Assembly (NCBI GenBank): GCA_029240105.1
Contig: JARBTR010000001.1
Coordinates: 116,633-180,632 of the forward strand
From: Caryophanales bacterium
Lineage (GTDB): Bacteria; Bacillota; Bacilli; JARBTR01
Direction of reading: 5' to 3'
Length of the DNA stretch: 64,000 bases
Part shown: positions 1 through 64,000 of the stretch, in pieces
Numbering within the stretch: the first letter of the stretch is position 1
Layout of the letters: every line of letters starts with the position of its first letter
Notes under the pieces: model-generated
The model's input: only the letters and a program-made list of their open reading frames with translations
Told to the model about the DNA's origin: nothing
Databases searched by the model: none
Program-made: the position numbers and the translations under genes

Positions 1-262
1 AAGTAGAAATAATTTTTAAAGTCTATTACCACAATGAATTTGAGCCTTATAAAAATGGATAAAAATGACTATGGGTTTTTAAAAAACAATTTATCACTTT
101 TATAAAAGAGATGCTTAATGTATAATAGGCTGTATCTATGACTTATTGTAGATACCCATGGGACAATGATAGTCTCATTAACAGTTAGGATTTACTGAGT
201 TTTAATTAAAATAATCAGAAAACGAACTGCTTCATAAAAGGTTTCTAAAGGGAGGTATTTTC

Positions 263-625
263 GTGACAGTTGAAATGAATAACCAATTTGGAAGAATCGA
301 TATTTCCAATGAAACAATTGCTTTGGTTGCTGGTGGCGCTGCAGTAGATTGCTACGGTATTGTTGGCATGGCATCAAAGAATCAAATTAAAGATGGTATT
401 AATGAAATTTTACGAAAAGAAAATTTTTCAAAAGGCGTTATCGTTAGACAAGTAGAGAACGAAATTCACATTGATATGTACATCATCGTCAGTTACGGGA
501 CAAAGATTTCAGTAATCGCGAAAAATGTACAACAAAAAGTAAGTTATGTTCTTAAACAAACAGTAGGCTTAGATGTTGCTTCTGTAAATATTTTTGTACA
601 GGGTGTTCGTGTAACGAATCTGTAG
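263..625 (+). CDS. Asp23/Gls24 family envelope stress response protein (YloU-like)
   Basis: 120 aa, Asp23-type sequence (GRIDISNETIALVAGGAAVDCYGIVGMA); directly upstream of fakA-like DAK gene as in other Bacillales. Confidence 0.93.
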   Translation: MTVEMNNQFGRIDISNETIALVAGGAAVDCYGIVGMASKNQIKDGINEILRKENFSKGVIVRQVENEIHIDMYIIVSYGTKISVIAKNVQQKVSYVLKQTVGLDVASVNIFVQGVRVTNL

Positions 626-640
626 AAAGGAGATAGTTTA

Positions 641-2329
641 GTGGCTATTCAATCAATAAATGGAATAAAATTTTCAGAAATGATTTTACATGGATCTAAT
701 AACTTAGCTGCACATTCAGCTTACGTGGATTCCCTAAATGTTTTTCCTGTTCCGGATGGCGATACAGGAACAAATATGAATTTATCCATGTCTTCAGGTG
801 CAAAAGAAGTAAGTGGTCACACGCAAACACATATCGGTAAGGTAGGACAATCTCTTGCTCGTGGGCTTTTGATGGGGGCACGTGGTAATTCGGGAGTAAT
901 TCTTTCTCAATTATTTCGTGGCTTTTCAAAGCATATTGAAGCAAAAGCAGAAATTAATGCAGTTGAATTTGCTGCAGCATTAGAGGCTGGCGTTTCAATG
1001 GCTTATAAAGCAGTAATGAAGCCAGTTGAAGGTACTATTTTGACCGTCGCTCGCGAAGCTTCTAAAAGAGGCTCAACGATTGCAAAGACTGAAAAAGATA
1101 TTACGATCGTTATGGAAGAAGTTGTGAAAGAAGCGAAGGCTTCATTAAAACGTACACCAGATTTATTACCTGTATTAAAAGAGGTAGGGGTAGTTGATAG
1201 TGGTGGACAGGGACTTGTTTATGTATATGAAGGCTTTTTAGCTGAGTTAAGAGGTCAAAAATTCAATGGACAAGCACAAAGTTTCCAAATGGAAACAAAA
1301 ATTGCACATGAACCTGTACAAGCAGACATGAACTTGGATGATCTAGTGAATGCTTACTGTACTGAAATACTTGTTAGATTAGAACCGGGTAAGAGACCAT
1401 TTAACGAGACAGTATTCCGTAATGAACTAGGTGAAATGGGTGACTCGTTACTTGTAATTGCTGATGATGAAGTAGTTAAGGTACATATACACGCAGAGTT
1501 CCCTGGAAATGTTTTCAATTATGGTCAGCAATACGGAAGTTTAATTAAGCTAAAAGTTGAAAATATGAAAGAACAACATACACACATACTTGAAGGTGCG
1601 GAAGCAGAACTTCCTAATCCTGTAGTTACTACTAACTCAATGGCTGCAGCTGCAGTTCAAAAACCAGCTGAAAAGAAACCATTTGGTATTGTTTCTATTT
1701 CAATGGGCCAGGGAATCTCAGAGTTATTCAAAAGTCTTGGTGCCGATGTAATTGTTGAAGGGGGACAAACAATGAACCCTTCAACTGAAGATATCATTAA
1801 TGCAGTAGATCAAATTAATGCAGATACAGTATTTATTTTCCCTAACAATAAGAATATCATTATGGCTGCAGAACAAGCAGCACTTGTCTCTGAAAGACAC
1901 TTAGTGGTTATTCCAACAAAAACCATTCCACAAGGGATGATTTCAATGTTTGCTTTCAACCCTAGTGGCACAGCTGAAGGTAATGAAGAAGCCATGATTG
2001 ATGCTATTGGCAACGTGAAAACTGCACAAGTAACTTTTGCAGTTCGTGATACAAACATTGATGGTGTAGAAATCAAAAAAGATGATTTCATGGGAATTCT
2101 TGAAAGTAAAATTGAAATAACAAACCCTAATCGGTTAGAAGCAGCTAAAGAACTCCTTTCTAAAGGCTTAGGAGAAGCTGAAATACTAACAATTCTTTTC
2201 GGTGAAGATGTAGTAAAAGAAGAATTGCAACAGTTGGTCGAATATGTGGAAGATCAATTCCCAGACGTGGAAGTAGAAGTACACGAAGGTAAGCAACCTC
2301 TTTATCCTTATATTTTTGGTATTGAATAA
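641..2329 (+). CDS. fakA: DAK domain protein, fatty acid kinase catalytic subunit FakA (YloV)
   Basis: 562 aa; NVFPVPDGDTGTNM...GARGNSGVILSQ DAK/DhaL motif; context. Confidence 0.93.
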   Translation: MAIQSINGIKFSEMILHGSNNLAAHSAYVDSLNVFPVPDGDTGTNMNLSMSSGAKEVSGHTQTHIGKVGQSLARGLLMGARGNSGVILSQLFRGFSKHIEAKAEINAVEFAAALEAGVSMAYKAVMKPVEGTILTVAREASKRGSTIAKTEKDITIVMEEVVKEAKASLKRTPDLLPVLKEVGVVDSGGQGLVYVYEGFLAELRGQKFNGQAQSFQMETKIAHEPVQADMNLDDLVNAYCTEILVRLEPGKRPFNETVFRNELGEMGDSLLVIADDEVVKVHIHAEFPGNVFNYGQQYGSLIKLKVENMKEQHTHILEGAEAELPNPVVTTNSMAAAAVQKPAEKKPFGIVSISMGQGISELFKSLGADVIVEGGQTMNPSTEDIINAVDQINADTVFIFPNNKNIIMAAEQAALVSERHLVVIPTKTIPQGMISMFAFNPSGTAEGNEEAMIDAIGNVKTAQVTFAVRDTNIDGVEIKKDDFMGILESKIEITNPNRLEAAKELLSKGLGEAEILTILFGEDVVKEELQQLVEYVEDQFPDVEVEVHEGKQPLYPYIFGIE

Positions 2330-2332
2330 ACA

Positions 2333-2375
2333 ATTGATAAAAAAAAGAGCCTTTTGGCTCTTTTTTTTATCAATT
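2333..2375 (+). terminator. Rho-independent terminator after fakA
   Basis: AAAAAAGAGCCttttGGCTCTTTTTTTT. Confidence 0.85.
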
Positions 2376-2554
2376 TATGACAGAAATTCTAATAATTAAT
2401 GACGAAATTATGAAGTTATTTCTTTTTTTTTGAATGTTACGAGATTTTTCATTGAACTAACCTTTTAACATCGATAAACTTAACAAATAATAAAATATTA
2501 AGCAAAATTTCTGTACTGATACGGACAATTTTTGTATATAAAGGGGAAATTAAT

Positions 2555-3826
2555 TTGTTACTAGACGAATTTATTGGTAAATATGTTGCTTACCAAAATA
2601 AAAGATATTTACAATTTGACGAGAATACCACAACTGTCATTCCTGATGTTCATGGCAATGGGAAGGGGTACATGCTTTATTTGCACATTCCATTTTGTGA
2701 AAAACTTTGTAACTATTGCTCATTCCATCGAATAACATTCAGAGAAAATCTAGCAAAGAAATATTTTGTTGCACTTAAGAAAGAAATTTTATTATATAAA
2801 GAAAAAGGCTACGATTTTAAAGCTCTCTGTATTGGTGGCGGAACACCTACCGTATTAATCAAAGAATTAGTTGAAACCATTCAATTAACGAAAGATTGCT
2901 TTGATATTCGTGAAATTACGGTTGAGACAAACCCGAATCATTTGGAAATGGATATTTTGCAACCACTTAAAGATGTTGGTGTTGATCGCCTTTCTGTAGG
3001 AATTCAATCTTTCAATGATGACATCTTAAGAGCAACAGAACGTTATGATAAATATGGAAGCGGAGCAGAAATTGCTGATAAAATAAAATCATTGAACGGT
3101 TTTTTCAAAACATTGAATGCTGATATGATTTTTAACTTCCCTTTACAAAATGATGAGAATTTACAAGCTGATTTAGATATATTAAAAACATTAGGTGTGG
3201 ATCAAATTACGTATTATCCATTAATGGTTTCCACTTCAACAAAAAAAGTTGTTGAGAAGAAGTTGGGAGTCGTAAATGATATTCGCGGGCGCAGATTCTA
3301 TGAGCTTATTTGTAAAAATTTGAATACTGACTATGATATGGCAACTTCTTGGTGCTTTACGAAGAAGCATACAATGATTGACGAGTACATCATCAATTAC
3401 GATGAATATGCTGGTCTTGGTAGTGGAGCAATTGGCTTTATAGAAGGCATGGTTTATGCAAATACGTTTGACATTCCAGAATATATTAAACGCGTGGAAG
3501 CCGGTGAATTCCCGATTGCAGCAAGTCGAGTTTGCAATGTGAAATCACAAATGCTTTACGATTTCATGATGGCTCAATTTGGTCTTTCATTTGATTTAAA
3601 TCATATGAGCAAAAAGTATGGGGTAAATGCAAAGAGCAAGCTTTTTCTTGAAACAACATTTTTCCGTATGGTTGGCGGCTTAAAAGAAGATCCATCAAAT
3701 CCAGGGAAATTTAGCGTTGAAGATCGTTATTATGGCGTTATTATGATGCGTGAATTTTTTACAGCAGTAAACAACTTCCGTGATTACTGTCGTGCAAAAT
3801 CAAATCAAGAATTGATGCATTCTTAA
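2555..3826 (+). CDS. Radical SAM protein, coproporphyrinogen III oxidase/HemW-like family
   Basis: LHIPFCEKLCNYCSFHR = CxxxCxxC motif; IGGGTPTVL; VETNPNHLEMD; DRLSVGIQSFND as in the HemN/HemW superfamily. Confidence 0.85.
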   Translation: MLLDEFIGKYVAYQNKRYLQFDENTTTVIPDVHGNGKGYMLYLHIPFCEKLCNYCSFHRITFRENLAKKYFVALKKEILLYKEKGYDFKALCIGGGTPTVLIKELVETIQLTKDCFDIREITVETNPNHLEMDILQPLKDVGVDRLSVGIQSFNDDILRATERYDKYGSGAEIADKIKSLNGFFKTLNADMIFNFPLQNDENLQADLDILKTLGVDQITYYPLMVSTSTKKVVEKKLGVVNDIRGRRFYELICKNLNTDYDMATSWCFTKKHTMIDEYIINYDEYAGLGSGAIGFIEGMVYANTFDIPEYIKRVEAGEFPIAASRVCNVKSQMLYDFMMAQFGLSFDLNHMSKKYGVNAKSKLFLETTFFRMVGGLKEDPSNPGKFSVEDRYYGVIMMREFFTAVNNFRDYCRAKSNQELMHS

Positions 3827-3871
3827 ATAGTGTGTAAGTTCGTGTAATGAATATAATGTAAAATCATATGG

Positions 3872-3917
3872 CCTTGATACAACTGGATGAAATTCAGGTT
3901 TGTATCAAGGTTTTTTA
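3872..3917 (+). terminator. Rho-independent terminator
   Basis: CCTTGATACAA ... TTTGTATCAAGGTTTTTT. Confidence 0.85.
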
Positions 3918-4064
3918 CTATTTTTTATGCTTAAATTATAGTAGTGGCAATGAAACTTTAAACGAAAAAACGTAAACGTTTCTTACAGATCAACCACAGG
4001 ATTTTCGCAATTTAGTTCATGAACAACATGGCATTTTTGTTTAATAAAAATTTACATGAACCAC

Positions 4065-4078
4065 TAACAGCGCTTACA
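4065..4078 (-). promoter_or_regulatory. Candidate cre (CcpA) operator upstream of sdaAB
   Basis: Reverse strand TGTAAGCGCTGTTA, one mismatch to TGWAANCGNTNWCA, 75 nt upstream of sdaAB. Confidence 0.45.
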
Positions 4079-4152
4079 CAAAAAATAGTAAAAAGATTGA
4101 AAAGGATTATGATAAAATAAGACAAATTAAAAAAATTACTTTGAGGTTATAA

Positions 4153-4818
4153 ATGGGAAAATTTAAAAGTGTTTTTGACATTATTGGACCGGTTATGATT
4201 GGCCCTTCCAGTTCACACACTGCAGGTGCAGCTCGAATTGGTCGTGTGGCTAGAAATTTATTTGATCGTGAGCCTAAATGGGTACAAATTCATTTATTTG
4301 GATCTTTTGCAAGAACGCATAAGGGACATGGAACAGATGAGGCAATTGTTGGTGGTCTTTTAGATTTTGATACAGATAACCAAGAGATCATTCGTTCACT
4401 TGAAATTTCTAAAGAACGCGGCATCCAAATTCAATTTATTGAAGAAGAAAAAGACGCGGAACATCCGAATACAGCAAAGATTGTAATGGGTGATGATGAT
4501 GGCCAAATTGAAGTCACGGGAATATCTATCGGTGGCGGCAATATTGAAATTATTGGCCTAAACGGTTATGAATTGCATATTTCTGGCGAACATTCAGCAA
4601 TCCTTGTATTACATCATGACCGTTTCGGTGTAATTGCAAATGTTACAAATCTTTTATCGAAAAATAGAATTAATATTGGTCAAATGGAAGTTGCTCGAAA
4701 AGAAAAGGGAAAAATTTCTTTAATGACAATTGAAGTTGACCATAATATCAGTAATGAGCTAATGAAGGAAATTTCCCAATTAGAAAATGTCGTGAACGTA
4801 ACGAGAATAGTTAACTAG
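4153..4818 (+). CDS. sdaAB: L-serine dehydratase, iron-sulfur-dependent, beta subunit
   Basis: FDIIGPVMIGPSSSHTAGAARIG motif plus C-terminal ACT-like domain. Confidence 0.95.
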   Translation: MGKFKSVFDIIGPVMIGPSSSHTAGAARIGRVARNLFDREPKWVQIHLFGSFARTHKGHGTDEAIVGGLLDFDTDNQEIIRSLEISKERGIQIQFIEEEKDAEHPNTAKIVMGDDDGQIEVTGISIGGGNIEIIGLNGYELHISGEHSAILVLHHDRFGVIANVTNLLSKNRINIGQMEVARKEKGKISLMTIEVDHNISNELMKEISQLENVVNVTRIVN

Positions 4819-4940
4819 GTGCTCGAAAAGCCGTTAAACTTTGAAGGAACTGGACCGGAAAACCGGAGTAGTAGGCTTTACGAAAGTAAAACCTACAAGT
4901 TTTTACGGGAAGTTCTCAAAAAGTTGGCTTTGAGAGCCCG
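4818..4940 (+). repeat. Structured intergenic element family 1, copy 1 (candidate ncRNA/MITE-like)
   Basis: GGTGCTCGAAAAGCCGTTAAACTTTGAAGGAACTGGACCGG...ACGGGAAGTTCTCAAAAAGTTGGCTTTGAGAGCCCG; folds into one long arm with GAAA tetraloop; homologous to 50896-51020. Confidence 0.75.
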
Positions 4941-4995
4941 ATTATACCGTGCAGAAAAATTGTTTGAAACCCATTATTAGGAGGAAAACTTCTTA

Positions 4996-5865
4996 ATGTT
5001 TAAAAATGTAGCAGAATTAGTAGAAATAGCGAATGCAAAAAAATGTTCAATTTCAGAAATGATGATCATCCAAGAAATGGAAATGTCAGGAAAAACACGT
5101 GAAGAGATTTTTGGACAGATGGAACGGAACCTCCAAGTAATGGAAAAAGCTGTTGAAAGAGGACTTGATGGTGTTCATTCAAAGTCTGGTTTAACAGGTG
5201 GAGATGCCGTGTTATTAAAAGTGTATATGGAAAAGGGTAAATCACTTTCAGGCAATATGATTTTGGATGCTGTCAGTAAGGCTGTAGCAACAAATGAAGT
5301 GAACGCAGCAATGGGAACAATTTGTGCAACACCAACAGCAGGATCAGCAGGAGTTGTACCGGGAACTTTGTTTGCTGTGAAAAACACTCTGAACCCAACT
5401 AGAGAGCAAATGGTTCATTTCTTATTTTCAGCTGGAGCTTTTGGTTATATTGTTGCAAATAATGCGTCGATATCAGGTGCTGCAGGAGGATGTCAAGCAG
5501 AGGTTGGTTCTGCTTCTGGTATGGCTGCAGCTGCAATTGTTGAAATGGCTGGAGGAACGCCAGAGCAATGCGCAACAGCTTTTGCTATTACGCTTAAGAA
5601 TATGCTTGGACTTGTATGCGATCCGGTAGCTGGTTTGGTTGAGGTACCATGTGTTAAGAGAAATGCTATGGGATCTGCTAATGCAATGGTAGCAGCGGAT
5701 ATGGCCTTAGCAGGGATCCAATCCAAAATCCCATGTGATGAAGTCATTGAAGCTATGCATCAAATAGGACAATCTATGCCATCTAGCCTAAGAGAAACAG
5801 CTTTGGGTGGTTTAGCACAATCAAAAACAGCATTACGTTTGCAAAAAGAGATTTTCGGGAAATAG
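4996..5865 (+). CDS. sdaAA: L-serine dehydratase, iron-sulfur-dependent, alpha subunit
   Basis: GTICATPTAGSAGVVPG, KNMLGLVCDPVAGLVEVPCVKRNA motifs. Confidence 0.95.
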   Translation: MFKNVAELVEIANAKKCSISEMMIIQEMEMSGKTREEIFGQMERNLQVMEKAVERGLDGVHSKSGLTGGDAVLLKVYMEKGKSLSGNMILDAVSKAVATNEVNAAMGTICATPTAGSAGVVPGTLFAVKNTLNPTREQMVHFLFSAGAFGYIVANNASISGAAGGCQAEVGSASGMAAAAIVEMAGGTPEQCATAFAITLKNMLGLVCDPVAGLVEVPCVKRNAMGSANAMVAADMALAGIQSKIPCDEVIEAMHQIGQSMPSSLRETALGGLAQSKTALRLQKEIFGK

Positions 5866-5917
5866 AATATAAAAAACAAAACTATTTTAACTATATTTTT
5901 ATAAAGAAGTTGATGAA

Positions 5918-7981
5918 ATGATAGTAGCTGAATCAGAATCAATTTTAGATGAACCTGTGTCGATACTAAAGGGGATAGGTAAAGATACTCAAGACGAATT
6001 AAACAATATGGATATTTATACTGTTGAGGATCTCATCAATTATTATCCGTTTCGTTATGAGGACTGCCGTGTAAAGGAAATTGTTTCTGCAAATCATGAT
6101 GAAAGAGTGACGATAACTGGCATTGTTCAAACGATGCCAGTCGTTTCCTATTATGGGAGAAAAAAATCAAGACTCGCTTTCAAAATGCTAACTGGACAAC
6201 ATTTGGTTTCCGTTCATTTGTTTAATCAGCATTACTTAAAAAGCAAAATTGAATTAAATCAAGACCTAACTGTGACTGGGAAATGGGACAAAAATAGGTT
6301 ATCTATTACAGCATCCTCTTTAAAGTTAAACGCAACATCTAATGAGAAACAATTTGAACCTGTTTATCATGTGAAAGGTGATATTTCCGTTAAAAATTTA
6401 CGGAGATGGATTCAGCTGGCTTTGGAAGCTGCAAAGGATTCTATAAATGAAACGATGCCAGAATCTTTACTAAAAAAATACCGATTGGCTGACCGGAAAA
6501 CGGCTTTGCAACAATTGCATTTTCCACTTTCTGAGGAAGATGTGAAACAAGCGAGGCGTCGATTTGTCTATGAAGAATTCTTACTTTTTCAGTTAAAAAT
6601 GCAGGCTTTACGAAAAACGATTCGAGAAAACTCAGGTGGAATCCAACAAAAATATGATGAAGAAATTTTAAAGAAATTTGTAGATGGATTGCCATTTAAA
6701 CTGACAAATGCACAAAGAAATGTGCTGAAAGATATTTTGATAGATTTAAAATCACCTAATCGGATGAATCGATTATTGCAAGGGGATGTCGGGTCTGGAA
6801 AGACGGTAGTAGCTGCAATTTCAATTTTAGCTTCTATTTCTGCGGGTTATCAAACAGCACTAATGGCGCCAACAGAAATATTGGCTGAACAGCATGTGCA
6901 ATCTTTACTTCAGTTTTTTGGAGAAATGGATATCAAACTTGAACTCTTAACTTCAAGTGTAAAAACAAAAGCTCGAAGAGATATACTAGAGCGTCTAGCA
7001 AGTGGTGAAATTGATCTTATTATTGGAACACATGCATTAATTCAGAATGATGTCGTATTTCGGAATCTTGGACTTGTCATTACAGATGAGCAGCATCGCT
7101 TTGGCGTAGAACAACGAAAAACCCTTCGAGAAAAGGGCGAGAATCCTGATGTTTTATTTATGACTGCTACACCAATACCTCGAACACTAGCAATAACGGC
7201 TTTTGGTGAAATGGATGTATCTGTGATGAATGAAATGCCGGCAGGTCGTAAGGAAATTATTACGAAATGGGTAAAGCAGGATCAATTAGATGAGGTTTTA
7301 AAATTTACACAAAAGCAGATTGAAAGTGGAAGACAAGCCTATGTGATTTGCCCACTTATTGAAGAATCAGAGAAAATGGATTATCAAAATGCAGTGGATG
7401 TCCATGCGCAACTCGTTCACTTTTTTCAGTCAAAAATTCGTGTGGGATTGATGCACGGACGGCTATCAGCTAATGAAAAAGATGAAATTATGCGTGATTT
7501 TGCTGCAAATAAAATTCAGATTCTTGTCTCAACAACGGTAGTTGAGGTAGGTGTGAATGTGCCCAATGCGACTTGTATGTTGGTGTACGATGCGGAACGA
7601 TTTGGTTTATCCCAATTACACCAACTTCGAGGACGGGTTGGACGTGGGGAACATCAATCTTATTGTATTTTGATAGCAGATCCTAAAAATGAAATTGGCG
7701 TTGAACGTTTGACAATCATGACTGAAACAAATGATGGATTTGTATTAAGTGAGCGTGATTTGCAACTTCGTGGACCAGGTGACTTCTTTGGGAAGAAACA
7801 AAGTGGAATACCTGAGTTTAAACTGGGCGATATGGTACATGATTTTACTATTTTAGAAGTTGCTCGTCAGGATGCAGCAGAATTAGTGAATTCTTCTGAG
7901 TTTTGGAGTGCATCTGAATATCAAGCTTTACGGAATCTTTTGACTCGTTCTGGAATATTAGAAGGGGACAAGCTCGATTAG
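5918..7981 (+). CDS. recG: ATP-dependent DNA helicase RecG
   Basis: 687 aa; LLQGDVGSGKTVVA, DEQHRFGVEQR, FMTATPIPRTLA, QLRGRVGRG. Confidence 0.97.
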   Translation: MIVAESESILDEPVSILKGIGKDTQDELNNMDIYTVEDLINYYPFRYEDCRVKEIVSANHDERVTITGIVQTMPVVSYYGRKKSRLAFKMLTGQHLVSVHLFNQHYLKSKIELNQDLTVTGKWDKNRLSITASSLKLNATSNEKQFEPVYHVKGDISVKNLRRWIQLALEAAKDSINETMPESLLKKYRLADRKTALQQLHFPLSEEDVKQARRRFVYEEFLLFQLKMQALRKTIRENSGGIQQKYDEEILKKFVDGLPFKLTNAQRNVLKDILIDLKSPNRMNRLLQGDVGSGKTVVAAISILASISAGYQTALMAPTEILAEQHVQSLLQFFGEMDIKLELLTSSVKTKARRDILERLASGEIDLIIGTHALIQNDVVFRNLGLVITDEQHRFGVEQRKTLREKGENPDVLFMTATPIPRTLAITAFGEMDVSVMNEMPAGRKEIITKWVKQDQLDEVLKFTQKQIESGRQAYVICPLIEESEKMDYQNAVDVHAQLVHFFQSKIRVGLMHGRLSANEKDEIMRDFAANKIQILVSTTVVEVGVNVPNATCMLVYDAERFGLSQLHQLRGRVGRGEHQSYCILIADPKNEIGVERLTIMTETNDGFVLSERDLQLRGPGDFFGKKQSGIPEFKLGDMVHDFTILEVARQDAAELVNSSEFWSASEYQALRNLLTRSGILEGDKLD

Positions 7982-8034
7982 TTTTATGTTATAATATCGA
8001 TTAGTTTAAGAACAAATATTCTTATATTAAAAAT

Positions 8035-8148
8035 GGGCTATCCAGACCAACTCTTATAAATACTTCTTAAAAATCCCATCATAGTCTATTATTTTTCCAG
8101 GATTTTTAAACAAGTGTCTTCTGAGTTAACCGGACCGCCTTATACACC
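8035..8148 (-). repeat. Structured intergenic element family 1, copy 3 (degenerate, reverse orientation)
   Basis: Reverse complement ends GAGTTGGTCTGGATAGCCC (copy 2: GAGTTGGTCTGGAGAGCCC); 5' end GGTG...CCGGTTAACTCAGAAG aligns with CCGTTAAACTTTGAAG of copy 1. Confidence 0.55.
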
Positions 8149-8164
8149 TTAAGGAGTGAATGAA

Positions 8165-9145
8165 ATGAAAATTGCTGTAGATGCAATGGGCGGAGACCAT
8201 GCACCTGTTGAGATAGTTAAAGGTGTGGATATCGCTCTTCAAAAGTTTCCAGACTTGGAAATCATTTTATATGGAAATGAAAAATTAATTAAGCAGACGC
8301 TGACATCAAAAGAACGCGTTTCAATTGTACATACAGAAGAGAAAATTTATAGTGAGGAAGATCCGGTTCTTGCGGTTCGTCGTAAAAAAGATGCGTCACT
8401 TGTTCTGGCTGCAAAAGCTGTAAAAGATGGTGAAGCGGCTGCAATGGTTTCAGCTGGAAGCACGGGTGCCGTTTTAACAGCTGGTCTATTTATTGTTGGC
8501 CGTATAGAGGGGATTGAACGTCCTGCATTAGCTCCAACTTTCCCTACAGCCAATGGTAAGGGTGTTGTCCTACTTGATGTAGGAGCAAATGCTGAATGTA
8601 AGCCGAAATATTTACAACAATTTGCAATTATGGGTTCGATTTACGCAGAAAAAGTACGTGGAGTCAAGAATCCACGTGTGGGACTTATCAACATCGGAAC
8701 TGAAGAGAATAAAGGGAATGATCTAGCAAAAGCAACGTTTGATTTATTAAAAGAATCAAAGCTGAATTTTGTTGGAAATGTTGAACCACGAGAAATTTTA
8801 AATCCACCTGCAGATGTATTAGTTACGGATGGCTGGACTGGAAATATGGTTTTGAAAACAACTGAAGGGGTTGCGTCTACACTCTTTAAAATGATGAAGG
8901 AAACCATGACATCAGATTGGAAGAGCAAACTTGCTGCTGCTATTCTAAAACCTAATTTGAAGAAACTCAAAAAAAGAATGGATTATGAAGAAGAAGGCGG
9001 CGCATCTTTGTTTGGTATTAAATCACCAGTTATCAAAGCTCATGGATCAAGTGATGCAAATGCATTCTATAATGCGATTCGTCAAGCTAAAATCATGGCT
9101 GGTGTAAACTTGGCAGAAGAAATTTCTAAAGCTATTTCAGAATAA
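8165..9145 (+). CDS. plsX: Phosphate acyltransferase PlsX
   Basis: MKIAVDAMGGDHAPVEIVKG; ATG 8165 preferred over GTG 8156 because of SD aaggagtg. Confidence 0.96.
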   Translation: MKIAVDAMGGDHAPVEIVKGVDIALQKFPDLEIILYGNEKLIKQTLTSKERVSIVHTEEKIYSEEDPVLAVRRKKDASLVLAAKAVKDGEAAAMVSAGSTGAVLTAGLFIVGRIEGIERPALAPTFPTANGKGVVLLDVGANAECKPKYLQQFAIMGSIYAEKVRGVKNPRVGLINIGTEENKGNDLAKATFDLLKESKLNFVGNVEPREILNPPADVLVTDGWTGNMVLKTTEGVASTLFKMMKETMTSDWKSKLAAAILKPNLKKLKKRMDYEEEGGASLFGIKSPVIKAHGSSDANAFYNAIRQAKIMAGVNLAEEISKAISE

Positions 9146-9345
9146 TCATTTTACAAAAATATGACGAATTAGAATTTATACTATATTTAAAACAAAATTG
9201 TATAATCTTACTAAAAATCATGTTAGAATACTTTCGTAACTATCAATTGTTCTTAAGAGATTAAGGGCAAATTTATGAAAACAACTTGATTTTCATATTT
9301 TATTTGTTGAGTTTCTATTAAGTTTTCAATAAGGAGGAAATTACT

Positions 9346-9579
9346 TTGACTAACGTATTTGAACAAGTTCAAAAAATTATTGTCGAAAGATTAAATGTTG
9401 AACCATCAAAAGTTACATTAGAAGCAGCTTTTAAAGAAGATCTTGGAGCAGATTCACTTAATCTTGTAGAGATCGCTATGGAATTAGAAGATCAATTCCA
9501 AAAAGAACTTTCTGATGATGAGTTAGAAAACATCGTAACTGTTGGAGACGCAGTTAATTTTATAGAAGCAAAAATGTAA
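9346..9579 (+). CDS. acpP: Acyl carrier protein
   Basis: 77 aa with [18 protein letters not shown] phosphopantetheine site. Confidence 0.97.
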
Positions 9580-9591
9580 TCTATACGAACT

Positions 9592-9622
9592 CATGGCCGG
9601 GCTGTTGCCCGGTCTTTTTTTA
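9592..9622 (+). terminator. Rho-independent terminator after acpP
   Basis: GGCCGGGCtgttGCCCGGTCTTTTTTT. Confidence 0.9.
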
Positions 9623-9645
9623 TAGATAAGCAATTATAAATTTTT

Positions 9646-9843
9646 TGGGCAACAACTATTGGTACCAGTTGCTTTAGAAGGATGAACAATATGGATGTTT
9701 TGGCAATGAAACCCGCAGGACTCCCGTGGGAAAGTGGGTGCCCGAGACCTTAGGCTCAGGTGCTCACCCACAGGAAAGCACTGCGGGAATTCATCCCAAA
9801 CATCCGCGCAAATGTTTTAAAAGGACAGCTTGCTGGTTTTTCT
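9646..9843 (+). repeat. Palindromic intergenic repeat family 2, copy A (most complete)
   Basis: AACTATTGGTACCAGTTGCTTTAGAAGGATGAACAATATGGATGTTTTGGCAATGAAACCCGCAGG...GAGACCTTAGGCTC...CTGCGGGAATTCATCCCAAACATCC; near-identical to copy B at 49068-49192. Confidence 0.85.
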
Positions 9844-9859
9844 ATAAAGTCTGAGAAGA

Positions 9860-11227
9860 TTACTCCACAACCTTTAAATTTACAGTTGTTGAAAGACCAA
9901 TTGCACGATAAGTTAAAGTTGTTTCTCCTATCTTAAGTGGTTTCAAGTCCAAAACATCATTCATTTGGTTTACAATGGTAGCAATTGACTCATCTCCTAC
10001 TGACCATGTTCCCATTGTTTTAGCTCCTGATGGTGCTCCTAAGATAGCGAAAGATTGTTTTAATGAAATTGTTGTATCTTTTATTTCTGTAAACAATATC
10101 GGTAAAACAGTCACATGCAATGTATGTTTTTCATTCCCATTCATAAAAGTAAAAGTACAAGTTCCTGGCGAGACACCAAGAATTAAATCTTTTCTACCTT
10201 GATAGACAGTATTTAAAGTTGCAATATTAGGGTTGGAACTCTCAGAAGGTAATACTGTATTTAAGCCGTTTCCATCTACAAAAGTGATCGAATGAGAAAC
10301 AGTTTCGTTCACTTTTATATTTAAGTAATGGGAGAATGGTTCTTGTTTGGCAACGATACTGCTAGGCTTTTCAAATTTCCCAGGGATCGAAGATTTTTCA
10401 CCTTTAATACGGACACTTGCTGTTGCTAAATTTCCTAGAGAATCCTTGAAAGATACGATCGCTTCACCTAATGTCAAGGCATTTATATTTCCACTTTGAT
10501 CTACTATAAAAATTTTTTCATCACTACTTGCCCACGTTCCAACTTTTTCATTTGGATATTCTACATCATATAGTACTTCTGCTTTTGCAGTATTGCTTTT
10601 TGAGAGGTCAATTTCGATTGTTTTAGATGAAATGGAAAATGGTATAGGGACAATAGTGACCAATGAAACAGTTTTTCTTTTTGTTTCATTACTTTTAAAT
10701 ATGACATACGTTCTACCTTTTTTTACACCAGTAACATTTCCTTCTTGATCAACTGATGCTATGTTTTCATCTTGAACCTTCCAAACTCCAGTTTTGTCAT
10801 CCCCATATTTTTTTGGAAAAATAGCTTCAATTTTAGATGTTTCGCCAATTTTTAAACTGAGACTATTTGGTGAAAGCGTCTCAGGCTCAAATAATACACG
10901 GACTTGGATTTGAGTAGTATTTTTCTTTTTTCCTCCGTCATATGTAACTTTTGTTCTACCGAGTTCCTTTGCACTCATCATTCCGTTTTTATTGACCGAA
11001 ACTATTTCAGGATTATCAACAAACCATTCACCGTTTAGGTTGTTGTTTTTCACTTTTTCTATTTCTAACAAGCTTTTTAAATCAGTTTCAGAATCAATGT
11101 ATACATCAATTCGTTTCATTTGAAAATCGACTGATGCTGTTTCCTTGAAAATTATTTTTGCAGAAACTACAGAAGCCACTAAAAAAATTGCAATTACAAA
11201 AAGTAACATTCCTATTTTTTTGTTCAT
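9860..11227 (-). CDS. Membrane-anchored/secreted protein with repeated Ig-like (Big_2-like) domains
   Basis: N-terminal hydrophobic segment; repeated GxWxSxxxxIxxVxxxGxxxxxxxGxxxV pattern. Confidence 0.75.
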   Translation of the reverse strand: MNKKIGMLLFVIAIFLVASVVSAKIIFKETASVDFQMKRIDVYIDSETDLKSLLEIEKVKNNNLNGEWFVDNPEIVSVNKNGMMSAKELGRTKVTYDGGKKKNTTQIQVRVLFEPETLSPNSLSLKIGETSKIEAIFPKKYGDDKTGVWKVQDENIASVDQEGNVTGVKKGRTYVIFKSNETKRKTVSLVTIVPIPFSISSKTIEIDLSKSNTAKAEVLYDVEYPNEKVGTWASSDEKIFIVDQSGNINALTLGEAIVSFKDSLGNLATASVRIKGEKSSIPGKFEKPSSIVAKQEPFSHYLNIKVNETVSHSITFVDGNGLNTVLPSESSNPNIATLNTVYQGRKDLILGVSPGTCTFTFMNGNEKHTLHVTVLPILFTEIKDTTISLKQSFAILGAPSGAKTMGTWSVGDESIATIVNQMNDVLDLKPLKIGETTLTYRAIGLSTTVNLKVVE

Positions 11228-11407
11228 TTATTTCCCCCGCATTAGAACAAATTCTATTTAGATTCATAAAAATCTTACCATAATTTAGAAATTTATAAAC
11301 AAATAAACTTTATTTCCTTTTATCAATAAAAAGTACCCTCTTGCCCATTAAAAAACTAATTGTTTAAAATAAACCAAATAGAATTCAAAATATGTAGGTG
11401 AGTATAA

Positions 11408-12904
11408 ATGAGAGTGGATGAATATAGACGCTACGATGGACTAGGATTGGCAGAATTAGTAAAACTCAAGATGGTTTCGCCTAAAGATCTTGTGGAAGCA
11501 GCTTTTAAAAGAATTGAAGAAGTGAATCCGGCTTTAAATGCGGTTGTTAGAACCTATCAAGAGCAGGCATATAAAGAAGCTTTGGCACTAAAATTAAATG
11601 GACAACCCTTCGCAGGTGTTCCTATTTTATTAAAAGATATTTCACAACGAGTCCTAGGTCAGAAAATAACTTGTGGTTCGATTCTGATGAAGGATTATGT
11701 CTCACAAGGTGACTCTCACTTTGTACAACGACTCAAACAAGCTGGTTTTATCATCATTGGGCATACCAATACCCCTGAATATGGGTTGCGTAATATAACG
11801 GAGAATAAGTTATATGGAGCTACACGAAACCCGTGGAATCTAGAATATTCTCCGGGTGGATCAAGTGGTGGTTCTGCTGCAAGTGTTGCTTCGGGAATTG
11901 TTCCAATTGCTGGCGCAAGCGATGGAGGAGGATCTATACGAATTCCTGCTTCATTCACAAGTTTGTTCGGCATGAAACCAACTCGCGGGAGAACACCTGT
12001 CGGTCCTGGAAGTGGCCGACAATGGCATGGAGCAGCAATTGATTTCTGCCTAACGAGGTCTGTTCGAGATAGTGCACAAATGTTTGATGTGCTGTCTGTT
12101 TTTCAGCCTGAAGCTGCTTTTCAAGCTCCAGTTATAGAAAACAAGATGGCTGAATTAATTAACCAACCAGAAACAAAAAAATTCAAGATTGCTTTTACAA
12201 CAAAGTCACCAGTTGGAACAAAAGTGGACCCTGAAGCTAGTGAGGCGGTACACAAACTTGTAAAACTGCTCGAAGAACAGGGACATTTTATAGAAGAAGC
12301 TGAACTTCCAGTTGACGGCTTGCGACTCATTGAAAATTACTATCTAATGAACTGTGGTGAAATGGCATCAGATATGTTGTTTATCGAAGAGATGACCGGA
12401 AAAAAGGCAAGTGTAGCTGAATTAGATATTGTAGCTTGGGTGCTCTATCAAGTAGGGTTAAACCTTTCTGCAGTAGAATTTACAAGGAGTTTAGCAGAAT
12501 GGGATGTCGCTGCAGCACAAATGGCAACTTTTCATCAGAAATATGATTTGGTAATCACGCCGGCAACTGCCAGTTCGGCTCCACAAGTTGGTGAATTGAT
12601 GCAAACTCAAACTGAAATAGAAAAACTTTTAGAAGTGAACGAGTTGTCGAAAAAGGACCAGCTGCAATTGGTTTACGATATGTTCTTGCCGAGTCTTACC
12701 TATACACCATTCACACAGTTATCAAATTTAACTGGGCAGCCAGCTATGAGTCTACCTGTTCATTTGACAAAGGGTGGGTTACCACTAGGTGTGCAGGTTA
12801 TGGCACCAAAGGGTAGAGAAGATTGGCTTTATCAATTAGCAATAGAAGTAAAAAAAACAGATTTGTGGATTGATAGTAAACGTGAAATGAATTACGAAAC
12901 TTAA
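11408..12904 (+). CDS. Amidase (GatA/amidase signature family)
   Basis: GVPILLKDI; YSPGGSSGGSAASVASGIVPIAGASDGGGSIRIPASF amidase signature. Confidence 0.92.
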   Translation: MRVDEYRRYDGLGLAELVKLKMVSPKDLVEAAFKRIEEVNPALNAVVRTYQEQAYKEALALKLNGQPFAGVPILLKDISQRVLGQKITCGSILMKDYVSQGDSHFVQRLKQAGFIIIGHTNTPEYGLRNITENKLYGATRNPWNLEYSPGGSSGGSAASVASGIVPIAGASDGGGSIRIPASFTSLFGMKPTRGRTPVGPGSGRQWHGAAIDFCLTRSVRDSAQMFDVLSVFQPEAAFQAPVIENKMAELINQPETKKFKIAFTTKSPVGTKVDPEASEAVHKLVKLLEEQGHFIEEAELPVDGLRLIENYYLMNCGEMASDMLFIEEMTGKKASVAELDIVAWVLYQVGLNLSAVEFTRSLAEWDVAAAQMATFHQKYDLVITPATASSAPQVGELMQTQTEIEKLLEVNELSKKDQLQLVYDMFLPSLTYTPFTQLSNLTGQPAMSLPVHLTKGGLPLGVQVMAPKGREDWLYQLAIEVKKTDLWIDSKREMNYET

Positions 12905-13154
12905 AGTGTTAGTTATGAAATGAACCGTCTAAGATATGCACCTAAATAATAGATTTTTTCTATTGGAATAGGTTCATCTAGTAGAATGGTTCATTTTTTT
13001 TAAAAAAACGATACTTTTGTCTAAATTGGTATATGGTTAAATTTAGATGAAAACATTGTCGATTGATAGTAGAATTAAAGATTTTCTTTCTTTACTCATA
13101 ATACTTTTGTTATAATTAAGGTTAGTGTATTTTAAGGGAAAGAGGTGAAATGGG

Positions 13155-13883
13155 TTGAACAAAATTCCAAAGAAAGCGGTTAAAAAAGTGGAAGTAAACC
13201 GCTTGCATATCCTTGAAAAAGAATTGGATAGTATCTTTCAAAATAAAAAACTTCTTTTTCAAGCATTTACCCATTCATCTTATGTGAATGAGCATCGAAT
13301 GAAATCAGTAGAAAGCAACGAACGTCTTGAATTTTTAGGTGACGCAGTATTAGAGTTGACCGTGTCACGATTCCTGTATGAACAGTTTCCAAATTTACCA
13401 GAAGGTGAATTGACAAAAATGCGTGCAGCAATCGTTTGTGAACCATCACTCGTTAATTTTGCGAATCAGCTAAAATTTGGTGACTTTTTGCTACTTGGAA
13501 GAGGAGAAGATCAAACTGGCGGACGAAAGCGTCCTGCATTGTTAGCTGATGTGTTCGAAGCATACATTGGTGCGCTTTACCTTGATCAAGGAATCGAGAA
13601 CGTGATTTCATTCATGGAAAAATTTATTTTTCCGAAAATTAAGACAGGTGCTTTTTCACATGTGATGGATTATAAAAGTCAACTGCAAGAGTTTATCCAA
13701 AAGGATAATAGTCGCCAATTAGAATACGTAATAGTTTCGGAGACTGGTCCTGCTCATGCCAAGGTTTTTGTTTCAAATGTCAAACTTGATCATGAAGAAA
13801 TTGGAACCGGCACCGGAAAAACAAAAAAGGAAGCGGAGCAAAATGCTGCAGCAATGGCATTAGCAAAGTTGAATAAATTGTAA
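13155..13883 (+). CDS. rnc: Ribonuclease III
   Basis: [17 protein letters not shown] signature plus C-terminal dsRBD. Confidence 0.97.
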
Positions 13884-13961
13884 TAGTGCATAGCCACTGA
13901 AACGGTATAGGTAAAGTTAATTTTGATACAAAGCTTTCAATAAAGTAAATGGGGAAAATTC

Positions 13962-16900
13962 ATGTATTTAAAACGATTAGATAGCTTAGGTTTTAAGGCA
14001 TTTGCAGAACGTACGACAGTGGACTTTGTTCCTGGAATTACAGCTGTTGTTGGACCAAATGGGTCCGGTAAAAGTAATATCACCGATGCGATAAGGTGGG
14101 TGCTTGGAGAGACCTCAGCTCGTACTTTGCGTGGAACAAAAATGGAAGATATCATCTTTTCGGGATCACAATCAAGGAAACCACTAAATTTTGCAGAAGT
14201 AACCTTAACACTCGATAACGCAGATAGTTATTTGCCTTCTGAATACAGTGAAGTGTCAGTCACACGTCGTGTTTATCGTTCTGGCGAAAGTGAATTCTTA
14301 ATTAATAAACAGCCTGTTCGTTTGAAGGATATTACTGATTTATTTATGGATACAGGTTTAGGAAAGGAAGCCTTCTCTATCATTGGACAAGGGAAGGTCG
14401 AAGAAATTATCAGCAGTAAGCCCGAGGATCGTCGAACGATTTTTGAAGAAGCGGCTGGAGTTTTAAAATACAAAAAACGTAAAGTTGCTGCTGAGAAAAA
14501 GCTTGATGAAACCCAAGTTAACCTAAATCGAGTCAATGATATTATTCATGAGTTAAGTGGTCAAATTGAGCCCCTCCGCATTCAATCGATACTTGCCCGT
14601 GACTACCTTGAAAAGAAAGCGGAACTCGAGCAATACGAGGTTGCTTATCTTGCACATGAAATTGAAAATCTTCATGAAAAATGGGAAACACTGACAAAGT
14701 TAATAAAAGAACATACTGAACAAGAAGTTAGTTTGGCAGCTACCATTACAACGAAGGAAGTATCATTAGATGGTCTTCGTAATGATCGAATGGTTTTAGA
14801 TGAAAAAATTTCTGCCTTGCAAGATCAATTTGCAACTATTACAGAAGAGTTTGAAAGACTTGAAGGCATTAAGGCTGTCAATGAAGAGAAAAAGAAAAAT
14901 GCTACTCAGAATGTTGACAAGATTAAATCTGAGATTGAACTGAATAAATTAGAAATCACAAATTTTACAGCACAATATGAAGAAGCAACAGTAAAATTAG
15001 AACAAATCAAAACCGAAATTGCAGAGATTCAAGAAAAGTTGAATCTTGAAAATGAACTGGCAAATGATGGATCTGAGTTTCAAAGTAGAATCGATGGTCT
15101 TCAAGCTGAGTTGATTGAACTTTTAAATGCACAAGCAAAAATTAAACATGAGTTAGAAATGCTTTCTAGTCAAAAAGCTTCCCGTGATTACAAATCACAA
15201 AAATGGCTAGATGAAAAAATCAAGCTTGATACAGAACGCGATCAAAATGAAGTTTTGATTAACGAATATGTTGCAAAACTCGAAATCATTAAAGCAGAAC
15301 TAGAAAAGACGGTTTCAGCATATCAATCTGAAGTACATCAATTAAACGAGGCAAAACTGCACTATCAACAAAAGAATGAAAAACTTAATCAAACTGCACA
15401 AGATTTACAACGTTTGATTTCAAGAAAAGAAGCACTTGAGGCATTGGAAGATGATTACCAAGGATTCTTTCAAGGTGTGCGTGAAGTTTTAAAGGAAAAA
15501 AATAAAAGTCTTCGTGGTATTGAGGGTGCGATTGCTGAATTAATCCAGGTTCCTAAGAAATACAACATGGCAATTGAGATTGCCCTTGGCGGGGCACTTC
15601 AAAATATCATTGTTTCTGATGAAGCTGCAGGACGCAATGCGATTGACTTTTTACGAAGAAATAAAATGGGACGAGCTACTTTCATGCCGCTTTCGGTTAT
15701 GAAGGGTAGAATGGTTGCCAATAATGTTGTAGACATCGCAAAGAAAAACAGCGCATTTATTGGCGTTGCGAGTGATTTGATTCAATTTGAACAGAAATAT
15801 GCTGAAGTCATTCAGAACTTATTAGGTAATGTCTTACTTGCAAATGATTTGAAGGCAGCGAACGAAATTGCTAAAGCAACGGAGTATCGTTATCGAGTTG
15901 TAACGCTTGATGGGGACTTAGTAAACCCTGGTGGAGCAATGACGGGTGGGGCGAGTAAACAAACTTCTTCACTCCTATCACGTAAATCGGAACTTGAAGA
16001 AATAGCACCACGAATCGTTTCAATGACTGCTGAAAGTGAAAGATTACGTAGCGAACTTCAGGAATTATCAATTGCTATTAGTAAGGCAGATACAAAGCAA
16101 AACGAGTATCGTGAAGCTAGTTCAGCACTTAGAGTTGAAGAATCTAATTTAAATGGCGATCTTTCAGGTTTGCGTTTAACAGAGAAAAATATTTCTGATC
16201 GTTACAAAATCTTTGAAGCAGACTTTGGTGCTTTTAAAGAAGAGAAGGAATTTAGTGAAGGCCGTGTTACTGAACTATCCGACAAACTTACAAAGACAGC
16301 AACTGAAATTGCTAAACTTGAACAAGCACTGAGCACACTCCAATCTCAAAAGAACGAAGCACAAAGAAATAAAGATAGTGTGACTGAGACTATCAACGAG
16401 TACAATATTGTAATTGCTCGTAAAACGGAACAATTAAACTTCCAAAATCAAGAGATGGCTCGTTACCTATTTGAAACGGATAAGTGTGAGGAACGGATTA
16501 AATCTCTAGAACTGGAATTAAGCCTTCTTGCTCCTAGTATTAATGAAGAATCACCTGAAATGATTGAGTTAATTCGTCTTTCTATGGAAAAAGCCGAGGA
16601 AAAGGCTTCAGCTTTAGCGGTACTTCAAGAACAACGAGGTATTCGTACGGAACTTCATATGAAGGAAGAAGATGACGACCGAGAATTGAAGGAATTACAA
16701 CGACAACATCGTGGATTGACAAATACTCTTCATGATGAAGAAGTGAAGAAAACACGTGCAGAAGTGGAAATGGAAAATCGTCTAACAAAATTAAGTGAAG
16801 AGTATCATTTAACTTTTGAAGCTGCGAAAGAAAAATACCCGTTAACAGTTGATCCTGCTGAAGCTCGTAAGAAAGTAAAACTAATCAACATCGCACTAGA

Positions 16901-17525
16901 AGAATTAGGAGTTGTTAATATCGGTGCGATTGATGAGTATGAAAGAGTTTCTGAGCGTTACAATTTCCTTGAAACGCAAAAATCTGATTTAGAAGAAGCG
17001 CGTCAAACACTTCTGGACGTCATCGCAGAAATGGACGAAGAAATGGTGAAACGATTCAATGAGTCTTTCACACAAATCCAAGTTTATTTTAAAGAAGTAT
17101 TCCCGAAACTGTTTGGTGGCGGCTTCGCTGAGTTGAAACTCACGAATCCAGAGGATTTACTCAACACTGGAATTGATATCGTAGCACAACCTCCAGGTAA
17201 AAAACTGCAACACTTAAGCTTACTTTCAGGTGGAGAACGAGCATTGACAGCGATTGCCTTACTTTTTGCCATCCTAAAAGTCAGACCCGTTCCATTCTGT
17301 GTATTGGACGAGGTTGAAGCGGCACTTGATGATGTAAACGTTCATCGTTTCGTTACGTACTTGAAAGAGTTCAGCAAGGAATCTCAGTTCATTGTCATTA
17401 CACATCGTAAAGGTACAATGGAAGGTGCAGATGTACTATATGGTGTTACGATGCAGGAATCTGGGGTATCAAAACTTGTATCTGTACGTTTGGAAGAATC
17501 TAGAGAACTAGTGGCTGTAAACTAG
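13962..17525 (+). CDS. smc: Chromosome segregation protein SMC
   Basis: 1187 aa; VGPNGSGKSNITDAIRWVLGE; C-terminal LSGGERALTAIALLFAIL. Confidence 0.98.
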   Translation: MYLKRLDSLGFKAFAERTTVDFVPGITAVVGPNGSGKSNITDAIRWVLGETSARTLRGTKMEDIIFSGSQSRKPLNFAEVTLTLDNADSYLPSEYSEVSVTRRVYRSGESEFLINKQPVRLKDITDLFMDTGLGKEAFSIIGQGKVEEIISSKPEDRRTIFEEAAGVLKYKKRKVAAEKKLDETQVNLNRVNDIIHELSGQIEPLRIQSILARDYLEKKAELEQYEVAYLAHEIENLHEKWETLTKLIKEHTEQEVSLAATITTKEVSLDGLRNDRMVLDEKISALQDQFATITEEFERLEGIKAVNEEKKKNATQNVDKIKSEIELNKLEITNFTAQYEEATVKLEQIKTEIAEIQEKLNLENELANDGSEFQSRIDGLQAELIELLNAQAKIKHELEMLSSQKASRDYKSQKWLDEKIKLDTERDQNEVLINEYVAKLEIIKAELEKTVSAYQSEVHQLNEAKLHYQQKNEKLNQTAQDLQRLISRKEALEALEDDYQGFFQGVREVLKEKNKSLRGIEGAIAELIQVPKKYNMAIEIALGGALQNIIVSDEAAGRNAIDFLRRNKMGRATFMPLSVMKGRMVANNVVDIAKKNSAFIGVASDLIQFEQKYAEVIQNLLGNVLLANDLKAANEIAKATEYRYRVVTLDGDLVNPGGAMTGGASKQTSSLLSRKSELEEIAPRIVSMTAESERLRSELQELSIAISKADTKQNEYREASSALRVEESNLNGDLSGLRLTEKNISDRYKIFEADFGAFKEEKEFSEGRVTELSDKLTKTATEIAKLEQALSTLQSQKNEAQRNKDSVTETINEYNIVIARKTEQLNFQNQEMARYLFETDKCEERIKSLELELSLLAPSINEESPEMIELIRLSMEKAEEKASALAVLQEQRGIRTELHMKEEDDDRELKELQRQHRGLTNTLHDEEVKKTRAEVEMENRLTKLSEEYHLTFEAAKEKYPLTVDPAEARKKVKLINIALEELGVVNIGAIDEYERVSERYNFLETQKSDLEEARQTLLDVIAEMDEEMVKRFNESFTQIQVYFKEVFPKLFGGGFAELKLTNPEDLLNTGIDIVAQPPGKKLQHLSLLSGGERALTAIALLFAILKVRPVPFCVLDEVEAALDDVNVHRFVTYLKEFSKESQFIVITHRKGTMEGADVLYGVTMQESGVSKLVSVRLEESRELVAVN

Positions 17526-17641
17526 CATCATAAAATTTTTAATTGAGAATAACTAAAACAAATATATTTATTGAGTAATTTTTAAAAATAGAAGTGCTTC
17601 TAATGGTTGCACTTCTAAACTACATAAACAGGGTGAACAAT

Positions 17642-18637
17642 TTGAATTTTTTCAAAAGATTAAAAGACAAAATCACATCTCAAACAACAGAAGTGACAGA
17701 GAAGTTTAAAACTGGGTTAGCGCGTACCCGTAATCAGTTTGCAAGTCAAATGAATGACTTAGTTGCTCGCTACCGTACTGTGGACGAAGATTTCTTCGAT
17801 GAACTTGAAGATTTGATGATTCAAGCGGATATTGGTCTTGAAACAGTTATGAAGTTAATTGACGAACTGAAAATGGAAGTCAAACGTCGTAATGTAAAAG
17901 AACCAAGTGCAGTACAATCCATTATCTCTGAAAAGCTTGTTGAAATTTATCAAGCTGGAGATGAGGGGACGCCAGATATTAAATTTGCGTCAGAGGGACT
18001 AACCGTCATTCTTTTCGTTGGTGTTAATGGTGTTGGGAAAACGACGACAATTGGGAAATTGGCACACAATTTAAAATCAGAAGGAAAGTCTGTTCTACTT
18101 GCTGCTGGTGATACATTCCGCGCAGGTGCAATCGAACAACTTGAAGTTTGGGGAGAGCGTGCTGGTGTTGAAGTTGTAAAGCAATCTGAAGGTTCTGACC
18201 CTGCAGCAGTTATTTACGATGCCCTGCAAGCAGCAAAGTCTCGTGGTGTTGATGTACTCATTTGTGACACCGCAGGCCGTCTACAAAACAAAGTCAATCT
18301 CATGAATGAACTTGAAAAAATCAACCGAATCATTGAGCGTGAAGTACCAGGAGCACCGCATGAAGTATTGCTCGTTCTTGATGCCACAACTGGTCAAAAT
18401 GCACTCGTTCAAACCAAGATGTTTAAAGAAGTCACAAATATTACAGGAATTGTTCTATCTAAATTGGATGGAACCGCAAAAGGCGGTATCGTTATCGCAA
18501 TACGTCGTGAGCAAGGTATTCCTGTTAAATATGTTGGTCTTGGCGAGAAAATGGATGACTTACAAAAGTTTGACTCAGAACAATTTGTGTATGGGCTTTT
18601 CTCTGACTTAGTCGATAAAGAAGCGGATTTTGAATAA
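17642..18637 (+). CDS. ftsY: Signal recognition particle receptor FtsY
   Basis: NG-domain GVNGVGKTTTIGKLA, DTFRAGAIEQLEVW, DTAGRLQ; TTG 17642 preferred start. Confidence 0.96.
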   Translation: MNFFKRLKDKITSQTTEVTEKFKTGLARTRNQFASQMNDLVARYRTVDEDFFDELEDLMIQADIGLETVMKLIDELKMEVKRRNVKEPSAVQSIISEKLVEIYQAGDEGTPDIKFASEGLTVILFVGVNGVGKTTTIGKLAHNLKSEGKSVLLAAGDTFRAGAIEQLEVWGERAGVEVVKQSEGSDPAAVIYDALQAAKSRGVDVLICDTAGRLQNKVNLMNELEKINRIIEREVPGAPHEVLLVLDATTGQNALVQTKMFKEVTNITGIVLSKLDGTAKGGIVIAIRREQGIPVKYVGLGEKMDDLQKFDSEQFVYGLFSDLVDKEADFE

Positions 18638-18693
18638 TAAACGATAATTTTCTATTAACAATGAATGAAATTTTATAAGAAAAGAGACATCTT

Positions 18694-19029
18694 ATGATAG
18701 AAAAAACGTTGCGTATGAATTACCTATTTGACTTTTATCAATCATTATTGACTGATAAACAACGTAGTTATATGGAGCTTTACTATCTGAACGACTATTC
18801 ACTCGGTGAAATTGGCGAGGAATATGTGGTTTCACGTCAGGCTGTATATGATAATATCAAGCGCACGGAAACAATGCTTGAAGAGTACGAAAACAAGCTG
18901 CACTTGTTTGAAAAATTTCAAGCGAGGTCTGAATTGATTGGACAAATCAAAGATCATGTATACGATTCGGCAAAGGTTTTACATTTAGTCGAATTACTCG
19001 AACTTTTAGAAGAAGGGAGTTCTGAATAA
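18694..19029 (+). CDS. ylxM: YlxM/p13-like DNA-binding protein
   Basis: 111 aa sigma4-like HTH, between ftsY and ffh. Confidence 0.93.
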
Positions 19030-20390
19030 TGGCATTTGAAGGACTATCCGAGCGCCTGCAGAACACAATTAACAAAATTACAGGCAGAGGAAAACTTAAC
19101 GAACAAGACGTTAAAGACATGATGCGCGAGGTTAAACTTGCACTACTTGAAGCAGACGTAAACTTCAAAGTAGTAAAAGATTTCGTTGCAAAAGTACAAG
19201 AACGTGCTGTTGGCCAAGAAATAATGAAATCCCTTACACCAGGTCAAATGGTTGTAAAAATCGTGCAAGAAGAGCTCACTGAACTTATGGGTGGCACGAA
19301 TTCACGTATTGCAGCAAACCATAAACCACCAACCGTTGTCATGATGGTCGGACTTCAGGGTGCTGGTAAAACTACCACTACTGGTAAATTGGCATTATTA
19401 TTACGTAAAAAATACAATCGTAAACCGCTATTAGTTGCTGCCGACATCTATCGACCTGCTGCGATTAAGCAGTTAGAAACATTGGGTAAACAATTAAGCA
19501 TGCCTGTATTCTCATTGGGTAACCAAGTGAGTCCAGTTGAAATTGCTCGTCAAGCGATAGCGAAGGCAAAAGAAGAACATCTCGACTATGTATTAATCGA
19601 TACAGCAGGTCGTTTGCATATAGACGAAACGCTCATGAATGAGCTAAAGGAAATCAAAGAAGTTACAAATCCAACTGAAATCTTCTTAGTAGTTGATTCA
19701 ATGACAGGTCAAGTCGCAGTTGATGTTGCAAAAAGCTTCAATGATTTGCTGGATATCACTGGTGTCGTGCTAACGAAGTTAGATGGCGATACTCGTGGTG
19801 GTGCGGCTTTATCCATTCGTTCGGTTGCAGATAGACCAATTAAATTCGTCGGTATGGGCGAAAAAATGGATGCCTTGGAAGAATTCCATCCAGAGCGTAT
19901 GGCATCTCGTATCCTTGGTATGGGTGACGTACTTTCTTTGATCGAAAAGGCACAAGCAGACATTGATCAAGATGAAGCAATGAAGCTTTCCAAGAAAATG
20001 ATGCAAAACAAATTCGACTTGGAAGATTTCTTAGCACAAATTCAGCAAATTCGTAAAATGGGTCCTTTAGGAGATATCATGAAAATGATTCCTGGAGCCG
20101 GCAAAATGAAAGGTCTTGCGGATGCTCAAGTTGATGAGAAACAACTTAATCGTGTTGAAGCAATCATTCGCTCCATGACTAAAAAGGAACGTGAGAATCC
20201 AGACTTATTAAATGCTCGTCGAAAAATTCGCGTAGCGAAAGGTAGTGGAACATCCGTCCCTGAAGTGAATCGTTTGCTGAAACAATTTGAAGATATGAAG
20301 AAAATGATGAAGCAAATGACAGGAATGATGGGCGGAAAAAAAGGGAAAAAGGGCCGTGGCGGTTTAGGCGGATTTAAGCTTCCTTTTTAA
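19029..20390 (+). CDS. ffh: Signal recognition particle protein Ffh
   Basis: GLQGAGKTTTTGKLA; methionine-rich M domain. Confidence 0.98.
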   Translation: MAFEGLSERLQNTINKITGRGKLNEQDVKDMMREVKLALLEADVNFKVVKDFVAKVQERAVGQEIMKSLTPGQMVVKIVQEELTELMGGTNSRIAANHKPPTVVMMVGLQGAGKTTTTGKLALLLRKKYNRKPLLVAADIYRPAAIKQLETLGKQLSMPVFSLGNQVSPVEIARQAIAKAKEEHLDYVLIDTAGRLHIDETLMNELKEIKEVTNPTEIFLVVDSMTGQVAVDVAKSFNDLLDITGVVLTKLDGDTRGGAALSIRSVADRPIKFVGMGEKMDALEEFHPERMASRILGMGDVLSLIEKAQADIDQDEAMKLSKKMMQNKFDLEDFLAQIQQIRKMGPLGDIMKMIPGAGKMKGLADAQVDEKQLNRVEAIIRSMTKKERENPDLLNARRKIRVAKGSGTSVPEVNRLLKQFEDMKKMMKQMTGMMGGKKGKKGRGGLGGFKLPF

Positions 20391-20422
20391 ATTCAATCTA
20401 AAATCAGGTATTTTATTCAAAT

Positions 20423-20459
20423 AAAAGCATTTTAGCTATAAGGCTAAAATGCTTTTTTA
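20423..20459 (+). terminator. Rho-independent terminator after ffh
   Basis: AAAAGCATTTTAGCtataagGCTAAAATGCTTTTTT. Confidence 0.9.
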
Positions 20460-20485
20460 GAGTTGAGGGGCATTAAAAAGCTATT

Positions 20486-21004
20486 TTATTGAATGATTTG
20501 ATTGTTGAATTTTTTAGTTCGAAATATGAATCCGACAATAATAAGTGCAATTATTACAACTGAAGAGTTGAAATAGATATTTTTGAACAGTTCTCTTATT
20601 GTAAGTGGTGGCCCCTGAAAATTCTTTTGAGCTTTAAAGGCATAAACTGCTTTTACCCATTTATCTCCTTCTTTAATTGCAATAGCAGAGGAAGTGGGTG
20701 TCCCAATAATTTCATAATATTTAGTTCCAATTCGATAATAGTTTGAAGCATCACCATGATATTCTCCAGTATTATCATTAGCTTTTGTCTTTACTTCCCC
20801 TATAACTTTACCGATTTCACCTTCATCAAGAATTAAATCCTGTTTTACATTAACACCATTCTCATTAATGATATGGTCAACGTTATAAACTTTTTCTTTC
20901 CAAACAACAAACATAGTAGACCATTGATGTGCCTGAACAGAGGAAGAAATCAAAAATACAAGTATTAGGGATAAAAAAACTATTCTTTTCATAAATACCT
21001 CCAC
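20486..21004 (-). CDS. Hypothetical exported protein, signal peptide and C-terminal TM
   Basis: ORF with N-terminal signal-like segment and SD-like ggaggt upstream. Confidence 0.65.
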   Translation of the reverse strand: MEVFMKRIVFLSLILVFLISSSVQAHQWSTMFVVWKEKVYNVDHIINENGVNVKQDLILDEGEIGKVIGEVKTKANDNTGEYHGDASNYYRIGTKYYEIIGTPTSSAIAIKEGDKWVKAVYAFKAQKNFQGPPLTIRELFKNIYFNSSVVIIALIIVGFIFRTKKFNNQIIQ

Positions 21005-21223
21005 ACTTACCCATTTTCCATTATAATATCGGAGATTATTAGTCTAGGTTAAATTTGGAAATTAAAGTTACAACTAAAAGCATCAATCATTTAGAAAACT
21101 GCAATGTTAAATTTGTATTTGTTTTATCAATTATTTCAAAAATAAATGTAAGACACATACAGCAAGCACAGCATCTAAAAGTTAAAAATTTGCTAATCAA
21201 CTAACTTTAAAGCTTTAACTCAT

Positions 21224-22123
21224 TTAATTAATATTTTTATATTTTTTTACCATAGCAATTAAATCAGGAATAAAATCTGAGTCTTGTCGCAATTTCATTT
21301 TATTTTTATAAAAATCAAAAGGATCTTCACCTGGTTGTAGGACAACGCCTTTGTTTACATCGCCAGGTCGAGTATTTTCAAGAGCTGGCTGTGAATTATT
21401 TACAACGCTAGCGGTGTTATCATTAATAAGACTTTTCCAATCTTCATGAAATAAATACTGGTTATGTAAAGTGATTTGTATTTGTGGTGCGTAATCCGAA
21501 ACAGTGTATTGACCCTGTCTTGTAATGTTACCTTCAACCAGTTTTTCATGTTCCATAATTGGAATATTAACAGACTTAAATTTTTGGATTGGCACAATAT
21601 ACCTTTGGTTTACTTGTAAGGGATATACATAATTATCTGGTTGAAAACCAGTAAAACTTTCAATATCAAGAATATCTCCTTTTTTTATGTCAATATCTGA
21701 ATAATAGACGTCATCGACTCTAGCTTTAGTCAAAAAATATTCTTGAGACTCTTTAAATACTCCTTTTTTACCATAAGGGTCTGGACCGTTATAGTTTTCA
21801 AGATTTTTGTCGATTGTTTGATAATTATATTTTATTAACCTGCATTCAAGAATTGTCACTGCACAAACACTGTCAATATCTTTTAATGCTAATTCTTCTC
21901 TAAAGCCAGCTCCGCATGCAATCGCTAAATTTCGCTCCGGTATTGGCATCGGAGGTGATTGTGGAAACTTTAATGAGCTATAAGGAAGAGATTGGGGAAG
22001 TGGTACTTGTGTTGTATCCAATTTTTTCACGACAATTTTCGGTTCCTGTTTACCGCATCCAAACAATCCTATTGAAATTGAAATGATTGCAACCAACGTT
22101 ATTAATTTTTTCAAATGAATCAC
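21224..22123 (-). CDS. Hypothetical lipoprotein
   Basis: Lipobox LFGC after N-terminal hydrophobic segment. Confidence 0.7.
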   Translation of the reverse strand: MIHLKKLITLVAIISISIGLFGCGKQEPKIVVKKLDTTQVPLPQSLPYSSLKFPQSPPMPIPERNLAIACGAGFREELALKDIDSVCAVTILECRLIKYNYQTIDKNLENYNGPDPYGKKGVFKESQEYFLTKARVDDVYYSDIDIKKGDILDIESFTGFQPDNYVYPLQVNQRYIVPIQKFKSVNIPIMEHEKLVEGNITRQGQYTVSDYAPQIQITLHNQYLFHEDWKSLINDNTASVVNNSQPALENTRPGDVNKGVVLQPGEDPFDFYKNKMKLRQDSDFIPDLIAMVKKYKNIN

Positions 22124-22238
22124 GTCCTTCAGATTTGTAATAAAAGATCATTTTTTACTCATTTATTAATAACAGTCTTTAACATGAAAAAAAGTCACAT
22201 TTTACAAAAAAGTGTAATCATCTATTGCTTTAAAAAAA

Positions 22239-22316
22239 GCATTTTAGCAAAAGTGTGAACTGAACCCCATCTTAGACAATTTTTGTCTAAGATGGGGTTC
22301 AGTGTAGCTAAAATGA
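22239..22316 (-). terminator. Composite hairpin: terminator of the MltG-like gene containing a 19-bp perfect palindrome
   Basis: Outer CATTTTAGC/GCTAAAATG (22240-22248/22307-22315); inner CTGAACCCCATCTTAGACA atttt TGTCTAAGATGGGGTTCAG (22260-22302). Confidence 0.7.
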
Positions 22317-22328
22317 TTTTTTCGTAGT

Positions 22329-23582
22329 TTAATTCGCAAATTTCACACCAAATTGTTGCATTTGCGCATTATGTTCTTCTAATGTTTTGGAATAATGATT
22401 TTGATCATCTTTCCCAAAGAAGAAATACAAGTATTCAGATGGTGTTGGGTTTAAAGCTGCTTGAATAGCCCTAGTACTTGGATTGCTAATAGGTCCTGAA
22501 GGTAAGCCATTACATTTGTATGTGTTATATAGTGCCGCGAATTTACCTGTATCGCTGAGTAGTGCATTACTAGTAATGTTTTTATTCACATATTCACGAG
22601 TAGAATCTGCTTCTAGTTTCATTCCTTTGGCCAAACGATTTTTAAAAACACCGGCAACTAATTTCATGTTTTCTGTGGTACGTGCTTCTTTTTCAATGAT
22701 CGATGCTAAAATAATTGTTTCGTCCGAAGGCATTCCAGACTTGTTTGCATAGTTAATGAGCATCTTTTTTACAATAGCAGTGGGATCATCATCCTTATAA
22801 AATTTATACGTATCTGGAAATAAATAGCCTTCCAAATTAAATGCGCGATTTGCACTTGATGGGATTGTGAAAGATTGTACTTTATAAGTCTGAGCTACAG
22901 TATAGAATGCAGCTTTTGTTACAACACCCTTTGCCTCTAAACGTTCCGCAATTTGCTTGAAGGTAAACCCTTCAGGAATTGAAATTGAAACTTCCACTTT
23001 AGGCGGAGGTGTCTGTTGTTCAGTGCTTGGACTTGGTGTGCCACCAGAATTTGGATCAGGAGTTGTTGCAGGATTACTACTTGGCGGTGCACTTGGGTTT
23101 GGGTTCGTTTCTGTACCAGACCCTTCTTTAGGATCTTTACTTCCGCTTGTTGCAGGGGTTTCACCCTTTTCTTTTTTCTCATTATTCTGCTTTTCAGTTT
23201 TATCAGCATTCATTTTTGAGAAGTCAATATTTTTAGCTATGCCTATTGCCCCGTTAACACTGAACAGGACGGCAAAAGTAATTAATAACACTTTTAAAGT
23301 CTTCTTTTTAGAAATTAAAAGAAATATTGAAAGTGCAGATAGTCCCAGTATGATAGCATTTAGCGTATATGATAATGGCAATTCGCCATTTTTATCAAAT
23401 AAAAAGTGAATCACAAAGCTTTCAATTTCCCAGACTGATAAAATAGCAGCAATTACCAAAGACACCCAGCCTATTATTTTTAAAAGCTTCCGACGTCTTT
23501 GTCCCTGTATGTCATAATGATTCTGCAAATATCTGTTCATTTCTTCGTTTTCATTCTGAATTTTACTCATTAATTCCTCCAT
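22329..23582 (-). CDS. YceG/MltG-like endolytic transglycosylase domain protein with N-terminal TM segments and low-complexity linker
   Basis: IPEGFTFKQIAERLEAKGV; EGYLFPDTYKF; ILASIIEKEA; LPSGPISNPSTRAIQAALNP. Confidence 0.85.
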   Translation of the reverse strand: MEELMSKIQNENEEMNRYLQNHYDIQGQRRRKLLKIIGWVSLVIAAILSVWEIESFVIHFLFDKNGELPLSYTLNAIILGLSALSIFLLISKKKTLKVLLITFAVLFSVNGAIGIAKNIDFSKMNADKTEKQNNEKKEKGETPATSGSKDPKEGSGTETNPNPSAPPSSNPATTPDPNSGGTPSPSTEQQTPPPKVEVSISIPEGFTFKQIAERLEAKGVVTKAAFYTVAQTYKVQSFTIPSSANRAFNLEGYLFPDTYKFYKDDDPTAIVKKMLINYANKSGMPSDETIILASIIEKEARTTENMKLVAGVFKNRLAKGMKLEADSTREYVNKNITSNALLSDTGKFAALYNTYKCNGLPSGPISNPSTRAIQAALNPTPSEYLYFFFGKDDQNHYSKTLEEHNAQMQQFGVKFAN

Positions 23583-23944
23583 TATGTAAGCATTTAATTC
23601 ACTAACTAATTATAAATCCGATAACCCAATTGTCAATTTTTAGGGTTTTTAAAAAAGTTAAATCTTAAACTATCAGACTAATATAGTCCCATTAAATATT
23701 AAATATGATATTATTTAAATGAAAAATAAGAAATTTTTTCCATTTCATAATAGTTTTTATTTTTGGATCAGTTGCAGTTGAATGTTGTTATCTAATAAAT
23801 TCAACTCACAATTTTTTTTTATGGTTTAAAAGTATCTTGGCATTAACATGATCAATAAATTTTTCAGTTAATTGAGCAATTATATATTAGTAAATGATCA
23901 TATTCTTAACAAAGCAATGTATAAAAATAGAGGTGTAGTGTTGT

Positions 23945-25285
23945 ATGCAGTTTAGGCATTTAGCAAAAAAAGCGAAAGAATCGTTGTTTTTAATTGTTCT
24001 GTTACTTATTTGTATAGGAGTTATTGTTTCGATTAATTTGCCAAAAGGGAAAGAAACGAAGAAGACTTTAAACGAAAAGAAGCAGATTACCTATGCGCCA
24101 GATTATCTAGAAAGCAATGGGCAGCCATTTGATTATAAAAAAATAAACAATACCGCACCACTTAAGATTGTTCATAATCCATTTTTTGATATCACATTCC
24201 AAATGCCAGATGGATTTTCTCTAATAGAAAGACCTAAAACAGTTCAAAAAGATGGGAAACCCGAAAAATATTTCATTTTTGCTGCGAATGATTGGGATCG
24301 TAATGGTATTTACATGACAGCAGAACTTTTTGAGGGAAATGAAAAAGAGTATCTGGAATCAAAGAGATCAAATTCAGAAGATCTTTCATTATATGGTTAT
24401 ACAAATGTACAAGGAATGAGTCTTTCAACCACAAGATTACTTAAGAAAGAACTCCATGGTTCAACCTATTATTCCATTGGAAGAAATTTTAATGATAAGT
24501 ATTTACTAATTGATTATGTTATAAAACATGGAAAATATTTGTTGAAATGGGAAGTTTGTAAGGTAATAGATGAAGGGAGTTTTGATTTAAATTATTGGGT
24601 ATCAGCTTCATCTATACCATTAGAGCAAATATTGAAGTTTACAACTATTAACAAAAAAAATGGTCAAAATGCAAATGAAACCCCATCTCCTGAAACGAAT
24701 TTACAGCCAGAAACAGATATCTATTTAGCAGGAAGCATTTTAGATCAAGAGTTTTACAATGAAAATGTTCATTCTTACAGTGACAAAACAACTAGCTTTG
24801 AGATTCCTTTTTTTAGCATGTTTTTTCAACTTCAAAATGAAGATAATTTCATATTCTTAGACAAAAATGCACAAGCAAAACATTTTGGGGAAGCGTTAGA
24901 TCCAAAGCGCCATTATATTTACACAATACGTTCGGAAGCTGAAACTATCATTGGTTTATCAGCAAAAAATGGTGAAGAAGGGGCACGGAAGTATCTTGAA
25001 GATATAAAAGCAAATTTAGGCGAGAGAACGATTGTTGATTCCACTAATCAAAAAACTGTACAGTTATCAGGATCTAAAATTGTAGAAAAAGAACTAAATG
25101 GTACGACATATTATAAAATGGATGTTCAAACATCTGATACTTTTTACATTAGCCATTATGTTGCAGAATGTAGGGGATATGTATTACATTGGCAAATCTT
25201 AGGTACAAATAAGGAAATTCATAAAATACTCGAACAAATGTTAGATTTAACATCGATTCCGACCACGAAACAACTTGCTTATTAG
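23945..25285 (+). CDS. Membrane-anchored protein, two tandem PsbP/DcrB-like domains (family inferred)
   Basis: MQFRHLAKKAKESLFLIVLLLI leader shared with 25393 and 27292 ORFs; duplicated domain. Confidence 0.6.
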   Translation: MQFRHLAKKAKESLFLIVLLLICIGVIVSINLPKGKETKKTLNEKKQITYAPDYLESNGQPFDYKKINNTAPLKIVHNPFFDITFQMPDGFSLIERPKTVQKDGKPEKYFIFAANDWDRNGIYMTAELFEGNEKEYLESKRSNSEDLSLYGYTNVQGMSLSTTRLLKKELHGSTYYSIGRNFNDKYLLIDYVIKHGKYLLKWEVCKVIDEGSFDLNYWVSASSIPLEQILKFTTINKKNGQNANETPSPETNLQPETDIYLAGSILDQEFYNENVHSYSDKTTSFEIPFFSMFFQLQNEDNFIFLDKNAQAKHFGEALDPKRHYIYTIRSEAETIIGLSAKNGEEGARKYLEDIKANLGERTIVDSTNQKTVQLSGSKIVEKELNGTTYYKMDVQTSDTFYISHYVAECRGYVLHWQILGTNKEIHKILEQMLDLTSIPTTKQLAY

Positions 25286-25392
25286 AACCTTTGATGTAAA
25301 AGTCAAAGGTTTTCTTTTGTTTTATAAAAATACATTTTTTCCCACTTTTGAAAGAGATAATGTTAAGATATCAGTAAAATAATTGGTAAAGG

Positions 25393-26184
25393 ATGGAATG
25401 GATGAAGTTTAAACATATATTTTTAAAGATAAAAAATTCTATGTTCTTAATCATTCTTTTCATCATTGGAATTGGAATTTTTGTGATTGTAAATTTACCT
25501 GACGACGAATCGACTGGAATAAAGAAAAATACTGAAAAGATTAAGTCAATTGATGTGCAAAAGGAGAATGAGCAGGTAGAAGAAGATAACGATTTTGAAA
25601 AGAATAACAGTAAGGTTTTAGATGTAGATAAAGTAGTGCCTAAACCATCAAAAGAATATTACGGTCTTATCGATGGTGTTGAGTACAAAAATAATTTTCA
25701 TGGTCGTGCAGAAGTGTATCAAAATCCTTTCTTTGGCATGAAAGTACATTTTCCGAAGGGATGGATTATCGGCGATCCACCTGAGGTATCAACGCTTATC
25801 CCGTTTGAAAAAAATAAAAACTACTTATTCAATGCCTATGTAGATAATAAATATCTTTTAGGTGTAACAGCTGAAAAATTTGAGGTTGGATCAAAAAAGT
25901 TTTTAGAAGATGTTGTGAAAACAGATTATATAAGCTTAATTGGGCCAGAAATAAATGGGCGAATTGTAGAGTCCCCTATTCAAACTTCTGACGTAGAAGT
26001 TATAAAAGTTAACAATTATGAACTAAATTATTTTGATGTAAAAGATATGGGTGATTATTTTCAATCGCATTATGCTTTAGAATTGGTTGATACTATTCTT
26101 CATTTTCAAATAAGAAGCTTTAGATCTAAAGAAGAAACACATAATGCATTTGCTAAATTAATAGAAAACATTACCTTTGAATAA
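25393..26184 (+). CDS. Paralogue of 23945/27292 membrane-anchored family
   Basis: MKFKHIFLKIKNSMFLIILF leader; EYKNNFHGRAEVYQNPFFGMKVHFPKGW matches EYYNTFRGRVDVYENTFFGMKVNFPEEW at 27292. Confidence 0.65.
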   Translation: MEWMKFKHIFLKIKNSMFLIILFIIGIGIFVIVNLPDDESTGIKKNTEKIKSIDVQKENEQVEEDNDFEKNNSKVLDVDKVVPKPSKEYYGLIDGVEYKNNFHGRAEVYQNPFFGMKVHFPKGWIIGDPPEVSTLIPFEKNKNYLFNAYVDNKYLLGVTAEKFEVGSKKFLEDVVKTDYISLIGPEINGRIVESPIQTSDVEVIKVNNYELNYFDVKDMGDYFQSHYALELVDTILHFQIRSFRSKEETHNAFAKLIENITFE

Positions 26185-26223
26185 GCTTATTTTCCTATTA
26201 CTAATATTGATTTTAAAAAACCT

Positions 26224-26290
26224 AGAGGATGGTGCCTATGCAATTCAACATTTGGCTTTAAGGGCAAAGGGTTCATTATTTTTGATTTAA
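26224..26290 (+). pseudogene. 5' remnant of a further member of the same paralogous family
   Basis: aggatggtgcctatgcaattcaacatttggctttaagggcaaagggttcattatttttgattt vs aggatggtgcttatgcaatttaaacatttggctttgaaagcaaagggttcattatttttgattt at 27292; 1-nt deletion shifts frame. Confidence 0.85.
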
Positions 26291-26354
26291 AAAGATTATT
26301 CAAATTTAATTAAACAATTGTATTTATAATAAAAACTATTTTTTGAGGATATTT

Positions 26355-27179
26355 ATGAAAAATGAAGTTAGAGACTTTTTTGATAGGTATGGAGTTAAAG
26401 AGTGGAATCGATTGGAAGATACTACTTATAGTAAAATCAACTATCTGTTACATATGCATTTTATAGAAAAACATTTGAATAAAGGTATGAAAATTCTTGA
26501 TGCGGGCTGTGGGGCAGGCAGATATAGTATTGAGTTTGCAAAAAAAGGCTGTAAGGTAACTTTGTTTGATATTTCTGAAGAACAACTTAAAATAGCTGAA
26601 AAAAAGATTATTGATGCAAAGGTAAATGAAAATATAGAAGGCATCTTTCAAGGAGATATTAGAGATTTATCTCAATTTGAGGATGAGCAGTTTGATGTGG
26701 TTGTTTGTTATGGTGCTCCACTTTCTTATGTACTTAAAAATAGAGATAAGGCAATTTTGGAATTTTATAGGGTTTTAAAAAAGAATGGGTTGTTATTTGT
26801 TAGCGTAAACAATAAATGGGGCATCCTCAAAATGCTTTTAGGTAATAAATATCCTGACTTCTTTAGTGATCCAGAATATTGGCATATAGACAAAGTGATG
26901 AAAACAGGAGATTTACCTAAACATGAGAAAGTTGACCATCCACCAAGACATTTTTTTGAGGCTGAAGAACTTAATAATTTATTAATAGAGAATGGGTTTG
27001 TTAAAACTGTTTTAGGGGGAAGTCCTTGCTTTAGTTGTGGTAATGCTCAATCAATCGATGAATTAGGTAAAGATGAAAAAGCACTTCATACAATTCTGCA
27101 AATTGAAATTGAAACATACACAAAGCCAACTATGGTTGATAATGGAGAATTTTTACTCGCAAAAGGTATTAAAAAATAA
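26355..27179 (+). CDS. Class I SAM-dependent methyltransferase
   Basis: ILDAGCGAGRYSIEFAKKGCKVTLFDIS motif I. Confidence 0.88.
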   Translation: MKNEVRDFFDRYGVKEWNRLEDTTYSKINYLLHMHFIEKHLNKGMKILDAGCGAGRYSIEFAKKGCKVTLFDISEEQLKIAEKKIIDAKVNENIEGIFQGDIRDLSQFEDEQFDVVVCYGAPLSYVLKNRDKAILEFYRVLKKNGLLFVSVNNKWGILKMLLGNKYPDFFSDPEYWHIDKVMKTGDLPKHEKVDHPPRHFFEAEELNNLLIENGFVKTVLGGSPCFSCGNAQSIDELGKDEKALHTILQIEIETYTKPTMVDNGEFLLAKGIKK

Positions 27180-27291
27180 CTTATGATACTTTGAAAAATG
27201 AACCTTTGGGTTCCTTTTAAAAATCTTAAATTATCAACATTTTTCTTTACAATATTCTTTAAATAATGATTGTGAAACATATTTAAATAAC

Positions 27292-28164
27292 TTGAGGATG
27301 GTGCTTATGCAATTTAAACATTTGGCTTTGAAAGCAAAGGGTTCATTATTTTTGATTTTACTTGTTGTCGTGGGGATTGGTGTTTTAGTTTGGATTAATA
27401 CAGGCGATGATGACAAAACAGAAAGTAGTAAAAAACGTACAACTGAAGTTAACTCACCTGTTCTGGAAGAGGAAAATGCGGATAGTGATCCTGAACCAAA
27501 TGTACCTACGCAACCAAATGGTCCTTCAAAACCAGGGAGTGAAGGCAATAAAAGCACTCCGGCACAAAATAAACCTGATTTCGGAACGGTTGATGGTAAA
27601 GAATACTATAATACCTTTCGAGGTCGTGTTGACGTGTATGAAAATACATTCTTTGGGATGAAAGTAAATTTTCCAGAAGAATGGACCATGGAAGATAAAC
27701 GGTACCAGAACGTACTTTTTTCAGAACAATTTGATGCAAATAAGCAATACTTATTTTCTTCTGTTGTTTTGGATAAACCATCACCTAATGTAAAACTTGC
27801 GTTAGGTGTGAGAGCAGAGAAATATCCATTTGGAGCTTTAAAATTTCTAGAGGGTATTAAAACTGCTAAAAAGTATTATTCAGTTAGTGAGATTGGTCCA
27901 ACTGGAAATCAACAAACCCAAAGGGAATCTATATCTACTGAAATTTCAGAAGTAATAATAAATAACAACAAATTTTTTCAATTAAGTATTAAACAGAGTG
28001 AGTTTGGAAGTGAAACTTCTTATTTTGTCTACCCGTGGAAAAGCGGAGTTATTATCTTTCAAATTGCTGGTTCTGTAGAAGCCAATGGCCAGCAGATGTT
28101 AAAAGAATTACTGAATGGAGCATCTTTTTCAAAACCTGAATCTGCTCAAATCGAAATGCCGTAA
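27292..28164 (+). CDS. Paralogue of 23945/25393 membrane-anchored family
   Basis: MQFKHLALKAKGSLFLILLVVVGIGVLV leader, acidic/proline linker, shared domain. Confidence 0.65.
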   Translation: MRMVLMQFKHLALKAKGSLFLILLVVVGIGVLVWINTGDDDKTESSKKRTTEVNSPVLEEENADSDPEPNVPTQPNGPSKPGSEGNKSTPAQNKPDFGTVDGKEYYNTFRGRVDVYENTFFGMKVNFPEEWTMEDKRYQNVLFSEQFDANKQYLFSSVVLDKPSPNVKLALGVRAEKYPFGALKFLEGIKTAKKYYSVSEIGPTGNQQTQRESISTEISEVIINNNKFFQLSIKQSEFGSETSYFVYPWKSGVIIFQIAGSVEANGQQMLKELLNGASFSKPESAQIEMP

Positions 28165-28226
28165 ATCAACAAGTTCAGGTTGAATTTTTAAAATAATATT
28201 AAAATTTCACTGTTAAGAATAATTAC

Positions 28227-28255
28227 TTGACAAGCTATAGAAAACCCTTTAATAT
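28227..28255 (+). promoter_or_regulatory. SigA-type promoter for rpsP
   Basis: TTGACA-N17-TAATAT. Confidence 0.75.
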
Positions 28256-28280
28256 GTTATCTTGTAGTGTAAAAAATACA

Positions 28281-28303
28281 GACGTGTGCCGTAGGCATTC
28301 GTC
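28281..28303 (+). promoter_or_regulatory. 5'UTR hairpin upstream of rpsP
   Basis: GACGtgTGCCgtaGGCAttCGTC between promoter and start codon. Confidence 0.45.
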
Positions 28304-28328
28304 ACAAATAATATTGGAGGTAACTCAA

Positions 28329-28601
28329 ATGGCAGTTAAAATTAGACTTAAGCGCATGGGTGCTAAAAAAGCTCCTTTCTATCGTATCGTAGCAGCAGAT
28401 TCTCGTTCACCACGTGATGGCCGTGACATCGAAGTAATCGGAACGTACAACCCATTAACAAATCCTGCAACTATCGAAGTGAATGAAGAAGCTGCATTAA
28501 AGTGGTTAAACAATGGTGCGAAACCGTCTGACACAGCTCGTAACATCTTGTCTCAACAAGGCGTTATGAAGAAGTTCCATGAATCTAAATTAGGCAAGTA
28601 A
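28329..28601 (+). CDS. rpsP: 30S ribosomal protein S16
   Basis: [32 protein letters not shown]; start trimmed to ATG after GGAGG. Confidence 0.97.
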
Positions 28602-28610
28602 TCGATCGCT

Positions 28611-28838
28611 ATGGAAAAGTTAATCACTAGCATCGTCAAACCACTTGTTGACCATCCTGAAGAGATTACAATTCGTATAGAAAAGTTTGATTCAAAAATC
28701 TTATATACACTATCTGTTCACGAAGACGATATGGGCAAAGTTATCGGAAAGCAAGGCCGCATCGCGAAAGCAATTCGCACTGTCGTGTATGCAGCATCAG
28801 CTCATTCTGCAAAACGTGTCATACTAGAAATACAATAA
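28611..28838 (+). CDS. khpA: KH domain RNA-binding protein KhpA (YlqC)
   Basis: 75 aa, GKVIGKQGRIAKAIRTVV KH motif, next to rpsP. Confidence 0.95.
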   Translation: MEKLITSIVKPLVDHPEEITIRIEKFDSKILYTLSVHEDDMGKVIGKQGRIAKAIRTVVYAASAHSAKRVILEIQ

Positions 28839-28850
28839 CTTATCAATTTA

Positions 28851-28880
28851 AGAAACCTAGCAATAGGTTTCTTTTTTTTA
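28851..28880 (+). terminator. Rho-independent terminator after khpA
   Basis: AGAAACCTagcaatAGGTTTCTTTTTTT. Confidence 0.9.
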
Positions 28881-29085
28881 GTAACAAGTTGTGTAATAAA
28901 ATAAGATAATTTTAAGTTGTGTAACCTTTTTTATAAAAATTAAGATTTGTTGTTTTTATTTAAAAAGTCTTGATTTTACATACAATTGGGGCTTTGACTT
29001 TCATTTTCTTCCTCTATAAAATGCAGTCATTCGATGAAGTCTAGGGGATTCATTCGAATACATTTTTTAATAAAGAGAGGAAGAT

Positions 29086-30099
29086 TTGATGTTTAGAAAT
29101 AGAAAATTAAAGATTTCCGCTTTGTTGGCCACTGTAACCATTCTTTTAATGAGTACCGCATTTGCGTGGTTTACTAGCCAAGATAGGGTAACAAACCTAA
29201 TGAAAATGGACAGCCTGGATGTTGTTTTATCTACTGCATTTAAAAATGTAGCTGTTACACCAGGGCAGGAAGTTGAAAAACGAGTGTCTGTAACGAATCG
29301 TGGTAATAAAGATGCACTTGTTCGTGTAAGTTTGGAGGAAGCTTTTGAACAACTCGCTTTTGATGACACAACAAACAAACCACTTGTTTCCTATAGTATG
29401 ACAAAAGGAGTTGCACCAGCCGGTGTCAATCGTCCATTTGAAATGGAGTTAGACCCAGTTACTGTGGGAGCCATTGCAGCAGATACTACGAATTGGAGAC
29501 TCGCTATTGGAGGACCAGCAAACCTGACGATATATGAACGTGTGAATGCTGGTTCTGAATTAACAACTGATTCCTATTTTGCATTTGTCACTTCTACAAA
29601 ACAACTTGTACGTGTCACACCTCTAGGAGTTGCAGGTTTAGCAGATGATAAATTTGAATTTGCTTATCAATCCTATGCAAATGCAAGTATAGCAACAAAT
29701 ACTTTATATGGCGGAACACCCTTTAATACTTCAAATGTACTTGATTCTAGTGGAAATAAGTTAAGTACTAACGTTCAAATAATTTTTGATGAAAGTAAAA
29801 TTACAACAGATAGAACGTCATTAGTAGGTAAACTTTGGTTCTACAATATCACTGATCATTACTTCTATTATTTGAAACCTCTTGCGCCTGGAGCAACAGT
29901 TTCGCTTTTCGATAGCCTCAAATTTTCTTCTACCATGGATAACAAATACCAAGGTGCTACATATTCTTTAACTCCAAAAATGGAAGCCGTGCAATTTGAT
30001 ACAGCAGAAGGTGAATCACAACCCGCAGCACAAGCCATTTGGCAATCAACTTTAGGAATTAATTATCCTAATATTCTTACTGAATGGGATAAAAACTAA
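29086..30099 (+). CDS. TasA/camelysin-like exported protein
   Basis: Signal region LKISALLATVTILLMSTAFAWFTSQDRVTNLMKMDSLDV and VTPGQEVEKRVSVTNRGNKDALVRV typical of TasA/CalY-like proteins. Confidence 0.7.
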   Translation: MMFRNRKLKISALLATVTILLMSTAFAWFTSQDRVTNLMKMDSLDVVLSTAFKNVAVTPGQEVEKRVSVTNRGNKDALVRVSLEEAFEQLAFDDTTNKPLVSYSMTKGVAPAGVNRPFEMELDPVTVGAIAADTTNWRLAIGGPANLTIYERVNAGSELTTDSYFAFVTSTKQLVRVTPLGVAGLADDKFEFAYQSYANASIATNTLYGGTPFNTSNVLDSSGNKLSTNVQIIFDESKITTDRTSLVGKLWFYNITDHYFYYLKPLAPGATVSLFDSLKFSSTMDNKYQGATYSLTPKMEAVQFDTAEGESQPAAQAIWQSTLGINYPNILTEWDKN

Positions 30100-30287
30100 T
30101 TCTAAAATGACTTAATGTTTAATGCAAATTAACCCCTAGAATTTAGAAATGTTCTAAAAAAATTAAGTTTTTGTTAATCAATAGGCTCAGTTAAAGTTAA
30201 ATGTTGATATAATTAGAATTTTTAATCAACATACATCTAATTTTGTTGATAATTAGAGAAAATGAGCCAAAAACATATATGTTTTTT

Positions 30288-30339
30288 CCCGTGGTGAGAA
30301 GGTCTAAGTGAGACCTTAGGCTCACAGACCGACCACAGG
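30288..30339 (+). repeat. Palindromic intergenic repeat family 2, copy C (core only)
   Basis: CCCGTGGTgagaaGGTCTaaGTGAGACCTTAGGCTCACaGACCgACCACAGG. Confidence 0.75.
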
Positions 30340-30438
30340 AATTTCTGCCATTTTGTCAATTAACAACTTGGAATTCTGTTTGATTAAGAAAATGATTAAA
30401 GTTTTAAAATTAGCGTTATATCCCAAATGTAGTTGCAG

Positions 30439-30468
30439 TTGAGGTATTGCGCTATTTTTCTGTATAAT
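30439..30468 (+). promoter_or_regulatory. SigA-type promoter for rimM-trmD
   Basis: TTGAGG-N18-TATAAT about 35 nt upstream of rimM. Confidence 0.6.
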
Positions 30469-30501
30469 AGGAAAGTTAATATACAGAAATGAGGACATTA
30501 C

Positions 30502-31017
30502 ATGGATTGGTACAATGTTGGGAAGATAGTTAACACACATGGAATTCGCGGGGAAGTGCGCGTGCTTTCGATTACGGATTTTCCGGAGGAACGCTTTGTG
30601 AAAGGCGAAAAAGTTGCGGCTTTTATGCCTGGAAAGAAGGAGCCTGTTACTTTTACAATCAAATCTGTTAGACCACATAAGCAATTTTATTTGTTAACCT
30701 TTGAAGGCTACGAGGACATCAATCTCGTAGAGAAATTTAAAGGTGCTGAGTTGAAAATATCTGAAGATCAACTGTTTGAGTTAGATGAAGATGAGTTCTA
30801 CTATCATGAAATTATTGGCTGTGAAGTATTCAACGAAAAAGAGACTTTAATTGGTACTATTACAGAGATTTTAACACCTGGTGCGAATGATGTTTGGGTT
30901 GTTAGAACACCAAATAAGAAGGAAGTTTTAATTCCTTATATCGAATCAGTTGTTAAGATTATTAATATTGACGAGAAGAAAATTGTGATAGAAGAGATGG
31001 AAGGATTATTCGATTAA
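30502..31017 (+). CDS. rimM: Ribosome maturation factor RimM
   Basis: [27 protein letters not shown]. Confidence 0.97.
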
Positions 31018-31763
31018 TGAAAATTGATGTACTTACACTTTTTCCAGAAATGTTTGAGGGTGTGCTCGGATCTTCAATTTTAAAACGAGCAAAGGAAATG
31101 GATGCGGCAGATTATCGCGTTATAAATTTCCGAGAATACTCAACACATAAAGTGAAGCAAGTGGACGATTACCCTTATGGTGGTGGCGCAGGCATGGTCT
31201 TGCAACCACAACCCATTTTTGATGCGGTAGATGCCGTTCGAGGTGAGGGTGGAAAACCACACGTAATTCTGATGTGTCCACAAGGTGAAAGACTAACACA
31301 GAGAAAAGCAGAAGAACTTGCAAACAAAGAGCATCTGGTGTTTATTTGCGGCCATTATGAAGGTTATGATGAGCGCATTCGTGAGCATTTGGTCGATGAG
31401 GAAATTTCAATCGGGGATTACGTTTTGACTGGCGGGGAATTAGGTGCCATGGTAGTTATTGATGCTGTTGTTCGTTTGTTACCAGGCGTACTTGGTAATA
31501 ATGACTCTCCGGTATTAGACTCACATTCAACTGGGTTTCTTGAACATCCACATTATACGCGTCCAGCCGATTTTCGTGGAATGACGGTACCAGACGTTTT
31601 GGTGTCTGGTCACCATAAAAACATCGAAGAATGGCGTAAAAAGGAGTCCCTGAAACGAACCTATTTACGAAGACCTGACATGCTTGAAAATGCTGTTCTA
31701 AACAAGCAAGAGCTTAAATGGCTAGACGAAATTAAAGCAGAGTTAGAATCTGAGAATTTTTAA
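31017..31763 (+). CDS. trmD: tRNA (guanine-N1)-methyltransferase TrmD
   Basis: [28 protein letters not shown]. Confidence 0.98.
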
Positions 31764-31773
31764 TAAATTTACA

Positions 31774-31808
31774 AATCGTACGACTATTTTAGGAGTGCGA
31801 TTTTTTAT
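31774..31808 (+). terminator. Rho-independent terminator after trmD
   Basis: AATCGTACgactattttagGaGTGCGATTTTTT. Confidence 0.7.
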
Positions 31809-31867
31809 ATTATGATAAGATGGTATTGGTAAACTTAGTAAAATGATAGATAAAAGGGAGCGATTGT

Positions 31868-32644
31868 ATGATGTTCAAATTTCAAAAGTGTAATTGGGTA
31901 GAAATAAAAGAAATTGCTACTACATACTATTCTGAAAATAATGTCCTAATTGAGTCCTATTTTGAAGATCATTTACTAGGTAGTAAACACTATCAAATTT
32001 TATCAGAAGGTAAAATAATAGGGTGTTTTGCTATACATAAAGAAACGATGATTGTGATGTTCAATGTGATAGAGGAGTTCCGGAATCAATCTCAAGTAAT
32101 TTTTGCTGAAGTAAAAAAGATGGAGCAGGTTACTTGTGCGATGGTACCAACAGGTGATGAGTTTTTTCTCAGTCATTGTATAGATAATTTTGCTAGGCTA
32201 GAAAAGCAAGCGTACTTCGCGATTTATACAGATAAAATAATGGACAAGCCGTTCATACAAATGCAGTTTAGTTTGGCGGATGTGCAAAAAGACAGAGACA
32301 TATTAAAATTGAGTAAGGACTTTTTGGATTCAGAAATTGTTAAAATTGAGAATGGGAACGAGAATGAGTCCATTTACATAGTGAAACTTGATGAAGAAGT
32401 GGTTGGTTTCGGAGTGATTGAATACAGTTCATTCCTGAATTATGCGAGCATTGGTATGTATGTTTGCGAAGAGTTTAGAGGTCGAGGAATCGCACGAAGC
32501 ATCCTTCATCAATTGAAATTAATCGTTCAAGATAAGGGTTCTATTGCAGTATCTGGTTGTTGGTATTACAATCATAATTCAAAGAAGAGTATGGAAAGTG
32601 CAGGCGCATACTCAAAAACACGATTGTTGAAATTTCATTTTTAA
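31868..32644 (+). CDS. GNAT family N-acetyltransferase
   Basis: ASIGMYVCEEFRGRGIARSILHQLK acetyl-CoA binding motif. Confidence 0.85.
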   Translation: MMFKFQKCNWVEIKEIATTYYSENNVLIESYFEDHLLGSKHYQILSEGKIIGCFAIHKETMIVMFNVIEEFRNQSQVIFAEVKKMEQVTCAMVPTGDEFFLSHCIDNFARLEKQAYFAIYTDKIMDKPFIQMQFSLADVQKDRDILKLSKDFLDSEIVKIENGNENESIYIVKLDEEVVGFGVIEYSSFLNYASIGMYVCEEFRGRGIARSILHQLKLIVQDKGSIAVSGCWYYNHNSKKSMESAGAYSKTRLLKFHF

Positions 32645-32668
32645 AACATAAGAAAAATAGAGGTTATT

Positions 32669-32938
32669 ATGGCGATAATTAAGGGATTTTTTGTAGATGT
32701 TTTTTTTGATACGTTAATGGGAATGTTGTATTGGTTTGCAAATAAAAAGAAAATAAACAAGCTTGTAAGGGTATTTGTGTATTCGATTACACTGCTACCT
32801 TTATCATATTTTTTTGTATACTGCATCTTAACAAATTTTAATGTTGAAAGCGCATTAGACACTGTCATGCTATATTTCTTTACGATACTTACTTTAATTG
32901 CATATCTTTATTCATTTAAAATCATCTTTAAAAAGTAA
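32669..32938 (+). CDS. Small hypothetical membrane protein (paralogue of next ORF)
   Basis: KKINKLVRVFVYSITLLPL...IAYLYSFKIIFKK; SD upstream. Confidence 0.6.
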   Translation: MAIIKGFFVDVFFDTLMGMLYWFANKKKINKLVRVFVYSITLLPLSYFFVYCILTNFNVESALDTVMLYFFTILTLIAYLYSFKIIFKK

Positions 32939-32986
32939 ACTTTATTCTTTTAACAAAAGAAGAAACCTTGAAAGAAGGTTGAGAAA

Positions 32987-33280
32987 ATGTCCTTGTTTGA
33001 AATGTTTATTGATTTTATGGATTTTTTGATAGATATAATCGAAGGGATATTTTGGTTAGCTGAGAAAAAGAAAATAAATAAGTTCGCAAGTGTTATTGTT
33101 TATTCAATAGCACTTTTACCTATTATTATGGGCATGGGATACTTTAGCATTAAAAATTTTCTTGCTCATGATATTTTTGAAGCTTTAATGCTAAGTTTAA
33201 TTGGATTCATCGCAATAATAATTTATTTATATGCCCTTAAAATAATCTTTTCAAGAGATCAGGTTATAACCATTCAATAA
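32987..33280 (+). CDS. Small hypothetical membrane protein (paralogue of previous ORF)
   Basis: KKINKFASVIVYSIALLPI...IIYLYALKIIFSR; SD gaaggttgag. Confidence 0.6.
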   Translation: MSLFEMFIDFMDFLIDIIEGIFWLAEKKKINKFASVIVYSIALLPIIMGMGYFSIKNFLAHDIFEALMLSLIGFIAIIIYLYALKIIFSRDQVITIQ

Positions 33281-33299
33281 ATTGTAAAGTAGGGTTTAT

Positions 33300-34529
33300 T
33301 TGAAAAGAAAAGCAAACGAAAACATAAAGGCCGACGGAGATAAAATGACAAGTAAGCTTTTTTATGAAGATCAGTATTTAAAGAAAACAGTAGCTCATGT
33401 AGTAGAGAAAACCAAAAAAGGTGATACCTATATATACAAATTGGACCAAACAATTTTCTATCCGGAAGGTGGCGGTCAGCCGTCTGACAGAGGGTGGATG
33501 AATGGGTTTGAAGTGTTGGATGTCTATGAACATGATAATGAAATTTTCCATGTTATAAAAGAAGATATTGAAGCAAAACAAGTAGAGTTAAAGTTGGATT
33601 GGGATTTCAGATTTCAGGCAATGCAGGGGCATTTGGCGCAACATTTGTTATCTGCTATTATCGAACGGAAATATGAAATGCCAACCATGAGCCATCATTA
33701 CGGAAAAATTTCAACTGTAGATGTGAAGGGTGAAGTTGCAAATCTCGATCTTGTACAAGTTGAAAATTTGTGTAACGAGTCCATTCGAAATGCGTGTAAA
33801 GTTAGTTTTCTTTTTCCAACAGAAGAAGAGTTAGCATCAATGAATTTGATTGATGAAGTTAAGGTAACAGAGAATATCCGTGTTGTGCATATTGAGGACA
33901 TTGATAACAACCCTTGTGGTGGCTTGCATTGCGGCAATTTAGCTGAACTGCAACTCTTAAAAATTTTATCCGTTGAAACGATCAAAGGGGGTATGCGTAT
34001 TTCCTTTGTTTCAGGACATAGAGCACTAGCTGATTACGATATGAAACATAAACAAGTATCTAGTATTTCTCAGAAGATCTCTCAAACTGCAAACGAAATA
34101 AGTTCTGGAGTAGAGAATTTGCTTGAAAGAATGAAAGTGCTTGAGGAAACAGTAGAAAAGTGTAAAACAGAAAGAAACATTAACAAGGTTGAAGAGTTAA
34201 AATCCAGCAGCCCAAGCAAGGTCATAAATGTAGTTCTTTCTGATTTTGATACGAAGGATGCAACGTATATTTGCAACCAGTTCGTTTATGATTCAGGCTA
34301 TTTTGGCTTTATTGGATGTGCCCTTGATGATCGAACCCATTTCTTTATATTTAAGTCAAAAGATGTAAGCATAAACCTTCGTCCAACTTTTATGGATATC
34401 TGCTCGAAGTATAGTTTGCGTGGTGGTGGGAATGACAATTTATTGCAGGCAGGGAGCAAGGAACCTCTTCCACTTCATGAGATTAATGAATTAATCACTT
34501 TGAAATTCGAAGAAATACTTAGTAAGTAG
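33300..34529 (+). CDS. Alanyl-tRNA editing protein (AlaX-L type, DHHA1-like C-terminus)
   Basis: FYPEGGGQPSDRG; HLAQHLLSAI; NPCGGLHCGN; C-terminal LRGGGNDNLLQAGS. Confidence 0.9.
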   Translation: MKRKANENIKADGDKMTSKLFYEDQYLKKTVAHVVEKTKKGDTYIYKLDQTIFYPEGGGQPSDRGWMNGFEVLDVYEHDNEIFHVIKEDIEAKQVELKLDWDFRFQAMQGHLAQHLLSAIIERKYEMPTMSHHYGKISTVDVKGEVANLDLVQVENLCNESIRNACKVSFLFPTEEELASMNLIDEVKVTENIRVVHIEDIDNNPCGGLHCGNLAELQLLKILSVETIKGGMRISFVSGHRALADYDMKHKQVSSISQKISQTANEISSGVENLLERMKVLEETVEKCKTERNINKVEELKSSSPSKVINVVLSDFDTKDATYICNQFVYDSGYFGFIGCALDDRTHFFIFKSKDVSINLRPTFMDICSKYSLRGGGNDNLLQAGSKEPLPLHEINELITLKFEEILSK

Positions 34530-34603
34530 TTTTCCTATTATGTAAGAAGCGAAAAAGAAAGACAAAATAAATGTACTAAAAACCCAAATTTTTATAGATT
34601 TAA

Positions 34604-34641
34604 CAAAAGTCCCCTTTGAAAAAAGGGATTTTTTTTGTTAA
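34604..34641 (+). terminator. Rho-independent terminator
   Basis: AACAAAAGTCCCcTTTgaaaAAAgGGGATTTTTTTTGTT-type hairpin with T tract. Confidence 0.75.
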
Positions 34642-34738
34642 AGAGATAAAAATAAAAAGGAAAAATTTTCAGTTTTTTTGAAAAGTTTATGTTAAAATGT
34701 GCTTTGTGTGTGTTTTTAATAAAAGAAAGTGGTGTGAA

Positions 34739-36559
34739 ATGGCTTCATTAAAACGATTTTTAATAGGACGTCCAATGAAATCAGATGAATTGGGCGAACA
34801 AAAATTATCAAAATTAAAAGGCTTGGCCATTCTGTCTTCTGATGCATTATCATCAGTTGCTTACGGTACGGAACAAATACTAATCGTTCTAGCAACAATA
34901 GGTGTTGCTTCCTTTTGGTACAGCATACCAATAGCTTTATGTATTTTGATTCTTCTATTTGCGCTTATTCTATCGTACCGTCAAATAATTTTTGCCTATC
35001 CAAATGGTGGGGGAGCATACATGGTTTCGAAAGAAAACATGGGTGTAAATTTTGGTTTAGTAGCTGGTGGATCCTTATTAGTTGATTACATATTGACTGT
35101 TGCTGTTTCCGTTTCAGCGGGAGCAGACGCATTAACGTCTGCATTCCCAGGTATGCATGATTATACAGTAGCTATTGCTGTTTTCTTTGTTGTTATTATT
35201 ACAATTATGAATTTGCGTGGATTAACGGAATCGGCAACGATTCTAATGTTTCCTGTTTATTTATTCGTTATTTGTTTTATTATCATGTTGATCGTTGGTT
35301 TATATAGGGTAGTTACAGGAGATATTCCATATACTTTACAAACTGACTTTGGAGCGCCAGTAGCCGGTATTTCTTTATTTATACTTTTAAAGGCTTTTGC
35401 TTCTGGTACATCTGCGTTAACAGGCGTTGAGGCGATTTCCAATGCTATTCCAAATTTTAAAGATCCTGCTCCAAAAAATGCTGCCAAAACCTTAGTAATT
35501 ATGGGTGGAATGTTAGCAACACTATTTGTAGGAATTACTTTTCTATCATATTACTATGGTGTTGGTCCAAAAGAGAAAGAGACGATTGTCTCTCAGATTG
35601 CTTCCATAACATTTGGTAGAAATATCATGTACTATCTCATTCAAGGGACAACTACTGTTATCCTTATTCTTGCTGCAAATACAGGTTTCTCAGCTTTCCC
35701 TCAATTAGCTTTTAATTTAGCGAAGGATGGGTTTATTCCAAGAAAATTTACAGTTCGTGGGGATCGCCTAGGTTATTCAAACGGTATCATTGTTCTAGGT
35801 ATCGCATCAATTGTTCTAATTTACCTTTTTAATGGAAAAACAGAACAATTGATTCCGTTATATGCAGTAGGTGTTTTTATCCCATTTACGCTATCTCAAA
35901 CGGGGATGACTATTAAGTGGTTTAAAGAAAAATCAAATGGCTGGATCCCAAAAATGCTAACAAATCTTTTTGGGGCAATTATTTCTTTCATAGTTCTTAG
36001 CATATTTTTTATCACAAAATTTGAAAAAGTATGGTTTGTATTAGTTTTCTTGCCAGTAATCGTTTATTTCTTTCATCAGATTAAAAAACATTATGATTCT
36101 GTTGCTGTTCAACTTCGTATAAATCCCGAAGAAAGAATTAGCCCTTATGAAGGAAATGTCATTGTAGTACCTGTTGCAGGAATCACAAAAGTTGTTGAGA
36201 AGTCTGTTAACTATGCTAAGTCTATTACGGATCAAGTGTATGCTGTTTACGTTGCATTTGATCGAGAAGAAGAAAAACGATTTGAGGAAAAATGGAAAAA
36301 ATATTATCCAGATGTTCGACTCGTTACGTTGCAGTCAAAGTATAGAAGCTTAGTGACACCACTGATGAAATTTATTTCAACGATTGAAAACAAAGCGGAA
36401 GACACCAATTACCAAGTAACTGTTTTGATTCCACAATTTGTTACAAAGAGAACATGGCATCATTTCTTACACAATCAATCTAGTTTGTTGATTAGAGCCT
36501 ATCTAATCTTTAAAAAAGATGTCATAGTCACAACTGTTCCATATCATTTTAATGAATAG
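34739..36559 (+). CDS. kimA: APC superfamily permease, KimA (YdaO)-like potassium importer
   Basis: LKRFLIGRPMKSDELGEQKLSKLKGLAILSSDALSSVAYGTEQIL; ~607 aa with C-terminal cytosolic domain. Confidence 0.85.
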   Translation: MASLKRFLIGRPMKSDELGEQKLSKLKGLAILSSDALSSVAYGTEQILIVLATIGVASFWYSIPIALCILILLFALILSYRQIIFAYPNGGGAYMVSKENMGVNFGLVAGGSLLVDYILTVAVSVSAGADALTSAFPGMHDYTVAIAVFFVVIITIMNLRGLTESATILMFPVYLFVICFIIMLIVGLYRVVTGDIPYTLQTDFGAPVAGISLFILLKAFASGTSALTGVEAISNAIPNFKDPAPKNAAKTLVIMGGMLATLFVGITFLSYYYGVGPKEKETIVSQIASITFGRNIMYYLIQGTTTVILILAANTGFSAFPQLAFNLAKDGFIPRKFTVRGDRLGYSNGIIVLGIASIVLIYLFNGKTEQLIPLYAVGVFIPFTLSQTGMTIKWFKEKSNGWIPKMLTNLFGAIISFIVLSIFFITKFEKVWFVLVFLPVIVYFFHQIKKHYDSVAVQLRINPEERISPYEGNVIVVPVAGITKVVEKSVNYAKSITDQVYAVYVAFDREEEKRFEEKWKKYYPDVRLVTLQSKYRSLVTPLMKFISTIENKAEDTNYQVTVLIPQFVTKRTWHHFLHNQSSLLIRAYLIFKKDVIVTTVPYHFNE

Positions 36560-36585
36560 CCTTAATTATTCATTTCTTGTAGATA

Positions 36586-36624
36586 TAAAAATACCCGACG
36601 AAATTTCAGTCGGGTATTTTTATA
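36586..36624. terminator. Bidirectional terminator between kimA and spo0M
   Basis: AAAAATACCCGACgaaatttcaGTCGGGTATTTTT. Confidence 0.9.
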
Positions 36625-36651
36625 CAATGGGGAAGGTTGTTTATTAATTGA

Positions 36652-37419
36652 TTAACTAAAGCGTCTGATTGTTTCAAGTAATCTATTTTGAACGATTTGC
36701 TTATTTAAAACTTCATCAGTGGTAAATGTTACTCTTGTTAGCGTTTCATCTGTACCAAGTGATTCAGCGAATAAACCAGACAGCCCTCTTGCTCTGCGAT
36801 CTACTTGAAGACGAACGTTTACTGTACTGCCTTCAGCAATATAATTCACTTCTAACTCATCTAACTTACCTCTAAAAACACCACTATAAGGGACAAACTC
36901 GAATTCTTGTACAATTCGCCCATAAGAATTTTTGTTTTCACACTCGCGAAGTGTAAATCCTAAATCTTGTAAGGCTTCAATAACATTTCTTAAACCAGCA
37001 GAAGGGACTACTTGAATGCCATCCTTATCACCTGAATCGATTGCATCTTCAATATCTAGGTTTGTAAAAATCCAAACATGAGACTTATGTAGAGAAATTG
37101 GTGTATTTTGACCTAATACAAATGAAAATGGAATAGTCAATTCTTCATTTACTAAAATCTTTTTGTTAATAGGAACACGATGGCTTTGTATTTTTACATT
37201 ACTGAAATAAGTTCGATCATCTTTTTCAACTTCATAGTCTGTAAAGACATTCAAATGTACAGAATCTAACTCTTGTTCTACAGTGCCGCCCTTGATGAAT
37301 AGTTCTCCTTTAATAACTTCTCCAGGTTGAAATTCACTTTTTTCCAGACGTGTATCGATTTTTGTACCACCTACACCTAAAACTTGAGCAAATACTTTCT
37401 TAAAAAAACTCATCTTCAT
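36652..37419 (-). CDS. spo0M: Sporulation-control protein Spo0M
   Basis: FFKKVFAQVLGVGGTKIDTRLEKSEFQPGEVIKGELFIKGG. Confidence 0.92.
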   Translation of the reverse strand: MKMSFFKKVFAQVLGVGGTKIDTRLEKSEFQPGEVIKGELFIKGGTVEQELDSVHLNVFTDYEVEKDDRTYFSNVKIQSHRVPINKKILVNEELTIPFSFVLGQNTPISLHKSHVWIFTNLDIEDAIDSGDKDGIQVVPSAGLRNVIEALQDLGFTLRECENKNSYGRIVQEFEFVPYSGVFRGKLDELEVNYIAEGSTVNVRLQVDRRARGLSGLFAESLGTDETLTRVTFTTDEVLNKQIVQNRLLETIRRFS

Positions 37420-37733
37420 TCTCCTATCTTTTTGTTTAAAATTTTGACTGATACTCTAGCTTTGTGTATCACGATATGAACAGTATATCAAAACTCTTAT
37501 ATCAATTATGTTCTATCGAATATGTAACTTTTAATTTATATAGAAAAATCAGTCAATCATGACAAAAAAAGTTTTGTCAGTTTTTTATACGATTTTGTTT
37601 GTAAAAGGTTTCTAAAAAATGTTTTTGAAGGTTTTCATGTATTTAAAAAACATTTTCCAAACTTAGCAAACTATAGTATGAATGCCGTTTCTTCCTTTTT
37701 TAATCTGACATAGGATAGGGTTTGAGGGGGTGA

Positions 37734-38351
37734 ATGATTATGGATAAAAAGAAATATTGTTATCGTCCAGATGGTTGGACATGGAGATATGAATCATTTT
37801 TGCAGCATGCTATATGTTGTGCTTTAGAAAAACAGCATCGTTGTTGTAAACAAGGACCTCCAGGACCTCCAGGACCACAAGGACCACAAGGGCCACAAGG
37901 ACCAGAAGGACCACAGGGACCAGCTGGAGTGACAACAGCTGCTTATTTTTACAATATTGGTGAACAGACTGTTGCTAGAAATGGGGGAACTGTCCAGTTT
38001 AATCAAACTCCGATACCAAGCCCATTACCTTCAGGTATAACCTTTACCTCACCAGATACAATTGTTTTAGCAGAGAGTGGGCTTTATGAAGTAACCTATT
38101 ATTTGTTGCCGCAAACTGCTAATACTACATTTGCATTATTTTTGGGAACAAATGAGCTCCCAGGAACCCGCTACACATCTACATCAGGTTCTGGAACCGT
38201 ATATGGCCAGGCATTAATTGAAATTCCTGAATTGACAACACCTGCATCCATTACATTAAGAAATGTTGACACACAGCAAGATGCACAAATTGATGATGGT
38301 TCATTAGCAAATACAGTTAGTGCTTCGTTGTTAATTAAAAGGCTAAGCTAA
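37734..38351 (+). CDS. Collagen-like, BclA-type exosporium/spore-surface protein
   Basis: [25 protein letters not shown] (eight G-X-Y triplets) followed by BclA-CTD-like domain. Confidence 0.85.
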
Positions 38352-38569
38352 ACAAAAAAAATCTGATATTTTATAAAATTAGTGAAGGCAGATACCGAAA
38401 AATATCTGTCTTTTTTTTATTGACATTTTCTGTATGAAGATATATAGGTACTTGTTTTAATAATAATTTAGTGGATTTATTAGAATAAATAAAAACTTTT
38501 CTGAGAAAGTGTTAAAATAGTACATTATCTTGTGAAGCCTATTTATATATACATATTGGGAGTTAAACC

Positions 38570-39712
38570 ATGTTTGTTTTTTTTATAATAATATTCCTTT
38601 CTCTATTCAGTACCATCAATTTTTACCTTGGGAGTCGTATTCTTTTCTGGCTACATTTAATGGAACCAACACTACATACAGGGGTGTTTTGGCTGTTCTT
38701 TAGTGTATTTACTGTTGTAGCGTTTTTTTCACAAGCCCTTCCATTTTCGAAATTCTCTATAAAACTAAAGATATTCGGCAATTATTGGATGGGTGTATTT
38801 ACATACTTACTTTTAACAGTGCTAGCTGTTGATACGGTTCGATTCATCCTAAAAGTCACGCAGATTCAGCCAGAATTTTTATCAACAAAAAATGGTGGAA
38901 TTGCTGTGGGATTATTTACTTTATTTGTCGTTGCTGGATTCGTTGGATATGGTCTATGGCGAGCGAAAGAAGTGAAAATCGTTTCCTACGATATCACAAT
39001 CGATAAACCTTCAGAATTGAGAGGGTTGAAAATTGCACTTGTTTCCGATTTACATCTTGGGAACATGATAGGCTACGAGCAAATGAAGGCAATGGTTGAA
39101 AAAATTAATGCCTTGAAACCAGATATGGTAGTCTTGGCAGGGGATGTTTTTGACGGAAGTTACGATGCAGTCGATGATCCGAAAGGGATAGCTGAATTAT
39201 ATCGATCAATCAATGCTACTTATGGTACGTATGCTGTTTTAGGGAATCATGACGCAGGTAGAACGTTTGGTAAAATGGTATCATTTTTTGAAGAGGCAGG
39301 GGTCAAACTCCTTCAAGACGAAAACATGTTGATAGATGATAAATTGACTGTCATCGGTCGAAAGGATCGAAGACCCATTGGAGAACAAGGTTCGAAAGTC
39401 AAACCGATTGAAGAACTTGTCCACGGTGTAGATTTTACGAAACCAGTCATTGTTCTGGATCATCAGCCAAATGGAATCAATGATGCTCGTCAAATCGAAG
39501 CCGACTTATTACTTTGTGGGCACACACATAAAGGTCAGATATCACCAGGAAATTTCATAACGAAAAAAGTGTTTGAAATCGATTACGGTCATCTGAAAAC
39601 AGGTCATTTAAATACAATTGTTTCCTCAGGTTATGGAACTTGGGGGCCACCGATGCGTATTGCAAGCCATTGTGAGGTTGTAGAAATAAACGTTCAGTTT
39701 CAGTCCGAATAA
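38570..39712 (+). CDS. Membrane-anchored metallophosphoesterase
   Basis: LVSDLHLGNM, LAGDVFDG, VLGNHDAG, LLCGHTHKGQ. Confidence 0.93.
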   Translation: MFVFFIIIFLSLFSTINFYLGSRILFWLHLMEPTLHTGVFWLFFSVFTVVAFFSQALPFSKFSIKLKIFGNYWMGVFTYLLLTVLAVDTVRFILKVTQIQPEFLSTKNGGIAVGLFTLFVVAGFVGYGLWRAKEVKIVSYDITIDKPSELRGLKIALVSDLHLGNMIGYEQMKAMVEKINALKPDMVVLAGDVFDGSYDAVDDPKGIAELYRSINATYGTYAVLGNHDAGRTFGKMVSFFEEAGVKLLQDENMLIDDKLTVIGRKDRRPIGEQGSKVKPIEELVHGVDFTKPVIVLDHQPNGINDARQIEADLLLCGHTHKGQISPGNFITKKVFEIDYGHLKTGHLNTIVSSGYGTWGPPMRIASHCEVVEINVQFQSE

Positions 39713-39742
39713 TCAGGAGTCAGAATAATTGGGGGGAGAAAA

Positions 39743-40222
39743 GTGGGATACATCTCCGAATTACGAAAGAGTATAGGTAGTAGACCAATTATAAGTGTTG
39801 GGGCAACGATACTTGTAGTAAATGAGAAAAGAGAAATTCTTTTTCAACATCGTTCAGATACATTTGATTGGGGTTTGCCTGGTGGTTCAATGGAATTAGG
39901 TGAAACTTTAGAAGAAGTTGCTTCTCGTGAACTGCAAGAGGAAACGGGACTTGTTGCGAATCAATTTGAGTTGATAGGTGTTTTTTCTGGTCCTCGATAT
40001 TATTTCAAATATCCAAACGGTGACGAAACTTATAGTGTGATTAACCTATTCCTCGCGAAAAATGTAAGTGGAACATTAGAAATGAATGACGGAGAGAGTC
40101 TTAACCTGAAGTATTTCAGTAAAAAAAATCTTCCAAAAAATATTGAAAAAAGAGCAAAAGAACTAATAGAAAATTTAGGAGACACATTGTGGGGCTTAGA
40201 CAGTTCTTTCGGTGTTATTTAA
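39743..40222 (+). CDS. NUDIX hydrolase
   Basis: GGSMELGETLEEVASRELQEETG Nudix box. Confidence 0.93.
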   Translation: MGYISELRKSIGSRPIISVGATILVVNEKREILFQHRSDTFDWGLPGGSMELGETLEEVASRELQEETGLVANQFELIGVFSGPRYYFKYPNGDETYSVINLFLAKNVSGTLEMNDGESLNLKYFSKKNLPKNIEKRAKELIENLGDTLWGLDSSFGVI

Positions 40223-40256
40223 TAAAACAGCAGGTTTCACTTTAATAAGATTAATT

Positions 40257-40284
40257 AGGGACCAAATCTGTGGTCCTTTTTTGG
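40257..40284 (+). terminator. Rho-independent terminator after NUDIX gene
   Basis: AGGGACCaaatctgtGGTCCTTTTTT. Confidence 0.8.
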
Positions 40285-40317
40285 ATGTGAACAACTTTAT
40301 TTAACTAGCAAATAAGA

Positions 40318-40355
40318 AAAAAATCTCACATTTCTGTAAAATTGTGAGATTTTTT
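40318..40355 (-). terminator. Terminator of class V aminotransferase gene (overlaps its stop codon)
   Basis: AAAAATCTCACAtttctgtaaaatTGTGAGATTTTTT. Confidence 0.85.
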
Positions 40356-41762
40356 GTTTGGTTGAAATACTTGTGGTCTTCCGCAAGCTCCTTTTGGAAC
40401 ATCTATATATTTCTTTTTGTAATAATCTTTATTAGAAGAAATCGCTTGTAATGCAGTGATTAGTGTATCAATTTCTTTCTTTGTGTTATAGAAACTAAAA
40501 CTTATCCGAACAAGTCCTGGTGAAACCATATTCGGATCTTCACGCATGGCTCTCATTTTTTCATCACTGATGTTTAACAAACGCTGAACATAGGGGTGAG
40601 CACAAAAATATCCACTTCGCACAGCAATCCCATATTCATCAGCAAAAATCTGAGCGATATCATTATGGTGCATGTTGTCCATTGTAAACGTTAACAGGCT
40701 AACATGAGGAATGGTTTCATTAGCGGCCCCATAGATTTGGATATCTGAAAATTGCTTTAACCCATTGAGTGCATAATGAAACATTTTGTCTTCGTATTCA
40801 TGGAGCTGTTTCATGTTTAATTTTTGAACTGTACGGATGGCTGCTCCAAGTGCTGCGATACCAAATAAATTTGGGGTGCCAGCTTCCAACTTTCCAGGTG
40901 CTTCATCCCACTGGATGAATTTATGTGATACCAATCGGACAGTTCCTCCACCTTTTAAAAGGGGATTTGTATAATCGAATGTTGATTTTGGACCAATTAA
41001 GACACCGGCACCAAATGGGGCGTACATTTTATGACCAGAAAAGGACAGAAAATCAATGTGTTCCGGATGTTGATGCGGTTTCATATCAAAAGGTAAGTGA
41101 GGAATAGCCTGAGCACCATCAACATGAATCAACGCACCATGTTGATGCGCCAATCGTGCAATGGTGTGTACAGGATTTACAAAACCAGTAACATTTGATG
41201 CAGCAGTTACGGTAATGAGCTTGACTGAACCGTGGTTCTTTTTTAGTTTTGCTTCCAAGTCGTCCATAGAAAGAGTACCGTCTCTTTTTACTTTCACATA
41301 TTGGAGATCAAAATCTTCTCTCCAAGGTAAATCATTTGAAATATGTTCCATCTCCGTTGACAATATCACAGGCTTTTTCCTTTGCTTTTTAAAAGCATTT
41401 GCTAACAAATTGATTGATTCCGTTGTGTTTTTTGTAAAAATGATAGCATCAAGCTCTTTGTCAGCATGAACGAAATCAGTAACTAATTCTCTACTTTTTT
41501 CGATAACCTGATCTGAAAGTAGGGATTTGAATCCCTTTCCTCTGTGCGTTGAGGCATACCAGGGAGCAAATTCATTTAGTTCATCCATCACAGAAGTAAA
41601 TGGAGGCGTCGTTGCAGCATTGTCAAAATAGATGGATTTACCCAGTTTACCGCCTTGGAGCGGTATTTTTTGTTCTAATCCAACTAAAAGTTTACGATAT
41701 TTTTTTTCTTTATTTGTTTGAGAATTGAATAGTTTCATTCTAAATTGCAACCTTTCTGTCAA
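40326..41762 (-). CDS. Class V aminotransferase, cysteine desulfurase-like
   Basis: YFDNAATTPP; VDGAQAIPH; SFSGHKMYAPFGAGVLIG (PLP Lys); VRSGYFCAHP. Confidence 0.9.
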   Translation of the reverse strand: MTERLQFRMKLFNSQTNKEKKYRKLLVGLEQKIPLQGGKLGKSIYFDNAATTPPFTSVMDELNEFAPWYASTHRGKGFKSLLSDQVIEKSRELVTDFVHADKELDAIIFTKNTTESINLLANAFKKQRKKPVILSTEMEHISNDLPWREDFDLQYVKVKRDGTLSMDDLEAKLKKNHGSVKLITVTAASNVTGFVNPVHTIARLAHQHGALIHVDGAQAIPHLPFDMKPHQHPEHIDFLSFSGHKMYAPFGAGVLIGPKSTFDYTNPLLKGGGTVRLVSHKFIQWDEAPGKLEAGTPNLFGIAALGAAIRTVQKLNMKQLHEYEDKMFHYALNGLKQFSDIQIYGAANETIPHVSLLTFTMDNMHHNDIAQIFADEYGIAVRSGYFCAHPYVQRLLNISDEKMRAMREDPNMVSPGLVRISFSFYNTKKEIDTLITALQAISSNKDYYKKKYIDVPKGACGRPQVFQPNKKSHNFTEM

Positions 41763-41993
41763 AAGGTATTAAAACTGTAATTCATTTTATGCAAAGAGTT
41801 TCTTAAGGGATTGTAGGCTTAATTCCAATTTGTATTGGATAAACGATTTATTGATAAAAATTTAGTGTTTTACTGCTAGAGGAAATGTATAATATTGTAA
41901 AATGGATAAGTATGGTAATTGTTTAAACTGAGCGAAGTTGTCTACAAAAAAATCAGAAGTTTAATTTTGATGTAAAAAAAGGAGGTCTTATAA

Positions 41994-42899
41994 ATGGCAT
42001 CTTTTGTTTACCCATTGATATTAATTATTAGTTTCTTATTTTTAATGAAAAAAGGTGACGAAACAGAATCTAATTTCCCATTAAAAATAATTGGCTATTT
42101 TATATTAGGTTCATTTGCCTTTAAAATTAATCAAATTTCCCTTCCACTTGGATTTGTAGTGTATCTGTTATTTTTTTTTCCTAAATTAAATGAAGATGTG
42201 AAACGAAAAGCTGCTGTATTTGGTGTTCTTACCTTTTTATTAACCTTTTGGTCCATACCATTTGTCATTGAAAAGTGGGAGAATCGTCCAACATATATTG
42301 ATCATCAACTTGGTTCAGTCTATACAATGAACTTTCAAAAGGAATATGAACTGGTTAAAAAACAAATAAGATTCAATAAAATGGAAATAAAGCTTGAGGA
42401 TTTTAGAGTTAATTATAATAAAGACGGTAGAATTACAGAAATAGGCTGGCAGCTACGCGGGCAAAATGGCAGTGGCTATAATCTCTATCAAATAAGTTAT
42501 AATTTTAGTAAGAATAAGTATATCGTAACATATAATCAGGTTGATAATTGGCTCCAATACAATCGTTTAATTGGGGCTGATCATTTTTTTGAGACTCTTA
42601 TTTTGCTTGATATTAAAGATATTACTCATAATAAGGGTGACTTTTCTTCTTATGGTATACAAAGTACAGGGGAAAGAACTAATTATGAAATGAAGAATAA
42701 AAATCATTTTGTCATTTTAAATAGAGAAATAAAATTATTAGATGATGAAAAATTACCAGTAGAGGGTTATTATATTTCAACTTATGCAATCAAGAAAACA
42801 GGAGAAGTAAAAGATAAAAGGGGAAATATCACACAAGAAAGCTTCGAAGGCACCGAAGCATCTGATTATCTATTTGATGTGGAATATGTTGTGGAATAA
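41994..42899 (+). CDS. Hypothetical membrane protein
   Basis: ORF with SD aaggaggt, three N-terminal hydrophobic segments. Confidence 0.65.
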   Translation: MASFVYPLILIISFLFLMKKGDETESNFPLKIIGYFILGSFAFKINQISLPLGFVVYLLFFFPKLNEDVKRKAAVFGVLTFLLTFWSIPFVIEKWENRPTYIDHQLGSVYTMNFQKEYELVKKQIRFNKMEIKLEDFRVNYNKDGRITEIGWQLRGQNGSGYNLYQISYNFSKNKYIVTYNQVDNWLQYNRLIGADHFFETLILLDIKDITHNKGDFSSYGIQSTGERTNYEMKNKNHFVILNREIKLLDDEKLPVEGYYISTYAIKKTGEVKDKRGNITQESFEGTEASDYLFDVEYVVE

Positions 42900-42977
42900 T
42901 AAAAATTATTCCTAAAAAAGATAACATTGATGCGAAACATGGTTGTAATTAGCTCATTATTCAATTAGTAAAAATAT

Positions 42978-43023
42978 AAAGATTGAATGTTCTCTTAATT
43001 TGGGAAAATTTCAATCTTTTTTG
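42978..43023 (+). terminator. Rho-independent terminator
   Basis: AAAGATTGAA...TTCAATCTTTTTTG. Confidence 0.7.
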
Positions 43024-43223
43024 TATTTTGTGATGGGTAACAGGTATAGTCTGGTTGATTCTTACACTAAGACTGTTTCTGCATAGTTTGTTTCTTTCTT
43101 GTTCAGATCAAACTTTGAAAAATAAGTAGAGCAAATGCTTATTTTGGCGTGTCAAAAATCTTGTTTTCAATTGTAGATATGATTAGAGGAGCATAATAAA
43201 AGACCCCAAATAGAGGTCAAAAT

Positions 43224-43568
43224 TCATTCCATACTTTTTCTAATTTTTTCAGGAATCATTACAACTTCCGTATTTAAATCAACGGGTTTAAATGTCTCAT
43301 CAATACATTCTTCCCAATACTCTAGATGCTTTTCATCAATCCAGTGGTTTGATTCCTGGATTTCTTGACCACCGACACCTCGAACTGAATACCAATATAA
43401 ATACGCATCTCCGTTTAGATGTTCTCTAAATATAGTTTCAACGTACATCCTTTCACTCTCAAGTGTAACTAGAACATCTTTCATATTTTCATTTAAAAAT
43501 TTTAACCATTCATCAACACGCTCAGATTTGTCCTTTTTAACTCTAAATCTTGTTAATTCAATTTTCAT
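43224..43568 (-). CDS. DUF6176-like hypothetical protein
   Basis: MKIELTRFRVKKDKSERVDEWLKFLNEN; SD aaaggggt upstream. Confidence 0.7.
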   Translation of the reverse strand: MKIELTRFRVKKDKSERVDEWLKFLNENMKDVLVTLESERMYVETIFREHLNGDAYLYWYSVRGVGGQEIQESNHWIDEKHLEYWEECIDETFKPVDLNTEVVMIPEKIRKSME

Positions 43569-43939
43569 AATTAACCCCTTTGATTAGCTATCCTGTTTTC
43601 ATTACATATTTTAACAGATTTATTCAATAAGCATAAACGAATAAAACAACAAACTTTTCGAAAATATCTAAACTGAAAAGTAGTATCCGAGATCAAATTT
43701 AGATATAAACCGGGTATTTTGTAAATATTCTGTAAATTTATTGTAAAGATGGCATTTGAAAGATTGTAAACAACTATAATAGGGTTGAAACTTACTAGGA
43801 TTCTACATTAGGAGGGAGGAAAAGCAAGAAGTAGCTAAATGATTATCGTCTGCTATATTTAAACTCTTCATTAAATGATTCTTTATTTTTATAGTCTGTA
43901 CACCTTTAGTATTTCATAGATTATAGGGGAGGTATTACT

Positions 43940-44947
43940 ATGTCAGTTACGTTATTCATAATAATTTTATTAATGCTCGGAGTCATTTTAGTAAATGGAT
44001 GGACAGATGCACCCAATGCCATAGCAACAGTTGTATCAACAAGGGCAATGACACCAAAGGCTTCTATCGTTATGGCATCCATATTTAATTTTATAGGTCT
44101 ATTCGTGATGACTTATATCAACTCGAAAGTCGCTTTTACTATTGGTAAAATGGCTGACTTTGGGAGTGGGAAAGAGGCATTGATTGCACTAGAGGCGGCT
44201 ATGGTTGCTATTATCGTATTTGCAATCGCTGCTTGGGTTTTTGGAATACCAACAAGTGAAAGTCATGCACTAATTGCTGGTGTGACGGGTGCTGCTATTT
44301 CAATAGGCGGTTTTTCATCTGTAAATGCAGAAGCGTGGAACAAAGTGCTAGATGGTTTACTCATATCGTCAGTCATTGGATTTGGATTAGGATATTTTCT
44401 ATCAAAACTAGTAAATTACCTATTTCGAAATTCGGATCGATTTAAGGTTAAAGGATTTTTTACAGGTGGGCAAATTGTAACAGGTGCAGCAATGGCCTTT
44501 TTGCATGGAGCGCAAGATGGTCAAAAGTTTCTAGGAATCTTCATGCTAAGCATTTACCTTGAAAAGGGAGAAGTTTTGCCTGAAGCATTTTCAATTGATA
44601 TTTGGGTCGTTGCACTTTGTGCAATCGTTATGGGTATAGGAACTTCTATCGGGGGATATAGGATTATTAAAGCCGTTGGAATGGATATGGTAAAACTGGA
44701 GATGCATCAAGGATTTACAGCAGGATTGGCTGCTTCCATTTGTCTCTTGTTTTCATCTTTATCAGGTATTCCAGTAAGTACAACACATACAAAAACAACT
44801 GCTATTATGGGTGTTGGTGCTGAGAAAAATTTTCATTCTGTAAATTGGAAAGTCGTACAGGAAATGGTTCTGGCCTGGGTATTGACCTTCCCAGTTTGTG
44901 GATTGATAGGTTATTTCATGTCAAAACTGTTTGCATACATATTCTAG
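43940..44947 (+). CDS. Inorganic phosphate transporter, PiT family
   Basis: NGWTDAPNAIATVVSTRAMTP; GIPTSESHALIAGVTGAAI; GAAMAFLHGAQDGQKF; GIPVSTTHTKTTAIMG. Confidence 0.93.
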   Translation: MSVTLFIIILLMLGVILVNGWTDAPNAIATVVSTRAMTPKASIVMASIFNFIGLFVMTYINSKVAFTIGKMADFGSGKEALIALEAAMVAIIVFAIAAWVFGIPTSESHALIAGVTGAAISIGGFSSVNAEAWNKVLDGLLISSVIGFGLGYFLSKLVNYLFRNSDRFKVKGFFTGGQIVTGAAMAFLHGAQDGQKFLGIFMLSIYLEKGEVLPEAFSIDIWVVALCAIVMGIGTSIGGYRIIKAVGMDMVKLEMHQGFTAGLAASICLLFSSLSGIPVSTTHTKTTAIMGVGAEKNFHSVNWKVVQEMVLAWVLTFPVCGLIGYFMSKLFAYIF

Positions 44948-45100
44948 ATTTTATAATGATCCGCTGGTTTTTGTTTTCCGGTGGATTTTTGTTTTATCTA
45001 CTTAAGTGCTTGTTGCTTTTTATAGAAACGATATAATAAAAGGAAAAAAATAGTAAAACTCAAAAAAACAATCGTTATTTCAATAAAAGGAGATAAATCT

Positions 45101-46105
45101 ATGAAAAAAATAACCTATTTACTTGCTTTTATTGGAATCTTTTCAATTTTTATAACCGGTTGTTTAAATCCAAACTCATTAGAAAATGAGGAACAAATGA
45201 TAAATGTTTTAAAGCGTATTGGAGATGAAAATAAATACGAGGATTTCAATAAAATAACGAATGATAAGCAAGTTCAAAAAGTGGCAGATATTATAGAAAA
45301 TATTGACTGGGAAAATGTAAAGGTGGATATACGCCCACCTGATTACAAATTTTTCTTTCAGTTCAAAAATTCAAATTTTGAAGCAAAAGCAATCACATAT
45401 GATTTTTGGGTGAATAATGACAAAGACTCCGTGGAACTTGCAATTAGCGACGAGAGTAAATTTGCTCATCTGAATAAAAGTGACTCATCAAAGCTAGTTG
45501 AGATTCTTATTGGCTTAAACCTATCCGATCTAAAAACACAATTTGATGAAACGAGCAAAAAAATTTACAGCACGAATCAAGGTGCTGAAATAAGCTGGGC
45601 TAATGATCCCACTCAACCCGATAATTTAATAGGTGAAGATAATTCTGTAGTACGATTAAGAGTTATCTCTAGTAGTGATGAAGCTAAATTTTTACCCGAA
45701 AATGAAAAATTTTATGTAGATCATCCTTATACTCCAATTGAAGTTGAAGTTATTGAAACTTTATCTGGTAATCCATTATCAGGAAAGATGACGATTTATG
45801 TAGAAGGTGGAAATGTAAAAATATCTGAAGTTATAAAACAGCTAAATGAAGGTGACGTTGTAAAAAGGAATTTATCTACTTTATCTGATGAAGTCAAAAA
45901 TACAATGTATATTTCATATAAGACAGACTATGATTATAAAATGAAAACTGGGAAAGAATATGCGGTCATTATAGCAAAACTAGGAAACGACGAATATGCA
46001 GTTATGGCTAATGGATACGGAATCTTTGAAAAGGATGCTTACAATAAACAAACGAAAGATGTAACGTTTAAAAATGTAATAACCAATAAAAAATTTATTT
46101 TTTAG
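45101..46105 (+). CDS. Hypothetical lipoprotein
   Basis: ITGC lipobox; SD aaaggag. Confidence 0.75.
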   Translation: MKKITYLLAFIGIFSIFITGCLNPNSLENEEQMINVLKRIGDENKYEDFNKITNDKQVQKVADIIENIDWENVKVDIRPPDYKFFFQFKNSNFEAKAITYDFWVNNDKDSVELAISDESKFAHLNKSDSSKLVEILIGLNLSDLKTQFDETSKKIYSTNQGAEISWANDPTQPDNLIGEDNSVVRLRVISSSDEAKFLPENEKFYVDHPYTPIEVEVIETLSGNPLSGKMTIYVEGGNVKISEVIKQLNEGDVVKRNLSTLSDEVKNTMYISYKTDYDYKMKTGKEYAVIIAKLGNDEYAVMANGYGIFEKDAYNKQTKDVTFKNVITNKKFIF

Positions 46106-46141
46106 AATCAATAATAGGTATTAAAGTTGCCTACATGTTAA

Positions 46142-46182
46142 AAAAGCGACAAGTCAAAAATATTCAGACTTGTCGCTTTTGT
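46142..46182. terminator. Bidirectional terminator
   Basis: AAAAGCGACAAGTC aaaaatattca GACTTGTCGCTTTT. Confidence 0.9.
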
Positions 46183-46217
46183 AAATGGATCTGTAAAAAC
46201 TTAATGAGCGGATTTTG

Positions 46218-46490
46218 TTATTCAATTCGAGCTTCTACCATGATCACTTCACCATTTTTTGTTACTTTATCCGTTCCTGATTCTTTATTTTCTCTATTTT
46301 CCCACTCAACATAATAAGCATTGTTTTTAACTTCTATGTACAATATCGAAGGTGTTCCAATATGCTTTGTGTGTTCTTCAATAACTAATTGTTTAGCTTT
46401 TTCTTCTGAAAGAGTATCTTCAATTTTGGAACATCCAATAAGTGTTATAAATGAAAAAAGAATAATACATAACAGAAACTTAGATCTCAT
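46218..46490 (-). CDS. Small hypothetical lipoprotein
   Basis: ITLIGC lipobox. Confidence 0.65.
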   Translation of the reverse strand: MRSKFLLCIILFSFITLIGCSKIEDTLSEEKAKQLVIEEHTKHIGTPSILYIEVKNNAYYVEWENRENKESGTDKVTKNGEVIMVEARIE

Positions 46491-46615
46491 AAATAGATTC
46501 TCTCCATTACTTTGTTTGTTTAAAATATCGTTATTTTTAAAAATGGCTCTGTTAATCTTTAGTGTTGGTTTTTTTACTAAAAATTAAAGGAACATGTTGA
46601 TATGTTCCCTTAGAT

Positions 46616-47089
46616 TCATTTTCCAAGAATCATTCCTAAATCATAAAGTAATTTATTATCTGAACCAATATAACTAACTATTATTTCACCTTTTTGGTAG
46701 AAATGAGGGACGTCAACCCAACTGATTTTTGCACCACCTATACCATAACCACCATTAGATATAGTTTTTGAATCCTTTTTTGCTTCTTCTTCATTGTTAT
46801 ATTCATAAATAGCCAATTTTTTATCGTCTACTTTGTAATAAGTAGGATAAACAGATAAGAAAGTATGGGTTGCATTTTCTTTCTCTTTTACAACTGTATA
46901 TCCTGTATCTTTTAGCTCTTGTATAAAATTTAAACTTTCAAAGGATTTCGTTTCAGTGTTACTCATGTTATTTGTAGGATTAGAGTTTCTTGGTTTATTA
47001 GTCGTGCTCGTTTTAGTTGATTTATCTGTTGTCATATAACATCCTGATAAAAGAAAGACCATGAGAATAAAAATGATAAATTTTTTCAT
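46616..47089 (-). CDS. Hypothetical lipoprotein
   Basis: FLLSGC lipobox. Confidence 0.7.
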   Translation of the reverse strand: MKKFIIFILMVFLLSGCYMTTDKSTKTSTTNKPRNSNPTNNMSNTETKSFESLNFIQELKDTGYTVVKEKENATHTFLSVYPTYYKVDDKKLAIYEYNNEEEAKKDSKTISNGGYGIGGAKISWVDVPHFYQKGEIIVSYIGSDNKLLYDLGMILGK

Positions 47090-47330
47090 TGAAACCCTCC
47101 CATATTAGAGTTTTTTTGTACATATTTCTACCTAAACTTTCGTTTGCATTCTATATACAAACAAATAAGAGGTAGAGATGGTCACTTTTTTGTTTAATAC
47201 TGTTTTTTTACAACAATTAACCTACAAATCTCTAAGTCAACTTTCTTTATTTGTTAGTGAAATTATTGAAGGAAACTCTCTACTAGCATTTTTTAGTTGA
47301 ATGGACTACCCATAGCATTATGTACGGTTT

Positions 47331-47392
47331 TTAAAAAAACTTTATTCGATAGCATTGCCTTATAATTAAAGGCTATGTTATCGAATAAAACT
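47331..47392 (-). terminator. Long hairpin/terminator downstream of 47428 gene
   Basis: TTTATTCGATAgcattGCCTT...AAGGCtatgtTATCGAATAAA, T tract on minus strand. Confidence 0.7.
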
Positions 47393-47427
47393 GTTTTTCA
47401 CTATTAAATAAGCTTTTGGTCTTATCA

Positions 47428-47835
47428 TCACATGTTTAGTATTTTAAGAAATGCTTTTCTATGATTTTCATTCTTTACTCTGAAGACATCATGCTTAGTA
47501 GGTCTTACTATAAATGTGGTGTTTCCTCCAAAATCTTTCCATACAAATAATACCTCTGTCGTATCATCTTCATAAGTAATAGTAACTTTAAAGTCGTCAC
47601 GATGAGCCGTTGAATAGAATGCATTTTTTTCTTGATTTGCTCTGTTTAATGTCTTTGTAAAATTCTTTATCGAATTACTATCTTTAATAACTTTACCGTC
47701 ATTATATTCATTTGAACTTTCATCATATTTCTGTACTTTTATGCTATCAATATTTGAAAATCCATTAGATAAATTTAAATTAACAATAATGATCGCTATA
47801 ACTATTCCAATAAAGATTAAAATCCATTTCTTCAT
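47428..47835 (-). CDS. Hypothetical membrane-anchored protein
   Basis: ORF with N-terminal TM; RBS aggggtg upstream. Confidence 0.65.
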   Translation of the reverse strand: MKKWILIFIGIVIAIIIVNLNLSNGFSNIDSIKVQKYDESSNEYNDGKVIKDSNSIKNFTKTLNRANQEKNAFYSTAHRDDFKVTITYEDDTTEVLFVWKDFGGNTTFIVRPTKHDVFRVKNENHRKAFLKILNM

Positions 47836-48161
47836 CTAAACACCCCTAATTCTATTATGGAGTACACCGTCTTACATACAAATGTTTATTGCCTTGCTTT
47901 CTTCTCATTAATAGAAACACGTTTTTCTTTTTATGTAAATTAATAAAGCGTAAAAATGTTGTGACTTAATATAAAAGGTGTAACAAAGTAGATATCATCT
48001 ATGATTTATCTGATTTACGAAGAATGCAACTCTTAGTTAATCTGAATAAAAGTAATCATATCAATCAGATTTAGACTTGTTAAAATGACTTTAGTTTGGT
48101 AAATTCTAAATCTAATGCACAGATTAATTTGCATAACTAAATTTTAAAACGAGGTTTAATA

Positions 48162-48962
48162 ATGAAGATAGGTTTTATAGGAACAGGTAATATGGGTATG
48201 GCGATTATCAAGGGCTATCTAGCAGCTGATAAGAGTCTGGCTGAAAATATATATGCTACTGACTTAAATTTTGAACAATTAAAAAATAATGCTTCTGATC
48301 TAGGTATTCAATTATGTCAAACAAACACTGAAGTTGTAACGAATAGTGACGTGGTTGTATTAGCTGTGAAACCCAATGTATATGAGCAAGTACTTACTGA
48401 AATAAAACATTTGGTTTCAGAAAATCATATTCTTGTTTCAATTGCTGCAGGAATTACTATTGCTCAAATTGAACAAACCTTACATAAATCTGTGAAAGTC
48501 GTTCGTACAATGCCAAACACTCCCGCAATGGTAAACGAGGGAATCACCGCTTTATCACGCAATAATCAAGTGTCAGATGGTGAGTTTGAGTTTGTAATGC
48601 AAATCTTCCGTAGCATTGGTAAGGCTGAAGCTATTGATGAAAAATTGATGGACGTAATACCGGGAGTAAGCGGAAGTTCTCCAGCATATGTGTATATGTT
48701 TATCGAGGCGCTTGCTGATGGTGCTGTTTTACATGGTATGCCAAGAGAACAAGCATATCGATTCGCTGCTCAAGCAGTATTAGGTTCTGCTAAAATGGTG
48801 ATCGATAGCGGTCTTCATCCTGGAACTCTAAAAGATATGGTATGTACCCCAGGCGGTGCAACAATTGAAGCGGTCAAAAGCCTTGAAAGCAATCGTTTTC
48901 GTTTTGCTGTTATGGAAGCAGTCGATGTCTGCAGTCAAAAAGCTAAAAGGATGTCCCAATAG
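48162..48962 (+). CDS. proC: Pyrroline-5-carboxylate reductase
   Basis: IGFIGTGNMGMAIIKG; VRTMPNTPAMVNEGI; PGVSGSSPAYVYMFIEALADGAV. Confidence 0.95.
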   Translation: MKIGFIGTGNMGMAIIKGYLAADKSLAENIYATDLNFEQLKNNASDLGIQLCQTNTEVVTNSDVVVLAVKPNVYEQVLTEIKHLVSENHILVSIAAGITIAQIEQTLHKSVKVVRTMPNTPAMVNEGITALSRNNQVSDGEFEFVMQIFRSIGKAEAIDEKLMDVIPGVSGSSPAYVYMFIEALADGAVLHGMPREQAYRFAAQAVLGSAKMVIDSGLHPGTLKDMVCTPGGATIEAVKSLESNRFRFAVMEAVDVCSQKAKRMSQ

Positions 48963-49067
48963 TTTAAAATAAATTTTACTTTAAGACCTGCGCAGTATCC
49001 TGAAATGGGAGACTGAGCAGGTTTAATTTGAAAGTAGAGATAAGTTTAAATTTTTTTTCGGCCTTAA

Positions 49068-49192
49068 CTATTGGTACCAGTGGCTTTAGAAGGATGAACA
49101 ATATGGATGTTTTGGCAATGAAACCCGCAGGACTCCCGTGGGAAAGTGGGTGCCTGAGACCTTAGGCTCAGGTGCTCACCTGGTTTTTCTTA
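49068..49192 (+). repeat. Palindromic intergenic repeat family 2, copy B (right half deleted)
   Basis: Near-identical to 9653-9775 of copy A; then jumps from CTCACC to TGGTTTTTCT, which in copy A lies ~60 nt further right. Confidence 0.85.
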
Positions 49193-49263
49193 TTATTTGT
49201 GAAAGGCTTGTTTTATTAATATTTTTTGCTTATAAGGTATCTTCTTAAATGATTCCAGATATC

Positions 49264-49292
49264 AAAAAAGGCTGAGACAATTGTCTCAACCT
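49264..49292 (-). terminator. Terminator of MFS efflux gene
   Basis: Minus strand GGTTGAGACAATTGTCTCAGCCTTTTTT. Confidence 0.85.
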
Positions 49293-49318
49293 CTATGACA
49301 GGTAAATTTATATTTGAA

Positions 49319-50887
49319 TTATCCTACTTGTTTTGTTTCTTCCTTTGCAGGAACAACGCGTTTGATGAAAAGAGCTAGAGTCAAAGCCACGGCTGCAATT
49401 CCAACAGACACCATAAAGGCGTCGTTGATCCCTTTTAGCATCGCTTCCGTTGTTATTTGCTTTTGCATTGCAAGCTGAGCAGCCTTTTGCTGAGCAGCAT
49501 CTAACACAGGTCCACCGGCCTCAGCTGCTTTCGCAGCCGCCGCCTTCGCAGCTGCAATTGCTTTTGCAGCCAATTCAGTAGCATGCGTTTTAGTACGATT
49601 AGACATAATTGTTACTAGGATTGAGGCACCCATAGCACCTGCAACTTGTTGTAAGGTACTGTTCATTGCCGTTCCGTGAGGATTCATATGTCTTGGTAAT
49701 TGGTTTAATCCATTTGTCATAACTGGCATCATAACCATTGACATCCCAAACATACGTAACGTGTAAAGTAGCACTAAGTTCGTATAAGAGGTATCTAACG
49801 TTAATTGACTAAATAAATACGTTGTGATAACTGTGATTGTAAGGCCAGGTACCGCAAGTACTCGAGCTCCATATTTATCAAATAATCGTCCATTGATAGG
49901 CATCATGATTCCCATAATTAACGCCCCAGGTAACATTAGTAAACCTGATTTAATAGTTGAGATACCACGTAAATTCTGAATATAAATGGGTAGTAATAAC
50001 ATGGCAGAAAACATCGCCATTGAAACCACCATCGAGATCACTGATGATAAAGCAAACATTGGATATTTGTATACTTTAAAATTTAACATCGGTGTTTCTG
50101 ATTTTAATTGTGAAAAGATAAAAATGATTAGCGTAATAAATCCAATAATTAGAGCCGCATATACCTCAGCATTGAAGTTTCCGTTAGCAAGCGTCCAATC
50201 CCAACCTTTTGAGCCAGCAGAACTGAATCCGTATAAAAGCCCTCCAAAACCAATACTGGATAGGATTAATGAAATATAGTTTAACTTTAGTGTTGCTGTT
50301 TTCTTTTCGCCTTTTAATAAGAAGAAACCAATTAAAACAACAGCAAATGCAATAGGAGAAACAACATGGAATAACATTCTCCAGTTATAATGCTCTAAAA
50401 GCCAACCTGATAAAGTTGGTCCGATTGCAGGCGCAGTCATGAATACGATACCGAAAAGTCCCATTGCCATTCCGCGCTTTTCAATTGGAAAACTGCTCAT
50501 CATCACGTTCATCAGTAATGGCATCATAATTGCTGCACCAGATGCCTGAATCAAACGTGCTGTTAATAAAAGACTAAATGTATGAGCAAATCCAGCTGTG
50601 ATTGTTCCAGCTGTGAAAAGTAGCATCGCTGTTAAGAAAATGTTACGAACAGAAAATCGTTGAATTAAGAAAGCTGATGTTGGGATTAAAACTCCGTTAA
50701 CCAACATATAGCCTGTAGATAACCATTGAACAGTGGAAGGTTCAACAGCAAGATCCTTCATGATTGAAGGAAGGGCAACGTTTAATAATGTTTCATTGAA
50801 CATGGAAACGAATGCACCAATCATCATGATGGCGATTATGCCATATGGTGGTTTTTTTGTAGTTTCAGTCATGGTTAAATCCTCCAT
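49319..50887 (-). CDS. DHA2-type MFS multidrug transporter (EmrB/QacA family)
   Basis: NVALPSIMKDLAVEPSTVQWLSTGYMLVNGVLIP; multiple TM helices. Confidence 0.93.
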   Translation of the reverse strand: MEDLTMTETTKKPPYGIIAIMMIGAFVSMFNETLLNVALPSIMKDLAVEPSTVQWLSTGYMLVNGVLIPTSAFLIQRFSVRNIFLTAMLLFTAGTITAGFAHTFSLLLTARLIQASGAAIMMPLLMNVMMSSFPIEKRGMAMGLFGIVFMTAPAIGPTLSGWLLEHYNWRMLFHVVSPIAFAVVLIGFFLLKGEKKTATLKLNYISLILSSIGFGGLLYGFSSAGSKGWDWTLANGNFNAEVYAALIIGFITLIIFIFSQLKSETPMLNFKVYKYPMFALSSVISMVVSMAMFSAMLLLPIYIQNLRGISTIKSGLLMLPGALIMGIMMPINGRLFDKYGARVLAVPGLTITVITTYLFSQLTLDTSYTNLVLLYTLRMFGMSMVMMPVMTNGLNQLPRHMNPHGTAMNSTLQQVAGAMGASILVTIMSNRTKTHATELAAKAIAAAKAAAAKAAEAGGPVLDAAQQKAAQLAMQKQITTEAMLKGINDAFMVSVGIAAVALTLALFIKRVVPAKEETKQVG

Positions 50888-50895
50888 TTGTTCTA

Positions 50896-51020
50896 GGTGC
50901 TCGACAGACCGTTTAGCTCCGAAGCAATTGGACCGAATAACTGAAGAAGTTTGATTAGAGCTTGCGATGAAACTTCGAAGTTATTCGGGAAATTGTCAAG
51001 GAGTTGGTCTGGAGAGCCCG
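50896..51020 (+). repeat. Structured intergenic element family 1, copy 2
   Basis: GGTGCTCGACAGACCGTTTAGCTCCGAAGCAATTGGACCGAATAACT...AGTTATTCGGGAAATTGTCAAGGAGTTGGTCTGGAGAGCCCG; compensatory changes relative to copy 1. Confidence 0.75.
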
Positions 51021-51238
51021 TTTTTGTACTAGTGGTATATTTTTTGAACTTGAGTTACAATATTAGATATTATACCTAGAGTCCAAATTATGCAAGAGGA
51101 AATTTAATGTTTCTTTCCAGTTTGTAACAGCAATTTTAATTATCTAAAATGTTAATCAAATCAATATTGAACTGTAAGTCCAATATTGAAATAATAAACA
51201 AGACATGCAAATAACCAGCAATTTTAAAAGGTGAGATT

Positions 51239-52111
51239 ATGAAAAATAAAAAGCAACACGTGGTAGAGACTGCTGAACGATTATTTAAAGAAAAGGGCTA
51301 TCAGGCCACTTCCATTCAAGACATTATTGAAGCAAGTCAAATTTCAAAAGGAACCTTCTATAATTACTTCACGGCTAAGAATGAATTAGTAATTGAAGTT
51401 TTTCATGATTTTATCAGAAAAGCTGAACTTGATCGGGATGCATTATTAGATGGGAAGGATCCGAGTGACATAACTATTTTTATCAAACAAGTCGAATCAT
51501 TTATTGGTACAGGTAGAAAACAAGGGTTTATGACGTTGTTTGAGGAACTGATCAATTCGCCAGAAGTTGAAGCTAAAAAATTGATGACGATTGGTAAACT
51601 TCGCATGATTCGATGGTTACAACATAGATTTACAGACATTTTTGGTGAGGACAAAAAACCTTACTTACTCGATTGTGCAATTATGTTTTTGGGCTTGCTT
51701 ACGCAAAACATTCATTTTAGTTTCTGGACTAAGAAAACCACTATTGATAAATCAATGATTGTCGCTTACAGTGTGAACAGATTAATTGAGATGGTACAAG
51801 CCTTATCTAAAAGTGGTGAACAGCTCTTTGAAGCATCAGATATTGAGAAGATATTCGATAACTTTTCGAATGAAAAGGAATGTCTTGAAATGAAAATGAA
51901 TCGAATCATTCAAAACATTAAGAAAGAGCTAGAAGGTAAAGAAGTTAAAGAAGCTATAGATTGGCTTGATTTCATCTTAGAAGAAATGACCAAACAAAAA
52001 TCCCCAAGAAAATTCTTAGTAGAAAATGCAGTGCAAGTATTAGAAGGAAATTCACATGTTACAGAACTAGAAGAATTCAAACTGCTAAAAGAGTTCATTT
52101 TAATTGATTAA
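51239..52111 (+). CDS. TetR/AcrR family transcriptional regulator
   Basis: VETAERLFKEKGYQATSIQDIIEASQISKGTFYNYFTAKNEL. Confidence 0.95.
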   Translation: MKNKKQHVVETAERLFKEKGYQATSIQDIIEASQISKGTFYNYFTAKNELVIEVFHDFIRKAELDRDALLDGKDPSDITIFIKQVESFIGTGRKQGFMTLFEELINSPEVEAKKLMTIGKLRMIRWLQHRFTDIFGEDKKPYLLDCAIMFLGLLTQNIHFSFWTKKTTIDKSMIVAYSVNRLIEMVQALSKSGEQLFEASDIEKIFDNFSNEKECLEMKMNRIIQNIKKELEGKEVKEAIDWLDFILEEMTKQKSPRKFLVENAVQVLEGNSHVTELEEFKLLKEFILID

Positions 52112-52188
52112 TGGTACAAAGTTAAATAATTTCTATTTATTAATAGCATGTTTGAAATTCTTTTTTAAGAAATAGGAGAAATAAAATT

Positions 52189-52383
52189 ATGACAATCGTT
52201 ACTTTTTTAATAATTGCTTGGATTCTAAGCTGGTTTAAATTTGAACAACTATTTATTCAAGCGCTTAAAGAGCTTTTTAACAAAGAAGTTACAAAGGCTA
52301 GCTATTATTTTATCTTTTTTTGTATAGGTGTCTTAGGTGATATTGTTTTGCTTTTTAATGGAACATTTTATGATAATTTATAA
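52189..52383 (+). CDS. Small hypothetical membrane protein
   Basis: 64 aa, two hydrophobic segments, RBS aggaga. Confidence 0.5.
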   Translation: MTIVTFLIIAWILSWFKFEQLFIQALKELFNKEVTKASYYFIFFCIGVLGDIVLLFNGTFYDNL

Positions 52384-52454
52384 CATCTCTTATATGAAAA
52401 TGAACCTACAAATACTTTTTTAAATAGATTTACGCTTTCCAAAATTTATAAACG

Positions 52455-52505
52455 AATAGTCATGTAAGGTTTCTACACAGTCACTTTACATGACTTTTAT
52501 ATTTT
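52455..52505 (+). terminator. Rho-independent terminator
   Basis: AGTCATGTAAgg...TTACATGACTtttatattttt. Confidence 0.6.
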
Positions 52506-52590
52506 TTAGAGGTACAATGTCAATAAATCTATTAATCTCTTTTTATTTTTTGTTTTGAATAGGTAAAGTTCCTGTATAACAAAGGAGACG

Positions 52591-52935
52591 ATGTATTCAA
52601 TGACTAAGTATTGGAAAAGAGTTACCATATGTTTAGTACTTATCGTTTTCGGTATTGCTATTTATAACTATTTGAATATGTATCATTCTGAGGGTTACTA
52701 CTCTATAACCAAAAAGAAAGTTATTAATCAAAACTACTATATTTATGTTAAAGATGGAAATGGTGTTGTTCAGTTGAAATGTTTAAAACAGGTATATGAT
52801 AAGGTGATTGTTAATGAGAACCTGAAGTACCACATTTATTATATGACGAGTAAGCTTTCCCCAACTAAAGGAAAACTTTTTTTTATAAAATTTAATGAAA
52901 GTATTGATAATAGAGACAATACTACAAAAGATTAA
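52591..52935 (+). CDS. Small exported/membrane-anchored hypothetical protein (DUF1093/YxeA-like, tentative)
   Basis: 114 aa, N-terminal TM, overall pattern. Confidence 0.5.
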   Translation: MYSMTKYWKRVTICLVLIVFGIAIYNYLNMYHSEGYYSITKKKVINQNYYIYVKDGNGVVQLKCLKQVYDKVIVNENLKYHIYYMTSKLSPTKGKLFFIKFNESIDNRDNTTKD

Positions 52936-53136
52936 ATAAATAAGAAAAAGAGAACTAGCAGATGATACAATTAAAAATAAAGAAAGTAATAGCAGATTCA
53001 AACTGTTTATAATTAAAAAATGGCTTTTTAAACAGATATATCTTGTTTGAAAAGCTTTTTTGTTAGATTTTTAACAGATAGGGTAGACTACATTTGGTAA
53101 AATTTATTTAATAAAAAATTTACAGGAGGATTACAT

Positions 53137-53472
53137 ATGGAACATTTATTTAAAAATATTGATTTAAGCACAGTGTATGAAATGGGAGGTTTGATCGGGT
53201 ATTCTGAAGGTGCCGTGCAAAGCCGGACAATTGTAAAAGAGGAAAAGGTAAATATCTCTATTTTCTCTTTTGCAAAAGGTGAAGGACTTAGTACTCATAA
53301 AACAAATGGGGATGCGTTGGTCTATATACTAGATGGACTTGCCGGTATCAAAATTGGCGATGAAGATATGCACCAAGTTGGCAAGGGTGAAATGATTATC
53401 ATGCCAAAAGATATACCTCATAGTGTTGAGGCAATAGAGAACTTCAAAATGCTTCTTGTGATTGTGAAGTAA
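53137..53472 (+). CDS. Cupin domain protein
   Basis: FAKGEGLSTHKTNGDALVYILDGLAGIKI...MIIMPKDIPHSVEA. Confidence 0.88.
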   Translation: MEHLFKNIDLSTVYEMGGLIGYSEGAVQSRTIVKEEKVNISIFSFAKGEGLSTHKTNGDALVYILDGLAGIKIGDEDMHQVGKGEMIIMPKDIPHSVEAIENFKMLLVIVK

Positions 53473-53735
53473 CTTATTACTAATGAAACTTTCAAAAACG
53501 TTGAGATTAAAAAGTCTTAGCGTTTTTTTACGTTTATAGGAGTGGAATGATATAATTTCACTGAGTTTTTAAACAGTAGAATTTAATGAGTGATATGACA
53601 AAATCGATTGAAACTATTTTTAAATTCTAAAATATTGTCAAATGGTATTAAATTTTTCTTTAGAAGTCATATAATAGTTTTCTACATATAATGGAAAGTT
53701 ATTTATAATTGAAATTTAAAATAAGGAGAAAAAAG

Positions 53736-54770
53736 ATGAAAACAAAATTATTTGAACCGTTTCAATTAGGAAGTGTGACGTTAAAAAATCGCATCGTGAT
53801 GGCGCCAATGGACATGTTTTGCGTGGAAAAAGAAGATGGATTCGTAACGGATTTTCATGTGCATCACTACGCAGCACGTGCAATGGGGCAAGTTGGTATG
53901 ATAATTGTTGAAGCAACAGCCGTTACACCTATTGGTAGAATTTCACTGAATGATTTGGGTGTGTGGTCAGATGATTACATAGAAGGTTTAACAAGAATTG
54001 CAAAAGCAATAAAAGATAATGGATCAGTAGCAGCAATTCAATTGAACCATGCTGGTCGAAAATCAACTGTAAAAGAAGATATCATTGCTCCTTCAGCAGT
54101 TCCATTTGATGAAAATTCAAAAGTGCCTGCAGAAATGACAGTAGAACAAATAAAAGAAACGATTCAAGCTTTCCAAGATGCAGCTGTACGTGTGAAAAAG
54201 GCTGGTTTTGATGTGATTCAGCTTCACGGTGCGCATGGCTATTTAATTAGTCAGTTTTTATCACCACTTGCAAACAAACGTGAAGATGAGTACGGCGGTA
54301 CATTAGAAAATCGTTTCCGTTTCTTGCGTGAATCAATAGAAGCTGTAAAAGTTGTCTGGAATGGACCACTTATGGTTCGTGTATCTGCTACAGATTACCT
54401 TCCTGAAGGCGCAACCATTGAAGACCATATCCAATATGCAAAATGGATGAAAGAATTAGGCGTTGACCTGGTGGATGTAAGCTCTGGTGGAGTTGCATTA
54501 GCGAAAATTGATGTATTCCCTGGTTATCAAGTTCCTTTGAGTGAACAAATCAAGCATGGAGCAAATGTACCGACTGGAACGGTTGGCTTCATTACAAACG
54601 GAACTCAAGCAGAAGAAATTTTACAAAAAGATCAAGCAGATTTAATTTGCCTTGGACGTGAATTACTTCGTGATCCATACTGGGCATATCGTGCTGCATT
54701 AGAGTTAGGCGAAGAAATTGAAGCGCCGTATCAATACAAACGCGGTTGGGTATATCCAAAAAAACGTTAA
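53736..54770 (+). CDS. NADH:flavin oxidoreductase / old yellow enzyme family
   Basis: [51 protein letters not shown] after aaggag. Confidence 0.93.
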
Positions 54771-54858
54771 TTTTTAAAGTCTGGGAATTCTTTGGCATGA
54801 ATAGTAAAACCTGTTTGGGTAACAATATTTTTGAAACTACATAAGTGAGGTCAAAAAT

Positions 54859-55275
54859 ATGGTTCAAGTAAAAGATGTCATGTCAACAGGAATAGACTTT
54901 TGCACTACATTAGATAACGTATACGAAGTAGCAGTTAAAATGAAAAACGATGATGTTGGAATCATTCCAATTTTGGATGAAGGAAAACTCGTTGGTGTAA
55001 TTACCGACCGAGATATTGTTGTCGATGGTACTGCTGAGAAGAAAGCTGGTTCAACAAAAGTAACGGATATTATGACGACGAAATTAGTAACAGTTACACC
55101 TGAAACAAGTATTGAGGAAGCAGCTGAACTAATGGCAAAACACCAAATTCGTCGCCTACCAGTAGTGGAAGATAAAAGACTCGTTGGAATGCTTTCATTA
55201 GGTGATTTGGCTACAGAAAATACTGTAGATCATGCAGCAGGCGAAGCACTGAAAGAGATTTCCGAAGATAAATAA
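54859..55275 (+). CDS. CBS-domain protein
   Basis: Two CBS motifs (VGVITDRDIV; RRLPVVEDKRLVGMLSLGDLA). Confidence 0.92.
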   Translation: MVQVKDVMSTGIDFCTTLDNVYEVAVKMKNDDVGIIPILDEGKLVGVITDRDIVVDGTAEKKAGSTKVTDIMTTKLVTVTPETSIEEAAELMAKHQIRRLPVVEDKRLVGMLSLGDLATENTVDHAAGEALKEISEDK

Positions 55276-55292
55276 AAAATTAACACTTTATG

Positions 55293-55324
55293 AAATGCAA
55301 GGACAAAGTCCTTGCGTTTTTTTT
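55293..55324 (+). terminator. Rho-independent terminator after CBS gene
   Basis: TGCAAGGACaaaGTCCTTGCGTTTTTTTT. Confidence 0.9.
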
Positions 55325-55807
55325 GTGTTTATCCAGCACAATCTTTATATAATTCTTTTTCATATGATTTCCTTCAAAAACTATATTTGCAACTGATTTT
55401 AATAGAAGAAACTTAATTAATTCATAAGTACAAAAAAGTTTATTCTCTATCTTTTTATAGATTTTTTTTCGACTCGTTTGATAAATGATATGTAATTCCC
55501 TTGCATAAAATCGCGGCTCATTTCTTTTCACTTAGATTTGCAATTAATATTGAAAAATTCATTGATATTGTTAGAATTTTTAGATAATATATAAGGTAAT
55601 GTTTTTGATATAATGAGAAAAAAAGATAAAAAATTAATTTTTTAAGATGAAATTAATGGTAAATTAACGGATAATAATGGTATACCTTGAAAGTTCATGT
55701 TAAATACATTTATGTGAAGTAAACTAAAAGAGTTTACTTTGCCTTAACCAAAATAAAATAAATATATTTTTTGTTTAATAGATACATATTTGAATAGTGA
55801 ATAGGGG

Positions 55808-57016
55808 GTGTGTTTAGTGGAAAATGGAAATCTTTTTGGAAGTCATCAAGTTTTAAATTCTATAAATAAGTATTTAACCAGTGTTCGAAACGGCGAAGAA
55901 GTCGAAACATTAAAAGTAGTTGAATTTATAGAACAAAACTTTGCTGATAATAATGATAATAAGGCGATTGTACATTCTATTGTTAATGAATTGGATGGAA
56001 TCAAGAATCAATTAGAGAACCTGAAATGGTTAAATAAACATTATAAAATTTTGCACGACTTCTCTCTGGAATGTAGTAAAACGTTGAACGAGGAAACACT
56101 TCATAAAAAAGCGTACGAATTAGTTTCTCAAGTAATGCCTACTGATTCATTTTTTATTGCTACTCACAATGAGGGCGACCCTGAAATTAAATTTGTGCTT
56201 CTAGTGGAAAATGGTGAATATTTTCCACAAACGACATTAGAATTTGGTGAAAACGTAACATCGAAGGCAATTAAAACAAGAGAAATCATTCATCATAAAT
56301 CTACAACTGGTGAGCATAAATATGTACTTATTGTTGGAAATAATCCTAGTGGGTCAACTCTTTTTGTTCCAGTCATTATTGATGATCAAGTAAAAGGAGT
56401 CATATCAGCTCAAAGTATTCGTGACTTTGCTTACCTCAAAGAACATGAGGAATTATTACAATTGATCGGTACTCAGATTTTTAACTCAATGGAAACTGCA
56501 AGATTGTATGAAAAAATATACTCAATGTCCTATACAGACGAATTGACGGGCTTGAAAAATCGTAGAGCATTTCATAAAGCATTGACTGAATTAATTGATA
56601 TGGATACCCAACCTCTAATTCTAATTATGATTGATTCCGATAATTTAAAGATCGTGAATGATAACTATGGTCATGATGGCGGAGACTTATATTTAAATGT
56701 TGTTGCTCAAGGCATAAAAAGTATTTGTAATGATGATATCGAAGGGTATCGATATGCGGGTGATGAATTTATGATCATCATAAAAGGAAATATGGTGCAT
56801 CATCAGGAACAAATCATCAATGCACTTCGTAATTTTTATCTAAATAATCCCGTTCAACTTTCTAATCAACTACTAACCATTTCAGCTAGTTTGGGAATAG
56901 CGACTTATCCAACAGATGGGACGACAGTAGAGGCCCTTAAAAAATCAGTTGATGATGCATTGTACTGTGCAAAATGTGATGGTAAAAATAAAGTAGTTTT
57001 TGCGAATAACAATTAA
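55808..57016 (+). CDS. GAF-GGDEF diguanylate cyclase
   Basis: DELTGLKNRRAFHKAL; RYAGDEFMIII (AGDEF variant of the active site). Confidence 0.92.
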   Translation: MCLVENGNLFGSHQVLNSINKYLTSVRNGEEVETLKVVEFIEQNFADNNDNKAIVHSIVNELDGIKNQLENLKWLNKHYKILHDFSLECSKTLNEETLHKKAYELVSQVMPTDSFFIATHNEGDPEIKFVLLVENGEYFPQTTLEFGENVTSKAIKTREIIHHKSTTGEHKYVLIVGNNPSGSTLFVPVIIDDQVKGVISAQSIRDFAYLKEHEELLQLIGTQIFNSMETARLYEKIYSMSYTDELTGLKNRRAFHKALTELIDMDTQPLILIMIDSDNLKIVNDNYGHDGGDLYLNVVAQGIKSICNDDIEGYRYAGDEFMIIIKGNMVHHQEQIINALRNFYLNNPVQLSNQLLTISASLGIATYPTDGTTVEALKKSVDDALYCAKCDGKNKVVFANNN

Positions 57017-57045
57017 TTGTACCTTTAAACTAATAAATCCTCGCT

Positions 57046-57073
57046 CACAAATGTATGTGTGCGAGGATTTTTT
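57046..57073 (+). terminator. Rho-independent terminator
   Basis: AATCCTCGCtCACAaatgtatGTGTGCGAGGATTTTTT. Confidence 0.85.
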
Positions 57074-57124
57074 GCGTATGTGATAACTCCAAAAAAGTTT
57101 CTGTATTTATCTTTTTATACACAG

Positions 57125-57153
57125 TTGACAACAGCAAAAATGGAAATTAAAAT
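57125..57153 (+). promoter_or_regulatory. SigA promoter of htpG
   Basis: TTGACA-N17-TAAAAT. Confidence 0.8.
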
Positions 57154-57158
57154 ACATA

Positions 57159-57185
57159 TTAGCACTCGGTAGTATAGAGTGCTAA
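57159..57185 (+). promoter_or_regulatory. CIRCE element (HrcA operator) upstream of htpG
   Basis: TTAGCACTC-ggtagtata-GAGTGCTAA, perfect 9-9-9 match. Confidence 0.97.
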
Positions 57186-57219
57186 CGCCAAAACTTTAAA
57201 AATGAAAGGACTATAAAGT

Positions 57220-59073
57220 ATGGAAAAAATGCAGTTTAAAGCAGAATCAAAAAGACTTTTAGACATGATGATTCACTCCATTTATTCAAACAAGGAAATT
57301 TTTCTACGGGAACTCATTTCAAATAGCAGTGACGCGATGGATAAAATGTATTACAAGGCGCTTACTGATGATGGGATTGTTTTTGAGAAAGAAAACTATT
57401 ACATAAAAGTAGCTATCGATAAAGAAAACAGAACACTCACAATCTCTGACACTGGGATAGGTATGACCAAGGAAGAACTTGAAAGCAACCTTGGAACAAT
57501 TGCGAAAAGTGGTTCACTTGCATTCAAAACAGAAAATGAATTGAAAGATGGGCACGATATCATCGGTCAATTTGGTGTAGGATTCTATGCTTCTTTCATG
57601 GTAGCGGACACGGTAACTGTGATTAGTAGAGCGCATGGCAGCGAAGAAGCGTATAAGTGGGAATCAACGGGTGCTGAAGGTTATACGATTGAGCCAACAG
57701 ATAAAGAAGAAGTTGGAACAGTCGTTATTCTGAAAATACGTGAGAACTTAGAAGAAGAAAACTACGATGAATATTTAGAAGAATACCGCATTAAAAGCAT
57801 CATTAAGAAATATTCCGATTTCATTCGTTATCCAATCAAAATGAATGTGACGAAGAGTGAAAAAGTTGGGGAAGAATGGGAAGAGCGTCAAGTTGAGGAA
57901 GTCATCAATAGCATGGTTCCGATTTGGAGAAAGAATAAGAGCGAGCTGACAGATGAGGATTATGAAAAATTCTATCAAGAAAAGCATTACGGTTTCGATA
58001 AGCCACTTAAACATATTCATCTGAGTGTAGACGGAACGGTTCGCTATCGTTCAATTTTGTATATTCCAGAGAAAATGCCATTTGATTATTACACGAAAGA
58101 ATATGAAAAAGGTCTAGAGTTATATTCTAGCGGAGTCCTAATCATGAATAAGTGCGGGGACTTACTCCCTGACTATTATAGTTTCGTCAAAGGGATGGTC
58201 GATTCAGAAGACTTATCACTCAACATCTCAAGGGAAATTCTGCAGCAAGATAAGCAATTAAAATTCATTGCAAAGAATCTGAAGAGCAAAATTACACGTG
58301 AACTTCAAAATTTATTAAAGAATGATCGTGAAAAATACGATACATTCTATGGTGCATTTGGTAGACAGCTTAAGTATGGTGTGTACAGTGACTTCGGTAT
58401 GAACAAAGAAGAACTGCAAGACTTGATCATGTTCTACTCATCAAAAGAAAAGAAGCTCGTCACGTTAGATGAATATGTATCTCGCATGCCAGAAGATCAA
58501 AAATATATTTACTATGCAACTGGCGAAACGTATGAACGAATTGAGAAACTTCCACAAACTGAGCTTGTTGCAGACAAAGGCTATGAAATTCTGTACTTCA
58601 CAGACGATATCGATGAGTTTGCAATTAAAATGCTGATGACCTACAAAGAGAAGGAATTTAAGTCCGTTTCTAGTGGTGATTTAGGCATTGAAGCAGAGGA
58701 AAAGAACAAAGAAGTTCAAGAAGAAAATAAAGATCTTTTCGGTAAAATGAAAGACGTGTTAGCTGGTAAAGTTAAAGATGTTCGTGCTTCAACTCGATTG
58801 AAATCCCATCCAGTTTGTTTCTCCACAGATGGCGAAGTTTCTATTGAAATGGAGAAAATCCTTCGTGCAATGCCAAACGACCAAAACATCCAGGCGGAGA
58901 AAGTTCTTGAAATCAACGTGAACCATGCTGTATTCCAGTCTTTGAAGAATGCAGATGAGGCCAAATTAGCGTTATTTACAAACTTACTCTACAACCAAGC
59001 TTGTCTCATCGAAGGGTTACCGGTTGGCGATCCAGTTGAATTCGCTGATTCAATTTGTCAATTGATGGTGTAA
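57220..59073 (+). CDS. htpG: Molecular chaperone HtpG (Hsp90)
   Basis: [39 protein letters not shown]. Confidence 0.96.
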
Positions 59074-59228
59074 ATATACAATAGTTTAGTATACGAGGTT
59101 GATTTCGCTGATTCAATTTGTCAATTGATGTTGTAAATATACAGTAGTTTGGTATACGAGGTTGAATTCGCTGATTCAATTTGTCAATTGATGGTGTAAA
59201 TATACAATAGTTTAGTATACGAGGTTGA
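59035..59228. repeat. 63-bp tandem repeat, three copies, spanning the htpG stop codon
   Basis: Copies at 59035, 59098, 59161; copies 1 and 3 identical, copy 2 has four substitutions. Confidence 0.97.
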
Positions 59229-59266
59229 TTGTAGATTCGAATATCAATTACTATTTAAAAAATAAG

Positions 59267-59301
59267 AACAGAAGGGAAATTTTTTCTCTTCTGTTTTTTA
59301 G
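59267..59301 (+). terminator. Rho-independent terminator downstream of htpG repeats
   Basis: AACAGAAGggaaattttttctCTTCTGTTTTTT. Confidence 0.75.
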
Positions 59302-59539
59302 TTTTATCCCTTAAATGAAAGATACTTTTTATAATTTTCTACTTTTGTAAATTACGGACATTCAAATTTAAAAAAATTTGTAGTATTCTAGGCATATTTC
59401 TGGATTTGTGTAAGAATTTGTTTAATAATGTAAAAAAATGTAGTGCACAGACGTAATCTAGAATCATAGTATCCTATAAAAAGTTTACAGTTTAATGCTT
59501 AAAAGTGTGAGTAATGAACAGTTAAAATAGGGGGTTATT

Positions 59540-61321
59540 ATGGAGCAGCTGAATCAAAATAAAGAGTTTCAAAAGTCATTAAATGGCATGAAGGATAAAG
59601 TCATCAATTTGATAATAGGAATTTTCGCCATTATCAATATTCCAGCTCTCTTAATCTCATTGTCTAGAATTGCATACATCGGTGTTAAACCAGTCATGAT
59701 TTTGCATATTGTTCTGTGCCCAATCCTTCTAGTTTTATATATTCTTAGAAATAAACTAAAAACCATAACAAAAATAGTAATCGTAAATGCTATTCTAATA
59801 GCGATTCCTTTGGCAGGATATTTAACATTTGGGTTTGTTAATAGTGTTAGTTATTCCTTTGCTTTATGCGTTACGATGATGACAGTCCTACTAGGGAAGA
59901 AAGCAGGCTACATTAATTTTTCAATCATGTGTTTCATTGTTTTTATGTCATTTTTGGGCTTTAAATCAGGTTTTTTTAAATATGATGTAAGCACAAATAT
60001 GTTATTGACGAATACTGCTTTTTGGTTAAACCAATCCATCCCAATGTTCATGATTTCATTCACGATCATAAGCAGTTTAGGTATGATTTATGAATATCTA
60101 GTGAAAGTGATAACAGAAACGAAAGTACAAAATGAAGAACTTCTGCATTCTAGAAATAATTATAAAAAATTATTAGAATTTTTTCCTGACGCTGTCATTC
60201 TCAAGCATAAACGTAACATTATTTATGCAAATAAGGCTGCAGTGAAGCTTTTTAAAGCGAAAAATGAACAAGAAATAAAGGAAAAGTCTTCTTATGATCT
60301 TACTCATAGTGACTATTACGATGTGCTAGAGGATATTCTTGAGAAACAATCAAACGGTGAAAATCTAGAAAGTTTTATAGATTATAAGATTGTCACATTT
60401 GATGAAGAAGTCATTGATGTGGAACTCTGTCATATTATTTTAGAACCAAAAGAAGATCAAATGTTTTTAACAGTTTTACATGATATTTCTGAAAGAAAAA
60501 GAATTGAAAAGACGATGAAATTATTAAATGAGGCACAGGAAAGTGAAAATCTCAGAACAGAGTTTTTTGCCAATTTGTCTCACGAACTACGAACTCCAGT
60601 GAGTGTTATATCTAGTGCGCTTCAAGTAATGGAAAAAGTTACAGATGAAAAGAGTACTAGAAAATATACGGCTATGATTAAACAAAATTGCTATAGGCTT
60701 ATTCGACTAATCAATAATCTCATTGACTCAACAAAAATTGATGTTGGATTTCTAAAGCTAAACGTTTCATGTAATAACATCGTTTCTGTGGTTGAAGATA
60801 TTTCCATGTCTGTAAATGGTTTTATAGAGTCAAATGGGATGACTATGGTATTTGAAACAGAAATAGAGGAAAAGTTTTTGGATTTTGATTCGGATGCTAT
60901 TGAAAGAATCATACTTAACCTGATTTCTAATTCTGTAAAATTCAGACATGTTAATGGCACGATTTTTATTCGAATTTTTGATAAAGGTGACAGGGTAATG
61001 ATCAGTGTAAAGGATGATGGTATAGGCATTCCACGCGAACAACAAGAATTTATTTTTGATCGATTCAAAAAAGTTGATCGGTCCTTTACAAGAAATGCAG
61101 AAGGAAGCGGTATAGGATTATCTATAGTAAAGTCTCTTGTTGAGCTACATAAGGGAACCATTGAGTTAATAAGTGAAGAAGGTATTGGAAGCGAATTCGT
61201 AATAGAACTACCCGTAACTGGAAATAGGAAGGAATGTTGTATCCATTGTGTGAGAGAACCTTCTAAAGATATCGCACAAAAAGTAAACATTGAGTTTTCT
61301 GACATCTATACAGTTGCGTAA
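59540..61321 (+). CDS. PAS-domain sensor histidine kinase, multi-TM N-terminus
   Basis: FFANLSHELRTPVSVISSALQ H-box; DDGIGIPREQQEFIFDRFKKVD; GSGIGLSIVKSLVELHKGTIEL. Confidence 0.93.
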   Translation: MEQLNQNKEFQKSLNGMKDKVINLIIGIFAIINIPALLISLSRIAYIGVKPVMILHIVLCPILLVLYILRNKLKTITKIVIVNAILIAIPLAGYLTFGFVNSVSYSFALCVTMMTVLLGKKAGYINFSIMCFIVFMSFLGFKSGFFKYDVSTNMLLTNTAFWLNQSIPMFMISFTIISSLGMIYEYLVKVITETKVQNEELLHSRNNYKKLLEFFPDAVILKHKRNIIYANKAAVKLFKAKNEQEIKEKSSYDLTHSDYYDVLEDILEKQSNGENLESFIDYKIVTFDEEVIDVELCHIILEPKEDQMFLTVLHDISERKRIEKTMKLLNEAQESENLRTEFFANLSHELRTPVSVISSALQVMEKVTDEKSTRKYTAMIKQNCYRLIRLINNLIDSTKIDVGFLKLNVSCNNIVSVVEDISMSVNGFIESNGMTMVFETEIEEKFLDFDSDAIERIILNLISNSVKFRHVNGTIFIRIFDKGDRVMISVKDDGIGIPREQQEFIFDRFKKVDRSFTRNAEGSGIGLSIVKSLVELHKGTIELISEEGIGSEFVIELPVTGNRKECCIHCVREPSKDIAQKVNIEFSDIYTVA

Positions 61322-61374
61322 TATGGCTAAACAATTTAACTCACTTATACTTGATTGAAAACAAATAGATCTAG

Positions 61375-61415
61375 GTACCTCTTCTTGTATAAATACAAAA
61401 AGAGGTGTTTTTATT
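61375..61415 (+). terminator. Rho-independent terminator
   Basis: ACCTCTTcTTGTATaaATACAAaAAGAGGTGTTTTT. Confidence 0.8.
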
Positions 61416-61712
61416 TTATCTGTTAATGATTTCTATATGCTTTAGTGAATTTTGGAGTTATTTGCTCTTTTACCTAAATTTTAAGAATTAATTTTAAAAA
61501 CCGCAAATAAACTTAGCTTTGGTATACTTATACTCATTCGCAATATAAAAACAGAAAAATCTGAGTAAAAATCCTAAATTCTAAATTAGAGTTTTCTAGG
61601 TTAGGGCAACTCCCGTTGTTAACTCTTCCTTGTCATTAGAATTTTCTTTCAGATTTTTTACTTGCATTTCTATCGAGACTTAATATTAAAAAAAACAAAA
61701 AGTTGGTACTAC

Positions 61713-62939
61713 ATGTTAAAACAATCTTGGTTTAAAAATGTCTTACTCTATATGACCAGTACAACAACCTACTATCTAGGATCATTTCTTGTTCAATATG
61801 TGATTATTTGGCATATTACGTTAAAAACGGATTCTGGTATTATGATGACCATATCGACCATGTGTGGTTTTTTGCCACAGATGTTTATTTCATTATTCGC
61901 AGGCGTCTGGGCTGACCGATATGATCGCCGAAAATTAATGACTACTGCATTCGTAACAAACGCAGCCGCATCACTCGTCCTAGCGATTTTGTTTACAACG
62001 GGCTTTGATGCGATTTGGTTATTGTTCGTTTACTCGGTAATTCGTTCAGCCTGTACGGGGATTTCAAATCCTGCTGCAAATGCACTGCTTCCTTCGCTCG
62101 TTCCAAGCGAGGACTTAATCAAAATTAATGGGTTGAACGGCACTATTTTTTCAGTCATTCAGTTACTATCACCAGTTTTTGGAGGTCTATTATTGGGACT
62201 GTTTCCGATTGGCCCGATATTTTTTACCTGTGTAGTTACAACAATACTTTCAATTGCTGTCTTATTTAAAGTGAAGTTACCACCAGTTGTTGAAAAGCAT
62301 GAATCAGAACAGAAAAGTGTGCTACATGATTTAAAAATGGGTTTTGTATATGTCAAGGAACATCTATTTGTAAAGACTATTTTAATTTTTTATGCGTTTT
62401 TAATGTTTTTAATTGTACCCTCATCTAGTCTCTCACCGCTGCAAATCAAGAGAAGTTTTGACGGTGGAATAACAGAGTTAACTATTATTGAGGTTGCTTT
62501 TGGTGTGGGTGCTGTTATTGGTGGAATGCTACTTTCTTTCACAGGTGGATTTAAGAACAGAATTCGTTCCATTTCAATAACAAGTATGTTATTTGGCGTC
62601 TACTCTCTATTATTAGGGAGTGTAGGTAATTTTCTAGTTTACTGCATAATTATGGTGATTTTAGGTATGACCGTCCCGTTCTACAGCTCGCCGACCGTGA
62701 CTACGATCCAGCAAAGTGTTGAGTCAGATAAATTGGGCCGAGTCATGAGCTTTTACGGTATTATCGCTTCAGCTGCAATCCCGGTAGGCATGATGGTTTT
62801 CGGACCGCTTGCCGATATCGTAAAAATTGAATATTTAATGCTAGGATCAGGTGTTGCGCTTATCTTTGTAGGAGCGATGATGTTTAAGAACAAAAACTTG
62901 AACGGTCACCACGAAATACAATTAGAAGAAGCCATTTAA
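61713..62939 (+). CDS. MFS transporter, Mef-like (MFS_3) family
   Basis: GFLPQMFISLFAGVWADRYDRRKLM; multiple TM; ATG 61713 likely, ORF opens at 61662. Confidence 0.9.
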   Translation: MLKQSWFKNVLLYMTSTTTYYLGSFLVQYVIIWHITLKTDSGIMMTISTMCGFLPQMFISLFAGVWADRYDRRKLMTTAFVTNAAASLVLAILFTTGFDAIWLLFVYSVIRSACTGISNPAANALLPSLVPSEDLIKINGLNGTIFSVIQLLSPVFGGLLLGLFPIGPIFFTCVVTTILSIAVLFKVKLPPVVEKHESEQKSVLHDLKMGFVYVKEHLFVKTILIFYAFLMFLIVPSSSLSPLQIKRSFDGGITELTIIEVAFGVGAVIGGMLLSFTGGFKNRIRSISITSMLFGVYSLLLGSVGNFLVYCIIMVILGMTVPFYSSPTVTTIQQSVESDKLGRVMSFYGIIASAAIPVGMMVFGPLADIVKIEYLMLGSGVALIFVGAMMFKNKNLNGHHEIQLEEAI

Positions 62940-63128
62940 TAGCACTTAAGTGGTGAAGTTTCAATTATATATGGGTATATGTTTACCTTTATATGATAAG
63001 GATGAGAGTAACACAATTGATCGGAGATGAAGAGGATGTATTGGCTTTTTCAATTCGTTTTTTGTAAGCTCTTCAGAATTAAGCAGTAAATAAGTGAATT
63101 GAACTGATTTTTACTACTTAAACGAAAT

Positions 63129-63168
63129 AAACTCAAAAGTCGTATTGAAAAATAGGCTTTTGAGTTTA
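63129..63168 (+). terminator. Rho-independent terminator-like hairpin
   Basis: AAACTCAAAAG...CTTTTGAGTTTATTTT. Confidence 0.65.
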
Positions 63169-63493
63169 TTTTATATATATATGGTACATAAACGAGTAGC
63201 GCTTAAATTGTTGAGACAACTTGGTACAATTCAATCATTGCTTGGCATTATTGTACGCCCATGCACAATTGTACATTCTGATACCAGCTAGTACCTGGCA
63301 TAAGTTCAGCTTTATTACTTGTGAAGAGTAATAGTAACCCAAAATCTCATACAACCTTGAATACAATTCATAGATTATAAAGTTTAAAAATATAAAAATA
63401 TAAATAATAAAAAAGGTATTTACATTGATAGGGATCCGTGATAAATTAGAGAACCGCTGTTGAAAAGCGTGTCGAAAATTGTCGAAAAAGTTG

Positions 63494-63522
63494 TTGACAA
63501 TGATTCGTAACGGTGATAAGAT
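63494..63522 (+). promoter_or_regulatory. rRNA operon promoter P1
   Basis: TTGACA-N17-TAAGAT. Confidence 0.9.
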
Positions 63523-63638
63523 GATTCTCCACCGTATCGAAGCGAGTGAAAAATGATTCTGAAAAAGCTGTTGATTCTCAATAGCAAAAAGTTGATTTTC
63601 TATCGTTTAGAACGTGTCGAAAATTGTCGAAAAAACTG

Positions 63639-63667
63639 TTGACAATGATTCACAACGGTGATAAGAT
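63639..63667 (+). promoter_or_regulatory. rRNA operon promoter P2
   Basis: TTGACA-N17-TAAGAT, in a repeat of the P1 region. Confidence 0.9.
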
Positions 63668-63698
63668 GGTTATCTGCCTTTGAGAGGCGGATGAAAAT

Positions 63699-63713
63699 TG
63701 CTCTTTGAAAACT
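63699..63713 (+). promoter_or_regulatory. rrn boxA-like antitermination element
   Basis: TGCTCTTTGAAAACT upstream of 16S. Confidence 0.75.
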
Positions 63714-63829
63714 AAACAAAACGAAACGCCAAGTGTAAGGGAAATCATGAAAATGATTTCAAAAATGAATTAAAAAATTTGAGCAATCAAATCATTTAAT
63801 AGACTTTAAAGCCTTTGGGCTTTTATAAA

Positions 63830-64000
<171 letters not shown>

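Follow-up and report, generated by a model that had tools for sequence, protein, structure and literature searches.

A hairpin repeat between a DHA2-type transporter gene and a TetR-type regulator gene: probable copy of a strand-specific, replication-linked interspersed repeat of Bacilli

The structured element W2, located between a transporter gene and a regulator gene in the 64,000-nucleotide stretch of DNA analysed here (the window), is probably a copy of a chromosomal interspersed repeat of the REP/ERIC/MITE kind, non-coding and non-autonomous, which spreads strand-specifically and in connection with replication; we assign this reading a probability of roughly 0.7. The element and its surroundings are as follows.

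50,895–51,028, + strand: W2, structured repeat (match of 109.9 bits to covariance model R2, fold z-score of −6.8, covariation)
49,319–50,872, − strand: DHA2-type transporter gene (open reading frame with the Shine-Dalgarno sequence GGAGG; identity from the earlier note and the protein sequence)
51,239–52,111, + strand: TetR-type regulator gene, tetR (open reading frame; identity from the earlier note and the protein sequence)
50,887–50,894, no strand: left flank of W2, TTTGTTCT, possible 8-bp target duplication matching the right flank at 7 of 8 positions
51,023–51,030, no strand: right flank of W2, TTTGTACT, possible 8-bp target duplication matching the left flank at 7 of 8 positions

The covariance match and the fold confirm the placement given in the earlier note, in which the element lies between the DHA2 gene on the − strand and the tetR gene on the + strand and points toward the latter. 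The likely ATG of the transporter gene is at 50,872, with W2 only 22 nt upstream of it, and the start of tetR is about 210 nt past the 3′ end of W2. This 3′ end continues into GTTTTTGT, a T-rich tail that had already been pointed out and is seen in the sequence. The terminator role that the earlier note suggested for the outer helix is at most a possibility; the terminator scan is silent here, but its loop limit is too small for a hairpin of this length. The copy was probably inserted between the promoter and the Shine-Dalgarno sequence of the DHA2 gene, and any influence on the expression of its neighbours is probably incidental. Between W2 and tetR, at 51,029–51,075, an imperfect inverted repeat, CTAGTGGTATA ... 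TATACCTAGAG, was noticed by eye only; it could be a candidate TetR operator.

W2 forms one long imperfect hairpin of about 130 nt. Starting from the foot, the terminal stem GG(T)GCTC/GAGCCC is followed by the second stem CAGACC/GGTCTG; further inward are a GUUU bulge, a third stem and a UGGACC/GGGAAA internal loop, above which a long inner stem ends in a variable tip. The + strand of the region 50,890–51,030 reaches a folding energy of −59.7 kcal/mol compared to a mean of −34.5 kcal/mol for shuffled sequences (z = −6.8), a value that none of 200 shuffles reaches, and the fold of the − strand is less marked (z = −5.0).

The same structure recurs throughout the genome. The assembly comprises 2.48 Mb in 15 contigs and is 84.9% complete, and a search for relatives gave nothing nearer than the same class. 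Its sequence was examined in the regions that surround copies and in sampled pieces. With a covariance model built from seven copies of this genome (R1), at least about 30 copies were found in both orientations, three of them in the window. Besides W2, these are the following.

4,817–4,948, + strand: W1, between sdaAB and sdaAA (R2 match of 105.0 bits)
8,026–8,149, − strand: W3, a diverged copy upstream of plsX (R2 match of 54.4 bits, E = 4.6e-12)

The first bases of W1 overlap the stop codon TAG of sdaAB, and the copy points toward sdaAA, in agreement with what had been noted before. W3, the third and weaker copy in the window, was absent from the earlier note. Some copies in this genome carry extra helices, which bring the total length up to 270 nt, at some sites two or three copies adjoin one another head to tail, and T-poor tails (GATTATACC, GATAATAGG) are found at many of them. 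Most copies are situated between co-directional housekeeping genes, many within operons; the genes downstream include whiA, uvrC, accC, sufB, aspS and rplR, and smpB, rseP, nusA, mnmA, dnaJ and plsX are likewise preceded by copies, where the gene names are readings of the protein sequences. About three quarters of the sites have the element antisense to the gene on the left, with its 5′ end usually against the Shine-Dalgarno sequence of that gene; at six sites, it is sense to the left gene and starts at the stop codon. Since the genes are functionally unrelated and both orientations are present, a leader of the regulon type does not fit, and the earlier argument from mixed orientation against a simple cis leader holds. 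The 8-bp flanks match at 7 or more of 8 positions in 4 of 25 copies of this genome, where 0.6 would be expected (p = 0.0007). The register of these flank repeats varies from copy to copy, and the target-duplication signal is weak for this reason.

The W2-type element is more than a chance palindrome, as its pairing is kept by compensatory changes. In a structure-free alignment of seven copies of this genome, standard pairs make up 95.6% of the cells at 39 pairs, compared to a mean of 80.6% after shuffling, and changes on both sides occur at 19 of the 39 pairs, compared to a shuffled mean of 10.4, with none of 500 shuffles reaching 19. The covariation score of this alignment is 0.50, as against 0.20 for shuffled alignments and at most 0.12 when the structure is slid. 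Among 33 distinct sequences, changes on both sides are found at 36 of the 39 pairs, in an alignment that was fitted to the structure and thus leans towards it. The second stem, for example, keeps its pairing while its sequence changes among the CAGACC, GGTCGG and AAAGCC types. Of 122 aligned rows, which include some copies twice because they occur in two alignments, 113 fold better as the + strand. In the paired columns, G-U outnumbers A-C, an excess that is significant in three of the four alignments. Both tendencies indicate that a folded single + strand is involved. G-T is better tolerated than A-C in DNA too, and the strand bias therefore fits RNA and single-stranded DNA alike.

The 5′ end of the element is closely associated with stop codons. 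When each site is read in the direction of the element, the left-hand + gene ends at most 7 nt from it at 22 of 30 sites, whereas none of 61 convergent genes on the right-hand side ends within this distance (Fisher, p = 8e-15); this p-value is indicative, because the 7-nt threshold was chosen after the data had been seen and the sites were counted manually. By genome, the left stop codon lies within 7 nt at 6 of 6 sites in this genome, 10 of 12 in G159, 5 of 9 in G473 and 1 of 3 in G272. The junctions at the 5′ end read ATAG, TAAG or AACG in G159 and G473, and TAGG or AAGG in this genome. At one orthologous site, five related species have the protein end LSWMVP in common, together with the stop codon after it, which indicates that the stop codon there is native to the gene. 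The element directly adjoins this stop codon and differs in type, number or completeness among the five species, as if its type were exchangeable at a fixed site.

The orientation of the element is also related to the direction of replication. For G272, G473 and G159, three chromosomes of different families, 20 pieces were sampled from each genome and the fork direction was inferred from their GC skew. The + strand of the element opposes the inferred fork at 71 of 80 sites in G272, 29 of 37 in G473 and 24 of 28 in G159 (78–89%). In a hand tally, opposed sites prevail by 30 to 2 where both neighbours are leading-strand genes and by 8 to 0 where both are lagging-strand genes, which indicates that gene direction does not explain the fork bias. 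In this genome, the ratio is 19 to 6 by local skew and is inseparable from the antisense placement relative to the genes. Both W1 and W2 run with the inferred fork and belong to the six exceptions; the GC skew of the window is positive throughout, and the 16S gene at the end of the window is on the + strand.

The family extends far beyond this genome. Searches with a degenerate pattern identified Oceanobacillus sojae and O. neutriphilus as carriers of the core. The class search with R1 found it in seven of 396 genomes including this one, that is, in six others, a count that under-detects the family. R2, a multi-species covariance model, was applied with strict filters to the order of G159, where it detected the core in 117 of 194 genomes and 58 of 95 genera, and to the class Bacilli, where the figures are 39 of 299 genomes and 22 of 117 genera. 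The highest count, at least 88 matches, was obtained in G272, and four genomes of one genus each gave at least 47–66 BLAST matches to one element locus. Head-to-tail arrays are frequent among the Bacilli copies. No Rfam family was found over the element at the gathering or relaxed thresholds, in this genome or in relatives, and the open-licence literature yielded no earlier description of the hairpin family, although one may exist elsewhere. The sequence comparisons suggest a large non-coding repeat family of Bacilli, found in no catalogue. BLAST searches of plasmids and phages and an exact-pattern scan of viral contigs gave no match to the element; carriage on such elements is therefore unsupported.

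The presence, the type and the array size of the element are not constant between orthologous sites. At the same gene pair in five species of one genus, there are no copies in G480, one in G527, two each in G159 and G051, and eight in G558. The element-free site of G480 has a spacer of 103 bp and represents either an ancestral empty site or a loss. These differences in copy number at the same gene pair show turnover. The Y1 transposase domain PF01797 was found neither in this genome, at 84.9% completeness, nor in G105 and G479; it is present in 14 of 16 high-copy genomes, and in the genomes where both were mapped, no PF01797 gene lies near any of the listed copies.

Several other repeats were observed alongside. 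In Oceanobacillus, the element forms one arm of a conserved repeat that extends over several hundred nt and is apparently multi-branched; the outer stem GCGGACCGTTTTG...CAAAACGGTCCGC also belongs to this larger repeat. In G272, a sequence like TTATCCACA, the DnaA-box consensus, comes after several copies at a distance of up to about 20 nt, as part of a conserved 3′ extension. In G124, tandem 25-nt units AGAAGGCTGTCGAATGAGACGCTGTTA on the 3′ side of the element look as though only the terminal stem had been retained. A second, unrelated repeat family occurs in the window at 49,046–49,180 and 9,634–9,768 (copies 93% alike), with at least about 17 good copies in the genome; it folds no better than its shuffles and contains ACTCCCGTGGGAAAG, which resembles GACTCCTGTGAGGAAAG of the Oceanobacillus composite repeat. 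Three tandem repeats of a 63-bp unit, 93–100% alike, are located at 59,035–59,230.

Among known systems, REP/RAYT repeats resemble the element in being hairpins with many intergenic copies, strand-specific and with a short tag at the 5′ end; when an open reading frame borders on a GTAG REP, its TAG stop codon often comes from the end of the REP (PMC3733652). REPs are 20–40 bp long, whereas the Bacilli element measures 120–150 nt, at most 270 nt, and has conserved internal loops, and the tetranucleotide GTAG/CGTC was not found at the foot of the hairpin, where the junctions are similar but not the same. In RAYT systems, the Y1 gene is usually flanked by REPs; for the Bacilli element, there is none in this genome and none adjacent where mapped. 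Because the enzyme is missing, membership in REP/RAYT is not claimed, and the resemblance is one of the apparent way of working. ERIC/IRU sequences are imperfect palindromes of about 127 bp in transcribed intergenic regions near genes, with variants that carry internal insertions. Compared by description only, they are like the Bacilli element in size and palindromy, but they belong to a different taxon, the enterobacteria; they have been grouped with MITEs (PMC3733652). The fork-opposed orientation and the abutting on stop codons at one end only are features measured on the Bacilli element. The repeats bcr1–bcr18 of the B. cereus group are interspersed, and about half of the copies are transcribed within UTRs or operons; bcr1 has the character of a mobile element (PMC3446304). 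Compared by description, the two differ in range: the title of one report describes bcr1 as specific to the B. cereus group, whereas the Bacilli element spans many genera and families. In Oceanobacillus sojae, the 3′ end of the element is closely followed, on the same strand and inside the larger repeat, by a match to Bacillaceae-1 RNA (RF01690); this is a separate structure, with no match in the window.

Covariation that preserves a fold may also reflect a function at the RNA level, and the repeat may be retained as an mRNA element that stabilises, processes or terminates transcripts in 3′ UTRs or between the genes of operons. The RNA-like conserved internal loops, the covariation, the better fold of the + strand and the start of sense copies at stop codons are in line with this, as is the correlation of bcr3 repeats in B. 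cereus transcripts with longer mRNA half-lives (PMC3446304). We nevertheless consider it unlikely: about three quarters of the copies here are antisense to the left gene, whose mRNA would carry the poorly folding strand, the number, presence and type of copies vary between orthologous sites, and the orientation tracks replication and not the genes. Less likely still is a MITE of the DDE type, that is, a remnant of a defunct insertion sequence that a transposase mobilises in trans and that has inverted ends and target duplications of 8–9 bp. The size, the palindromic ends, the closeness to genes and the flank matches (at least 7 of 8 in 4 of 25 copies, p = 0.0007) agree with such an origin; the stems, however, conserve pairing and not sequence, while transposase-binding ends conserve sequence, and conserved-sequence terminal inverted repeats, a feature of DDE MITEs, were not found. 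The flank-repeat registers are inconsistent, and a strand-specific fold and a fork bias would be unexpected for double-strand cut-and-paste.

In most of the cases with a − gene, in the orientation of the element, the end of the element is about 18–23 nt from the start codon, beside the Shine-Dalgarno sequence, as would be expected of a cis-acting 5′ leader, like a riboswitch or attenuator, read on the − strand of the element. This is very improbable, since the downstream genes are unrelated housekeeping genes (whiA, rplR, aspS, nusA, dnaJ, accC and others), about a quarter of the copies have the opposite orientation after stop codons, and the better-folding strand is the wrong one; furthermore, the copies of G159 upstream of such − genes are at least 45 nt away, and there is no Rfam match. 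A riboswitch- or T-box-like leader was rejected on the basis of orientation and gene functions. The earlier note had left the choice between a free-standing sRNA and a mobile structured repeat, of which the latter is well supported by the at least about 30 copies in both orientations, the arrays, the presence or absence at orthologous sites in related genomes and the near-matching 8-bp flanks of W2. An sRNA gene multiplied in the genome is the least probable of the explanations, in spite of the stable + fold and the T-rich tail of W2. The promoter scan gave no promoter-like site upstream of W2 on the + strand from 50,800 on, and the element starts 22 nt from the DHA2 start codon; most copies begin at a stop codon or beside a Shine-Dalgarno sequence, with no room for their own promoter, and the arrays and the highly variable copy number between species also argue against an sRNA gene.

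With an interspersed repeat as the preferred reading, the spreading process would recognise the + strand as a folded single strand, whose 5′ end would be joined next to a TA(A)G-like sequence, so that stop codons would be favoured targets. Replication would decide which orientation is gained or kept, and arrays would afterwards grow and shrink through recombination. By analogy, a single-strand-DNA route like that of REPs or IS200-type elements may be the likeliest mechanism, although this choice is tentative. More tentative again is the full picture of an ancient Bacilli-wide family that lacks its own Y1 transposase and spreads to the TA(A)G of stop codons by an undescribed process, replication-coupled and strand-specific, possibly through a folded intermediate of single-stranded DNA or RNA. 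Some observations stand against the preferred reading: the candidate target duplications vary in register, where REP-type insertion predicts none, no mobilising enzyme was found, and W1 and W2 run with the fork.

For the locus itself, the likely consequence of W2 is an insertion of 130 nt in the upstream region common to the transporter/regulator pair. On the scale of the family, a repeat carried by over half of the genomes sampled from one order, with tens of copies in many of them, constitutes a gap in genome annotation, and unmasked copies can mislead predictions of sRNAs, terminators and operons. The abutting on stop codons and the fork-opposed orientation provide two testable handles on the spread of repeats in Gram-positive bacteria.
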